A stretch of DNA of 64,000 bases from Spinacia oleracea (Eukaryota; Streptophyta; Magnoliopsida; Caryophyllales; Amaranthaceae), in NCBI RefSeq assembly GCF_020520425.1, contig NC_079490.1, positions 3,410,001-3,474,000 of the forward strand. Reading direction: 5' to 3'. This document shows positions 1-64,000 of the stretch, piece after piece. The stretch's first letter is position 1; each line of letters starts with the position of its first letter. The translations under genes and the position numbers were made by a program. The notes under the pieces were generated by a model. It did not search any database. It saw nothing but the letters and a program-made list of their open reading frames with translations, and had not been told where the DNA came from.

Positions 1-352
1 ATTACATTAATTATTTTTTGTAAATATCCTACTACGTAATCTGTATAATGGATTAATTTTTTTAATAAAAATATAAAAATATATTGTTATATTTGTTACC
101 AAAATATAAAAACAGATTTTATAAAGTATTCCTCATCTATAGAATGACATCTATTTTTAGGAAAATAGAATCAAATACTTTATTGGGTAAAAAGGTAACT
201 AAATAATTTACAATCAAGTATTTTATTTTTTAATTTTTTTATATCTAAAAGAGAGGCCAATCAATGAGTGACATTTGTCATCACCACATTGATTTCCTCT
301 CTTTTAGTATAATATATAGATTTTAACATACTCGTTTAAATTTATTAATCTA
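1..352. other. AT-rich intergenic DNA with a Helitron-like end
   Basis: No gene is seen. At about 235-330 the minus strand reads as a short AT-rich leader, AAAAGAGAGG, and then a near-palindrome around GACAAATGTCACTCATTG. This is the style of plant Helitron 5' ends. Two related ends lie at 840-1110. Confidence 0.4.
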
Positions 353-621
353 CACTACACAAAATCGTACTATTAACGACGGGGAATCCCGTCGCAAAAG
401 GCCAATAATTGTTGATTAACGACGGGATTTCCTATCGCGAACCAGTTATAAAAGGGTGCTGTCGTTAATAGAAAATCCCGTCGTTAACACGTCGTAAAAG
501 ACATTTACGACGGTTATTCCCGTCTTTGTTAGGTTATTAGCCCCGTCGCAAAAGGCTTTTGCGACGGCATTTTTGACCCGTCGTAATTAGGTTGTCGTTA
601 AATATACAAATTCTTGTAGTG
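353..621. mobile_element. Non-autonomous CACTA (En/Spm-type) mini-element
   Basis: The element starts CACTACAC and ends TTCTTGTAGTG, giving the CACTA/TAGTG terminal inverted repeat. It is flanked by a 3-bp direct repeat CTA (350-352 and 622-624), the target duplication size of the CACTA superfamily. The 269-bp interior is made of repeated GACGGG/CCCGTC palindromic blocks and has no coding capacity. Confidence 0.85.
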
Positions 622-839
622 CTAATATTCATATTTAAAATGCTAATATGGCAATTTGACCAAAATATTGAGTGATATATTTTCCATTATTAATATAGCG
701 ATTTGACTAAAAAAATCACCAATTTAAAATAATTATTGTTATGCCTTATCTATTATTGCCATAATTTATAAAATAAATTTTGTTTCCATACATGAATAGT
801 TTATAAAAAAGGTAGAGACTAAATATAAAAATCAAACAG

Positions 840-1110
840 ATACAACTTTATTTTAGGAAAATGGTTTTTGGCGGGAAAAAATCGCACCAGGAATTGACAC
901 TTGTCATTCCTGGTGTCTCTTTTAGTATATAGTAATAGATAATTTTTTTTTCCATACATAAATAGTTTATAAAAAATGATAGAGAATAAAAATACAATAA
1001 AACATATATTTTTAGGAAAATGATTTTTGACGGGAAAATTTTACACCAGGAAGTGACATATGTCATTCCCGATGTCTGTTTTAGTTTAAAGTAATAGACG
1101 ACGGACATAA
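840..1110 (-). mobile_element. Two adjacent Helitron-like 5' ends
   Basis: Two related segments (about 843-935 and 1017-1107) read on the minus strand as a TC-starting AT leader, AAAAGAGAC or AAAACAGAC, then a self-complementary stretch around CACCAGGAATGACA, then TTTTCCCG. Together with 240-330 they are three versions of the same terminus. No matching 3' ends (hairpin plus CTAG) were found nearby, so these are probably truncated or nested insertions. Confidence 0.45.
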
Positions 1111-1119
1111 TAAGCATTG

Positions 1120-2043
1120 ACTCATTTGTATCCAAACTTTTCCTTAAATTAATTTTCCTTCTTTTCTTTCACGTCCCAACATCAAAATCTTTTGACAAAA
1201 ATGTCTTCTATTGTTAAAAATTTAATGTTCATGTTTCCACTTACACATGGTGTTGGAGCCACGCAAACTTATGCTCAAAGTAAAAACGTGTGACGCAGGG
1301 GGGAAGTCAGAATTTTTGTAGAAGGGAGGCTGAATTTTGTATAGGAATACTTGTCTAATTCCCTAAAATAAAATACTAGCTAGAATTTCAATATATCAAA
1401 CTGGCTATTTTTTTTATTTTTTTTTTAGTACTATAGAATGTAAATTGACCTAAAATTCTTAATCTTTTAAAATACTAACACTAAAATCTTTGGACAATAT
1501 TAAAAGAAAGTTTCAAGTGACACCTGCTTAGTACCGTTAAATATAAAATATCTAGGTAATAACAGTTAAGTAACATTAAATATTAAATATTTACTTTGGA
1601 TATATTTTGTTGGACAACATAACTTATTCTCTACTTCCATAATATAACAATAAAAGTAATGAAAATTACTCAAAGACAATAAAACAAGTTTGAAAAATGA
1701 ATATAAGTCCATAATGGGTTTCTTAAACAAGGAACAATAAATGTATCAAATTAAAAATAAAAATGCTAAATAGAAGAGCCTAGCTAGGAATTCAACATGC
1801 AACTAGCAACATGACAGCTTGTTATTACTACCAACTCAGCTAAATAAAATAAACAGTGTAAAGATGCACCTTTAATTATATATCTACAATCTCGGGGGGC
1901 CTTGACCTACCAAGGACCCCATATAGCTTTGCCACTGGTGTAACGGAATATAATGACGGTAAACAAGATACGTAGTACTGTAATACATATTACACATATT
2001 CAACGTGTAAAGGTATGTAATAGTTATAATAGTAAACAATATA
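1120..2043. other. Spacer DNA, part of duplicated block
   Basis: There is no convincing gene. Bases 1130-1290 are clearly homologous to 12610-12790 and, more weakly, to 8525-8585. All are copies of one spacer between tandem jasmonate-induced-protein-like units. The rest (1290-2043) is AT-rich with no structure I can name. Confidence 0.6.
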
Positions 2044-2306
2044 CTTCCTCTATTCTTTTTTAAATGTCACGGTTATTTTGACACGTTTTTCAATGTACGA
2101 TTTCAAATATTAATATCTCCAACTGTGGATAAGAAAAATTTATAAAAAATTGATATTAAAAAAATATTTATTGAGACGAATCTAATAAAATCCCACATGA
2201 CTATGTTTTTTCTTAAGTATAAGTCACAAAAGGAAGCCAAGGAATTGAAGCTTGTGTGAATAGTGTCAAAATTCCAATTGTGTCATTTAAATAAGAACAG
2301 AGGAAG
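2044..2306. mobile_element. Stowaway-like MITE
   Basis: Terminal inverted repeats start CTTCCTCTATTCTTTTTTAA and end with the complementary AATAAGAACAGAGGAAG. The element is flanked by TA on both sides (2042-2043, 2307-2308), as for Tc1/mariner-derived Stowaway elements. It is a close relative of the one at 17999-18253. Confidence 0.85.
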
Positions 2307-2530
2307 TAATCATATTACACATATTCATGATTTTGTGATGATGGATTGAACAGATTTCTCGTCTTTAAATTACACATATAATTTTTTTATAAGGTAAGAA
2401 AAATAACTTAGGAATGCTTGAGTATGTAATCCAATTAAATTTTACAATTCGAGAATAAATGAGGAATATTACAAGAATCAATAGAAATACTACTACTAAC
2501 TAAACGAACAACATTCACAATCTAATCAGT

Positions 2531-2998
2531 TTATCTAATCAGTTGCCCGATTTGTTTCCCGATAGACATGATTGATTTCTTAGAAATCAAATTGTGAAAG
2601 GGGAGCTTTGATTTCACTAACAACGTGTTCAGTTTCCATGGTATAAACCACATTCCTTTGATAGAGTCGATAACTAGAAGGTTGTCTCCTTCAATGTAGA
2701 GATTCTTAATGTTGAGTCTATTGCATGGCTTCTTGTCCGAATACCCTTGTGAAGAGAAAAAGCTTCCGCAAAAGATTGAGTTATGCCAAAATGGTAGGTG
2801 CATGTAGGCACTGACCTTTGCACTATTATTGTCTCTGATAATGATGCATGATACTGCTGAAAGAAGATAGACTGTTGAAATTGAGTTTGAAAGTAACGAA
2901 CTATGATTGGGGTAGATGGTTGAGTGGGAGGTTGAAGTGTGCGACTTGAAAGGCGTATCTTTAAGTTGAGAAGAATAAACTGGTAAAGTCAGTTTCAT
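2531..2998 (-). pseudogene. RNase H-like domain fragment (RVT_3 type)
   Basis: An open frame of 155 codons contains NLYIEGDNLLVIDSIKG followed by a PWKL tract. This matches the strand carrying the second catalytic region of plant RNase H-like domains, found both in LINE polyproteins and in small host RNase-H-like genes. Only this part is recognisable, and no other catalytic blocks or reverse transcriptase lie nearby. A more decayed relative is at about 52330-52500. The frame sits in a duplicated block whose partner near 13.9 kb is not open. I read it as a relic, not a working gene, but a short expressed gene cannot be excluded. Confidence 0.45.
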
Positions 2999-3550
2999 TC
3001 ACTGAAAGTTGAGGTGACTTTGAGTAAAATTCTATTCCGATTAAAAGTGTACATAATTGTTTAAAAAAAAAGTCATTCCTTTCTTTTCAGAGTGACTATA
3101 TTATAAGAAGAAAAAAATCCATCGAGATCATATATTTCCAAGAAAGTTAATAACATCAATGTAGGAGGTGGAAATATCTATCCATTGTTGCAACAAGTCT
3201 AGACTCCATATACTCCTAGATTTCGTGCATTGCAGATTATCTTGAATAATTCAATTTTTTTTTTTTTTTTTTGGAAAAAAGCATGTTGAATAATTCAATT
3301 GCCAAACCAATAATTAACAGATTTGACATTTCCCATCTAATTGCCAAATCTGAGAATCCCTTTACTTTTGCTTTGATTTTCACATGAAAATGGGTGTTAT
3401 TCTTATATTTTTGGTTTACCAGAGAGATTCATATATAGGTTCATTTTTTCTATAAAGATTTTCCATCGAAGCGTTCCTAAGAACGTTCTATTTATAGGTC
3501 TAGTACGTTTGCGCAACCTAAGGTCATCTTATATGCCAATCTGTTCACCA
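2925..3550. repeat. Duplicated spacer block, copy 1 (partner 13880-14740)
   Basis: This interval aligns in the same order and orientation with 13880-14740. Shared landmarks are GTTTCATTCACTGAAAGTTG, AAGAAAGTTAATAACATC and GGAGGTGGAA, and then a region ending TTGCGCA(G/A)CCTAAGG. The blocks differ by many substitutions and indels, so the duplication is old. It lies 3' of the jasmonate-induced-protein-like genes in both units. Confidence 0.75.
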
Positions 3551-4091
3551 ATTTTTAAATGGACTTGGTTCACGCTAAATTTATTGTGGCCCATGCCTTA
3601 AAATAAAATCAACAACTTGTTCCTAATTTATTTTGGCATTTTATTAGGATTATTATGAAAAAAATATCAAATTAGTGTCGCTGATACATGTTATCCTTGA
3701 ATAATATGATTTTAAGTCACGATTCGCTTTTAAAAACATAGGGTTACTATGTCTTAAGAATTTTGGTGTTTAATTTATTATAGTTACTATATAAACAATA
3801 AAGGTCACTATGAGTGTGTAGAAATGGTGCTAGAGAAAACTTTTAATTTTGTTTCCATACTAATATTATTGTGGACCTGATCCACGCAAAAATTATCTCA
3901 ATCTATTAGTGAAATTAAACTTAACTAAATTGATTCTAAACGTATGAAGCAAAATAAGTTGAACATAACATAGCCTTAAAGCCGATAAAAGTAGATGTAT
4001 ATTTAGATCATCTTACAAAACCAATTAAGAGGCGCGACATTTATTCAATATATTACCAGCAAGCATATGTATATATAGATTTAGCTGGGCT

Positions 4092-4165
4092 GCCGCGCGG
4101 TGTAATTTGCTAATTAATTAATTAATTTTAATTAATTAATTAATTAATTAATTTTAATTAATTAA
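4092..4165. repeat. (TTAA)n low-complexity microsatellite
   Basis: A run of TTAATTAA-type tetranucleotide repeats ends directly at the stop codon side of the jasmonate-induced-protein-like gene, so the 3' untranslated region begins in a self-complementary AT tract. Confidence 0.85.
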
Positions 4166-5733
4166 TTAAGAATGTTGGGAAATTCCTTCGTACTGGTCAA
4201 AGGTGACACCAACGAAAGCCATGTAGTCATCAAAGTTCCTTATTTCAGCGGCTGCTGAAGCACCAGTGTCGCTATCCCAATAACGACTTATATTACCCGA
4301 TGCAGCTACTTTTTCTGAAATTACCTCAAACGGTATTTTTTCGATCCTGTCTAGAGTCCCAGCTTCCACGTACACCTACAAATCAAACATGATATTTTAT
4401 GTACCAATGTCTCATAAAGAGTCGTAACTAAAGATATGATTATTATTATTTTCTACCCCATCCGTCTCTTTTTGTTCTTTACGTTTTTCTTTTTGGGTAT
4501 TTTAAAATATTCTTTACATTTTCTTTTATATTATCACATAAATGACTTAGTATTCTATCAAAATTTGTGTCCAATTATTATTTTAACCAATTAAATTTAT
4601 TAAGTCATTTAATATTTCACACTTTTTCATTGTGACGTTAAATTTTTCTCATTTCCCAATATCAGAATTTTGATAAAAGTGAAAACATTATAAATAAACG
4701 TAATTTTTCTTGTCTAAATAAAAAAAAATTGAGGAATCTCGATGCAAATTAATTAATCGTTAAAACGCGTGAAAAATACCAAACGTAAAAAACAAAAAGA
4801 GATGGAGGGAATATTACTTATTGATATGATCATTATTATTTCCTACTTATTGATCTGATTAATTTAGAAGCTAGATAAAGTGTGGAAAAATAAGTTCTTG
4901 AAGAATAAAGTTTGACCAAGTAAAATTTATCTAGATATGTAATGAAAAATAAGTGATGGTGTATCAAGAAATATGTTAAGTTTTTCGGTAAGTTTAGTTA
5001 CGTTCAAATAAGATAAATTCAGAAAACATAAGTAAAAATCAGCAGGTGAATAGAACACATCCTAAATCATATTGTTTGTCTGCCTTGGTCTTGTTCTGTT
5101 CACCTTATTTCCACTTATTTCAAGAAAAATAAGATCAGATAGGTTCAGTTAAGTTTAGATAAGTTTAGATAAGATAAGTTCAGGAAAAATAAGGGTTGGC
5201 CAAGTTCAATTTATAACTAAAATAAGTTTTGATAAGTTCTATTAAGTTCAGATAAGATAAATTCAGGAAAAATAAGTGGAGATCAGGTGAATAGAACGCA
5301 ACCTTAATGTAGGGTGCATTTTAAGTACCTTGTTAATTTTATCGACCTTGTTGAAAGCCAAGAGCCATCCAAGTTGTTGAGTATTTGACTCTTTAAGGGA
5401 ACAATAGATTAAGTCACCGTTGCACTTGTTCACATTGGCCTTATATGCAAACGCACCAATACCATTTGCATTAATATTTTGTGGAGGTAAATCTACGAAA
5501 GATCCTTGCCAAATACTGTAACCATAAAATTTGATTTGTTTAGGGAAGAGATTCTTCACAACACCAGTTACTAAAACCCTCTCATCTGCTTTTGAATTGT
5601 TGTTGTTGTTGTTGTTGTTGTCTTTTCTTGTTAGGAAAGACAACTCTGCCTCCTTCATTGCCTCTTCGATAGCTGCTTTCTCCTTGTCGGATAATTGGTT
5701 CATAACATGATCAGCTTGTTGCACGGACGCCAT
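4166..5733 (-). CDS. 23-kDa jasmonate-induced-protein-like protein
   Basis: Two coding exons, 5733-5329 (135 codons, ends KINK before a GTACTT donor) and 4375-4166 (acceptor TTTGTAG, starts VYVEAG), join in phase 0 to give 204 residues. That is close to the usual length of the jasmonate-induced 23-kDa (JIP23-like) family. Family-like features are a WQGSF...PPQ.(N/A)NG.GAF core and a C-terminal block with RYWDSDTGASAAAEI. An eight-residue Asn run (AAC/GTT microsatellite near 5595-5625) follows residue 37. The family is stress- and jasmonate-responsive, and its biochemical role is unknown. A leader exon and TATA box lie about 1.5 kb upstream. I see no frame damage. Family assignment is from recalled motifs, not a search. 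Confidence 0.72.
4456..4810. mobile_element. Stowaway-like MITE in JIP-like intron
   Basis: Ends are CCCCATCCGTCTCTTTTTG and the complementary CAAAAAGAGATGGAGGGA, with TA at both flanks (the right flank is slightly offset). It lies in the intron between the two coding exons. The copy-2 intron (15373-15897) lacks it, so it inserted after the duplication or was lost there. Confidence 0.8.
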
Positions 5734-5934
5734 TGTTACCTTTAAAAGAAAACGTAACGGGCATTACAAATTAAACACATACTATCCCCGTTTCATAATG
5801 ATCTTTACAGTTACTATTTGCATAAATATTAAGAAAAAGTAGAAAATTTGGTTGAATATATAATAATATATGGATAAAGTAAGAGAAATGTGTAAAAAAG
5901 TGGGTGGGTATAAGAAAAAAAATAAAAAGAACAT

Positions 5935-5969
5935 GAGCTTGTTGCACGGCGACATTGTTACCTTCAAAC
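5935..5969 (-). repeat. Partial duplicate of the JIP-like acceptor and start codon
   Basis: Bases 5937-5968 repeat 5712-5745 almost exactly (GCTTGTTGCACGG, CATTGTTACCTT). On the minus strand this places a second GTAACAATG start context 230 bp upstream of the real one. The following codons (MSPCNKLM) do not continue the protein. The MULE target site lies inside this repeat. Confidence 0.8.
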
Positions 5970-6529
5970 AGTGGCGTATCCAGGATTTTGAAATAGGGTA
6001 GACACTTTTAAAAGAAATAGAAACTACAATTCTTTTTAAAAAAAGATACAATGAAAATGACAATTTGCGGAGTACTAATTACAATATTTACATAAAGTTT
6101 ATCAATTTCGCCGTTTACCGTTATTTTATAAATTCTAAGATTTTAAATATTATACAAGAAAAATGTATACGGAGTACTCCGTGTTATATAAGCAAATAAC
6201 AACAAAAATTTAAAAATTTACCAAGTAGAAATTAAAAAATCAGAGAAAGAAAAGAAAAAAAAATGGAATTTTAAATACTTGGTGACCTAAATACAAGGTT
6301 TATATATTTAATCTGCAACAAAGAAACATAAAGATAAGATGTTAGAGTGGTTATGGAGGAAATCTAGTTACGTTATTGTCCCCTTTGGACATGCGTGGGT
6401 TCGACTCCTATATTTAACAAATTTATATATTTTTTCTTTTTTAAAATACTCAGCATATTAAAATGGTTTTTCAATTAAAAAACTGGATAGACATTTGTCT
6501 ACCCAACTTACATAGTAGATCCTCCCATG
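5970..6529. mobile_element. Mutator-like (MULE) non-autonomous element
   Basis: The left end is AGTGGCGTATCCAGGATTTT. The right end AGATCCTCCCAT is a degenerate inverse. A perfect 9-bp direct repeat CCTTCAAAC flanks it (5961-5969 and 6530-6538), the target duplication of Mutator-type elements. It has no transposase. An inverted, truncated relative is at 16570-16853. Confidence 0.85.
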
Positions 6530-6636
6530 CCTTCAAACGGTACAAAATGACATAATACTTGTTAGATTAGTGTTCAAGTTCAAATTCAATTATCTACTTT
6601 TTTTATGATTTTTAGTAAAAATAATAAAAGTACATA

Positions 6637-6981
6637 CTATATCCGAATCTAAATGTTTTTTATGAAATTATTTGCTATTTTACACGGTAATTAAGGAGAA
6701 ATAAAACAAAGCAACATTGAGAGTTGATATGAATTTATTGTTGTATTTTATGGGGAGTTGTTGTCCTTGCTGATTTTTACTTGTGAGAGCCACTAGAATT
6801 TAAGGAATCAAAATGTCAACTCATCAATATTTAAAATTAACCAATGAAATTGCATGGTTTTATATCAATAAACCAATAAGATTACAAGGTTAAAAAAGGA
6901 AAGAAAACAAATGAGAATATCTTTTCAGGACACTCAAAAAGAAAATGTGAAAAAGTGAAAAACATTTAGATTCGGAGGGAG
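6637..6981. mobile_element. Stowaway-like MITE
   Basis: CTATATCCGAATCTAAATG at the left and the complementary CATTTAGATTCGGAGGGAG at the right, with TA flanks at 6635-6636 and 6982-6983. It lies in the inferred leader intron of the JIP-like gene. Confidence 0.85.
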
Positions 6982-7542
6982 TAGTAGATAATTAATGTAA
7001 TTAATGGTCAAACTTAGACCATTAACAAACGTCACAGTTTTCTTTTCAGACCTTCATTCGGACTAATTATACTCCATAATAATTATGTATAATTATGTAG
7101 CACATACTTATACGGAGTATCAACATTAATGGAAAGAATATTGAAATACTAAAATACTAAAAAAAATCAATTATTTACCAAAAAAAATATATTAAAATAC
7201 TCCATATAATAGGGAAGAGGAAAGAAATCATACCTTAAGTGTAGTAAATTAGTAATTGATACAAGTTTATGATTTGCAATGCACAAATAAGGTGGGTGTC
7301 CCAAATGTTGTATTTATAAATAGAGTACGTGATGAAAAAGGTTGCGTACTATTCATGCATTCTTAATAGAATATAGAAACACACATAACTCCTGCCATTC
7401 ACAAATATTAATGGAATAAGAATAACACATGCCAAATTTTACATATATCTATTTTATGGAATAATATATAGTATTTTCAAATTTAACCACTTTTTTCTAG
7501 CTTTATACATCTTTTATTGGTGCTAAATTGCCTTAACTATTA

Positions 7543-7958
7543 CTCCCTCCATTTCTTTTTTATGTATCCATTTGAAATCTGGGGTAGTTTTTAAGAAAAT
7601 TGGAATTTTGGTTTGTATGGGTATAAGTGTAATGATTGGGTGTAAGAGAAATGATTGGGTGTAAGAGATTATAATAAATAAAGGAGTGAGAAAATAATAA
7701 AGAAATAAGGTAAGAGAGAGGAGTGATAAAGGAGGTGAGAGAGTGGGTATATGGGGAAGGGAAAAGAATTAAATATTATGGGTGGGGAAAATTAGGTGGG
7801 AATATGAGTAGAATCTTTAGGTATTTTGGTAATTAGATAGAAATGTAAGGGTATTTTAGGATAAAATGTATGTCCAAAAATAGAATAGATTCTAAATGGA
7901 TACAACAATATGAAACACTTAAAATGGAAACGGATACAACAAAAAGAAACGGAGGGAG
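7543..7958. mobile_element. Stowaway-like MITE
   Basis: Starts CTCCCTCCATTTCTTTTTT and ends with the complementary AAAAAGAAACGGAGGGAG, with TA flanks at 7541-7542 and 7959-7960. The interior is rich in GTAAGAGA/GGGTGTAAG repeats. Confidence 0.88.
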
Positions 7959-8017
7959 TATAATAGTTCCACTTTTTACTTTTTAGGAAGTGGCAAGTAC
8001 TTTTTAGCTGTCAACTA

Positions 8018-8288
8018 CTCCTCCGTATTTTAAAAACAGATACACTTTGATCGGTAAACAGTTTAAGGAGAGTGCGTTCAATTGATTAAAATAAGATGAA
8101 AGTGGGATAGTAGATAAATTAATTACTATAGTAAAAAGATGACCTGAGTAAGTGTGAGAACCACAAGAAAGAGATAAATATTAATATAACGGGAAGTAGG
8201 AACTGAGACATGTCAAAAAAAGAAAGCATATTTTTAAAAATACAACCGTTTTAAGAAAAGTGTATTTTTTTTTAAAATACACATGAAG
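8018..8288. mobile_element. Stowaway-like MITE, decayed
   Basis: The left end is CTCCTCCGTATTTTAAAAAC and the right end TTTAAAATACACATGAAG, with TA on both sides. The terminal match is poorer than in the neighbours, suggesting an older insertion. Confidence 0.65.
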
Positions 8289-8717
8289 TATTAGCGGGTA
8301 ATTAATGTTACGACGTAGCTGTCAAAGTAACTGTTCATATCGTTATCAGCAAAAGTAATAATTATGATATAAATAACAACAGAAATGCACCATTTAATAA
8401 AATACGAAGGAAGTACAACTTTACAAACAATACCGCCATACCGGCCGCCACCTTTGAAACGCTAACATATTCTCTTTGTTGGACATAGAGGTAAAATCAT
8501 AAAAGAAAAAAAATCTAAATAAGCATTTATTCATTTGTATCAAAACTTTTCCTTAAATTTAATTTCCTTCTTTTATTTATTTCCCCGTGTTGATGCGTAG
8601 TGATTTATTTTGCTTTGTAATTGAAAGTTAATTTACCCCTTTATTTTTTATTTTTTTTATTTTGAGGGGAAGTTTACACCTTAATTCATTTGATTTCCAT
8701 CGTGGAAATTTGAGATA
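8289..8717. other. Array spacer between JIP-like units
   Basis: No gene is seen. Bases 7380-7540 and 8450-8590 align with 11970-12100 and 12460-12650, with GGAATAATATATAGTATTTT and TTGGACATAGAG as landmarks. They therefore belong to the same inter-unit spacer that also begins at 1120. Confidence 0.55.
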
Positions 8718-8930
8718 TCTTATATAATAATAAAAAAGTCACTCGAGTATGTGAGGCCTCCAAAACTCAAATCCAGCAATTTCATTGACTCCCTCCAAAA
8801 ACCAGTTCTTCCCTTTTTTAAAATTTTAAATTAATAAAAATCATACAACATTTTCGTTCAAAATTAGGGAGTTAACTAGGAAAAAAAACTACCTCAATTC
8901 ATTAACTGCCACCCGTTTTCATACTACATA

Positions 8931-9201
8931 CTACCTCCGTTCCTAAATGATCTTTACGGTTACTATTTGCACGGTAATTAAGGAATTTTGGTGAACATGT
9001 GATGGTGGGGTAACAAATGGAAAATGAGTGGCTATAAATTGTCCAACAATGTGAGTGGGTGGAAACTAATATTAAAGTATTGTGAGTGGGTAAGTTATGG
9101 TGGGCCAAATAAGAGTAAAAATGGAATAAAGTAGGAGTGTAAAGAACTTTCAGGAACGGACTAAAACGGAAAGCGTAAAGAACTTTTAGGAACGGAGGTA
9201 G
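8931..9201. mobile_element. Stowaway-like MITE nested in the Helitron
   Basis: CTACCTCCGTTCCTAAATGA at the left and the complementary GGAACGGAGGTAG at the right, with TA flanks (8929-8930, 9202-9203). A truncated relative of the left end (TTCATAATGATCTTTAC) lies at 5787-5830. Confidence 0.88.
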
Positions 9202-9424
9202 TATTAGATTAAAAAAAAAAACTTACTCCCTCCTGTTAATCACACACGGAGTATGCGGAGTATGTTTTACTCAAATTAAATGTCTTTTTCTCCTATTAAT
9301 ACTTTTCTTTGAGGAAATCTCTCTTCTTAATACTTATCACGTATAAAATTAATACTTATCCTATATAAAATTAAAATGTAGATACTCATCGTTCTCCGTC
9401 ACATACACTTCACAGTTACCGACA

Positions 9425-10220
9425 ATGGGAGGCTTCATCGACAAGGTTCCATGGCGGAGGGGATCGATTGGTTTGTTATTCAAGGTTTGTATCATTATTT
9501 TCAGTCTATTATATATACGAAGTAGTTTAATTTTTTTAATTTATGGTTTTTTGCTGCGTATTTATGTTAAATTACTATTATATATTTGTATACATGTATG
9601 GAGTTATTTAGTTTATTGGAAGAACTAGGCAAGTAGGCAACGCAACCACCAACATTGGCATCACAGTGACATCAATCTCTTCCAGTAAGCATAAATATTA
9701 GCTTGGTACACTAAATTGTATTTCTCCCTACTCTCCTTCTATTATGCAGTAGTTTTAATTTAATTTTATCACTTATTTATGAGGGAAAATGATTTATTGC
9801 ATGTTTGGATTTTATGTAATTGAGTTTGGTTTTTTCTATAGAGAAAATGATCACGGAGAGAAATGAAAGAAAATTTACCTATTAATAAAACCATAATTAT
9901 GTTAAGTATTGAGTTTTGAAGTGCATGTTGTTAAATGTTTTGTATTAGACCATCTATTGTTGATTCTAGCAAAATTTAAACACTGGTTTATGCATGTGAT
10001 TTGAGTTCTAGAATGTGAGGTAAATTGTAGAAGTGGGTAATTGATAATCTTTTTGGTAATTAAATTTTTTGATTAATCTGTTTCAAGTAGCTTATATTTT
10101 TTTAGTGATTTGGTGAATGAATATGAATTATTATGTATTAGCAGGAAAGGTGAAAGGGATTATAGAAGTCATGGATATAGACATGCAACTCAAACAAATA
10201 ATCATACGTTCGAAAATGTA
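9425..10220 (+). pseudogene. Unrecognised exon-like pieces captured in the Helitron
   Basis: Three short stretches look like exons bounded by plausible splice signals. The first is 9425-9484 (start MGGFIDKVPWRRG, ending LLFK before a GTTTGT donor). The second is about 9635-9686, between an AG and a GTAAGC donor. The third is about 10144-10215, after TATTAGCAG, coding GKVKGIIEVMDIDM. Helitrons commonly carry host gene fragments. I do not recognise the source gene, and no long open frame runs through. Confidence 0.35.
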
Positions 10221-11312
10221 CGTTTTCTTTTCCTTTATAATGGCTTTGTTAATTTACTCATGTAGTTGTAGTCTTATCATCTTATGTACTGCATTGCGGC
10301 TAGGTGCTTATTTAAATCGTAAGATCGGTTGTTACTCTTTCTTTTGTACGATGTCATTTTGTTGTTTAGTGTGGCTTGCATTACTTATCTACTTTCCGAT
10401 TTATTAGGATCTTTATCTACAATTTTCAAATTTGATGATTTGCTTTTATTTAGATTTTGATAGGATTGGCTGCAAATTCCATTTCAGTCATGATGATGCA
10501 TGTGAAGACTATAGTAAATTTTCATTTTCTATATTTAGTTTAGTGTTGTTAATTATGTGGTAGAGTTTGACGACAGGGATGGACGTTGCGATGGGTGGTA
10601 AGGGTAGTGAATGGGTGGGTGATACTAGACAAGAACCACTAAAGCGGAACTCTTCACTTTTGGTTGAATTGGAATTGACTTTCTATGGGTTTCGAGTAGC
10701 AACAAAATGGTAGAAAATTATTTGTATAAAACTGCCAACAGAGTAGGCGGTTCATTAAGTAGGATACTGCCCCAATTAATATGTTTTATCTTAAAATAAT
10801 CGCTAATTTATTTGACGGTTTCATATTGACGGAAAATAAACAAACCGCTTTTCTTTCTAACATACTTCATAGACGATAGATTTGGAATAAAAGTAAGATG
10901 ATGTTTATTTCAAGAATTTTGATATCTAACCTTTTACCCGAAAATCATTTAGAAAAGGGCGGTCACCTACATTGTTTTTTTTATCGCAATCGTAATTTAA
11001 TTTCTTAAATTTTAATGATATTAGATTTTGAATTTTTTATTAAAATGAATTGTAAGGGCCAAAACTTTATATTTGATATTTTTTTTGGTAAAATATTAAG
11101 TATTATTTAGTTTCTCTAAATTTTCTGTAGATTTCTATTTAATTTTTGTTTTATCATTACCCGTGCTAATGCACGGGCACACACTAGTATGGTAATAATT
11201 GAAGAGTAGAATTAAAAAATGAGAGAAATCATGGGGTTTTTTTTAAGGGAAAGAGGGAGGGAAATTAATAATAAAAAAATATGAGCATACTCAACGAAAA
11301 ATTTAGGATCTT

Positions 11313-11476
11313 ACTACATGTACACCTAGTGTATAAGGCATCTTGTATACCATGTTTTTCTATTGGTTGAAATGACATATTTATTGTCTTTTGTTCTCAT
11401 TTTTTAGTGGGTTTGATGATGTGTCAACAAATTAATGGTGGTGTACAAGAGAATCTTATACAAGTGTACATGTAGT
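11313..11476. mobile_element. Short MITE with long terminal inverted repeats
   Basis: ACTACATGTACACCTAGTGT at the left is matched by the complementary ACAAGTGTACATGTAGT at the right. CTT occurs on both sides (3 bp). The family is not assigned. It lies just outside the Helitron 3' end. Confidence 0.7.
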
Positions 11477-12163
11477 CTTTTTCGAAAATTTAACAGTAAT
11501 TGTTAAGATGTGGTAATTTTCAAAGTTTTCGGATTTGAAGAACTTGAAAAAAGACAAATTTCTGAACAAATCTTCGGATTTGAAGAGCTTGGACAAACTG
11601 ACCTTTGGATTTGAAAATATTTGGTAAAACCGAAGACACTGAATCTCAAAGATAAACAAAGGAAATGTTCATTGTGCACCCTGATTAACATTCATTGAAC
11701 ATTTAATGCATGAACATAGAGAATGATATTAATGTACATATACAAATGGAAATATTTGACCTATGTGTTTTTTGGATTTGAACTATATTTTCATTTACTA
11801 TACGTTCTTTTATATTTGAACTATATGTTCATCTAAAAATATGGTGCACAGTGAGCATTTTGCATCAGAGTGCGTAAATCATATTTTGGTTCTATACTAT
11901 TTCAGGATTGGAAATTTATTATCATGTCCCTCTTACCACACAACAATTATAAATTTTCACTCACTTTCTCTTGCTTTATTCATTTTACATATGTCCATTA
12001 TTATGGAATAATATATAGTATTTTAAATTTAACCAACTTTTTCTAGGTTTATATATAGTTATATACATCATCTATTGGCGCTAAAATGCTTTCAAAAATA
12101 ATTCAACTTTATCTTATTCTCTACTAGAAAAATTTATGAATAAAAATATTACTGCATATAGTA
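11477..12163. other. AT-rich spacer, part of the duplicated JIP-unit boundary
   Basis: No gene is seen. Bases 11970-12110 match 7420-7550. Short open frames here are low-complexity AT translations. Confidence 0.5.
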
Positions 12164-12416
12164 TTTCCTTTGTTCCATATTAATGTTTCAATTTCTACTT
12201 TTTACGTTTGCTAATACATATTTTATATTATTTTTATCTCTAATAATTATACATTAATAAAAATTATAAAATTTTGATATTTTTAAAGTATTGAGCGAAT
12301 CAAACAAAACTACATGAATATGTTTATCTTATACATTGGAAGTAATTTACGGAGTACATGATTATCTTCAAATGAAAATTATGAATTAAAATCATTATAG
12401 AACGGAATGGAGGGAG
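12164..12416. mobile_element. Stowaway-like MITE
   Basis: TTTCCTTTGTTCCATATTAA at the left and the complementary GAACGGAATGGAGGGAG at the right, with TA flanks. Confidence 0.75.
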
Positions 12417-12597
12417 TACAATTTTACAAAAGTTGGCTACTCAGCCACTATGTACCTTAAAAATTCTAAGATATTATATTTGATGGACATGGAGGCAAAA
12501 TCATGCTATGTACCTAACGCTAAGATATTCTATTTGATTGGACATAGAGATAATATTATACTTATGCTTTCGTAAAAAGAATATTTCGTAGAAAATA

Positions 12598-12900
12598 ACT
12601 AAATGAGCTAGCATTGATTCATTTGTATCCAAACTTTTCCTTAAATTTAATTTCCCTTTTTTCTTTCACATCCCAACATCAAAATCTTTTGACAAAAATG
12701 TCTTCCACTGTAAAAAAATTTGATGTTCATGTTTCCCACTGCGCATGCTTTTGGAGCCGCGCAAACTTATGCTCAAAGCAAGAACGTGTGTATAATAGCA
12801 ATAAACAATATAATTCATTGGTTTGTTTTTACTCGCAATATTCAGGGGCAGAATTAGGGGATGGCTGGCGGGGGTCATGGCCTCTCCCATGACATGGTTA
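12598..12900. repeat. Duplicated spacer block (partner 1120-1300)
   Basis: This stretch is strongly similar to 1130-1290, sharing CATTTGTATCCAAACTTTTC, CATCAAAATCTTTTGACAAA and GCAAACTTATGCTCAAAG. The short open frames on both strands are not conserved between copies, so I do not call a gene. Confidence 0.75.
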
Positions 12901-12916
12901 AAAATTAAAATTATTA

Positions 12917-13147
12917 CCCACGTTTTAAAATAATTGCATCGTTTTGACTTTTGACACTATTCACCTTTTGATTTGACTCATAAATAAAAATTATGTAAAA
13001 TGTTATTGAGTTTGTCTTAATGTATATTTTAAATACATCGACTTTTTACAATTTATTACCAATACATAATTATTAATATTCATGGTGAAAGTTATGCGTT
13101 GGCAAACATGAAAGTCAAAACGATTCAACCATTTGAAATGGAGGAAG
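12917..13147. mobile_element. Stowaway-like MITE, diverged
   Basis: The right end is AATGGAGGAAG followed by TA. The left end CCCACGTTTTAAAATAATTG is a weak inverse. The subterminal CATCGTTTTGACTTTTG is mirrored by GTCAAAACGATTCA. Confidence 0.6.
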
Positions 13148-13880
13148 TACATATAAATGCACATGTGTGTTATTAGACCAGGGGATAATTTTCCCTAGAA
13201 AGTTAGATGTTGTTCGGACTTGGGAGATATAGGGTTCGAATCCTGTTAAACATGACTTTTCTTTTGTTTTACGTTCTTACAAAAATTGTATGCTAAGTTT
13301 TGGTTCCCCCAATGTATAATTTATGTTTCTTAAGCAAAAATTATAAAAAGTGATAAAGGAAGGACGGTTGTCCGATTCGACGAATAAGCAAATCGTCGAA
13401 AACTGTTGAAATGATTTCTACTAGTCGGACCTCCGGTGTACGAATGCTTTTTAAGCCATCCGAGTTCGTTTGGGCTCGAAAATAATATTGCAATTTAATT
13501 ATTTTCAAGTTTTATTTTAATTCTTTTTTCGTATCAGGGTTTTCTATTTAAATATTTAAACACTTTTGAGTCGTCATTAGAAATAACTATTCTTTTGATA
13601 ATAAAATTCTGAGAGTTTTTCTCTTTCTGGTGGATTCCGAAGATTTTACAGATTTATCACTTGTAAATCTATTCGTTCGTTTTAAAGATTAACGCTTGCT
13701 TTTCGTTGATAATTCCGACTGCGTCAAAAAGTTAATCTTTTGACTAATACTGAAATATGTGTCCAACAAGTGTGTCCACCGCGTACCCGGTCCATGTCCA
13801 ATACGTATCCGACACGGGACATGCGAGTCAAACAACGTACCCGTACTTCATAGGTTCCAGTAGGGAAAGAACCAACTAAC
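13148..13880. other. Spacer with tRNA-like B-box and dispersed-repeat fragments
   Basis: No gene is seen. Around 13195-13255 a stretch contains GGGTTCGAATCC, a polymerase III B-box-like word, perhaps a SINE relic. Bases 13755-13855 contain TCCGACACGGGACATG, related to the repeat around 58380-58440. Confidence 0.35.
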
Positions 13881-13904
13881 TAGGATGGGGTAGACGGTTG
13901 AGTT

Positions 13905-13921
13905 GGGGGGGGGGGGGGGGG
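13905..13921. repeat. Poly-G run (17 bases)
   Basis: Seventeen consecutive G on the plus strand, within the duplicated block whose partner at about 2935 lacks it. A likely slippage hotspot and possible sequencing weak point. Confidence 0.9.
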
Positions 13922-14172
13922 TTGTGACATAAGGGGTACTTTCATGAGAATCAACTTGTAATTAGTTTCATTCACTGAAAGTTGAGTGCCATTGAGTAAA
14001 ACTCTATGCGGATTGAAAGTGTAGTTGTTAAAAATACAGTCATTTCTTTCTTTTCAAAGTGGTTATATTAGATTTTTTTTTCCGACAAGGTCATATATTT
14101 TCTAAGAAAGTTAATAACATCCAAAAAAAAATCAATGTAGGAGGTGGAATAATCCAATTGCAAACAAATAAC

Positions 14173-14497
14173 AAAAGGTCTTGTGCGCACAAGGTGTACA
14201 ATAAATAAATTGTACACCAAGATAACTTTTACTCATTTTTGTGTAACTTTAACCTAGTTTTGATTAACTTTTATATTAGTAAAAAGAATTTGATAGATAA
14301 ATATTTTAAAGTGTTAAATGATTATTTTTATACATTATTAGTGATTTAGAAGAAATAAGTTTTATTAAAATGAAAAAAAAAATTACTTAAAAATAGATAA
14401 CTTTTACATATATAAGCTTAACTTTTAAGCATTTTGAGTTAACTTTTACTCTGGTGTACAATATTTATTGTACAACCTTTGTAAATAAGAATTTGTG
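14173..14497. mobile_element. Dispersed MITE with GTGTACAAT ends
   Basis: The left end CAAAAGGTCTTGTGCGCAC...GTGTACAATAAAT is partly mirrored at the right by ATTTATTGTACAACCTTTGT. A second copy with the same interior (GATAACTTTTAC, GAGTTAACTTTTACT) lies at 58454-58771, which confirms a mobile family. Class is not assigned. Confidence 0.75.
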
Positions 14498-15171
14498 AAC
14501 AAACAATTGACAGACTTGACATTGCCAAATTTCCATCCAATACCTTTTCTTAGAATTTCTTTTTTCTTGAGTATGTCATGCCAAATTTAAGAATCCTTTT
14601 ACTCTGCTTTGCACATAAATATGGGTGATATGATATTCAGATTTTTTTTTTGTTAATTTTTTTCTTTCCGTAAGGATTTTCCATCAAAGCTTTGCTCTTA
14701 CTTCTATTCAGAGGTCGAGTTTGCGCAGCCTAAGGCCACCTCCTTGTGACTTGGGTAGGCAAATAATATTTCAATATATTAGCGAAACTTAACTGAACTT
14801 ATTTAAACTTATGTTGTTTGAAATAAGCCGAACAGATCAGAACCTAAACAGTACAACAATAATATAAACAAGGATGGTTAAAAGTAGATGTATATTTCGA
14901 TCATCTTACAAAAAAAAAAAGAACAATTAAGGGGCGCGGCATTGTTTATTTATTCAATATTACCAGCCATCAGTAGCATGCATACAGTGTATATATATTA
15001 TTATAATTATAATAGGCTAATGGGGAAGTGATAAATCCAAGGAAATTTTTAATTCTTTCAAGAAAATCCACATTTTTTTCAAAGTTGATTTCCCAGCTGC
15101 TTGGTAGACAAAGCAGATTATTTAACCACGTCTTAATTTTACGTTGATAAATTAATTAAGCTGGTGTTTTG

Positions 15172-15372
15172 TTAATTAATTCCGTCGAACTGATAAAAGC
15201 TGGCACCAATAAAAGCCATGGAATCATCATAGTTCTTCATTTCAGCAGCCACTGAAGCACCTGTGTCGCTATCCCAGTAACGACTTGTATTCTCGAATGC
15301 AGCTACTTTTTCTAAAATTACACTGCCTGGTATTTGTTTGAGCTTGATTAGTCTCCCAGCTTCCACGTACAC
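15172..15372 (-). pseudogene. JIP23-like gene copy 2, last exon only
   Basis: The 66-codon exon (acceptor TGTAG, then VYVEAGRL...RYWDSDTGASVAAEM...AFIGASF) parallels the second exon of the gene at 4166-5733 with many substitutions. Intron homology continues to about 15897 and then stops just before the position where exon 1 should lie. No exon 1 was found through 19 kb. The exon stays open, but the gene lacks the N-terminal two thirds, so I call it a relic. Confidence 0.75.
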
Positions 15373-16429
15373 CTACAAATCCATACATGATATATATTAT
15401 ACGTACGTATCTACCGAGGAAGTATATTTACATATCTGATATGTGATTGCAAATGCATATCATATCAAAAGACAAAGTAGGAAAAAGACAAAAAAGTAAT
15501 TGAATGATACTTTTTTTTTTTTTACAGAAAGATACTTTTTTTTAACAGGAATGATACTTCATTTTTTCCCTATTTTATCGTTTTGTTGACTGATATGTGT
15601 ATGCAACACATATCAGATAGCCGCCTCGCCGCTCCCCGTACCTACCAATGTCTCATAAAGAGGTCGTAACTAAAGATATGATCCATTGCTATTATTTTCT
15701 ACTTATTCATCTGATTAAGAAGCTAGCTTGTTATTTTCATCTTCTTTTCACTTATTGTAGGAAAAATAAGTTCATTCAGAAAATATAAGGGTTAAATGTC
15801 CAAATAAAATATATAATTAAATTAAGTTTTAATAAGTTCAGTAACATTCAGATCAGATAATTAAGCTTAGGAAAAGCAAAAAGTGAAAATCAGGTTAGAG
15901 CTGATCATGAGCGCGATCGGACGGCCCGTTTAAATAGCGGGAGTGGACAATAATTTTGGAAAAAATAAAAAATTTCGGCGGGCTAGCTAAGCCCGGCTCA
16001 TTAATGTTAACGAGCGGACATGACGAGATAATATGTGTCGCATACAAGCTTGTCTGGCCGTTTATTAAAAAAAAGTAACATTATTTTATAATTTTTTAGT
16101 TAGTTCATTATAATTTTGGTTTTTTTTGCATGTAATGGGAAAATATTGGATTCTTGACTTTTTTGTGGTAAAATTTTTTACTTTCATTATTAACTTGTCT
16201 ATTCTCACATTTTTACAAGAATATCTCACGATTACAAGAATTTAAACCATATAAAATAAATTAATTATACGATAAATTATTTTTTACCACCTAAAAAAGT
16301 TTAGAAGTTGTTTTACCACCTAAAAATTGGAAAGATAGAGGAAAATGTTATGTGGAGGTCACAATAACGGTAATATTGCTGATATATTCTCTTTTCCACT
16401 ATTACATGTATTTAACTCTCTTCTCTTAG

Positions 16430-16566
16430 CCTACTTCCTACTCTTCCCTGAATTCACATAATTTTCACCCCGTTAATTCAAAAAATTGATAAAATACAAT
16501 TATGGTAAAGAGAGGAGGGTGTCCTACTTCCTACTCTTCCCTGAATTCACATAATTTTCACCCCGT
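16430..16566. repeat. 44-bp direct repeat, offset 93
   Basis: CCTACTTCCTACTCTTCCCT through TTTTCACCCCGT occurs at 16430-16473 and again at 16523-16566 with no visible difference, so it is a recent local duplication. Confidence 0.8.
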
Positions 16567-16569
16567 CAT

Positions 16570-16853
16570 ATTCTCATCTGATTTTTAATTTCTACTTTGT
16601 ATATTTTTTAAGTTTTTTTTGTTATTTGTTTATATAACACATAGTACTCCGTATACATTTATCTTGTATAATCTTTAAAAGCTTAGAATTTATAAAATAA
16701 CGGTGACCGGTGAAATTGGTAAATTCTATGCAAATATTGTAATTAGTATTTAGTACTCAGCAAATTGCCATTTTCACTATATCTTTTTTAAAAAAAATTG
16801 TAGTTTTTATTTCTTTTAAAAGTGTCTATCCTGTTTCAAAATCCTGGATACGC
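16570..16853. mobile_element. MULE relative, inverted and truncated
   Basis: It reads as the reverse complement of about 5970-6250, ending AAAATCCTGGATACGCCACT. The other end is missing, so it is a fragment. Confidence 0.75.
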
Positions 16854-17046
16854 CACTAGTGGTGCACACTAAATTTATCGTGAACCATTCCTAAAAGAAA
16901 AGTCAACAACTTATTCTTAATTTATTTTGGCATATTTATTAGGATTATTATGAAAAAGTATATCAATTTATTATTGTTTATACATGTTGTGCTTGAATAA
17001 TGTCATTTTAAGTCACGATTCATTTTTAATACATTGGGTTTTTAAT

Positions 17047-17949
17047 AAATTTGTTAGAAACCACCTTTTAAAATAGATATTTTGCGAGAAATCACCTTTT
17101 AAAAAGTAAATTGCGAGTAGAAACCCGATTTATAAATATTTGTGTGAGAGACCACCTTAAGCTGGATTCCGGTGGTTGACTCTTTTTCTCAACGTTGACT
17201 TGCACGTGACTTTTTAAAACAAAAAATTCAATCATTTTTATATTCTTCCCATTCAATTTCACTCCATTTTATTTCTATCACCTTCAACTGTAGTGGTGAA
17301 CTGACGGAGAAAGTCGAGGTGTTGGGGAGAAAATTATCAGAATGAGAAAGAGATAGAGAAACAAAAAACAACAAATTATGGAAACAACAAATTACCGAAT
17401 CTCCGACATAGGTAACCCCCAGTAAAATTCACGCCATAAAACAAAAACAAGAACACAAGTCAACAACTACTTACAGTAATTCATTTAAAAATGCATATAA
17501 ATACTCAAAATCTCAACACAACCATCAACCATAATTCAACCAAAATATAATCAATCAAATTAGAAGGAGTTGAATGTCCCTAATTTCAACTTTTGACTTT
17601 GAACTTTTTTAGTTTTTCTGGGTGATCTGCAAAATGAGTAAGATGGTTTATGGAAGACTTACCCAGAAATTCACCAAATTTTAGGAAGAAACCCAAAAAT
17701 TCAGATGAGCGGTGTTTAAGGGAAAATTAAAGGGAAGAATATGAAAAATGATTTAATTTTTTTGTTAAAAGAAGTCACGTGCAAGTCACATGTAAAGGCA
17801 ACGCCAGAAAAAAGTGTCAACTATTGGAATCCGATTAAAGGTGGTCTTTCGCAAAAATATTTATAAATCGGGTTTCTTCTCGCAATTTATTTTTTAAAAG
17901 GTGGTTTCTCGCAAATTCTCTATTTCAAAAGGTGATTTCTGATAAATTT
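17047..17949. mobile_element. Foldback DNA element with arms over 100 bp
   Basis: The left arm (17047-17170: GAAACCACCTTTTAAAATAG, CCCGATTTATAAATATTTG, GGTGGTTGACTC) is mirrored by the right arm (17815-17949: AATATTTATAAATCGGGTTT, AAAAGGTGGTTTCTCGC). The middle is non-coding. No clean target duplication is visible. The layout resembles the foldback MULEs at 39389 and 45110. Confidence 0.65.
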
Positions 17950-17998
17950 GCCTTATTTTGCAGCAATTATTGAACTATTGAACTAGGAGAAAATTATA

Positions 17999-18253
17999 CT
18001 TCATCTGTTCTTATTTAAATGAAACAATTATTTAGTCACGTTAGCCAATGCACAATTTCTCTCATTATTATCTTCAATTTTCGATAAAAAAAATTATAAA
18101 AGGTTGATATTTATAAAATATTTATTGAGACAAATCTAAAAGACCAACACGAGTATGTTTTTTCGAAAGTATAAATAACTAAAGAAAGCCAAACTCAATT
18201 GTGTGAATAGTGTCTAAAACTCAATTGTGTCATGTAAATAAGAACGGAGGAAG
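17999..18253. mobile_element. Stowaway-like MITE
   Basis: CTTCATCTGTTCTTATTTAA at the left and the complementary AAATAAGAACGGAGGAAG at the right, with TA flanks. Same family as 2044-2306. Confidence 0.85.
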
Positions 18254-18365
18254 TATATAAGAGACTGTCAGACCGGAAATTTTTTTAAGGCATGTGACAT
18301 GTTTTTCTAGCAGTTATTTATCAACTCTCAGAACAATTTATTGGCACAATAACACTTATTAGAAT

Positions 18366-19047
18366 TAGGGATGGCAATGAGTCCAAGATCCACCCCAGAT
18401 TCGGTTAGACCCAATTCATTTTTAAGGGTTTGGGTCCAAAAAAATTAGACCATGTGGATCTGAGGCGAATCTGGGTCTTTGTACAAGGGGGCGGGTTTGG
18501 GTCCGAGTCCAAGAATTAAAGATCCAGATCCGGTCCAGATCCGACCCACAGACCCATATATATAAGTTTTTTAAAAAAATATTAAAATTTAAATATAATT
18601 CAATCTTTACGTGCTAAACTTTATTCATTTCTTATGATACTAAACTATTTAAATAAAATTGTCATGACATATAAATAATAATATTAGAAACTTTAAATAC
18701 TTACAGTACTACAAGACTAATATGATTTTTTTCCTAAACAAAATTAACGAATATTCCATATTTAGTGGTTTTATTAAAGCAACGTTACGTTTACATTAAA
18801 AAAATGGGCGAAAAAGTTACATAATATAAGAAAAATGAGGGACAAATTTTTTCGGAAAACAAATACGCTTAGACCCATTTAGGACCCAGATCCGACCCTA
18901 GACCCATTAGACCCAGTGGATCTGGGTTTGGATCTGATTTTTTTGGACATAGTGGATCTGGGTCGGGTCTGGATCCACCTCTTAAAAGGCGGGTCTGGGT
19001 CTGGATCCTGCCGGACCCGATCCAAATCCGACCCATTGCGATCCCTA
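18366..19047. mobile_element. hAT-type non-autonomous element
   Basis: Ends TAGGGATGGCAATG and CATTGCGATCCCTA are flanked by a perfect 8-bp target duplication ATTAGAAT (18358-18365 and 19048-19055). The interior is built of repeats of GATCTGGGTC/GGACCC type and has no transposase. Confidence 0.92.
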
Positions 19048-19561
19048 ATTAGAATACAATGAAATTATGAAAAATCAATTGTAATTGTTTGTTCAACACT
19101 TATTAGAATACAATGAAAAATCAATTGTAATCGTTTGTACTACAATGCTGATTCAACGAAAGTTTGTGTGTTCGATGTGTTGGTTTCCGAATCACCAATT
19201 ATCAAAAGTTATATAGAAATGTGGTTCCATACTACTTCCATTCCACTAACATTGAAAACAAAAGATTTTGTAAATTCCCTAATCTGAAACAGAACTTGAG
19301 ACAACGGTGTTTCGTGCAAGAATCACATAATAGATGGAACCAGAAAACATGTCAGCCACACTGACTTAAACTTTCCGAATCAGTTGTTTAAAGTTACATA
19401 AACATCCAAGCTTACAAACAGGCACTAAATATCACCGAGAAGTGATAAACAAACTGACACAAAACTGCACAATTTAAAGAGCAAGAACATCTACCTCTAG
19501 AACTTAACTATTAAAAATCTAGATTGAGGCGACAACAACCACTTAACCGGTATCAGAAACC
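19048..19561. other. Downstream region of the POLD4-like gene
   Basis: No gene is seen. Bases 19056-19140 are a short local duplication of AACACTTATTAGAATACAAT plus CAATTGTAAT. The remainder is probably the POLD4-like 3' untranslated region and flank. Confidence 0.5.
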
Positions 19562-21216
19562 CTAAACACGACCATCCCACAGAGATTCAGGACGAACCTT
19601 GTCTGATGTTATAAGGTTCTCAATCTCCTCAGGAGGATTCAATCCCAATTTCCTGGCACGATTCAAACGATCAATCCTAGACAAACCAATGCACGGTCCA
19701 TACACCATGTTCATGTCAAATTGCCTCAACATTTCCTCGTTTTGATCATAATCATCTGAGAATTAAAAAAAATCACCAAATACATGAGAATATACTACAC
19801 CTTTCACAAATGCATGAGCAACAAACAATAATTTCTCAATCAAGCAATAAATTAATTTACACATGCTATAATTTTACAAACAAAGTATTATCCAATACAG
19901 CTTTTGGGATCGAAGTTTGAGTATCCAACACTAAATTTTCGATCATAATCATCTGAGAATTAAAATTTCACCAAATAAATGAGAATATTCAATCAAATAC
20001 TACCTGCACATTCTTAAAAGACAATAGAAACTACACCTTTCACAAACTACAGCTTTTGGGATTAATGTTTGGATACCAAATACTAATTTCTAAATCAAAC
20101 AACAAATTAACATACAATAATTCATTTCGGCTGTTACTTCCATAGCAAAACAATGATCGAAGTTTGACCAAAACAGCGAAGGTAACCTAATATCTGGGGA
20201 CAAAAGGAATAATTTGGTAAAAAATCATTCAATTAAGTAAAACCCTAAGATTCAGTTAGGTTAATCCCTAAGATTCAATTAGAAACAATTCCTCATTCTG
20301 ATCATAATCATCTGAGAATAAACATTTCACCAAATACATGAGACAATTCAATCAAATACTGCCATATTATGCTTATTAGTTATTAGCCCGCATATCCTTT
20401 AAAGGCAATATATACTACACCTTTCACAAATGAATGAGCCACAAACAATAATTTCTCAATCAAGCAATAAGTTAATTTACACATGCAATAACTTTACAAA
20501 CAAAGTATTATGCAATACAGCTTTTGGGATAGAAGTTTGAATATCCAATACTAATTTTTCAATCAAACAATAAATTAATTTACAATTCATTTCGGCTGTT
20601 ACTTCCATGGCAAAGTAATGATCAAAGTAAGCAACGATTGACCAAAAAAATACCGAATGTAACCTAATATTTGGGGACAAAAGGAGTAATTTCGTAAACA
20701 ATCATTCAATTAAGTAAATCTCTATGATTCCATTAGAAACCCTAATATTGTGATTTCAATTAAGTTAATCCCTAACATTCAATTAGGTTAATCACTAAGA
20801 GTCAATCAGAAACACTAACATTGTGCTTTGCTATTTCTACATACAATTCACCGCATCAATTCATCAAAGCGAAGTTTTAAAAGCCAAAACTCAACCAAAT
20901 TTGAAACTTAATCAGGAAAAAACCAACAATATTTCAAAAATCGCAACAAATTGAGAAACATTGAGCAACATAGAAAGAACATCAACGAAATTCAATTGCT
21001 TAGCAGAAAAGGAGGAGCGAGAAAATATAAAAAACCTTGGAGATCAAGAGAGCCATTGCGGCAGACAAGAGCAGGAGATTGAGCGGTGTTGGAACCAATT
21101 GAAGCGGAAGGAGGAGACTTCTTCTTCCCACCTTTAGGAGAAGGCTTTGAAATTCCAGTATTACCTTTCTTCTTCTGCTTGTAGAACCCCTTCATATCAA
21201 CTCTTGCATTCGCCAT
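19562..21216 (-). CDS. POLD4: DNA polymerase delta subunit 4 (p12-like)
   Basis: Exon 1 21216-21036 (60 codons plus one base, donor CCAAG/GTTTTT) joins exon 2 19755-19562 (acceptor ATTCTCAG), giving 124 residues. The N-terminus is basic with MANARVDMKGFYKQKKKG, resembling a PCNA-interacting start (KGFYKQ) as in animal p12. The C-terminal domain has FDMNMVYGPCIGLSRIDRL and RARKLGLNPPEEI, the hallmark of the POLD4 family (YGPC.G..R..RW.RA..LGL.PP). The protein is the smallest accessory subunit of the replicative polymerase delta and acts in the nucleus. The 1.28-kb intron contains repeated copies of the exon-2 acceptor region. Start choice is the only Met upstream of the conserved basic motif. 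Confidence 0.85.
19756..20650 (-). repeat. Tandem copies of the acceptor region inside the POLD4-like intron
   Basis: GATCATAATCATCTGAGAAT occurs at 19743-19762, 19941-19960 and 20297-20316. A longer block (CACAAATG..TGAGC..CAAACAATAATTTCTCAATC through CATTTCGGCTGTTACTTCCA) is present at about 19800-20145 and 20420-20615. Each short copy places ATTCTCAG/ATGATTATGATC on the minus strand. Confidence 0.85.
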
Positions 21217-21519
21217 TGTTACGAACTTTGGAAAGCTTCGATTTTCTCTCTCTTACTTTTTCTGTGTGTAATTTCAAATTTTGAATTATATCTGAACTCT
21301 GAAAGGGGGAATCGTGTTCTGGAAGATTGGAAGTGTTATATGACGTGGGATTTGGGCTTGATATTAGCCTAAATTATTTGGGCTTGTTTTCAGCCCAAAT
21401 TATTTGGCATGGATATACAACAATACAGCCCAAACGTGACATATGGTTAAACATTACTTTCAAGTTCCAATGTTTGTTTTTAGTTGACACGTTTTTACTT
21501 TTGAAATCATTATATTGTA

Positions 21520-21780
21520 CTCCTTCCGTCCATTAATACTCGCACCGTTTTGACTGGACACGTTTGCCAATGCACTACTTTGACCATCAATATATTTAAA
21601 TTCATATTAAAAAATAATATAAAAATATTAATATTTTGAAAATATATATTAAGATGAAGCCCAACAATATATTATATACTAATATTTGTTTTCATATAAT
21701 AGAAATAAAATAGGATCAAAGTGAATTATGTGAATAGTGCAAAAAGTCAAAACGGTGCGAGTATTAAGGGACACAGGGAG
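21520..21780. mobile_element. Stowaway-like MITE
   Basis: CTCCTTCCGTCCATTAATAC at the left and the complementary GTATTAAGGGACACAGGGAG at the right, with TA flanks. Subterminal TCGCACCGTTTTGAC is mirrored by GTCAAAACGGTGCGA. Same family as 39074-39332. Confidence 0.87.
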
Positions 21781-21782
21781 TA

Positions 21783-22236
21783 GTTAGATTGTGATTTGTA
21801 TTTAGGAGAAAAAATTATAGGGAGTAGTTGTGTAGATCTTGTTTTGTCTCAATGTATGTTTTCAAAATGCCTGCAACTTTTAATTTTTGCTTATCGGCAA
21901 TAAGAGTTATTAATACTCTGTAGTTGACATCATGCAATATGGCAAACGTGATAACAGAAACGTGTCAACTAAAAAGGATAGGAACCTAATTATTGAGGGG
22001 GATAATAATTATAGAAACGTGTCAACTAATAAGGACTAGGAAGTGTTATATGACGTGGGATTTGGGCTTGATATCAACCTAATAGGAACCCTCAATCGTG
22101 GTTAGCATATTCCATGTTATTAGTAATGTAGAGTTGGATCTCAAAAGATTAGACTCCTATACAACTCATCATTGTTTCAGGGAGGCGAACCAAATTGCAG
22201 ATTAGATGACGTCTAAGGGTCACCATGCGCAAAGCT
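21783..22236. other. Intergenic, no feature recognised
   Basis: No gene or complete element. A short stretch (22036-22080, GTGTTATATGACGTGGGATT) repeats 21331-21360 in the POLD4-like upstream region. Confidence 0.6.
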
Positions 22237-22598
22237 TAAAGATGGTTGTGGGCCGGGCCGGGCCGAAGCCCGACCCGACCCGGCACGAGCACGCAAAAAG
22301 CACGGCCCGGCACGGGCACGAAGTCGTGGGCCGGGCCTGGGTCTTACTTTTTTGGAAAAAGCACGACAAGGCACGGCACGACTCGACCCGGCACGACAAA
22401 GCACGTTAAATTTAGTCAAATTAGCCTTAGGCACGACGGGCCGGCACGAAAGTACGTGGGCTTGGGCCGGGCCTGGGCTTTATTTTTAACTTTTCGGCCC
22501 GGCACGACACGGCACGAAACGTGGGCCCGGCAAGGTTAGGCCCACGACCCATGGGCCCGGCACAAAGCACGGCCCGGCCCGACCCACAGCCATCTTTA
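22237..22598. mobile_element. GC-rich inverted-repeat element, hAT-like
   Basis: The left end TAAAGATGGTTGTGGGCCGG and the complementary right end GACCCACAGCCATCTTTA form a terminal inverted repeat. The interior is dense in GGGCCGGGCC and CGGCACGA words, contrasting with the AT-rich surroundings. No target duplication is visible. Open frames here are base-composition artefacts. Confidence 0.6.
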
Positions 22599-23121
22599 CT
22601 CTCACTCCCTTATCATCCGCAAGGATGCCTTAGAATGGGTCGGACATTACCAGCTCTAGGTACGAGTAATAAGCTAACAAGGGAATATTTTTGTACACTA
22701 ATAATTCTAATTAATTAAATCGTGTAATTGGTGGGAAAATAAATTGTTACATACATGTGAATATTTCATGATGCAAATGGGTCAGTGGTTCAGTAGTCTC
22801 CCTGTTCCGGCTAAAAAACCAAATGAACACACTTCATTATATAATTCAATGAAATTACAGTATTGAGAGAAGACTATCCTTACTTGAATGTACTTTTCCT
22901 GTACAAATAAATAAATAAATAATAATTTGATGAAATTGAAACGATAACAGACTGAAGTAAAGAACACAGATAAAAAGGTGCAAGTCTGTTTCTGTCAGTA
23001 GTGCATTCATTCATTCCTGAATGCAGAATACAAAACTTGGAAGATGAAGCTCTGTACAAAAAGGAGCACAACATCAGCCACAAGTGCAGTAAGAAACTTA
23101 AAAAACCGGAGTAGCTCGTGA
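22599..23121. other. 3' flank of the receptor-kinase gene
   Basis: No further gene. It contains an AAAT microsatellite (22907-22923) and is probably the 3' untranslated region of the receptor-kinase gene. Confidence 0.5.
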
Positions 23122-23449
23122 TCAACGAGGCCCAGACAAAAGCGACTCTGTAGGACGGACTGAATATTCGTAATCTGCCATTGCCACCACTGGAGCTGGT
23201 TCATGAGCCATGGTTAAGTAGGTAAAATCAGTTAAAGCTTCCATGTTCGGAAGATCTTGTAAAACTTTCACCACCATTGACATAGTAGGCCTAATGAAGT
23301 GAGGTTGCAAGCACCATATCGCGATCTTCATCATCTTCACCACTTCTGCCTTGTGTTGTTGCATATCTTCACTATGCTCATCAATTAGGTCATAGAGTTG
23401 ATCCTCATCAGCCTTCAACTTCACCAAGTTAGTGAGACAATCACCTTCT

Positions 23450-23501
<52 letters not shown>

Positions 23502-25957
23502 AGTCTTAGTCCCAAAATGATTTGGGGTCGGCTAACATGAATTGACATAGGAGATCGCTAATGTAACCAATCACACAAGTCAGGAACGGGAAGTTAAAAG
23601 AATAAACAAGGAAGAGCGGAAAGTGAAAGTAAAATAAGATATAAATATATATATTACAGAAAAATATCATAAGGGAAAATAAGTAAGGTTTAAAACGAGA
23701 AAATTAAAATAAATATAATAAGTTTATTTGAAAATAGCATATAAAGGTGGGCTTTTAAAAATAAAATAAGACAATCACCTTCTAATGAGCCAAAATTCTT
23801 ACGACCACACACAATTTCTAGGACAACAACCCCAAAGCTATAGACATCAACCTTAACCGAGATGGCACGACCAGTAATCAACTCCGGAGCCATATATCCC
23901 GGTGTACCTCTTACCATGGTCATAACTTCACACTGACCTCGGTCTACCAGTTTTGCCAGACCAAAATCAGATATCTTGACATTGAAATCTTTGTCCAACA
24001 GTATATTCTGAGGTTTAATATCAAAGTGGATCACATTTTGCTTGCAGTGCTCGTGTAGATACTCAAGTCCTGCAGCCACACCGTCTATAATCTTTCGTTG
24101 TACGCTCCAGGTAAGTGTTTGTGGTATGTCTCTGTTGAAGATCCATTTCTCAAGGGAGCCATTACACATGTGTTCATAGACAAGAAGCCTGTTCAATCCG
24201 TCATCACAAAATCCAATCAATCTCACTAAATTGAAGTGGTGAAGGCTACCTATTGTATTGACCTCTGCAAGGAATTCTTTCCTCCCTTGGCCTAATGAGT
24301 CCAACCATTTCACTGCAACTTTTGTTCCATCACCTAATGTACCTTCAAAAACAGACCCAAACCCACCTCGACCAAGCTTGGTTTTGAAGTCTTGGGTTGC
24401 CAATTTCAGTGATTCAAAAGAAAACCGACTTACTGTTTCAACAAAAACATCAAGAGAACCATCAAATTCATTGTCACTACTCCTTCGTCTCCGTATCATC
24501 AACACATAACAGCATGCTCCAGTGACCAAAACTAAGCTAACCGAAATAGAAAGTACCAATTTTTTCTTCAACGTCGATTCTCTTTTTTGCACTTTGAGAA
24601 ATGCAGTGACCTTATAGCCCAAATTTCCTCGAGAAACATCCATCAAAGTGAGTATCTCTGAAGGTAGTGTACAATTACCAAATGAGGTATCATTATAGTA
24701 ACGAAAGAAGACAGCTTTGCATGAACAATTGTTTAAACATGCACTTTTACAACTCTCAACATTTGTTCCTATGAGAGAGGGAGTAGAGAGGAAGTAGGTA
24801 ACATTTTGAAGCTCTAGAAAATCGTGGAGTTTGTGGTTCCCGGAACAAGATAGAGGAGTTGAAAGGGTACATCCTGTATCGGCATCAAAGTTTTTACTTG
24901 GCTTGAAGTAATCCAAGCTACCATCATTACCCAGCGGACAACCACAACTTCCACCATTTGTGCAGACCCCATACTTTCCACAAGTAGTTGGGTATGAACA
25001 ATTCCCAAATTCATCATCCTGAACAACACTACCAAGGGAGGATTCCTTTTGATCCCAAGTATACCAACTTAGGTGTCCATTTTGATCAAGACGCATATAA
25101 CTATTATAATCATGAGTGTAACCATCATGGAATTCGGGTGATAAGGAATTATCGTACAGGTTGTTCAGGACTACATACTCTAGAAATATATATTCCTGTG
25201 GAGGGTTCAGATCAACAAAAGCTCTAAGACCATCATGTTCCCAAGAAACATAGAAGAACCCTGCAGAAAGTACGGTAGTTGATTCGCTAGATGTCAACCT
25301 CTGTCCCTCTACAAGATGCTGGCCATAAAGTAATGTATCAGTTGGATAATCATATGACTCCCAGATAGTTTTCCCATTTCCATTTAACAAGACCAAGTTC
25401 CCATCACGTTTCAAGTGAATGGAGCTCGCCGAATTGCCAGAGGTGTTGGTTGACCACACAAAACTTCCATCTGCATCTCTTAATACCAAACCTTCTTCGG
25501 ATGTAAGTTCCAGAGTAGCACCCTCTTGAACAGGATGATCTCGGTTGGCACACCAGACAACCACCATAGAAGAAGAACCACCATAATCCGAGGATCCAAT
25601 ATATATAGCAAGTAAGAATGAATAAGGTGCAGTTTGAAGAGCGAAAAGCCCAAATCCAAACGGAGGATAATGATCAGTACCTATCTCAATTCCAAACTTG
25701 TTATAATGATGATAAACATAGTCTGGAGAGTACAAGGCTGTTCTTACGATAAAATTATCATCAGAAAAATAGGTCCCTTCATTTATGAGCCAGTTGTTGT
25801 TTTTCGAAGAATTCGAGACATTTGCATATGAAGATTGGCTGTAAACAAGGATGATATTGTTGCTAGAAAGAAAGTAGCACCAAATACATACAAGAATCTT
25901 GAACATACCTAATACCCAATTTACTCCAGTATCTTTCAACATGACCTGAAATGTCAT
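23122..25957 (-). CDS. G-type lectin S-receptor-like Ser/Thr kinase (SD2-type), with retroposon in the kinase exon
   Basis: The protein reads signal peptide (hydrophobic MFKILVCIWCYFL...; Met at 25906 may be the real start), bulb-lectin domain (VVVWCANRDHP...GNLVLLNGNGKTIWESYDYPTDTLL), Cys-rich and PAN-like region (CKSACLNNCSCKAVFF), one transmembrane helix (LVLSISVSLVLVTGACCYVL), then a kinase. The kinase has GRGGFGSVFEG, VAVKWL, HFDIKPQN, DFGLAK and GTPGYMAPE. HFD replaces HRD, as known for SD2-5-like and LRK10-like kinases. These are plasma-membrane receptors in defence and stress signalling. A 318-bp (GTT)n-tailed insertion at 23451-23768 splits the kinase C-lobe. Unspliced, the frame stops at 23690. 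If introns are drawn from 23778 to 23448, the product is about 834 residues with one extra Glu. Confidence 0.82.
23435..23784 (-). mobile_element. (GTT)n-tailed retroposon (Au-SINE-like 3' end) in a coding exon
   Basis: A 16-bp direct repeat AGACAATCACCTTCTA (23435-23450 and 23769-23784) is host coding sequence and marks the target duplication. On the minus strand the insert ends TAGCCGACCCCAAATCATTT...GACTAAGACTTTG and (TTG)n, the style of plant Au-type SINE 3' ends. The 5' part lacks clear polymerase III boxes, so it may be 5'-truncated or a different partner sharing the tail. The insertion is in the sense orientation of the kinase gene. Confidence 0.85.
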
Positions 25958-26720
25958 CAGAAGTTAGTTAGTAACTTAGTACTTTATCTTTGACTCGCTT
26001 CATGAAAAATTAACATCCCAAAATACAATCAAAATCATGTTGACTTACTATTCGACGACTACAAAGACTTTGGAAGTAGTAGGAACTTGTGAACAGAAGT
26101 TCTAAAGTATGTAAGAAAACTATGTATACTTAAGAAATGAAGACGAGCTGTGAGAAAATGACAAGACACACAATTAATAGATGGTGTGACCCATTCAATA
26201 CATTGACTTCAAAGACTTTGATTTTTTTCTAACACCCCAATGTCCAGCCGCCAGCCCACCCACCCAATAGAGAAAGCAACTTCTGTGATGGCTCTGAACT
26301 TTTGTGGCCAATTTTAAATTCCTAAAGGAAAAATGGAAAAGTCAAACATGTTGCAATATGCAAAACTACATGCAGAACTACATAAAAAACTAACTAAATT
26401 TCTTTGATGGCTCATTTGTGAGTGAAACTTATCCCTTTTGTAATGATAATAGAATGTAATTTCTGTAATATGACACAATATTTTTCAAATATCCTTCATA
26501 ATAGTTGGATCATCGTGTACTATATCAATTGTACTATATGGTGTTCGTGTTTTTCTGGAGTAACTCACAGTTCAGTATGCAGTACTCGTATGTATTAACT
26601 TCAAAACCCTAGTTCTGTAGTGTTGCCGCCCAAATCCAACAGTCATGTTTATGTACAGCTTGCTAATCTAATTCTGACAGAAGAATCAACTAATGTTACA
26701 GATGATGAGGAACAGCTTAC
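25958..26720. other. Upstream region of the receptor kinase; first copy of a 250-bp repeat
   Basis: Presumed promoter and leader of the receptor kinase. An AG acceptor-like TTTCAG overlaps the upstream Met, so a leader intron is possible. Bases 26231-26482 match 26978-27224. Confidence 0.5.
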
Positions 26721-27224
26721 TCACTCTTCATCATAGTTTTCATCATCTCCTATTTGCTGATTGAAGTTTGCCAATTGAGTAGCATCGATTGCAATAGTTC
26801 CCATCTCAATGACAGACCACTCAGGGTATTCATCATGTGCCGTTTCTATAATAGACTCTGCTTCTGTATTATCAAGTCTCAGAGCTGAAGCTGTGGCAGC
26901 CTTGCCATCTGCATCAGAGTCCACATTCAGGTCAAAATTCCAGGCTGATGCCTCATCGTTCTCAACTGGTAAATGGTAACACCCCAAAGTCCAACCGCCA
27001 GCCCACCCAATAGAGTGAGCAACTTCTGTGATGTTTCTGAATTTTTGTGGCCAATTTTAACTTCCTACAGCAAAAATGGAAAAGTCAAATGTGTTGCAAC
27101 ATGCAAAACTACATGCAGAACATCATACAAAACTAACTATTTTCTTTGATGACTCATTTGTGAGTGAAACTTATCCCTATTGTAATGATAATAGAATGTA
27201 ATTTCTGTAATATGACACAATATT
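26231..27224. repeat. Direct repeat of about 250 bp flanking the NC2-alpha-like last exon
   Basis: Copies at 26231-26482 and 26978-27224 start AACACCCCAA and run to TAATATGACACAATATT at roughly 90 percent identity by eye. The second copy abuts the acceptor side of the exon at 26972. Confidence 0.85.
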
Positions 27225-30200
27225 GTAAGCATCATTGCCTGCATGTCATACATATCTGGATTATCTTCAAAGTTTCAGAATCCTCAACGCAGTTGCTTGA
27301 CTGCCTTTTCTCTACCCATACCCCTACTTTTCCTCGTCCTCTTCCTCCTTCTCTTCTACCGCTATTAGTATGCAAAGGTTAAAGAACAGAATAGTCAAAA
27401 GGCAGAAGTTTGGAACGGATTGGCTTCTGTGGCATGCTGGAAAAGCAACCATTCTAGTATTATTAGAAACATAATCCACATCTTTTTCTGACACACTCTC
27501 CCCATCACAATGTCTTGACAAAAACCAAAAAGAAAAGAAAGAACGGTATTCACGAATTAATTAACACAAGGTTCTCATTCACAAACCTAACATGGATCAC
27601 TCAACATCAAAACAATTTTCTGATCATAAACCATTGACATGACCAAGCAATATCAAACCGTAAATCAGGAAGGCATTCCTGATTGGCTCACTTTGTCAGA
27701 ATCAGGATTGCAACAGAGGAAGGACAACAATCTGTATTGGCTCGGGATCATTTTTACGTAAAATAGGGATAGTGTTATCTGTAATTGAGGTATCATAATT
27801 GAAGATCACATCATCACATACAATCTCTCACAACATTATAAGATTATTTTTTTTCTTTCTTTTGGGTTTGTTGGTTTTATGTATTAGTGCATCAAGAGTA
27901 GATTAGCTGTAAATCATAATACTACAATGTAAATACTTGAGATTTCACCCCTTTTAGTGAGTTAGAACATTTTTTTTGATAAATCTTAGCAAAACAAATT
28001 GGAGTAGGTCGAACCAATCCTAAGTGTCCTTCTGCCTAACCGGAATAGGGACCTCAATCCTGACAACCTTGATTCTTTTACTGATAAAATAACAGAACTT
28101 GAATTTATGAGAATAAATATTTTTGAAACAATAAAATTAGAAAGAGCTATACCAATTTGATCCTGTTGGATTCTTCACCACCCTCATCACCTTGATAATC
28201 TGCAAGTTTTCTGGTAGTGCAAACACATATATCAGCACAGAACATGTATACCTCAAGAATGAGAACAAAACAGAACTAACGTCCAAACCTTGATTTTGAA
28301 ATCTGTGGACCATCTTACTAGCAGCAGAGCTACCCAAGCCAGAAGCTCTACCAACAGTTCCTTTCAAAAAAAATCAAATACAGCGATGCGTCATACACAT
28401 TGTTTCCTGTAAAATAAGAGAATGGTTGTGTTTACTCAAGATGTGTTCTGCAATATATTATCAAGAAAAAAGACATTCAAAATTCAAGACAATAAGCCGT
28501 GCATTGTTCTTCTTCACTATCACTGCTTATTCAACTTCTGGACGGAAGCCCGGAAAGCCTAGTAAGTCACAATCAAATAGCACACTAAAACATACTACGA
28601 TAACCAAATGGTACAAATCTGCCAATACGAACCTGTCCTAGTAAAGGACTAGGCTAAGATGCAAAATCAAAATGAAGCATACAGAATCCAGCTCACATGA
28701 TACTGCTAGGAATTAGGTCAGTTGCGAGAAATTACCGAGGTTAGCAAGAGGAATTAGCAGTAACCAGATATGAAGTATTAATGATCAGTGTAATCAATCA
28801 ATACAACTCACCTTCTTTCGAGAGGAAGGCAACTCTCCAAGAGAATACTCTTCTTACTACAATTTTCTGAATGACTGACTACGCTATTCATCCCCCCTTA
28901 TAAAGAGATTCTACCCTTCCTGTGTAACAGAATTGTATTGGGATTATAACCCCTAACAAACTCAACAGACAATAGAGAAATACTAAAGTGCCCTTCCTGC
29001 CCTTCTAGACTTATTAGTTTAATTATTCTGCTGGCTGGCTTAATTATTCTGTTGCTTCCTTCCTCTTCTGCGTGCGTAGGTAAACCTGATGGGTGGCCTA
29101 TTTGGGTTCCTTGCAGTACATCCACCCAAACTTCCACCTTGTCCTCAAGGTGGAAAGAAGGAAAGCGAAGAATAAGAGCATCCCAGTCTTCCCACGTAGC
29201 TTCATAAGACGGGAGTTGCTGCCACTTAATCAAGACTTCCATCAACCCATCATTGTCCTTGCGCCGCACTCCCAGCACTGCTTCTGGTTCAACATCCATA
29301 ACCATATCAGAAGATAATTGAGCAGGGAGGGTGGTTGAGACTCTTGCACTACCCACAGCCTGTTTCAACTGAGAAATGTGAAAAACTGGGTGTATCTTGG
29401 TGTCAGTAGGCAAGAGTAGCCTATAAGCCACTGGTCCGACCTTTGCCAACACCTGAAATGGCCCATAAAACCTTGGTGAAAGTTTTTCATTCCGAGTTTT
29501 AGCCAATGATCTCTGTCTGTAAGGTTGTAACTTTAAGTACACCATGTCACCCACCTGAAAATGCCCGTCCCTTCTTTTCAGATCTTCATATTGTTTCATG
29601 TGATTCTGAGCACGGGATAAGTAGAACTGTAATTCATCTAGGATGGCATCACGTTCCCCCATCTGCTCCTCCAAAGAAGAGAGTGTGGTGCTACCAGATA
29701 CAAACCTTAGCAACTTAGGAGGGTCCCTGCCATACACTGCTCGAAAGGGTGTGCAATTTGTTGCGGTATGCCATGCAGTGTTGTAGTGGTATTCTGCCCA
29801 AGGTAGCCATTGAGACCACGTGCGAGGTTTCCCATTGATGAAACACCGTAAATAAGACTCCACCCCTTTATTGACCACCTCAGTCTGGCCATCGCTTTGA
29901 GGATGGTAAGCAGTGCTGCGGTTCAACTGAGTCCCCTGCAATCGGAAGAGCTCCTTCCAAAACAAGCTGATGAAAATTTTATCCCGGTCAGAAACAATGG
30001 ATGAAGGAAAACCATGAAGACGGACTATTTCTCTCACAAACACTTGGGCCACCTCATTAGCAGAAAAAGGGTGCTTGAGTAGAATGAAGTGGCCATACTT
30101 GGTCAGCCTATCTACGACTACCAAAATTGTGTCCCAACCACTGGACTTTGGTAATCCTTCGACGAAGTCCATTGACACATCTTCCCACACCTTGTCGGGA

Positions 30201-33200
30201 ATAGGAAGGGGCTGGAGAAGGCCCATAGGACTTAAAAGAAGAGGATTTTTGCTGTTGGCAGACAGAACAAGAGAGCACATACTTCGTGACATCCTTCCTT
30301 AAACCGGGCCAATACCACTCTGAAGATATTCTTTGGTAGGTCTTGTAGTCCCCTGAATGTCCCCCTATAGGAGAATCATGGTACTCCTTCAATATCCTTG
30401 CAGTGAGCTCTGAACCGCGCGGTAAAACAATCCGATCCTTGTATTTAAGGACACCATGGTCCACTGTGAACCACTTAGGAACAGTCTGACCTTGGCTGAT
30501 GGATGTTTTCAGTTGGTGCAGCCATGTGTCTTGCTCAATCTGTTGCTGAATGTACTCCCATGTAACCCCACACGTGCTGGATAGGGCGCAATATATGGCC
30601 GTAGCTGGAAACTCCCTGGAAAACGCATCAGCAACCTTGTTGGTGGCTCCAGGCTTATACTGTATGTCAAAGGAATAGCCTAAGAGCTTGCTCAACCAAC
30701 GTTGGTACTCTTGTCCCACCTCTCTTTGTTCAAGTAAATACTTCAAACTTTTTTGATCCGTTCGCACAACAAAGTGCCTCCCTAACAAAAAATGCCTCCA
30801 TTTCTGTATGGCTAAGACAATAGCCATTAACTCTTTCTCATAAATGGGCTTACTACGGGCCCGTTGCCCCAAAATTTTACTGAAGTACGCCACTGGATGC
30901 CCTTCTTGTAATAAGACAGCCCCTTAACCATGGCCTGATGCATCGGTTTCCAGAATAAAAATCTTCGTGAAATTGGGCATGGCTAGCACGGGGGTGTGGG
31001 TCATTGCCTATTTCAGTGATTCGAATGCCACAGTGGCTTCCTCTCCCCAACCAAAACTGTCTTTTTTCAATTGCTGTGTCAATGGTGCCGCTATTGATGC
31101 ATACCCTCTAATGAACTTTCGATAGTAACCAGTCAGACCCAAAAATCCCCTCAACTCCTTAAGGTTTGTTGGAATGGGCCATCCCAACATAGCCTGAATC
31201 TTGCTACTGTCAACTGCCACTCCATGCTCTGATATTACATGACCAAGGTATGCCACCTCCCTTTTACCGAATTCACATTTCTTAAAGTTGGCATATAAGT
31301 GTTGTTCCTGTAAAACCTGCAAGACTATACTCAAATGGGAAACATGAGTAGACAAATCAGGGCTGTAAATCAATATGTCATCGAAAAACACCAACACAAA
31401 CTTTCGGAGGTGAGGTTTAAAAATGTCATTCATAAGAGATTGAAAAGTGGCAGGGGCGTTGGTGAGTCCAAACGGCATTACAAGGAATTCATAATGCCCT
31501 TCGTGAGTTCGGAAAGCAGTTTTTGGAATGTCCTGGCTTCTCATTCGAATTTGATGATAACCAGATTTCAAGTCCAGCTTACTTAACACCCTAGACCCAT
31601 GTAATTCATCTAACAATTCATCAATAATAGGGATGGGGTATTTATCTGGTACGGTTACCTTGTTTAAAGCTCTATAGTCCACGCAGAAACGCCACGATCC
31701 ATCTTTTTTTTTTACCAAAAGGACTGGACTAGAGAACGGACTAGTGGAGGGTTGTATGATGCCCGCCTTCAACATGTCCTGTACCAATCCTTCAATCTCA
31801 TCTTTCTGACATTGGGGATATCGGTAAGGCCGCACACTTACCGGGTTGGTTCCCTCCTTGAGCACGATTGAATGCTCTATTGTTCTGTGCACAGGTAGTC
31901 CCACTGGCATGTCAAACACTGCTTGGAACTGGGCTACTGTTTCCCTCAAAGACGCGGGAATTTCTGTTTCTCCATGTATTTCATCAGTGCCTTCTGCCCA
32001 CCCTTCCAGATGGTTGAGCTCCAACAAATAACCACCACCTTCCTTTTGTAATGTCTTCAACATGGCTTTCAATGAAATACATGACCGACCCAGGGAAGGA
32101 TCACCCTTCAATGTCACCGTTTCCCCATTCAACTGGAATTTAAGAGTTTGCGTCTTCCAATTGGTGGTCATCGTCCCTAACTTCTCTAGTCATTGAATCC
32201 CTAAGATAATGTCAGAGTTTCCCAGAGGCAGTAGAAGAAAATCCTCAATGATCTGAACCCCTTGTAACACCAAGAGTATTCCTCGACATTCGCCATCGCC
32301 CTGCACAGCCTCGCCCGTGCCAAGAGATACGCCATATTTCTTCGTTGAAGTGACGAGCAGACCCAATTGAGTGGCTGCCCTAGTAGAGATAAAATTGTGC
32401 GTCGCTCCGGGGTCAATCATGACCACCACCTCGCCTCCATTTAATATGCCCTTCAACTTCATGGTTTTTGGGCTTGTAATACCCATTACTGAATTCAAAG
32501 AGATCAAGGGTTGTGGGAGACTAATTTGCTCATCCTCAGTCGTCTCCACCAGGTTCAACTCCTCGTCGCCCCCGAATTCTGTCTCATCTCCCTCGCCGTC
32601 GACAGTAAGCAACACACTCAACTCTCTTCTCCGGCAACGGTGGTTAGGCGCCCACTTATCATCGCACCTGAAACAAAGGCCTTTCTCTCTCTTCTGTTGG
32701 ACCTCTTTTTCGCTCAAACGCCTTATTTCTCCGGTGGGTTTTGCAATGGGTATGGTGGTAGAAGGTCGGTTGGTGGTTCTGTTTGTGGTGTTTAGGCTAA
32801 ACGGGTTATTTGAGTAGTTGTTTGTTTTTGTGGTGGAAAAGGATGGGGAAATGGATCCGGTTTTCCATGGGTTAGGGTTATATTTGGGTCCGGAATTGGT
32901 TTTCTTTTCAAGCCCAAATTTGAGCTTCTCTTCCACTTTGATGGACAAGTCCATCGCAGTATCCAGGGTTTGAGGCCCAAGAAGCCTCAATTCAGCTTTA
33001 ATGTCGTCTTTAAGGCCGTTAATGTACTGGCTTTTCGAGATTGCTTCTGGAATTCCCTCCAATGGCGCCATTAACTCAATGAATCGTCGGCGGTAATCCA
33101 GCACCCCCTCCGTCTGGCGGTGGGCGAGCCATTGTTCTTGCAACAAACCCGATCCACTGGGCCGGAATTGTCGAAGAAGGAGGCTCTTCAACTCTTCCCA

Positions 33201-34582
33201 CCGTGTTAGCGGCCGCCGGCGGTGCTCCCATTGATACAGCAGCAGCGCATCACCATCCAGTGCCACCACCGCCGCCTCCAACTTGTCTTCTTCTCCCAGT
33301 TGATAAAAATTGAAAAAACGTTCGGCTCTAAGTATCCACCCATCAGGATTTATCCCTTCAAACACCGGTAAGTCGAGCTTCTTCATTCTCCAGTTTGAAA
33401 GCCCGCCTTCAGAGTGGTCGGAGTGGTTCGCAGTTCCCTCCGTTTCTCCTTCCTGGCGCCGTGCGATTTCAGCCCGCAATTGCTCGGTGGTTTGTTCTAA
33501 CCCCCGACTAAACTGAGCTGCTAGTCGACTCTCCAGCGCTGCCATGGCTTGGGTGATCTCCTGCGCTATTCTGGAATTGAGCCCAGAAATTTCCGACTCC
33601 ATTTGCTCCAACCGCTGTGAGTTACTCGCCGGTGCCATTTCCCGTCACTGGATCGGAACAGCTCTGATACCAAAAATGCTAGGAATTAGGTCAGTTGCGA
33701 GAAATTACAGAGGTTAGCAAGAGGAATTAGCAGTAACCAGATATGAAGTATTAATGATCAGTGTAATCAATCAATACAACTCACCTTCTTTCGAGAGGAA
33801 GGCAACTCTCCAAGAGAATACTCTTCTTACTACAATTTTCTGAATGACTGACTACGCTATTCATCCCCCCTTATAAAGAGATTCTACCCTTCCTGTGTAA
33901 CAGAATTGTATTGGGATTATAACCCCTAACAAACTCAACAGACAATAGAGAAATACTAAAGTGCCCTTCCTGCCCTTCTAGACTTATTAGTTTAATTATT
34001 CTGCTGGCTGGCTTAATTATTCTGTTGCTTCCTTCCTCTTCTGCGTGCGTAGGTAAACCTGATGGGTGGCCTATTTGGGTTCCTTGCAGATACTTCGTGA
34101 AGGAACTTTTTATTAGCTGATCTTCATTTCCTTTTATTTAGATTTGATAATGGGAGACATTGAACATTACATCATATAACAGAAATCAAGCAAACCTATC
34201 AAGCAGTTTTATAATATCTTCACTTTTTCAAGAACTATTATTAAGGCTTATTCACAGAAGTGATGAACTGATTATCTTTTCCCTTCACGTCTTTCATATG
34301 TTTGATCACAGAGCTGTTCTGGAAATAGTTTACAGCTTTAGCTGCATAAAATATCAAGTAATACTTCAGTCATAGCACATAGTAGACTGGCACTGAAGTG
34401 CGCGAAAGTATAAATCTAAAATGGTAAAGAAGACACAGAACCATCTCAAAGGAAATCTAAACAGAATAGTATGATAATAATAGGTACACCAAGTACTTAT
34501 TAGACTCACAAACTATAAGAGGTACAGCAACGTGCATCCTTCTGACATCCTCATCAGATTGCATAATCTTTTTAATTCGAGA
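26721..34582 (-). pseudogene. NC2-alpha (Dr1-associated corepressor)-like gene in scattered exons
   Basis: Exon-like pieces in minus-strand order: 34582-34510 (acceptor CTGTAACAG, codes SRIKKIMQSDEDVRRMHVAV, donor GTGAGT), the start of an NC2-alpha/NF-YC-type histone fold; 34341 onward (acceptor TATGCAG, completes S then KAVNYFQ, weakly matching KALELF); 28360-28289; 28199-28153 (DYQGDEGGEESNRIKL); 26972-26721 (ASAWNFDLNVDSDADGKAA to ANFNQQIGDDENYDEE and stop), like the acidic tail of plant NC2-alpha. NC2-alpha pairs with Dr1 to repress TATA-binding protein in the nucleus. The rest of the histone fold was not found, a first exon is unclear, and the last two pieces do not join in phase. I therefore favour a decayed copy. 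A chromovirus lies between the second and third pieces. Confidence 0.5.
28704..34088 (-). mobile_element. Ty3/Gypsy chromovirus LTR retrotransposon (fossil)
   Basis: Two 412-bp LTRs (28704-29115 and 33677-34088, TG...CA) differ at about one visible position, so the insertion is young. A 5-bp target duplication GATAC flanks it (28699-28703, 34089-34093). Next to the right (5') LTR is a primer site TGGTATCAGAGC, complementary to initiator Met tRNA. Parts in element order: gag with a C-terminal zinc-knuckle-like stretch (about 33.6-32.6 kb), aspartic protease (about 32.5-32.2), reverse transcriptase (about 32.0-31.3), RNase H (about 30.9-30.6), integrase (about 30.4-29.5) and a chromodomain-like end (about 29.2-29.1). 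The short LTRs and 5.4-kb length suit the Reina group, though that is inference. Coding is broken, with roughly three breaks. Confidence 0.93.
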
Positions 34583-35192
34583 CTGTTACAGGAAAATAAA
34601 ATGAGCACAACACAGCCTAACAAATAGGATCCTAGCTAACTGCATCATATCCCATATGATGATTAAAGAACATGAAACTATAGAAAACAGATCATTGATA
34701 AAGAAGGCAATATTCATCAAATTTTAAGGAGGTGAATGGCTAAATATAAATTGTTAAAGGACAAAGTAGCAAAGCAGAAGACATTCGGCAGGCAAGGATG
34801 GTCCTCTTCATTACCTTAATTCACACAACATCACCTTCCACTATCATTTAAATAAAAGTGTATTGCAGGAAACAGTTTAATTGAAAGAATCCAGTACTAC
34901 TTAAAACATATTACAAGGCATAGTGTAAATCGAATAACTATGAAATTTGAACACATGTCCAAGTCCGGCAACTAACCTTGTTTCTCGCCTGTTAGTAAAC
35001 TCAGGTATTCCAGAAGCCATAATACTAACGCAAGGGAAGTTCCCTTAGCATTCACATTCTGGTACCCACCCCCAACCCACAAAAAAAAAAAAAAAAAACC
35101 TGCTTTTCTCTTTCTCTCTCTGTTTACTTTTATGTCTTTGTTGTCCCTTTTCTCTTTTTTTCTCTTCAAGTACTATTTTGCAGTAGAACCAT
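34094..35192. other. Region between the chromovirus and the PPR gene
   Basis: It contains the two histone-fold-like exon pieces of the NC2-alpha-like locus (34341 and 34582-34510). A poly-A run near 35078-35097 and CT-rich DNA precede the PPR stop codon. A candidate NC2-alpha first exon (34975-35019, ATGGCTTCTGGAATACC..., donor AAG/GTTAGT) does not join in phase and is not called. Confidence 0.4.
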
Positions 35193-36674
35193 TCATTCCA
35201 CAGCCTTCTCTATTCCTGAACCAGCAAAGTTTCTGATGTTATGCAGCCTATCTACCAATCTGTTGTAGGAGGCAATATCAGGAATATAGTCTTTGTCCAG
35301 CATCTCCTGAATCAGGTGCTCACCTTCTTTCGCTTTACCTTCCCTCGTGTAACCAGCAACTAATATGTTGTAGGTCACAACATCAGCATCTAAACCTTTG
35401 CTGGAAGCCAAATACCTCAATCTATCAGCTTCAATAGTTCTTCCCACACGAGTAGCATCTTGAAGAAGACAATTAAAAGTCACACTATCTAACAGAATAC
35501 CCTCTTTTAGCATCTTATCCACAAACTTCAATGCGTCTTCTATGTATCCAGATGTCCTCAGACCTTCTACCAAAGTACTACAAGCAATAACACCAGGAAT
35601 TTTCCCTGTTTTCCACATCTCCTCCATGACCTCTAATGCTCGACCTGCATTTGATCCACTGCAAAGGTGCTCAACAAGATCAGAGCAATCAAACCCATCA
35701 GGTAAAACTCCTTTCCTTGAGAAATCAATCAACAGCTCAGATGCCCTCAACTTTTTCCCCTCCTTGCAAAGTCCATCCACCAAAATCTCGCAAGTTACAG
35801 TCGAAATTTGACACCCCAGCTCAATCATTTCATATGCCATGGCAACCCCTTCCTCAAAATTTCTCTCCCTAAAAAACCCTTTTATCAAAGTATTAAAACT
35901 AACCACATTGGGCTCGCAACTCTTAGCTCGCATTTCCTTAAACAACTCTAAAGCTGAACCAAAATGTTTACTCTTACAATAGCTGCTAATCAATATATTG
36001 AAAGTAAACACATCAGGCTTAACTCTATCCAGAATAAGTTGATCATACAAACGCATCGCCTTATCATGTTGGCCATTCTTGACAAACCCGTGGATCAAAA
36101 TGTTATAAACAGCAACACTAGGCCTCCCATCAATCAATTTCCGCATAGTATCAAAGGCAAGTGACGCATCATCCAATCTCCCAACTCTGCAATAAGAATT
36201 TATGGCGAATCTAAATATTGGTTCAATCCTTGGGCAACAAAAGATCCCGTCAGAGCACGGGCATGGTTTAGAAGGTATAATATCAAGGACAACTACTCCG
36301 AGGGCATCAAAGCGGTCAGAAACAGCAAGGGTTCTAACAATCCATTCATAAGTATGGTGGTCATGGCGATAGGAATCAATGGTACTGGCCCACTGGAATA
36401 TATGGAAATCAAGGTGAGTGAACTTCGGGTGGTAATGCAGCTTATTCTTCAGGAAATGAAGAAGAGATTCCGGGGTAATTGGAGATTTAAGGTGGAATTT
36501 GAGGAAGGTTAAGAGTTGGGATTGCGTTGTTGATGACGTGAGAGAAAGTGTGGGTAACGGGGTGGGAAATGTTGCTTCACGAAAAGGAGTCGGGGGTAAG
36601 CTTGTAGCAGGTGTTATTTGTTGAAGGGGCTTCAACTTAGGTGCTGCTATCATCTTCCTCATTGAAGCTCTCAT
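35193..36674 (-). CDS. P-class pentatricopeptide repeat protein
   Basis: A single uninterrupted exon of 493 residues. The N-terminus is basic and Ser/Thr/Pro-rich (MRASMRKMIAAPKLKPLQQI), consistent with organelle targeting, more likely mitochondrial. From about residue 180 there are roughly nine 35-residue PPR units, each with the VxYNxLIxGxxKxG pattern: SVAVYNILIHGFVKNGQ, DVFTFNILISSYCKSK, NVVSFNTLIKGFFRE, STVTCEILVDGLCKEGK, DSVTFNCLLQDATRVGR and DVVTYNILVAGYTREGK among them. No E or DYW extension follows, so it is P-class. Such proteins bind organellar RNA and act in its stabilisation, splicing or translation. A Met six codons in (MIAAP) is an alternative start. The frame is intact. Confidence 0.9.
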   Translation of the reverse strand: MRASMRKMIAAPKLKPLQQITPATSLPPTPFREATFPTPLPTLSLTSSTTQSQLLTFLKFHLKSPITPESLLHFLKNKLHYHPKFTHLDFHIFQWASTIDSYRHDHHTYEWIVRTLAVSDRFDALGVVVLDIIPSKPCPCSDGIFCCPRIEPIFRFAINSYCRVGRLDDASLAFDTMRKLIDGRPSVAVYNILIHGFVKNGQHDKAMRLYDQLILDRVKPDVFTFNILISSYCKSKHFGSALELFKEMRAKSCEPNVVSFNTLIKGFFRERNFEEGVAMAYEMIELGCQISTVTCEILVDGLCKEGKKLRASELLIDFSRKGVLPDGFDCSDLVEHLCSGSNAGRALEVMEEMWKTGKIPGVIACSTLVEGLRTSGYIEDALKFVDKMLKEGILLDSVTFNCLLQDATRVGRTIEADRLRYLASSKGLDADVVTYNILVAGYTREGKAKEGEHLIQEMLDKDYIPDIASYNRLVDRLHNIRNFAGSGIEKAVE

Positions 36675-37380
36675 TGTTAACTAGGTAATAATTCTTCCAA
36701 TTATATCCTAAGACAATCACCAAATTTTCAGAATTCGCCCTTCTGATCTTTAGCAAAGTTCCTCCTTTTGAATCCTAATGAAAAAATTGTTGATGCAAAA
36801 CATCATCTCACTTAATATCAATGCATAAAGACAGATTGCCATCCATTACCCAGAAGAAAACATATGTTCTTATCAAACAACATTGCAAATTGCAACTGCA
36901 ATTGCAAACTGAAAAGGACAACATATTGAATTCTGGAATCTCAAAATGAGTCCATGCTGCAAAAGCCTAATTACATTAACGCTTTGCCGATGTCAAGTAG
37001 CTAATATTGAATTATTGGGGGCGGTACCCGCCTACCCAGAATCTTTACATCAGTGTGATTCAATGCTCCGTGTTGCTCCAAAAATCCCCTATACTTTACA
37101 TTTTTAAGAATTGCTCAACAAATTGTTCAATAGTTACTTCTTAAACTAAATCAAATATTCAATTTGCAATTTTCATCATAAACATAACCGAATTCTAACT
37201 GTAAATCCACATTCCATATCATCCTTTCATTGTGATTAGACTCAAAAATTGAAAAAATATAACTATTCACAGAAATTCCAGGAAAAAATATCACTTAAAT
37301 AGAGGAGGAGAGAGAATATAGTACCTCGGCGGCGGCGGCGGTGGCGGCAATGGTGGTGGGAAATTATTGAGAAATCTTTT
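36675..37380 (-). promoter_or_regulatory. Possible PPR gene leader exon and intron
   Basis: On the minus strand a CGCC-rich stretch (37360-37325) ends CCGCCGAG/GTACTA, a donor. An acceptor ATTACCTAG at 36681 lies six bases before the ATG. This suggests a leader intron of about 644 bases, common in plant genes, but only signals support it. Confidence 0.35.
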
Positions 37381-38691
37381 TTGATTTCGCCATGTTATAT
37401 TTTGGGTCTGTTTGGTGGGTGTCGGGAATAAAATCACACGGTTTATTTTATTTTATTTTATTTCCTCAAATATTTTTGTCGCGTTTGTTTATGTTCGTGA
37501 ACAAACTGAACTATTTACGTTCATAATCGAGCTTGTTACAGCATTTAAGACTTTCTCCTAATAGTCTTTCAAAGTTTTAGACCTTTAGAGCTTAGACTTT
37601 AAACTCGCCTTATTGATCTTACTTACTTGAATAAGTAAGGATAGGAGTTTCGCTTAGGACTCAAACTTATATTTATACTCCATCGCCAAATTTCAAAGTC
37701 TTAGCCTAGGTATGTAGTCGCTTATTAGAAGCTTTTGTTTACTCGCTAAAGCTCTTGGAGCTTTTGGAAAGGTAATTCCTATTTGCTTACTTGGATACAA
37801 GTATGGGAAGGAAACAGTTTGAGCCTATGCCTTACTAGGTGATGACATAGTCATTGCTGACAGTAAGGTTGCTGCTGAATACCGTGGTATTATAGGTAAA
37901 CTTGGAAGTCAAGCTAGCAGCGTAGTCGCCGACAGAGAAAGAGAAGACCAGATCTTATTATAGATAAAAGTTATATTTTGGCTTTTAACATTTAAAAAAA
38001 TATATTATTCAATAAAAGTATTTTTGAATTTAAATTGCTAATTTTTACATATTTTAAATTGTTTTCTAAAATGGTTAAAATGCAAAACTCGTTTATTAAC
38101 TCGTATCGATTAATAAACGAGGTGTTCACGAACTCAAAATCTCTTAAATAAACCGAGCTTAGAAAAAATTTTGAGCTTGGCTAAAAACTCGAGCTCGCCT
38201 AAATTAAATGAACATAAACGTAAACATGGTAGTACTCAGTTCGACTCGACTAATTTATACCCCTATAAATATACATAGTCGTTGATGCATTACGATTCAC
38301 GAACATGCAATATTGACTGCACGTGAGATTCACCCTTAATGGCATATATTTTCGTAATAATATCATCAATTATTTACGAAAATGTCATTTGCTTGTGAAA
38401 ATTTTCTCAATCATCGATATTCACCTGGAAAACCTCCTAATTGGCCATTGTAGCAATGGCTCAGTGTAGCCTTTTACTGTAAATTGGCCCAAAAAAACAA
38501 ACAGGAAAATAAGTACTTCCTCTTCTTCAGAATACTTGTAGCAAATTGACTGACACAATTGTTATTGCACTCGTATGTACGTACATTTTTGCAATTATCT
38601 ATTGGTGAAAACTAAAAAAAATGATATTTGAAAAATATACATTAATAATAATCTAACATCATATTACACAAAACATTTAATTTTTATATAC
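37381..38691. other. Repeat-derived intergenic DNA with hAT-like remnants
   Basis: No gene is seen. Words such as TATGTTCGTGAACAAACTGA (37480-37510) and CTCGAGCTCGCC...AATTTATACCCCTA (38185-38268) are in the style of hAT-type dispersed repeats centred on GAGCTCG. The left boundary is not resolved, and 37550-37970 appears to be a nested non-coding insertion. Confidence 0.35.
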
Positions 38692-38735
38692 TAGTGTTTC
38701 TTGACCACGCGCTACGCACGTTGTTTTCTAAGACA
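38692..38735 (-). mobile_element. Helitron-like 3' end
   Basis: The minus strand reads AACGTGCGTAGCGCGTGG (imperfect hairpin), then TCAAGAAACACTAG, then T. This matches the hairpin-plus-CTAG style of Helitron 3' ends. The partner 5' end was not located. Confidence 0.45.
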
Positions 38736-39073
38736 ATAGGTTTTTTGTTGAAATGTATAAATTATTATTATTGCAACAGCCGGATAGTTTCGTAGGTCCA
38801 CTAGTTCGGAGGTTCAAAAGTCCGGTTGATCCTGAATCGGAGGCTAGCAAATCGGACTCGGATTGGGACTCTAGTATTGGGTCTTTTATTAATCGGGTCG
38901 GATGGAGATCTTGTTAGGTCCGATCCATTGCCACACATAGTGGCAAGGGAGGTGTCTAAATAGAGAGCTAAATTGTAATTGGAGTGTGTAAGGGGCAAAT
39001 CAAAACAATACATTTTTCTGAATTTAACTAAACTTATCTGAAATTAACTGAATTTATCAGAATTTATTTTGTA

Positions 39074-39332
39074 CTTCCTCCGTCTTTTAATACTCGCAAC
39101 GTTTGGACTTTTGTCACTATTCATATAATCTACTTTGACTATTCGTAGTGTTTTTTATATAAGATAAAACATAGTCATGTGGGATCTTGTTAGATTCGTC
39201 TCAATGTGTATTTTCAAAATATCAATTTTTTATAATTTTTGCATAAGGAGAATTTAAGATATAAATGATCAAAGTTGTGCATCGGCATGCGTGAAACTAA
39301 CAAACGTTGCGAGTATTAAAAGACGGAGGAAG
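39074..39332. mobile_element. Stowaway-like MITE
   Basis: CTTCCTCCGTCTTTTAATAC at the left and the complementary GTATTAAAAGACGGAGGAAG at the right, with TA flanks. Sister of 21520-21780. Confidence 0.9.
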
Positions 39333-39388
39333 TATGAAATAACTCAAAAAAAGTCGAATAGAACCGAGCCTCACATGGTTAAATATTA

Positions 39389-39741
39389 GGAAAATTTGGT
39401 AATATTAATCCAACCTTTGACCGATTTTCTTTTATTAAGCCCACCTACGACATATTTTTTAATAATCCCACCTTTATTACCTAACAACTTTTATTGGGCC
39501 CAACAAGTCATAAAACTGTTGTAAGCGACATTATTTCTCTACATGGCAGTACTCTCTCTCGATATATTCAGTCATCATCATCAATTCATCACCATCTCGT
39601 TGACTTTTTCGCCGATTACCGGCCACTTAGGCCCAATAAAAGTCGTCGGGTAGTAAAGGTGGGATTATTAAAAAATATGTCGTAGGTGGGATTAATAAAA
39701 GAAAATCGGCCAAAGGTTGGATTAATATTACCAAATTTTCC
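39389..39741. mobile_element. Foldback MULE-type MITE
   Basis: Near-perfect inverted arms of over 90 bp (GGAAAATTTGGTAATATTAA... mirrored by ...TTAATATTACCAAATTTTCC) are flanked by a perfect 9-bp duplication TAAATATTA (39380-39388, 39742-39750). There is no transposase. The short open frame inside it is not a gene. Confidence 0.9.
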
Positions 39742-39750
39742 TAAATATTA

Positions 39751-40057
39751 ATCAACCTTAGTGTGTGAATAGTAGAAAGTCAAACTGTTGCAAATAGACG
39801 GGAGTTAACCAATGAGAGAGGGCCAAGTGCAGCCCCTTTTCCGTAAAAACGGCTTTTGGCCCCTTCTCGTCAATCAACACCATAAATGATTCTTGTCTGA
39901 AACCAGAGATTTATTCCAAAGAGCGTAAGAAAACAAAACATCATATTCAGCAAATCCTATTAATTTCACAGTCAATCATCAATTCTCTTCTCAATCAATC
40001 CACAATTAACAGTTGCTGGGGTGTTGACTGTTCGAGTAAGAGAGAGAAAGAGAAAAC
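39751..40057 (+). promoter_or_regulatory. AHP promoter and 5' leader
   Basis: Immediately upstream of the AHP start. Bases 39930-40057 look like a CT/CAAT-rich leader with AGAGAGAGAAAGAGAAAAC directly before the ATG. No clear TATA box was picked out. Confidence 0.4.
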
Positions 40058-43000
40058 ATGGATGTCGTGCAGATGTTACAGAGGCAATTCATCGACTACA
40101 TGAACTCTTTGTACAGTGAGGTAAAATCCCAAATCAAATTCTGGGTTTTAGTCAATTATTTTTATTCATTTGAGTTTTTAATCTGAGTATTTTTAGGTCT
40201 AATTTTGTTTGTTTTTTTTGGTGATTTGGGCAGTATTATTTGGATGATCAGTTCAACCAATTGCAGAAATTAGCGGATGAGAGTAGCCCAGATTTTGTTA
40301 TTGAAGTTGTAACCCTTTTCTTTCAAGATTCTGAAAAGCTCCTTGAAAATCTGAGCAAAGCTCTGTGAGTTTATTTTTTCTGGGTATTTTTTTTTTCAAT
40401 TTTTGGTGGGTTTTTTTAAACTTTATTTTTGCTTAATTTATGTAATTATAAAATGGATATTTTTTTTGTTTTTACAGTGAGCAACCAGTTGTGGATTTCA
40501 ATCAAGTGGCAAATCATGCTCATCAGTTTAAGGGGAGTAGTTCTAGGTATTTCCTGTCTATTAATCTTGAACTTTGTACATTTCTAGGGTTCTATATTTT
40601 TTTTGGGCTTTGAATCTGTATTTTGAATCAAAATTGATCCAACTTTATTTGTTGTTGAATTAAAACTGATACAACTTCATTTTTTACTTGATCTTGTGTT
40701 TGATCTGCACATATGGAATAACTGTTTAATTTTGATGTCAAAATTTGTAATTCTGAGGGTTAATACAGCTTTTATCGCTTGCCCCGGGTTGGGGGGAGGA
40801 TTTTTTAAAATTAGCAGACTGTGATCGTATTTTTGCTGTATAGTTGAATTGTTTAAATTCCCATATTTGAGGGTGGTTTTCTTTGATGTATTTGGCAGCA
40901 TCGGTGCACATAGGGTCAAAAACCAATGCGTTAAGTTCCGAGCTTATTGCGAGGAGAAAAATCGTGAAGGGTAAGATGTCTACTAATATACTTAGACTCA
41001 TTTCCCCTCCCTCTTTTTGGTGTTTAAAATGTCATTTTTACTTTTATATTTTATCTAGGCGTAGTGTTTATATATATGTTCTTGGTATGGTATGTTTAGC
41101 AAATGTTCCACTCTTACGCTGATGTATAGAAAGTGTTACAAGGACTTCATTGTATCTTACTTCTATTCTGTCCTTTCTGACCTGATGTTGGTAGTTGGCT
41201 GACTGGATTAGGCGGGATAGACTGATCATCGCTTCCTTCAGCTGACATTTTGTTCTTCTTTCTCAATTAAGTGATTGTGATGCCTTAAATATTCAGTAAG
41301 AATACTTGTTAGATTTCTAGGGTTAGTCAGTTTTCCTCATCTCATATAGTTATCTTATCTTAAAAAATGCGTTGGTTCAATAACTTTTACTTCAAGAGAC
41401 ATGATCTAAAGTTGATTAAGATAAAAAGAAAACTTAGGCTGCTGATGGTTTCATCAACTGAGATGCTGGAATGAAGTATTTGGAAATGAGGATGATTTGT
41501 CGTTAACTTCACTCTACGAGATGTTAGGGTCTAGAGAGAACTTGTAATCAAGGGCGTAGCTATGGGGAAGGTAGGGGAAGCCGCCCCCACGAGATCAGGA
41601 AAAAGAAGTATATAGTTTTTCTTTCAACTTGTATACAGTGTAGTATGGCTCGGTGGTTGCGGATTGTTGAAAATAGTGCTCTGGAAGATGTACCCAACCT
41701 CCCATATTTGAATCCTAGTTGCCCCAACATTAATGATTTTTTTGTCTTTGTTTCTTATTAGTTATTACACTATTTTCTGTTTACACTCTCATTTTGTTTT
41801 TATTGTTTCTTCTTTTATCTTAAAATTTTAAAAAATCTTTAGCCAAAACATGTGTATAACATGCTTTTGAGTACATAACATATTTATCTTTTGGGGTAAA
41901 TGATGAATTAACCAAAATAGTAGAGTACAAGCTACACAGCATACAAACGAAAGAGGGGAACAATCCAAAGTTAACAGCCTTTCTAAGAAGGCCCTTAACC
42001 CCAAAAACTAAAATAATCACAACTCTAAAATATAGGATCTTACTGAATTCCAGTTTATTCAATTTCTCACATGTAGCTAGCCTTTTATGGGCAGTTACCT
42101 AGCTAATAAACACACACTTTGGAGGAGCCAGATTGTTACATATGAATTTGTTCCATGGTTCTTGTATACTTGCACCTCGAAGCCTGTTATACATCTGTTT
42201 TATAGAGAAATGATCATTATGCATGAGGTTGACAGCCTGTGGTGTTTGAGAAATGTAAACAACAGCTCCAAATACCTTTTTAATCATCCATGAAGCCTGA
42301 TTAGGGATAGGCATTTGAAGTACCGATTTTGTCTTCACATAGTAGGTATGGATCCATTTGATCCACATTTTGTCCTTCTTCATTTTGTCCGCCATTTACA
42401 CATAGTAAATGGCGGCTTGTCTCAACAAGCAGCCGGTCTGAATTCTCTAGTAGAAGATGTATTGGGCACTTTAGAAATTAAAGAAACATCTGTGCAATTT
42501 ACCGGCTCAGGCATCTTAATGTGAATGAAGAAGTCCTGCACTGCAATAGTTATGCTTGTTCCTATTCTGCCCCATGTCTTCTGAAAGAAATAAGCCATTA
42601 TAACTATCAATTCCAGAATGATGGTTCTATCTACCATTGGGAGTTCCAAGGCACCAGATCCTATTATTTCCCATAGAAGTCCATAACTTCATCCTTGATA
42701 AAATTATGAGAATTAAGCCTGGTTTCATCTTCTTTAATGAGAAGCGTAATTGCATTTTCCCCTTGTCTTTCTTCAGCGTATGCATGGAAGTAATTGGTTT
42801 TTGAATCACCCAATGGTATCCATTTCTGCCCTCGACTTCTGCTACCAAACTTTCTCCTCAGTATTGCTCCGTTTTCTCCAAATCAACGAGGAGTTGGTTT
42901 TCTCTGTCAGCTAATTGAAAGTTCTGGACATCTGTAGATAGGTTTCTTTGGGTTTTCTCTAGTTCAATTCTGATTCTCTGGATCCTCTACGCAATACCCT

Positions 43001-46000
43001 GAAATGTGTAGTGTTTATGGTCTTCATATCTGATTTCAAATGCTTCAGTGTATACCATACGTCAAGTAATGGTACGTGATGTTGCTGAAACTGACATTAT
43101 GCAGCTACTGTATGGAGAAAGTCCTCATGGTCAGTAAGAATGTTAAGGAACCTGAATATTGTATTTACTTAACCATGCTTGACGTAGTTAATGCTTGACA
43201 TCCCCGTCCCTTCAAAGTTAATCATCAAAGGATTGTGGTCAGATTTATTTCTCTCCAGCACTTGAACAGATAGCATATTGTATTTGCTTAACCATGCTTG
43301 ATTTGCAATACATCTATCTATCCATCCTTGAGTGTATCCTATCACCATCGTCTTGGTTATTACACCAGGTGTAATGGGCCCCACCAACAGAACTGAATTA
43401 AAGTCACCACAAAAGAATTGAGGTTGGTGATTTTGAGAGAGAAAATTCCAGAGTTCCTTGAGTAGTTAAAATCATAAACCGCTGTGAATAAGATGGTTTC
43501 CCCTGTGCCAACTACCATCAACTTAGTAGCTATACCTTGAGCAGAGACCTTCTTTACCTGGACATTTACCACTCTTGGATTCCATGCGATCCATATCCTT
43601 CCATTTACAGCATGCGATTAGTTATGATTTATGAACAACTATCCAGTTTTTGAACATATTTTTGGAGACTTTTCCAGACTTATTTTCTTTTACTCCAGTC
43701 TCTAGGAAGCTACAAATATCAGTTTTATTTTTATGCAAAAAAAATTAATTTCCTTTTGCTTGAAGGGCTTGTTGCAGCCCCTCAAGTTCCAGCAAAGGAG
43801 CTTCATGGGCATTGAACTGAATTTTCTTCCTGATTTAGCTGTAACGTAACTCGTTAAAATTACACTATTTGTTGTCATTTGGTAGAGCATTGTGTTTGAA
43901 TGTTCATAGAGACTTTAATGTAAAGTATTTGGGATCTATAAAGGATATGGTTAGTCAAATAATCTGAGGTTTACTCTGTGCTATGAGTATTTGTTGTAAT
44001 CGTCACACTCGCATGCAAACGTTGAGCAAATTCTTAGCTTAACTGAAATCATAAAGTTCTATTTCTTTGTTTTCATTGGACAACCATACTTTACTAATTG
44101 ACTTACCAAATATTATCATTGATGTACCTATCTATGTGCAACTTGAAAACATAAAGAAGTTTTGGTTTGATGCAAACTCGAGCGCACGTTACCCGATTAT
44201 AATATAAAGTCACCTCATTTCTTGAAAAGTTAACCCTTTGTGTGAATGTTGTCATTAAATTATCTCAGTAAAAACCCTGTTTTACCATACACCCATCTTA
44301 CCTTAAAACCAGTGTTCGTTTAATGATGGATTATTGCATTTGAGATCATTAGATGAAGATATTTTCCACCTTTATTTTGACTATTTCCAAGAGTAAATTT
44401 CCATATTTACATAAGTTGTCCATGGTTTATGCAGGGTTATAACTTATTAATGCTTGAATAATACAGAGTAACTTGTTAGGAAACTATTAACTCTGTAATC
44501 TGTACTATGATTATGAATTAAGGGTATACTTCGTATTATTTATTATGCAGTCCATATTATGATTATGACTCAACAGCTTTTACTAAGTCAAGTAAACTAT
44601 TGTGGGCTACTATTATATGCTGGTTTCATTTGATAAAGACTTGTGTTCTTACAAAGTACTCAACTTATCATTGGTGGATGTCATTTGCGTCCTTAAAATG
44701 ATCTTTTGTCCATTTTGATGCAGGTGTCTCGCTTGTCTACAAGAGCTTCAACAAGAATATATTGTTTTGAAAAAGAAATTCGAAATTCTCTTCCAGGTAT
44801 CTTCACCTCTGTAATCTTGTGTATTATTGTGCATATTTTCAATGAATTTATTTTATTACTTGACTAAAAGAAATATGACCCATCATCTTTTCTGCTGTTT
44901 TCGTATTTGTATCTATTTCACTTCTTTTGCCAATCATATCTCTCAATTTTCGGGTTCGGGTTAAATCGGATTGGTCACTTTCGGGTTCGGGTTCGGGTTC
45001 ACATATGTTTGTTCAAGATCCAAAACTTTCGGGTTCGGGTCGACCCAACGGGTTGAGAGATTTTAAAATGAGTATTAAATGTTCATTAATTTAGATAATA
45101 AATATACAAGGGTAAATTGTTTTTTACCACCTAAAAAAATTGACAAATTGTTTTTTACCACCTAAAAAAATTAAAATTGTTTTTTACCACCTAAAAATAA
45201 AATAAAAATTGTCTTTTACCACCTTTTAACTATAAAATAGATGAAAACGTTATGTGAATTAATTGAAAGTAAGGGAAAATTGTAGCTTATATACATAAAA
45301 ATCGTGTGAGAAATAAGGAAATGCAAAATATAGTCGTTGAAATGAGATCGCATAACGTTTTCGTCCATATTTCCGGTTAAGAGGTGGTAAAAAACAATTT
45401 TTATTTTATTTTTAGGTGGTAAAAGACAATTTTTATTTTTTTAGGTGGTAAAAAACAATTTATCAATTTTTTTAGGTGGTAAAAAACAATTTACCCAATA
45501 TACAAAATACGGGCACAAAATTACAAATTTTCCTACACAAGTTTATATTTAGTCAAATTCAACTATAAAATGACGTATAAATCAAATTAAATCACATTAC
45601 ACCCAACAATAATAAAAACGTGTCTACTATACTTAAAGTTACTCATAATCTCATTTATTACTATAAATACAATGATTTTCAATCGGTCGGGTGAAAATGG
45701 GTTCGGTCGGGTTTTGACCCATTACTTTTCGGATTGCTTGGGTTCGGATAAAATCAGGTTACGGGTCACAATATCTTGTTCAAGACCCTTCATTTTCGGG
45801 TCGGTTTTCGGGCCCGGTCGATTTTTGACAGGTCTAAGTATGACCCATCATCTTTTCTGTTTTCGTATTTGTATTCTATTTCACTTCTTTTGCCAATCAA
45901 AATTTACTCGATTATCCTCCTCAACTAGTCCTAATATCTCTCAATCTTCTGTGATTGCTCATTTGCAGCTGGAGCAAGACATTGTGCAAAAAGGCGGGAT

Positions 46001-46019
46001 AGTTCCAACCAAGGATTAA
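40058..46019 (+). CDS. Histidine-containing phosphotransfer protein (AHP)
   Basis: Six exons: 40058-40120, 40234-40364, 40478-40546, 40899-40970, 44724-44796 and 45969-46019, all with GT-AG borders. They give 459 nt and 152 residues, the usual AHP size. It starts [15 protein letters not shown]. The helical HPt bundle contains [18 protein letters not shown] and the phospho-accepting His80 in [14 protein letters not shown] (HQ.KGSS signature), then [12 protein letters not shown] and the tail [16 protein letters not shown]. AHPs carry phosphate from cytokinin-receptor histidine kinases to nuclear response regulators, shuttling between cytosol and nucleus. The catalytic His is present, so it is a true, not pseudo, HPt. 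Intron 4 (3.75 kb) holds an antisense LINE. Intron 5 holds nested transposons. The last exon is duplicated at 51342. Confidence 0.93.
41560..41760. mobile_element. Short dispersed repeat fragment in AHP intron 4
   Basis: It begins AAGGGCGTAGCTATGGGGAA and continues with a GCCGCCCCCACGA stretch. This is the same start style as fragments near 12845 (GGGGCAGAATTAGGGGATGG) and 60995 (GGGGCGAATCTTGGCCTGGA). Class is not assigned. Confidence 0.35.
42099..43860 (-). mobile_element. L1-type LINE remnant, antisense in AHP intron 4
   Basis: Read on the minus strand, in order: an endonuclease start [20 protein letters not shown] (43803 down); further endonuclease with [13 protein letters not shown] and [13 protein letters not shown] (about 43390-43170); a short reverse-transcriptase piece with [11 protein letters not shown] (about 42650-42422); and a zinc-binding-type region with [12 protein letters not shown] (about 42395-42099). 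Several frames are used and most of the reverse transcriptase is missing, so the element is dead and internally deleted. A partial second copy is at 49778-50420. Confidence 0.8.
44947..45837. mobile_element. hAT-like element in AHP intron 5, hosting a nested MULE
   Basis: Left interior is repeats of TTTCGGGTTCGGGT. The right end GATTTTTGACAGGTCTA resembles the ends of the dispersed hAT-like element at 46430. It is flanked by a direct repeat of about 75 bp (44873-44946 and 45839-45912) of intron sequence. The corresponding position in unit B (about 51230-51300) lacks it. Confidence 0.55.
45110..45496. mobile_element. Foldback MULE-type MITE with repeated subterminal units
   Basis: Each arm carries about four copies of a unit around TTGTTTTTTACCACCTAAAA (complement TTTTAGGTGGTAAAAAACAA). 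Ends are GGGTAAATTGTTTTTTACCA and its complement. A perfect 9-bp duplication AATATACAA flanks it (45101-45109, 45497-45505). Half of a relative is at 16268-16330. Confidence 0.92.
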
Positions 46020-46775
46020 CAAGTATTGGAAACCTTGTGTTTTTTCTAGCAAAATCAAACGAAGAGAAAGTTAGTAGATCGCGCTGGATGTGTAGATCCT
46101 TTTGCAGGTCTCCGTAAACTTTGTGTTCGAGAATTGAACCACTGTGAATAACCATGCCTAAATCTGAAACTTTAGATATTGTTTTCTTGTGAGATATGTT
46201 TCAGGCCTCTTATCCTGTTTAACCAAATTGTGTGACAAATTATTGCATGACATTCTTGATGCATTGTAGTTGTGTACTGAGTACTTGTGTTTAGTGTTCA
46301 TGCTTCTTTCTTTGTAGTTGACTTGAAGGCTACTTAATACTTGCGATTTTATCTGATTTTAAGGAAGTCTTGGGCTGAGCCCTAAGATATATTCACTAGC
46401 ATAGCTCCTATGCCATGCTCATTTCTAGGGGTGTCAAACTCGGATCATCGGTCGGTTGCGAGTCGGGTATAATCATTTCGGGAATCGGATAATGTAGTTG
46501 TACAGGTCATTTCGCTTATGCGGATTGAATGTGTGAATTTTTTTTTCCGGGTGACTTTGGTTTTTGTCAGAAATCGGTTGAATGGGGTCAGTTTTTAACA
46601 GCCCTACTCACATCCTTGCAATGTGAGGCTTGATCGGTTATGGTAGAAAGTGAATGCTTGCAAGTGGTGAGCTTACTCCAAGACAAGCAATGTAATGGTT
46701 CTTATCTTGGCACAACAATTAGGGAGATTTTATTACTTGTCAAAACTATTTTGATTTTGTTAGCTTTAATCATGT
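46020..46775. other. AHP 3' region and a hAT-like fragment
   Basis: Bases 46020-46370 are the AHP 3' untranslated region and flank, duplicated at 51393-51740. Bases 46427-46605 (AGGGGTGTCAAACTCGGATC... to AACAGCCCTA) look like a small hAT-type element. Confidence 0.5.
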
Positions 46776-47146
46776 CATGGGTGGCAATTTCATCCGAGTT
46801 CGACATATATCCGAATTGAATATATAGATCAAAACCCGATAAAACACGAATGTTAAACGGGTGGATCGGGTGATGGATCGCGTCGGATTTGGGTGGAGGT
46901 TCATCCAACCCTCACCCGATCCATCCATCCATCCGTTAAAATTATTAATTTTTTTTTACTAAAATACTTAATTATTAATAGAATCTTGTATTTATTACCT
47001 AATAATTTTTTATTATTAGCATTTTAGACTATTTTATAATGTAAATGTATCAAATGTATAAATGGGTCGGATGTGGATGTGAAAACTTGACGGATAGAGG
47101 CATATGAAGCTCCACCCGATCCACCTCCGATCCATTGCCACCTCTA
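46776..47146. mobile_element. hAT-type non-autonomous element
   Basis: Ends CATGGGTGGCAAT and ATTGCCACCTCTA, with an 8-bp target duplication AATCATG(T/C) (46768-46775, 47147-47154; one mismatch). The interior has GGGTGGATCGGGTG words as in 18366-19047. Confidence 0.85.
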
Positions 47147-47900
47147 AATCATGCGTTTAGGGGCTAATCAGGCAGCAAACGCTATGGTTCATTTGAGGCC
47201 CTAGATTACTCTACTAGAGTTTGGGTAGGTTGTTGTCCAACTGATGTGGAGGGATTCTCAAGTCTTGAGCATAGCTTAGGTAGGGCTCGGCCTCGTGACT
47301 TGGTCAATTCTTTTCCTACTCTATCAACTTGCGTTGGTTAAGTACAAAGTAGTCCCAAACACCAAAGTCAATATCTAAAAGTATAATTAATAAAAGCATC
47401 TAAACTCCGCTAACTTCATCGGCTTCTCCGAGAGTTATCACTTCGACATCCTCATCGATTGATTTTGGCGGAAATGAACTCTTGCAAGTTGCAAGACAAC
47501 GTCTTTGTCATCTCCCCTCTCCGTTCAATTTCAACACTTTCTTTTAATCTGGTTTGTATTCATTTCTTCCTAATTCACGATGATGCAAAGTTTCGAGGTT
47601 GGTGTCAAGAGTTTATTGGCTCATGACCGGAACTGCATGAATTGGACTTAAACTCATTTTGAGCTTCACAAGGTTGTTGGATTCGAGCAAATTCTACAAC
47701 TTATGTTGCTTGTCTGGTGTTGTACTGTCACACAAAGTGTGAGGTGTCAGATTGTTGGACTCTTTTAAGTTATTTTAATAAGCATTTTTTGCTTGCGGAT
47801 TTATTCAATTTAAGTCTAGGATTTAAGTTATTTCCTGGTCCTAATTGTATTAGGAGGTTTTTTTGCCCTATAACTAGACTTTAATCTTTGTACGAGTACA
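47147..47900. other. Intergenic, upstream of UBL5
   Basis: No gene recognised. The last 100-150 bases are probably the UBL5 core promoter. Confidence 0.5.
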
Positions 47901-49425
47901 AGTTTTGGTGTTTTCCCAAATTCAATTTTCCTTATCATTATCGTCGTCGTGTCAATCAAAAACCCTAATTCGTTCCGATTCAATTTCAGCCTCGCAATTT
48001 CTCTATCCTCCCCATCTCGATTCCCTCCGCTTTCTCTCTCCTAATTCCGACAACCATCTCCGGCACCGCCTGATCAATCAATCCATCTGCTCATTTATCG
48101 ATTTCAGATAAACATCTTTCACCAGGTTCGTGATTCTTCTCTTTCTCTCTCTTCGATTTTTCTTCAGAATTAGTTAACTTTTCTTTAATTATTTGGTCGC
48201 GATTGGTATTTTATGCCCTAATTACGTGATTGAATTGCGTTTTGAGCTTCAATTTGGGATGTATTGTTTGTAGAAAGGCGTCAGTGTTTAATTTTTGGAT
48301 TTGATGAATTTTCGATCTTTTTGGGGCTTAGGGTTTACGCTGTTGGAAATTTCATTCTGTTGTATGTGGAAAGTTGCGTGGAATTGGGATTAAACGTGTT
48401 TTGTTGATCAATTTTGAGGGTGGAGGAATATGATTGTAATGTCTATCAGCTTCAGTTTTTTGTTACTGCAATTATGAGTTGCAAGCTCCAGTACTCATAG
48501 CGGCAACATGTGATTAACTGGAGGGAAGATTGACACTTTTTTTGTGGGGTATTATAACTAATAATTAGTCCAAAGTTCGGGGATTCTGATTACAGAGTGA
48601 TGTTTTATCCTCTTTTGTGATAAACCCTTGTCTTTTGCTTGATTGTTTGTCATCGCCAGCATAGTCTTGTGAGCTATAGATGATTGCCAGAACTAACTAA
48701 CTACATATTGCACAGTAATGAGTGAAGGAATAAAGGAGGAGTACATTTGCAGCACAACATTTAGGATGATATGTAATATTATAATGTTTCAAGGTGGTTG
48801 GAGCCGACAAAATGGTTTGGTTTTTGTCACTTTTTGATGTCGAGGAGACGAGGAGTACTTTGGCCTATTCATGGACGTCCAATTGATTGTTCTGTATGTT
48901 GTTTATCCTTCCCTGTTTCCACAGTTCTCTTTGACTAATAGGTTTTTGAACCTACGGTTGCTTGGTGTTAACTGTTTAAGATTATGTTGTTCTCTAGTGT
49001 CTCCGTTCTTACTGTTTGTTTTAGTTTTGCTTATGAAATGTGAAAAACAAAATCAGAGATTTCAAATTGGGAATAAGATTAAGATATTCTATGCTCGCTT
49101 TATAGTAGGTTGACATAATGTTTGGCTAGTCTTTAGTCTTATAGAAGACAGAGTCATCTGGATGGAGCACCTATAGAATCGTGACAGTGTTGGAATTTGG
49201 ACTTGTACTTCTTGAGAGTACTTCGTTTGGTTCATTGTGTACACATATCTTAAGTATGTTGATAGTGGTCTAATCCTTGATTATGTATCCCATATCTTTC
49301 TATGTCATGATTTGTTAGTTTAATGTTTAGAAATTTTAGTTAAATGTTAATTTTGTGGTTGAGAAAAATATTAGGAAATTGTGGTGGACCTGGGGTGCTC
49401 AATTTTCAATGTTTACTTTTTGTAG
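47900..49425 (+). promoter_or_regulatory. UBL5 leader exon and leader intron
   Basis: A leader exon (about 47900-48125, CT-rich, ends TTTCACCAG before GTTCGTGATT) is followed by a 1300-base intron (48126-49425) ending TTTTTGTAG. The coding exon starts at 49426. A leader intron is common in plant housekeeping genes. The whole unit is repeated at about 53270-55090. Confidence 0.7.
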
Positions 49426-49446
49426 GTGAGACAAAAAGAAGGAAAG

Positions 49447-49668
49447 ATGATTGAGGTGGTGTTGAACGACAGATTGGGGAAGAAAGTGCGCGTAAAGTGC
49501 AACGAAGATGACACCGTTGGAGACTTGAAGAAGCTTGTTGCTGCTCAGACTGGTACTCGCTCTGAAAAGATACGAATTCAGAAGTGGTACACAATTTACA
49601 AGGATCATATCACGCTCAGGGATTACGAGATTCATGATGGCATGGGTCTCGAGCTCTACTACAATTGA
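49447..49668 (+). CDS. UBL5: Ubiquitin-like protein 5 (UBL5/Hub1)
   Basis: An intronless 73-residue frame: [20 protein letters not shown], then [37 protein letters not shown] and [11 protein letters not shown]. The full length, the C-terminal di-tyrosine (YYN here) in place of a diglycine, and the order of the strands are diagnostic of UBL5/Hub1, one of the most conserved eukaryotic ubiquitin-like proteins. It binds spliceosome components non-covalently and influences splice-site choice in the nucleus. The start is the first ATG after the leader acceptor, 21 bases in. No break is seen. Confidence 0.96.
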
Positions 49669-49777
49669 TCACCTTCTTCTTCATGGTTGTTATTCTTTTC
49701 TCACTCACTTTCTGTTTTTTTCGATGTCTTTTGGAGTAATTTTCATGTTAATTTTGTGAGTGTTTCACGCTCAAGGA

Positions 49778-50420
49778 TTACCAGATTGTTACGTATGAAT
49801 TTCCTCCATGGTTCTTGTATAGTTTCACCTCAAAAGGCTGTTATACATCTGTTTTATAGAGAAATGAAAACAACATCTCCATATACCTTTTTAATCATCC
49901 ATGAATTGATTAGGGATAGACATTTGAAGTACTGATCTTGTCATCACATAGTAGGTATGGATCCATTTGATCCACATTTTGTCCTTTATTTGTAGATTCC
50001 AAAGTAGTTTACAAATGGCTGCTTGATTCAACAATTGATCTGTCTGAATCCTCTAATAGAAGATGTATTGGGCACTTTAGGAATTAAAGAAACATATGTG
50101 CAATTTACCTGCTCAGGCATCTTAGAGTGAATAAAGAATTCCTGCACTACAGTAGTTATGCTTTTTCCTATTATACCCCATACCTTCTGAAAAAAATAGC
50201 CATTATAACCATCAATTCCAGGAGCTTTCGAGCTGTTAATGCCAAAAGCAGCTTGTTTTATCTCCTCCACAGTAACATATGCACAAAGGCTTGACGGTCC
50301 AGTATAGGTCCTTTCTCAATGATGGTTCTGTCTACCATTGGGAGTTCTGAGGCAGCAGATCCCATTAGTTTCCCATAGAGACCATAACTTTATCCTTGAT
50401 ATGATTCTAAGAATGAAGCC
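49778..50420 (-). mobile_element. LINE remnant, second copy
   Basis: It corresponds to parts of 42125-42700 with the reverse-transcriptase words PGIDGYNGYFFQKVWGIIGK and SLIPKVPNTSSIRGFR better preserved than in the first copy. It is carried by the segmental duplication, not a separate insertion. Confidence 0.75.
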
Positions 50421-51341
50421 ATTAGCAATTGTCACACACTCACACTATATGTTGTCATTGGGTAGAGCACTACCAGATCATTTTTTTAATGTTCATAGAG
50501 ACTTTAATGTAAAGTGTTCGTTCTGTAAAGGATATTGACATATCGTTAGTCAAATAATCTGCGGTTTACTCTGTGCTATGAGTATTTGTTGTAATCTTCT
50601 TGTTACTCTCGCATGCAAACATTGGGTATATTTTTAGCTGAACTGACATCATAAACTTCTGTTTCTTTAGTTTTCATTGGACAACCATAATTTACTAATT
50701 GACTTGTCAAATATTATTTTTTAGCGTTCAGGTCATCATTGATGTACCTAACTACCTACCTATGTGCAACTTGAAAACATAAAGAAGTTTTGGTTTGATG
50801 CAAACTCAAGTACAAGTCACCCTTTTATGATTTAAAGTCGCCTCATATTTCTTGAAAAGTTAACTCTTTGTGTGAATGTTGCTGTTAAATTATCTCAGCA
50901 AAAACCATGTTTTACCATACACCTGTCTAGTCTTTGTGTGAATGTTTTGATGGATTATTGCATTTGAGATCATTAGATAAGATATCTTCCCCTTTCTTTT
51001 GACTATTTAGAACCTTCCAAGAGTAAATTTCCATGTTTACACAAGTTGTCCATGGGTTATGCAGGGTTATAACTTATTAATGCTTGAATAATAAGGAGTA
51101 TTTTGCTAGGAAACTATCAACTCTGTAATCTGTACTATGATATGAATTAAGGGTATACTTCGTATTGTTTACTATCTGTCCGTATTATGCTTATGTCGAG
51201 TTTATTCTATTACTCGACTAACAGAAATATGACCCATCATCTTTTCTGCTGTTTCTTATTTTTTTTTTTTTTATCATTTTATCTTCCTTCAAGTTCTAAT
51301 ATCTCTCAATTTTCTGTGATTGCTCATTTGCAGGCTTGCAG

Positions 51342-51392
51342 CTGGAGCAAGACATTGTGCAAAAAGGAGGGATAGTTTCGACCAAGGATTAA
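51342..51392 (+). pseudogene. Orphan copy of AHP exon 6
   Basis: It codes [16 protein letters not shown] and stop, with one residue (P to S) different from the real exon. It is preceded by TTTGCAGGCTTGCAG, a doubled acceptor, where the parent has one. AHP exons 1-5 are absent from unit B, so no AHP can be made here on its own. Confidence 0.88.
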
Positions 51393-52330
51393 GTATTGGA
51401 AACCTTTGTATTTTCTAGCAAAACCAAACAAAAAGAAAGTTATTAAATCGCGCTTGAGCCTTGATGTGTAGATCCTTTTGCAGGTCTCTGTAAACTTTGT
51501 TTCAAGAACCACTGTGAATAAACCATGCCTAATTCTGAAACTTTAGTTACTGTTTTCTTGTGAGATATATTTCAGGCCTCATCCTGTTTAACCAAATTGT
51601 GTGACAAATTATTGCATGACATTCTTGATGCATCGAAGTTGTGTACGGATACTTGTGTTTAGTGTTCATGTTTCTTTGTGGTTGACTTGTAGGCTACTTA
51701 ATACAAAGTATCTAATTTTATGATAGTCTTGGGGTTGAGCCCTAAGAAGCACCCAGGTGCACCGTACACCCAAGGGTGCTTTTACTCTTATTGGTGGTAT
51801 ACGGATGTAGTCTAGCTAAGCTCTGATGAATCGGGAGTCTTATGCGTGAATGATTTCATGAATGATCTTTTGTTGCGAAACCCCGACCCACTTAGTACCT
51901 ACGACAAACTTGTACAATTGAGTAGGTGGATTCTATTGACTACTGAATTAGAATCTATCTCAGGTTTGTTCGTTCAGCTACACAAGTTAACCCTTGAGTC
52001 ACTCATATGTTTCAAGCATAACACAGCTGGGGCTCGAGCTTGCACCAAATCCACCAACTTTTGTTGGTTAAATATGAATATATTGATTTTTTGTTTTGTT
52101 TAACAAGGGTACGTAAGAAAAAATAACTTATGAGGCCCCTCTCATGAGGGAAACTCAAGCAATCATTGTACTATTACAAGGATCAATATACCTAGAAGTA
52201 CTAACTTTATGATCAATATTTGCAATCCAATTTGTTGCCTTGGTTCTTCTTCCAATACACATGCTTAATATTCCAAAAATCGAATTGGCGAAGAACTGCT
52301 ATATCGTTAATAATGTTGTGAAACTTCCAT
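51393..52330. other. Copy of AHP 3' region, then unassigned DNA
   Basis: Bases 51393-51740 match the AHP 3' flank. Bases 51740-52200 have no recognised feature. A short open frame at 51846-52103 has no family resemblance I can see. Confidence 0.5.
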
Positions 52331-52505
52331 GATACGGACTTCCCCTTATTCATTTAAATGAGTTGATGACATAAAGGTTGTCTTCCCCGATATAAAGCTT
52401 CTTAATTTGAAGTATGAGAGTTTCTTGAATACCTTTATGAAAAACAAAAACTTTCGTCTTGAAAGCTTGATTGATAACTAAATTACATGTATACGTGCTA
52501 ACACT
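52330..52505 (-). pseudogene. Decayed RNase H-like fragment
   Basis: The minus strand has KLYIGEDNLYVINSF, parallel to NLYIEGDNLLVIDSI at 2531-2998, with stops around it. A second relic of the same RNase H-like family. Confidence 0.4.
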
Positions 52506-52510
52506 TGAGC

Positions 52511-52866
52511 CAAGATTGTGGAGGAAAAAAGGTGGAATTAGCTAACTTCGACAACATTTGAGGTGCACATAATAACAACCAGAAAACAGAAGTCAATACC
52601 GGAAAATGGTCACATGTGATCTCTAGCAAGATTGTGGAGGAAAAATGGTAGAATTAGCCAACTTCGACAACACTTGAGGTGCACGTAATTGTTAACAACC
52701 AGTAAACGGAAGTCAATGCCGAAAAATGGTCACATGTGGTCTCTAGCAAGACCGTGGAGGAAAAATGGTGGAATTAGCCAACTTCGACAACACTTGAGGT
52801 GCACGTAATTGTTAACAACCAGAAAACGGAAGTCAATGCCGAAAAATGGTCATATGTAATCTCTAA
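52511..52866. repeat. Minisatellite, three units of about 119 bp
   Basis: Units begin at 52511, 52627 and 52747 with CAAGA(T/C)(T/C)GTGGAGGAAAAA and end GTCA(C/T)ATGT(G/A)(A/G)TCTCTA. Units 2 and 3 are more alike than either is to unit 1. Not present in unit A. Confidence 0.9.
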
Positions 52867-53269
52867 CAAATAATTTTTACTTTAGGATATGACTTCACCA
52901 AAAAAATTTCATTTCTCGCAAGATTTAAGTTATAAAAGATCAAATTTGACATAATTTTCTTAATATAAAATTCAACAAAATAAGTGTAATAAAACGAAAC
53001 ATAAACTAACATATCAACACGTGGAAACTACTCAAGAGAAGCTGTAAAAATAACTGAAATACCAGGTTTTTACAGTTGGACTTCTGCGCTGGGCCCCAAC
53101 CGTTTTCTCAACACTGTAACTCCAGTTGGCCCAAAAAAGTTTTTTAAAAAAAAAAATCAAAAAAAATATTGAAAAAGCCACGTCGCCCACAATAAAAATA
53201 CACGATTTTTCTTTTATTTTTATTTCCGTAAATAATTTTATTTCCCAAATTCAATTTCCCTTTTTTTCT

Positions 53270-55090
53270 TCCTCTTTCCCCTTCCCCTCATCATTATCGT
53301 CGTCGTGTCAATCAAAAACCCTAATTCGTTCCGATTCAGTTTCAGCCTCGCAATTTCTCTCTCCTCCCCATCTCGCTTCCCCTCCGTTTTCTCTCTCCTA
53401 ATTCCGACAACCATCTCCGCCACCGCCTGATCTATCAATCGATCTGCTCATTTCTCGATTTCATATAAACATCTTTCACCAGGTTCGTGATGCTTCTCCT
53501 TCTCTCTCTTCGATTTTTCTCCAGAATTAGGTTATTTTTTTAATTATTTGGTCGCAATTGGTATTTTCTGCCCTAATTACGTGATTGAATTGCGTTTTGA
53601 GCGTCAATTTGGAATGTATTGTTTGTAGAAAGGCGTCGGTGTTTAATTTCTGGATTTGTTGAATTTTCGATCTTTTTTGGGGCTTAGGGTTACGCTGTTG
53701 GAAATTTCAATTTGTTAGATTTGGGAAGTTGCGTGGAATTAGTATTAAACGTGTTTTGTTGATCAATTTTGAGGGTTGAGGAATATGATTTGTATGTAAT
53801 GTCTGTCAGCTTCAGTTATTCGTTGAAATTAACACAATAATTTGACTGTTTTATCTTTTTGCATCCGAAATGCTATTTTACTCGTATTAGTTTGATACAA
53901 TTTGGATACATTTCTTCTTAATAAATTTGTTGTCACGCTTAGAAGGGTCTATTCTGGAAAAGAAACAGGGTATTATGTTTGGTTACTGCAATATGAGCTG
54001 CAAGCTCCAGTATAGCGGCAACATATGATTAACCGGAGAGAAGATAGACACGTCTTTTCAGGGTATTATAACTAATTAGTCCAAAGTTCAGGGATACTGA
54101 TTACAGAGTGATGTTTTGAGGATTTCAGCAACTAATAGGGGGCACAATAATAGTGTTTAAAGATGAGTTTTTCCTTCTTGGTGATAAACCCTTGTGTTTT
54201 GCTTGACCGCCTTGTCATTGCAAGCGTAGTCTTGGGAGCTATAGATGATTGCCGGATTTAACTAACTAAATATTGCACAGTAATGAGTGATGGAACAAAG
54301 GAAGAGGATTATTGGAGATTACCGCTTTCTGTTTTGTGCCGGGGAAGTACATGTGTAGCACAACATTTAGGATGATAATGTAATATTGTAATGTTTCAAG
54401 GTGGTTGGAGCAGACAAAATGGATTGTCTTTTAATGTCGAGGAGTACTTTGGCCTGTTCATGTATGTCCAATTGATCGGTATATCTGTCTGTATGTTGTT
54501 TATCCTTCCCTGTTTCGACAGAGTTCTCTTTTTCTAGTAGGTTTCGAAACCTATTGTTGCTTGGTGTTAACTGTTAAGTGATTAAGATTATGCTGTTCTC
54601 GATTGTCTACGTTCTTACTGTTTGTTTTAGTTTTGCTTTGAAATGTGAAAACAAAATCAGAGATTCAAATTGGGAATAAGATATTACGGGCTCGCTTTGT
54701 AGTAGGCTGACTTGATAATGTTTAGTCTTATACTTCGTATAAGACAAAGAGTCATCTGGATGAGCGCCTATAGAATTGTGACAGTGTTGGAATTTGGACC
54801 TGTACTTCATGAGAAATAGTAGGGAAGCTACCTCATTGTATGCACATATCTGAGTTTGGCAGGACTGTTAAAAGTGGTCCTATCCTTGTTGATGTATCCC
54901 ATACCTGTCTCTGTCATGATTTGTTACCAAGTAGGAAAACGTTCAGTTTTTACAGTTAGAAATTTTATTCAAATGTTATTTCTGTGGTTGAGAAAAATTA
55001 TTTTGTAAGAGGAAATAATTGGTATGGAACAAATATTAGGAAATTTTGGTGGACCTGGGGTACTCAATTTTCAATGTGTACTTTCTGTAG
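53270..55090 (+). promoter_or_regulatory. UBL5-type promoter, leader exon and intron upstream of the UBA gene
   Basis: The leader exon (about 53270-53482, ending TTTCACCAG before GTTCGTGATG) and following intron sequence to 55090 match the UBL5 leader at 47900-49425. The donor is intact. The old acceptor CTTTCTGTAG is intact but leads into non-UBL5 DNA. The next good acceptor is TGTCTTTCAG (55948), 32 bases before the UBA-gene ATG. This may therefore be the promoter of the UBA gene. Confidence 0.55.
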
Positions 55091-55652
55091 ACTATGTTGC
55101 ATATTCATTTCTTAAAGTAGTTTGATCCGTGAACTTGATTTTCAATTTGCAATTTCTATCGAATATGTTTTATATTCATATCTGAAAGTAGTTCGATACG
55201 TGAGCAGATACCTTTTGAAACTCAGCTTGAAAGTTACACGGTCATTTGGGTTTCATAAATATAGTAAAATAAGGTCATGGTTTGAGGAAGAAGGTTTTCT
55301 TTGCTGTACTAGGTACTCATCTGTGTTGGAAAACTGAGGTCCATTTGTATTTAAATATAAGATATGTGGGCTAATTGTTTTTCCTCCAAAACAAGTGAAA
55401 GGACGCAATAGACTACTAATAAAGCCAACTTGTTGAGTCTCTTCTCCTTCTTTTCTCCTAAGCTTGTTTTGAAGTGTTCCATTACATCCCATGAAACTGT
55501 AATGGACTCTTATTTAGAAGGTTCATATTGTTGCACACATGTTTCAAACTATGTCTTTGCAAATTTACATGGATTATCTTACTTGGCTAGACATGAAACA
55601 TATATCTTTGCCTTTATGGCTAAATCTCTGTCACTTGTGTTTGGTGGTGGGA

Positions 55653-55667
55653 GGGGGGGGGGGGGGG
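55653..55667. repeat. Poly-G run (15 bases)
   Basis: A G homopolymer within the presumed leader intron of the UBA gene. Confidence 0.9.
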
Positions 55668-55980
55668 TGAATAACTTATTAAATTGCCGCATATTTTTTT
55701 TGTAGAATAGCATCAGGCTTGCAGAGTTTAAGGTTAGAGTTACAATCTGCATGATTCATCTTCTTTTTCCTTCTTTGTCTCTCAACTTTTCCTTTTCACT
55801 CAATTTGAGCTAAGCCTTTTCCAGTCTCAGTTGTACACAGGTCGAGGCATCAAACAAAATCAATTTTTTTCGGAATTTATAATGCCTCTCTACATCAATT
55901 AAATACTGCTTTGGCTCTTTCTGAATTTGTTCCTTCCATGTCTTTCAGGATCATATATTCGCCAGTTATTTCTCTGCAAG

Positions 55981-58107
55981 ATGTCATCGGCTTCAAAATC
56001 CAAGTCCAAGGACAAAAAGGTAGGAAAGGAACAGAAGACTCCTTCAAAGTCGTCTGCAGCTGCAAATGGGGGTACCGGACTTCCAGCAAGTGCATATAAT
56101 CCATTGCTGGGGACATTTCATACTCTTGAGGCATCCTCTACATACTTGGCTCCAACAATTAATGCAAATGGTCGTTTCCGCAACATAGATGATTCCGATG
56201 ATCATAGCGGAAGCCCTCATGAAAGCGGAGGTGATTATGATTCCGCCTCCAACAACGACAGCCGGTCTGTGGAGTCGGAAGAACACAATAAAGATAAAGC
56301 ATCAAATGCTGCAGTCAAGCAGGAGGTTATCCCGGGCGCTGACAATGACAAGCGAGAGAAGATACGTCAGAAAAATGAGAGGAAACATCAGCGTCAGAAG
56401 GAAAGGCGTGCCCAAGAATTACATGAACGTTGCAGTGGCTATCTTATGTCCAGAAAACTGGAGGCTCTTGCTCAGCAGCTTGTTGTTATGGGATTTTCTC
56501 ATGAACGGGCAACTATGGCTCTTATTTTAAATGAAGGTCGAGTGGAAGAAGCAGTCGCGTGGCTCTTCGAAGGAGGTGAAGATGCTGATAAGCATAAAGA
56601 TCAAAATATTGACACGGGGAGCAATCTGAAGATTGATATATCCGAAGAGATGGCTCAGATTGCCGAATTGGAAATAAAGTTCAAATGCCCAAAGCAAGAT
56701 GTAGAAAGAGCCATAGTGACCTGTGAAGGTGATTTAGAGAAGGCTGAAGAGAATTTGAGATCACTAAAACTAGATCAACCAACTGTCTTGCCAAAGCCGG
56801 AAGAAACTGGTGATCCTCCAACTTATAGTAATGGTAAGATATCATCTGTAACACCAAATCAGACCAATGTGAGGTTGTTGCAACCGAAGCCCATTTCAGC
56901 AAGTTTGATACCTCAAAGAAGGGATGAAAAAGATTTTAATTACACTAAAGCTGCAGTTACTGGTGGAGGACCGGCTCCGAAACCCGCGCCTAAAGTTGTT
57001 CAACCGGTTACAAGAATTCCGCCCAAGTTAGATTGGCCTAGACCTCAGCAAATAGCTACAACACCGGCCGAGAAAAGGTGGCCCGTTGGGGCAGGGTCGA
57101 ACCCTTCGGTTTCTTATTCATTGGCACCACCGCTACAAGTATCGCCTCCACCGGCGGCAAAGGCGGAGTTACGGTATCCTAGTGTTGTTGGTAATGAATA
57201 TAGGAGTCTTCAGCCAGGATCAGTTAGAGAGCCTGTAGTAATGATGCAGCGGCCCCAGTCTGTAAATGCTAAACCGGCCTCTGCAACAAGCATTAGCTCT
57301 TCTCCTCCTCAAGGTACAGCTGCTAGTTGGTATCCCACTAGTTCGGAGATTTTGAAGCCGAACGGGTTACTCCCTCACATACCTAGCACTAGAAGCCTTA
57401 GCCCAAACAACTTAACCTCAAACCAGTTTTATCACCCTTCTCAATATCAGCAACAGCAACAACACCAGCAACATCAACAACACCAGCAACATCAACAACA
57501 TCAGCTACATCAGCAGCAACAGCAACAGCAACATCAGCAACACCAACAGCAACAGCAATATCAGCAGTTTATGCCAGTAAGTAGTAGTCCAATGGATAAT
57601 CTAGGTACTACTACACGTGGGACCTCATCGTGGGTCAGGATGGGTGGGTCGCCGACCCTCGCTGCTGCTTCCTCTTTGGGGCTGTTTTCCGGGGTGGGTT
57701 CGACCTGCTCATCCGGGTCAAATTCCCCCGTGGACTGGAACACCAGTGGGTCCTCCATGCCATCATGTGACTACACTAACATAGACTGGAGCTTGGATCG
57801 AACTTTCCTCCCACCGAAGCAAAACGGGTTGTGGAACGGGTTGGGAATTGGATCCTACTCTAGAGTTGGAACTACCATGTATGATTCAGGACCTTCTGCC
57901 ATGGGTATAGCTTTGAGACCTTCTTCATCTTCTTCTTCCAATGGGAATGGTGTACCTTCTATGGTTGGATTGCAGGATGGTGGAGGAGCGGGTATCGCTG
58001 ATTCGTCGTCAGGTGCCACCGCCAGTTCTCGGGAGTGGACGTCGCCTTTCGAGGGGAAAGATCTCTTTAGCTTACCTAGACAGTTTGTTTCTTCTCCTAC
58101 ACTTTAG
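55981..58107 (+). CDS. UBA-domain protein with poly-Gln/His tract
   Basis: The 708-residue frame lies in one exon. I start at MSSASKSKSKDKK (55981) because the in-frame Met at 55927 lies before an acceptor (TGTCTTTCAG at 55948). Layout: Lys/Ser-rich N-terminus; NPLLGTFHTLE near residue 40; a basic coiled stretch EKIRQKNERKHQRQKERRAQ (126-145); a UBA domain about 157-200 (KLEALAQQLVVMGFSHERAT...EEAVAWLFEGGE, with the MGF loop); a second UBA-like helix bundle about 220-266; a Pro-rich middle; a Gln/His run about 489-530 from CAN codons; and a Ser/Gly-rich tail with DYTNIDWSLDRTF. UBA domains bind ubiquitin. This plant family is otherwise uncharacterised to my knowledge. No damage is seen. Confidence 0.85.
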   Translation: MSSASKSKSKDKKVGKEQKTPSKSSAAANGGTGLPASAYNPLLGTFHTLEASSTYLAPTINANGRFRNIDDSDDHSGSPHESGGDYDSASNNDSRSVESEEHNKDKASNAAVKQEVIPGADNDKREKIRQKNERKHQRQKERRAQELHERCSGYLMSRKLEALAQQLVVMGFSHERATMALILNEGRVEEAVAWLFEGGEDADKHKDQNIDTGSNLKIDISEEMAQIAELEIKFKCPKQDVERAIVTCEGDLEKAEENLRSLKLDQPTVLPKPEETGDPPTYSNGKISSVTPNQTNVRLLQPKPISASLIPQRRDEKDFNYTKAAVTGGGPAPKPAPKVVQPVTRIPPKLDWPRPQQIATTPAEKRWPVGAGSNPSVSYSLAPPLQVSPPPAAKAELRYPSVVGNEYRSLQPGSVREPVVMMQRPQSVNAKPASATSISSSPPQGTAASWYPTSSEILKPNGLLPHIPSTRSLSPNNLTSNQFYHPSQYQQQQQHQQHQQHQQHQQHQLHQQQQQQQHQQHQQQQQYQQFMPVSSSPMDNLGTTTRGTSSWVRMGGSPTLAAASSLGLFSGVGSTCSSGSNSPVDWNTSGSSMPSCDYTNIDWSLDRTFLPPKQNGLWNGLGIGSYSRVGTTMYDSGPSAMGIALRPSSSSSSNGNGVPSMVGLQDGGGAGIADSSSGATASSREWTSPFEGKDLFSLPRQFVSSPTL

Positions 58108-58453
58108 TGTTTGTGTGTTGGGGTAGAAATCTCGTGAATAAAAAGTAAAATCGAAAAAAAAAAGGAAAAAAAAAGACCCCCAGAAAGATTGTGCTTGAAT
58201 TTCATATGTTGGTGTTCGTTCAGTTGTTGCTCTTTGGTGGTTAATTCTCAGTAAAAAAAAAGCTTCCTATATTTTCTTTTGCTCTTTATAGTAGTGATTT
58301 GCGTTTCTTGCTCTCTATTTTCCCCCCTGTTTTGGTTACTTTGCGTGCAGCTCGTAGTACTTGCTCACTATGTTACTCGGACTCTGGTGGTACACGTGTC
58401 GGACACGGGACTTGTGTAGTTGTGCCAGTGTCGGACTTGACTATTTTTTTTTT
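58108..58453 (+). other. UBA gene 3' region
   Basis: Probable 3' untranslated region with an AATAAA-like GAATAAAAAGTAAAA just after the stop (58136-58150). The stretch after about 58370 contains TGTCGGACACGGGACTTGTG, a dispersed-repeat word also at 13800. Confidence 0.5.
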
Positions 58454-58771
58454 CAAAAGGTCTTGCGCGCACTAGGTATATTTATTGTACACCAAGATAA
58501 CTTTTACCAATTTTTTTGTAATTTTAACCTAGTTTTAATTAACTTTTATATTAGTAAAAAAACGTTGATAGATAAACATTTTAAAGAGATAAATGATTAA
58601 TTTTATACATTATTAGTGATTTTGAAGAAATAAGTTTTATTAAAATGAAAAAATTATCACTAAAAAATTAATAACTTTTACATATATAAACTTAACTTAT
58701 AAACATTTTGAGTTAACTTTTACTGTGGTGTACAATATTTATTGTACAACCCTTGTAAATAAGAATTTGTG
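58454..58771. mobile_element. Dispersed MITE, copy 2 of 14173-14497
   Basis: Same ends and interior order as the element at 14173-14497 (AAAAGGTCTTG(C/T)GCGCAC, CCAAGATAACTTTTAC, TGGTGTACAATATTTATTGT). It is nested in the TGTCGGACACGGG repeat. Confidence 0.8.
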
Positions 58772-59730
58772 TTTTTTTAAAAAAAAAGGTCATGTCGTGT
58801 CTGAATGTTGAAGATCTGACACGGGTAATTATGGTAAAATGAAACGTTCAAATGACATTTATTTGCGCGTTAAAAGGATTACGTTAATAGTGATTAAGAC
58901 AAGCTATCTTCTTTTCAAAACATTGTACAAGACGCAAAGTTTGTCTAATAAGGCATAGTGTAATAGGTCTGAAAACCCCACAAAATTGGTCTCTCAACTG
59001 TCGCCTACACTTCTACATATCTGTGTTTCGATAGCCAACTTGAAGATGGTTGTAAATAGAAAAAGAAATTGGATAAAATTTTAACTTGTGGTTGCAAACA
59101 TCTGGTACAGTGATAACCCATGTTATCTAGACTCAGATATCCATATGTCCAAGTGTTGGGCACAGTATTTTGAGAAATAGTTACACGATTTTGGTCCAAA
59201 ATGAAGGGTCAATACCAATGTCTAAGTGTCGAGGATGCGACACGGATATTTAAGGTAAAATGTAGAGTCCAGACAATAACAGAGGTGATAAACTCACCTA
59301 GATATCAAGAACCAAACGTAAAGTATCCATGGCTGAGCTATTAATCTATTATCTTCCCTTTCTGCCCCGTCTGTACTTATCTAGTTAAAGACTCCGTCAA
59401 TGTGCTTAATGGACGGGATGGGGCGGGGCGACACGGATGCGGATGTAAGTCCCTCCATCTCCATCCTCTTTCCCGCCCCATCACCCATTACGGGTACAAA
59501 ATTTATCCTCACCCCCGCTCCAACGGATACAAAATAAAATCCATCCCCGCTCCAACGGATACAAAATAAAATCCATCCCCGCCCCAACGGGTCAAACTAA
59601 AATCCATCCCCACCCCCACCACCTGTTTGGGTATCCATCCCCATCACATCCCCACCCATACCCTTGCCAATACCAGCATAATTAGATGTTCGGGACAGAA
59701 AAAATATAGTACACTTCGTGTTCTATAGTA
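58772..59730. other. Intergenic repeats including a GC-rich minisatellite-like stretch
   Basis: No gene. Bases 59400-59660 (GGACGGGATGGGGCGGGGCG... to CCCACCCATACCC) resemble hAT-type interiors. They contain two tandem copies of a unit around CGCTCCAACGGATACAAAAT (about 59514-59580). Confidence 0.45.
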
Positions 59731-60013
59731 CTCCCTCTGTATTTATTTAATGGATACACTTGTCTTTTCCGGCTGTATTTATTTAAGAGATGCACTTGTC
59801 ATTTTTAGTAACTTATCAACCCCACCATCTAATTAAATAATCTATCTATACCCCATCCCCACCCCCAATCCCCTAAAATGACATGGTCCCCACTTGTTTT
59901 ACTTATTAAAACATCTACCCAACCCCACTTGTTTTATTACTTTATTTCATTCAATTCTTTTTCTTAATACCCGTACCCTACCAAGTGTATCTCTTAAATA
60001 AATACGGAGGGAG
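59731..60013. mobile_element. Stowaway-like MITE
   Basis: CTCCCTCTGTATTTATTTAA at the left and the complementary TTAAATAAATACGGAGGGAG at the right, with TA flanks. Confidence 0.9.
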
Positions 60014-60670
60014 TATTCTGCAGGAGCTCAAATAAGGTTTTTCTGACAGGAATAACACTTGAAGACCTCTTAATTGCATTAGACATCATTCAATGATGAT
60101 CAGCCGAGTGTTCCTGTCATTCTGATGTAACACTGAAATACAATCTGTTTTTCTGTGTTCGATCTTGGAGAAAAGGAACAAGTACAGATTACTATGAAAA
60201 CTGAATATCTTGTTAGCAAGTACAGAACAGTATAATTGTGATCAATAATTCCATAATTATTTTCTTCGTAAACAAATCCCTGTTCAATGTTGCAAAAAAA
60301 GCCAGGAAAAATTCTACCAATTCTATAACAAGCGATTTCTAATTCGCTCATCATCACCTTTAACATGAACAACATCCATTACATGACCAGCAAAATAAAA
60401 AAAAACCTCAATTTTCATCAAGAGTGGCTTCTTATTCCATAAATGAAGCAATTGAAGCAAGTCACTTAAATCCTGCTGCTAAACAAAAACCAGCTGAGAG
60501 TGCATATAGTCAAAGCATTGAAGCATTTGAGGCAGCAAAGTCACTTAAACAGTCAAAAGGTTTGATAAAACAATAACCAGCTGATAGTATAGTCATCAAA
60601 GCCCGACATTTACAGAAAGTTCCTCCAACTCTAAAACTTCTTTAGCTTTCCACTTTCAATTCCCGGTGTT
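60014..60670. other. Intergenic and prohibitin 3' region
   Basis: No other gene. A local repeat of AGTCACTTAAA with CAAAAACCAGCTGA/CAATAACCAGCTGATAG occurs around 60460-60590. The last part is probably the prohibitin 3' untranslated region. Confidence 0.5.
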
Positions 60671-63600
60671 TTACTTCTTTGCAATAGGTGCATCTGGTGT
60701 CATATCACCAAGATTGAGGAGAAGATCGTCCGAACTCAACATCACCTTGTTTGCTGAATTAGAGATTACATGGGCGATTTCCCTGGCTGCTTCGATTCTT
60801 CTCAGAGTAATAAAAGCCGGGTTGTTGGAAATTGCTTGACCAATAAGTTGAGCACTCTTGGCTTCTCCCTGTTAAACCAAATACAAGAGATGATACACAA
60901 CATTACCAACAAAATAAATGCATTCGTTGAAATAATAGTTAAATGGATTGGTACTACTGAACAAGGTCTTCTGAGATCAACACGGAAAGAGCCTAGGGGC
61001 GAATCTTGGCCTGGATGGGCCCGCCCCCGGGTGAATTTCCGTAGTGTATTATTAGTTCTGCCCCCCCCCCCCCCCCCAAAAAAAAAGTATAAAATAATTG
61101 TATAAATTACATACTTCGTATATATTGCTTAATTCTTCTATTGGCCCCCTCGTAAAACGGCTCAAGAGCCACTAAAAGAGCCCATATATCATAAAAACAT
61201 CCAGCTTTTATGCACATCAACACTTTGCTCTAAGCTTAGAGAAGAGAATGTGGGATGCAGCTAGATGGTCCACTAAGAATTTGTAATTTAAAAAAAAAAT
61301 TAAAAAAAAATCAGCTCATAGAGTCCAGAGTTGCTGGTGGATAAAAGAAACTACAAAATTAAACAAGGGAAACACATTTGACATGATGTTAAATAGCATA
61401 TTCCAGAATTTACAAGTAATCCCCCAGCACACCAACACAGTAAATTTTATACTTCGTACTTTGAACTCCCAGATTAATGCTTCAGGAATATTCCCATCAA
61501 CCAAGTAAAGCAACACGGTGTAACATTTAGTTTTGGATAAACAAACTGGGATTTTGCAGACTATTTAGTTTTCTCACCTGAGCTCTGATGATAGCACTTT
61601 TCTTGTCTTGCTCAGCCTTTTCCACAATAAACTTGGCTCTTTCAGCATCTTGTGCAGCTACCTGTTTAGCCTCAATTGCAGCAGTGAACTCTCTACCAAA
61701 GTTAAGAGTGGTGATAGACACATCATCCAAAGCAATGTTGAAGTTTGAAGCTCTTTCTGTCAATACTTTTCGAATCTCCCTACTAACAGCCTGAAAGATA
61801 ATAAAAGAATCACATAAATCTACTTAACTAGCTATAAATCTTCCTTACTGTTCTGTGATGTATTCATTGCAGTGTTTTGGAATCATTACTAATCAATGCT
61901 TACCTCCATATGCAATATCAAAATTCTCGAAGAAAGGACAGTGACATGTTTAGCAAGTCAAAAGCACGAATGGAAAATGATGAATTACCTCACGTTGAGT
62001 AAGAAGCTGACTTGCATTGTATTGGGCAACCACGGCTTTAAGGGTTTCATGGACAATGGATGGCAAGACTCTTTCACTGTAATTTTCACCAAGTGTACGG
62101 TAAATTGTTGGCAAGGTTTCTGGTAAAGGGCGAGTAAGAACTCGAAGGCCAATCTTGACCTGAAACACATAATTAAATAGTTCAGGTAACATACTATAAA
62201 TGGAACGTTTATCTGTCAACATGAAACAGTTACTGCTAAAACAATCCTAGAAAAAATTATTATCCAACCAAAGAAAAACCATGCAGAACTTGACTCATGA
62301 AACTAATGAAATGTCAGACATATATTGACAATGTAAAACATTAGTTGTTTATGACACTTCGGCTTTGTGCATATCATGTGAAAATAATAGGTTGAAAGCA
62401 CAAGTCACATGTTCCATCTGCTTATATGTTTCCACCAGAACAGTGAATGAGGTTCAAAAAATGATCACAAGAAAAGAACTTTCGCTGCAGCATTAAAAAT
62501 ATTCCTCAAGGCAAAGATTATCTCTTGCATGAATTTTTTCTTCTAATTTCTAGCTCCATCCATGCCCGTGAGTAGAGCTCACTCTGTAACAGATGTAGCT
62601 TATTGACAATTTGACATTACTAAACATGGGTGTCGGAAGCAACTTGGCTTACTCTTGGGACACAAGCAACCAAGAAGACCATTACCCTCTACACGTGTCA
62701 TCACTGTACCCTACACCCATCCACTTCATATTTTTCAGGGCGGGCCTAGGAGGATAACGGGTCCATTTAGCAAGTACACATTAATAGGGATGACAAAGTG
62801 GACATCTATACCCAAAAAATGCATACATACATGCCCCCAATCGCATCGTTAAGAAATTTACAAATGGACTACAAGAATAAGATACTATCACAGATAGTTA
62901 CATGCTCATACACAGGAATACTCACTTAAGAAACGACTTACCATTTGAAGATCACGACTTCCAGATGTACTTTCTACTAGATGAGGTCGTGCACGGACAT
63001 CATAAATGATTGGTCTCTCGAGCCATGGAATCATGAGATGTGTTCCTTCAGGGTACACCTAATAAACAAAAAAAAAATCAGAAATCCTAACAGAAGTATA
63101 AACGGCATTTCAAAGCACTTCAATTCGAATTTCTTGGTTTGTAATAAGTCTCATGCTTTGTCTAAAATTAAAGTTAAACTCTGTGATATCTGAACAACAA
63201 ATCTTAATTAGTTATCAAGCATTCAACAAAAAGGCGTCATAACACAAATCTAGACAAAACAACTTTTTCAAGAAAGCTCTTATAGTCTTATTAGACCATG
63301 TACCTAAAATGAAATTGCTTCCCATGTCATTCACAAAGATATTATCATATTCATATGCGTTCACCAAGCGATTTCAATTTGCAAGCTCACAAACACTTTT
63401 CTTTAAGAAGGAAGGATAAAAAATGGTTGAGCAGGCTAACTTTCTCACCACAAATATCATGCAAGACATAAAAGAAGGCAATATTTTTTAATAAGCATCT
63501 CAGCAGCTCAACTAGTTTCACAATTCACATAAATAAGAAACGTGTCATGAATCTCATGAAATATTAAACTGGCTACTCAGTTGCTTTTGTATACAATGGA

Positions 63601-63875
63601 AACTATAAATTTGCCAGAAATTGAATCTGAATCTGCAATACAACAACATACAAATGAAGCAATGTTGCTTCCGATAGAACATTTACCTTGTCCTTGATAC
63701 CAGAGATGCGGTTGAAGACGATAGCTCGATGACCACCTTCAACATTGTACATACTATGACTGACTCCATAAGCGCCAAGGCCAAGAGCACCAAGAATTCC
63801 AACCTTAACCAAATTAGCAGCAGCGCCGCCGCCACCACCAGGCATCTTGGGAACCTTAACGTTTTGGAAATTCAT
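60671..63875 (-). CDS. PHB: Prohibitin, mitochondrial (plant PHB1/2/6 type)
   Basis: Five exons with GT-AG borders: 63875-63687, 63058-62942, 62159-61989, 61790-61578 and 60868-60671. All junctions are phase 0, giving 888 nt and 295 residues. It starts [16 protein letters not shown] with a hydrophobic segment ([19 protein letters not shown]) that anchors the inner membrane. Then follow [100 protein letters not shown] and [20 protein letters not shown]. These are the full PHB/SPFH domain plus the C-terminal coiled coil. Prohibitins form large ring complexes in the mitochondrial inner membrane that stabilise membrane proteins and support biogenesis. The sequence fits the larger prohibitin class (yeast Phb2-like). 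A leader intron is possible (TTTCCAG just upstream of the ATG). No damage is seen. Confidence 0.95.
61060..61077. repeat. Poly-C run followed by poly-A in a prohibitin intron
   Basis: About 18 C then about 9 A, at the end of a fragment GGGGCGAATCTTGGCCTGGA... (60995 on) of the dispersed repeat also glimpsed at 41560. Confidence 0.85.
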
Positions 63876-64000
63876 TTTTCAACCCTGGAAATATTCACAA
63901 TGCCATTCCCCAAAAATGATTAGAGATAAACACTGATAAAAGGTTTAAAATTACCCCCACAAACAGTTTTTGTTTTACCATATACACATTTTATTTGTTG
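63876..64000. other. Prohibitin 5' flank
   Basis: Upstream of the prohibitin start, cut by the window end. Nothing else is recognised. Confidence 0.6.

What the first reader, a model, noticed from the sequence alone, without database searches (positions are those of the whole stretch)
23435..23784. A retroposon in a receptor-kinase exon appears to have supplied its own intron borders
Seen: the kinase gene frame is broken by a (GTT)n-tailed insert flanked by a 16-bp copy of coding DNA. On the coding strand the first copy reads TAGAAG/GTGATT, giving an AG/GT donor. The second copy comes directly after (TTG)n and reads TTGTAG/AAGGTG, giving an acceptor behind a T-rich tract. Removing 23778-23448 (331 nt) restores the reading frame exactly, with one extra Glu codon. 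Inference: the target duplication itself turned the insertion into a removable intron, a way a gene could survive a retroposon in a conserved kinase domain. If splicing is incomplete, the same locus would also make a receptor truncated in the kinase C-lobe.
Basis: partly seen in the sequence, partly recalled or inferred. Interest (0 to 1): 0.78.

Follow-up and report, generated by a model that had tools for sequence, protein, structure and literature searches.

The report
Retroposon with intron-like borders in kinase
A plant receptor-kinase gene has a small piece of a jumping gene in its kinase region whose borders could let the cell cut it out as a new intron; the route is already described for other genes, and no RNA evidence was available to show that it happens here.

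Summary
In detail: a G-type-lectin receptor kinase (minus strand) is interrupted by a sense-oriented, (TTG)17-tailed insert between identical 16-bp target copies. It lacks tRNA-type promoter boxes; its 3' repeat fits a 5'-truncated plant RTE-type LINE (PMC3747384). Retained, it stops the frame at 23692-23690; removing 331 nt gives the +Glu frame. Such restoration is automatic for any target duplication holding AGGT: 186 of 2,483 sites here. The donor matches 8 of 9 consensus positions (shared top of 215 GTs), rank 3-4 of 192 by U1 pairing (22-23 of 194 by a stricter score); the acceptor ranks 2 of 142 by T content. Against: no YTRAY branch motif within 130 nt of the acceptor, two better-pairing donors upstream, and the only AATAAA of the stretch lies in the insert. 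Without RNA or orthologues, splicing is plausible but unshown; a disrupted allele is almost as likely. The route is published (PMC3443670). A clear example of a known kind.

The parts
23779..25957 (-). 5' part of the receptor-kinase coding sequence: G-type lectin domain and most of the kinase domain, ending ..GRKNFGSLE; later in-frame ATGs are possible starts
   Evidence: Open frame; Pfam B_lectin 6.2e-19, PAN_2 1.2e-4, Pkinase 1.2e-48; S_locus_glycop 20.5 bits, below its curated cut-off of 24
23769..23784 (-). Target-site duplication, coding-upstream copy TAGAAGGTGATTGTCT; holds donor AAG|GTGATT
   Evidence: donor 8 of 9 consensus matches, shared top of 215 GTs; rank 3-4 of 192 by best-register U1 pairing, 22-23 of 194 by forced-register pairing
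23777..23778 (-). Candidate 5' splice site (GT), phase 1
23451..23768 (-). Retroposon body, 318 nt, sense to the host gene; best read as a 5'-truncated RTE-type LINE tail
   Evidence: No tRNA A/B boxes on either strand by simple patterns; 3' repeat (TTG)n as in plant RTE LINEs (7 of 7 families tabled end in (TTG)n or (TTGATG)n; PMC3747384); no other copy of the 23-nt tail in the window with up to 3 mismatches
23690..23692 (-). In-frame stop codon reached if the insert is retained
23723..23728 (-). AATAAA inside the insert, the only one on the coding strand from 25957 to 22800; possible premature poly(A) signal
23505..23527 (-). CCCCAAATCATTTTGGGACTAAG, hairpin-like string just before the (TTG)n
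   Evidence: resemblance to plant RTE LINE / TS SINE tails is recalled, not aligned here
23450..23501 (-). Perfect (TTG)17 tract, 3' end of the element and U-rich tract ahead of the acceptor
23435..23450 (-). Target-site duplication, coding-downstream copy; tandem acceptor TAG|AAG|G
23448..23450 (-). Acceptor TAG (331-nt intron, one extra Glu)
   Evidence: rank 2 of 142 AGs by T content of 20 preceding nt; rank 11 of 142 by pyrimidines
23445..23447 (-). Acceptor AAG (334-nt intron, exact empty site)
   Evidence: rank 3 of 142 by T content; rank 18 of 142 by pyrimidines
23122..23444 (-). 3' part of the coding sequence: end of the kinase C-lobe, tail and stop
   Evidence: With the exact join, 49 of the 60 PDB sequences listed (2,187 matched) align on to query residue 264 or beyond, 11 stop at 159-221; Pkinase match runs to profile position 255 of 263 (exact join) or 240 (+Glu join), against 199 with the insert retained

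Best explanation
A 5'-truncated, sense-oriented RTE-type LINE fragment inserted by target-primed reverse transcription into the coding sequence of a plant G-type-lectin (SD2-like) receptor kinase, at a site holding AGGT. The 16-bp target duplication left AAG|GTGATT in front of the insert and TAG|AAG|G behind it, and the element's own (TTG)n tail is a U-rich tract in front of that acceptor. Shown from sequence: the insertion, its borders, and the open frame after removal. Inferred: the LINE rather than SINE origin, and that the spliceosome removes the insert in at least part of the transcripts, mostly at TAG (+Glu) and less at AAG (exact). The other transcripts would retain it, or end within it, and would encode at most a receptor cut off between kinase helices F and G.
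For: 16/16 target repeat and pure (TTG)17 tail; open 834- or 833-codon frame after removal; donor 8 of 9 consensus, rank 3-4 of 192 by best-register U1 pairing; acceptor rank 2 of 142 by T content; 60-nt A+T windows rise from 0.48-0.62 just upstream (starts 23920-23830) to 0.77-0.83 in the first half of the insert (starts 23770-23650), a contrast that plant introns favour (recalled); the joined kinase domain aligns through its C-lobe with 49 of 60 listed PDB sequences, many of them redundant. Published precedent: AGGT-duplication introns, with 35 transposon-insertion cases tabled for Oryza, Drosophila, Oikopleura and Zea (PMC3443670, passages); an exonic retrotransposon spliced out in Arabidopsis (PMC12112155, passages).
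Against: No RNA evidence. No YTRAY branch motif nearer than 132 nt to the acceptor (132, 146, 256); only a non-consensus CTAAG at 58 nt. Two GTs in the upstream exon pair better with U1 (24366, 23914). A fixed-register U1 score puts the donor at 22-23 of 194. By pyrimidine content the acceptor ranks only 11 of 142. The insert holds the only AATAAA of the stretch examined. The A+T contrast falls to 0.57-0.65 in the insert's second half, and some upstream exon windows reach 0.67-0.70 (24040-24010). Joining the flanks adds only 2.3-2.8 bits to the kinase Pfam scores. A young disrupted allele would also still look intact on both sides.
Confidence: 0.5

Rival explanations
1. An ordinary gene-breaking retroposon insertion: the insert is retained or causes premature transcript ends, giving a null or C-lobe-truncated receptor allele. 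The splice-like borders are chance.
For: AGGT occurs at 186 of 2,483 possible 16-bp target sites of this coding sequence and some in-frame GT/AG pair at 459 of 2,483. 112 donor-acceptor pairs, from 57 donors and 9 acceptors, leave an open frame to the natural stop, so frame alone says little. Poor branch-point context; the only AATAAA is inside the insert. In PMC12112155 exonic ONSEN insertions more often gave TE-gene transcripts with altered starts or ends, although its abstract says most full-length genic insertions were spliced out (passages).
Against: Donor and acceptor are both near the top of most of their lists in this gene; both flanks stay open with no other break, though a recent insertion explains that too.
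Confidence: 0.44
2. An ancient, ordinary intron at this site, shared by orthologues, that happens to look like a retroposon.
For: GT..AG ends, A+T-rich first half, phase 1.
Against: A 16/16 direct repeat at the ends and a pure (TTG)17 tail are marks of a retroposon insertion; SD2-type kinases are usually intronless here (recalled). Orthologues could not be checked.
Confidence: 0.03
3. The insert is a TS-like SINE rather than a LINE fragment (this bears on its origin only; the splicing question is unchanged, so its odds are apart from the others).
For: Tobacco TS SINE and its RTE partner share about 100 bases of 3' end and both end in TTG repeats (PMC3747384, passages).
Against: No A or B box pattern on either strand; best B-box match has 4 mismatches; ARAGORN finds no tRNA in the window. 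A SINE that lost its head cannot be excluded.
Confidence: 0.2

Closest known systems
Transposon-insertion model of intron gain at AGGT (proto-splice) sites
   Same: Target duplication holding AGGT gives donor AG|GT and acceptor AG|G, and splicing leaves the coding sequence unaltered (PMC3443670, passages)
   Different: Here the favoured acceptor would be the TAG 3 nt earlier, adding one Glu; splicing is not shown
Introners
   Same: Some Introner families recruit both splice sites from the target duplication or insertion site, and some add codons (PMC9860276, passages)
   Different: Multi-copy intron-making families, most consistent with DNA transposition, not found in land plants in that survey; here a single copy of a retroposon
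Plant RTE-clade LINEs and tobacco TS SINE
   Same: 3' end in (TTG)n (PMC3747384, passages)
   Different: No reverse-transcriptase coding sequence and no tRNA-like head in this copy
Ds-derived intron in maize (Giroux 1994) and the rice catalase case (Iwamoto 1998)
   Same: A mobile element becomes an intron of a plant gene (what each paper shows is recalled)
   Different: Seen only as entries in the reference list of PMC3443670; the papers were not read

Membership tests
Non-LTR retroposon insertion (target-primed) | Target-site duplication of host DNA on both sides | tested here: met
   16/16 identical copies of coding DNA
Non-LTR retroposon insertion (target-primed) | 3'-terminal simple repeat next to one duplicate | tested here: met
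   (TTG)17.3, 100% matches, 23450-23501
Plant RTE-clade LINE | (TTG)n or (TTGATG)n 3' end | tested here: met
   against Table 3 of PMC3747384 as seen in passages
Plant RTE-clade LINE | RTE-clade reverse transcriptase upstream of the tail | tested here: inconclusive
   No room for it in this 318-nt copy, as expected of a 5'-truncated one; no genome copies could be examined
TS-like tRNA-derived SINE | tRNA-related 5' head with A and B boxes | tested here: not met
   both strands, pattern search; no tRNA
Transposon-derived intron at an AGGT site | AGGT inside the target duplication | tested here: met
   TAGAAGGTGATTGTCT
Transposon-derived intron at an AGGT site | Insert-free orthologue | not testable with these tools
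   No genome held for the window; plant genomes are not among the collections
Transposon-derived intron at an AGGT site | Removed from mature mRNA | not testable with these tools
   No RNA reads held
Introner | Several similar copies acting as introns in different genes | not testable with these tools
   Only the window could be searched: no second copy of the tail there
G-type lectin S-receptor-like kinase | B_lectin, PAN and kinase domains with catalytic motifs | tested here: met
   with S_locus_glycop below its cut-off; VAVK, HFD (non-RD), DFG and APE read by eye in the translation

The most novel reading that the evidence does not exclude
A plant LINE fragment became an in-frame phase-1 intron of a lectin receptor kinase as soon as it landed: its target duplication supplied both splice sites and its own (TTG)n tail the U-rich tract. 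The tandem TAGAAG acceptor and incomplete splicing would then yield three receptor forms (exact, +Glu, and truncated before kinase helix G).
Probability: 0.25. Interest if true: 0.45.

Novelty: new member of a known kind. Interest (0 to 1): 0.3.

Why it matters
If spliced, it would be a young case, caught with its target duplication intact, of intron gain by retroposon insertion in a land plant, where Introners were not found in the survey of PMC9860276 (passages). It would suggest that sense-oriented (TTG)n-tailed elements are predisposed to become introns when they hit AGGT, because the tail acts as a U-rich tract; that can be counted genome-wide. If not spliced, it is an ordinary disrupted receptor-kinase allele.

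Tried and rejected
Looked for the whole genome: not available. Looked for other copies of the tail: none in the window with up to 3 mismatches, no match of the 350-nt region in plasmids at E 0.1; one hit in bacterial genomes (L001, Fibrella), of which 141 bases were read: no (TTG)n follows the pattern, so it is judged a chance match; two viral-contig scans found nothing and one found a single match to a looser pattern of 18 specified bases (L002), not read and judged likely chance. A weak hit of the insert at 41726-41821 (64% over 101, E 0.003) is T-rich sequence (printed) and was set aside. Rfam: nothing at gathering scores. The insert's RNA fold is no better than shuffles (z 0.75). Papers: neither tail string tried was found in the held library. 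No report of a (TTG)n LINE-derived intron in a plant receptor kinase was seen in the listings (those of 32 and 40 showed 20 of 24 and 20 of 35 papers); this is no proof of absence. I first scored the donor in a forced register (rank 22-23 of 194), saw that this charged it for a lone end pair, and rescored with the best sub-register (rank 3-4 of 192); the rescoring was done after seeing the first result, and both are reported. My notebook checkpoint still carries the first rank. The AG that ranks first of 142 by T content (23752) lies only 27 nt after the donor and was not considered an acceptor. Dating by the 16/16 repeat is weak: at 9% divergence between copies 22% of such repeats would still be identical.

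Full report
What is there. The window is plant nuclear DNA by content (Ty3/gypsy-type retrotransposon, PPR gene, lectin receptor kinase, and my reading); the species is unknown. On the minus strand a long frame from about 25957 encodes a G-type-lectin receptor kinase: B_lectin, PAN_2 (22.6 bits against a cut-off of 21.1), a weak S_locus_glycop below its cut-off, and a kinase domain. The frame is broken at 23779 by an insert and reopens beyond it, ending at 23122 with a tail ..LSGPR, typical of SD2-5-like kinases (recalled).

The insert. Two 16/16 identical copies of coding DNA (23769-23784, 23435-23450) flank 318 nt, which end on the coding strand in a perfect (TTG)17 tract. An identical 16-mer pair in 700 bp is expected about 0.0002 times by chance. 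[quoted passage not shown] The insert has no A or B box pattern on either strand and no tRNA is found in the window, so a truncated RTE LINE tail is the best reading, without genome copies to prove it. That the string CCCCAAATCATTTTGGGACTAAG belongs to this tail family is recalled; two string searches of the held papers found nothing.

What the borders allow. On the coding strand the upstream copy reads TTAGAAG|GTGATT and the downstream copy (TTG)nTAG|AAG|GTGATT. Using TAG removes 331 nt and adds one Glu (834 codons); using AAG removes 334 nt and restores the empty site exactly (833 codons); retention stops the frame at 23692-23690 after 755 codons. For the heptamer TAGAAGG, Arabidopsis EST pooling predicts 81-83% use of the first AG, and 98.8 +/- 0.9% was measured in At1g76940 (PMC2375911, passages seen); so the +Glu form should dominate if splicing occurs.

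How surprising is it? If a target duplication contains AGGT, joining donor to acceptor removes exactly one insert plus one duplicate, so exact restoration is automatic. In the empty-site coding sequence 186 of 2,483 insertion sites have AGGT within a 16-bp duplication, and 459 of 2,483 have some in-frame GT/AG pair in the two copies. Across the real insert, 112 donor-acceptor pairs, from 57 donors and 9 acceptors tried at 60 nt or more, leave an open frame. All 2,483 simulated insertions of this insert break the frame if retained. The AGGT borders are thus a roughly 1-in-13 event, before the orientation needed for the U-rich tail.

Are the signals good? The donor AAG|GTGATT matches 8 of 9 consensus positions, shared best of 215 GTs in 25957-22800, and by best-register pairing to U1 ranks 3-4 of 192 in 25957-23122. 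A forced register ranks it 22-23 of 194. Two better-pairing GTs lie upstream at 24366 and 23914. The TAG acceptor ranks 2 of 142 AGs by T content in 20 preceding nt and 11 of 142 by pyrimidines. Against: YTRAY matches lie 132, 146 and 256 nt from the acceptor, with only a non-consensus CTAAG at 58 nt, farther than the usual few tens of nt (recalled). The A+T contrast is strong only in the first half of the insert (0.77-0.83, against 0.57-0.65 in the second half and 0.48-0.70 in upstream exon windows). The insert carries the only AATAAA on the coding strand from 25957 to 22800, at 23728, so premature ends are possible. If cleavage fell just upstream of 23692 the transcript would lack a stop codon (inference).

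What retention would do. With the exact join, the kinase domain was compared with PDB sequences: 2,187 distinct sequences matched; of the 60 listed, 49 align on to query residue 264 or beyond (many are IRAK4 constructs) and 11 stop at residue 159-221, ten of them close to the junction near residue 216. The Pfam Pkinase match runs to profile position 255 of 263 with the exact join, 240 with the +Glu join and 199 with the insert retained. The gain in score is only 2.3-2.8 bits over the two kinase models, so the downstream part is weakly conserved against those profiles; this is no strong evidence of continued selection. The break falls after ..LEIVCGRKNF, between kinase helices F and G (placement recalled). 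A retained-insert product would keep the extracellular domain and catalytic motifs but lack helices G to I, and is probably inactive (inference).

Known or new. PMC3443670 (passages) describes this route: a transposon landing in AGGT leaves AG|GT and AG|G, with 35 transposon-insertion events tabled from Oryza, Drosophila, Oikopleura and Zea, and no in vivo demonstration at that date. PMC9860276 (passages) describes Introners that take both sites from the target duplication or insertion site, and found none in land plants. PMC12112155 (passages) reports a full-length ONSEN in an Arabidopsis exon removed by splicing (the gene is named differently in its results and its discussion); its abstract says most full-length genic insertions were spliced out, while its discussion says exonic ones more often changed transcript starts or ends. 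The present case is a plausible new member of this kind with clear anatomy, but unproven.

Verdict. Observation confirmed; retroposon origin about 95% likely; at least partial splicing about 50%; spliced form the main isoform about 30% (my estimates, from no call). Interest 0.3.

Noticed in passing
window 23723-23728: The insert supplies the only AATAAA on the receptor gene's coding strand between 25957 and 22800, a possible premature polyadenylation signal about 30 nt before the in-frame stop.
   Followed up: partly
window 22237-22598: GC-rich repeat element of 362 bp with 29-nt, 93% complementary terminal inverted repeats and internal GGCACGA repeats, about 520 bp beyond the end of the kinase coding sequence.
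   Followed up: no
window 21518-21782: 265-bp element with 38-nt, 89% complementary terminal inverted repeats, Stowaway-like by recall.
   Followed up: no
window 26230-26482 and 26977-27224: A block of about 250 bp just upstream of the kinase gene is repeated about 743 bp further on (89-98% in the ungapped pieces); a 111-aa frame at 26721-27056, which overlaps the second copy, has no Pfam match.
   Followed up: partly
window 28898-33644: Ty3/gypsy-type element on the minus strand, split over several frames: gag, protease, SH3-like and chromo domains; integrase match below its cut-off. Frames 30108-30923 and 31008-32189, which look like RNase H and reverse transcriptase by eye, were not scanned.
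   Followed up: no
window 5597-5621: A second (TTG)n tract, 8.3 units; on the other strand it encodes a run of Asn in a 166-aa frame (5263-5763), and the retroposon tail string is not found there.
   Followed up: partly
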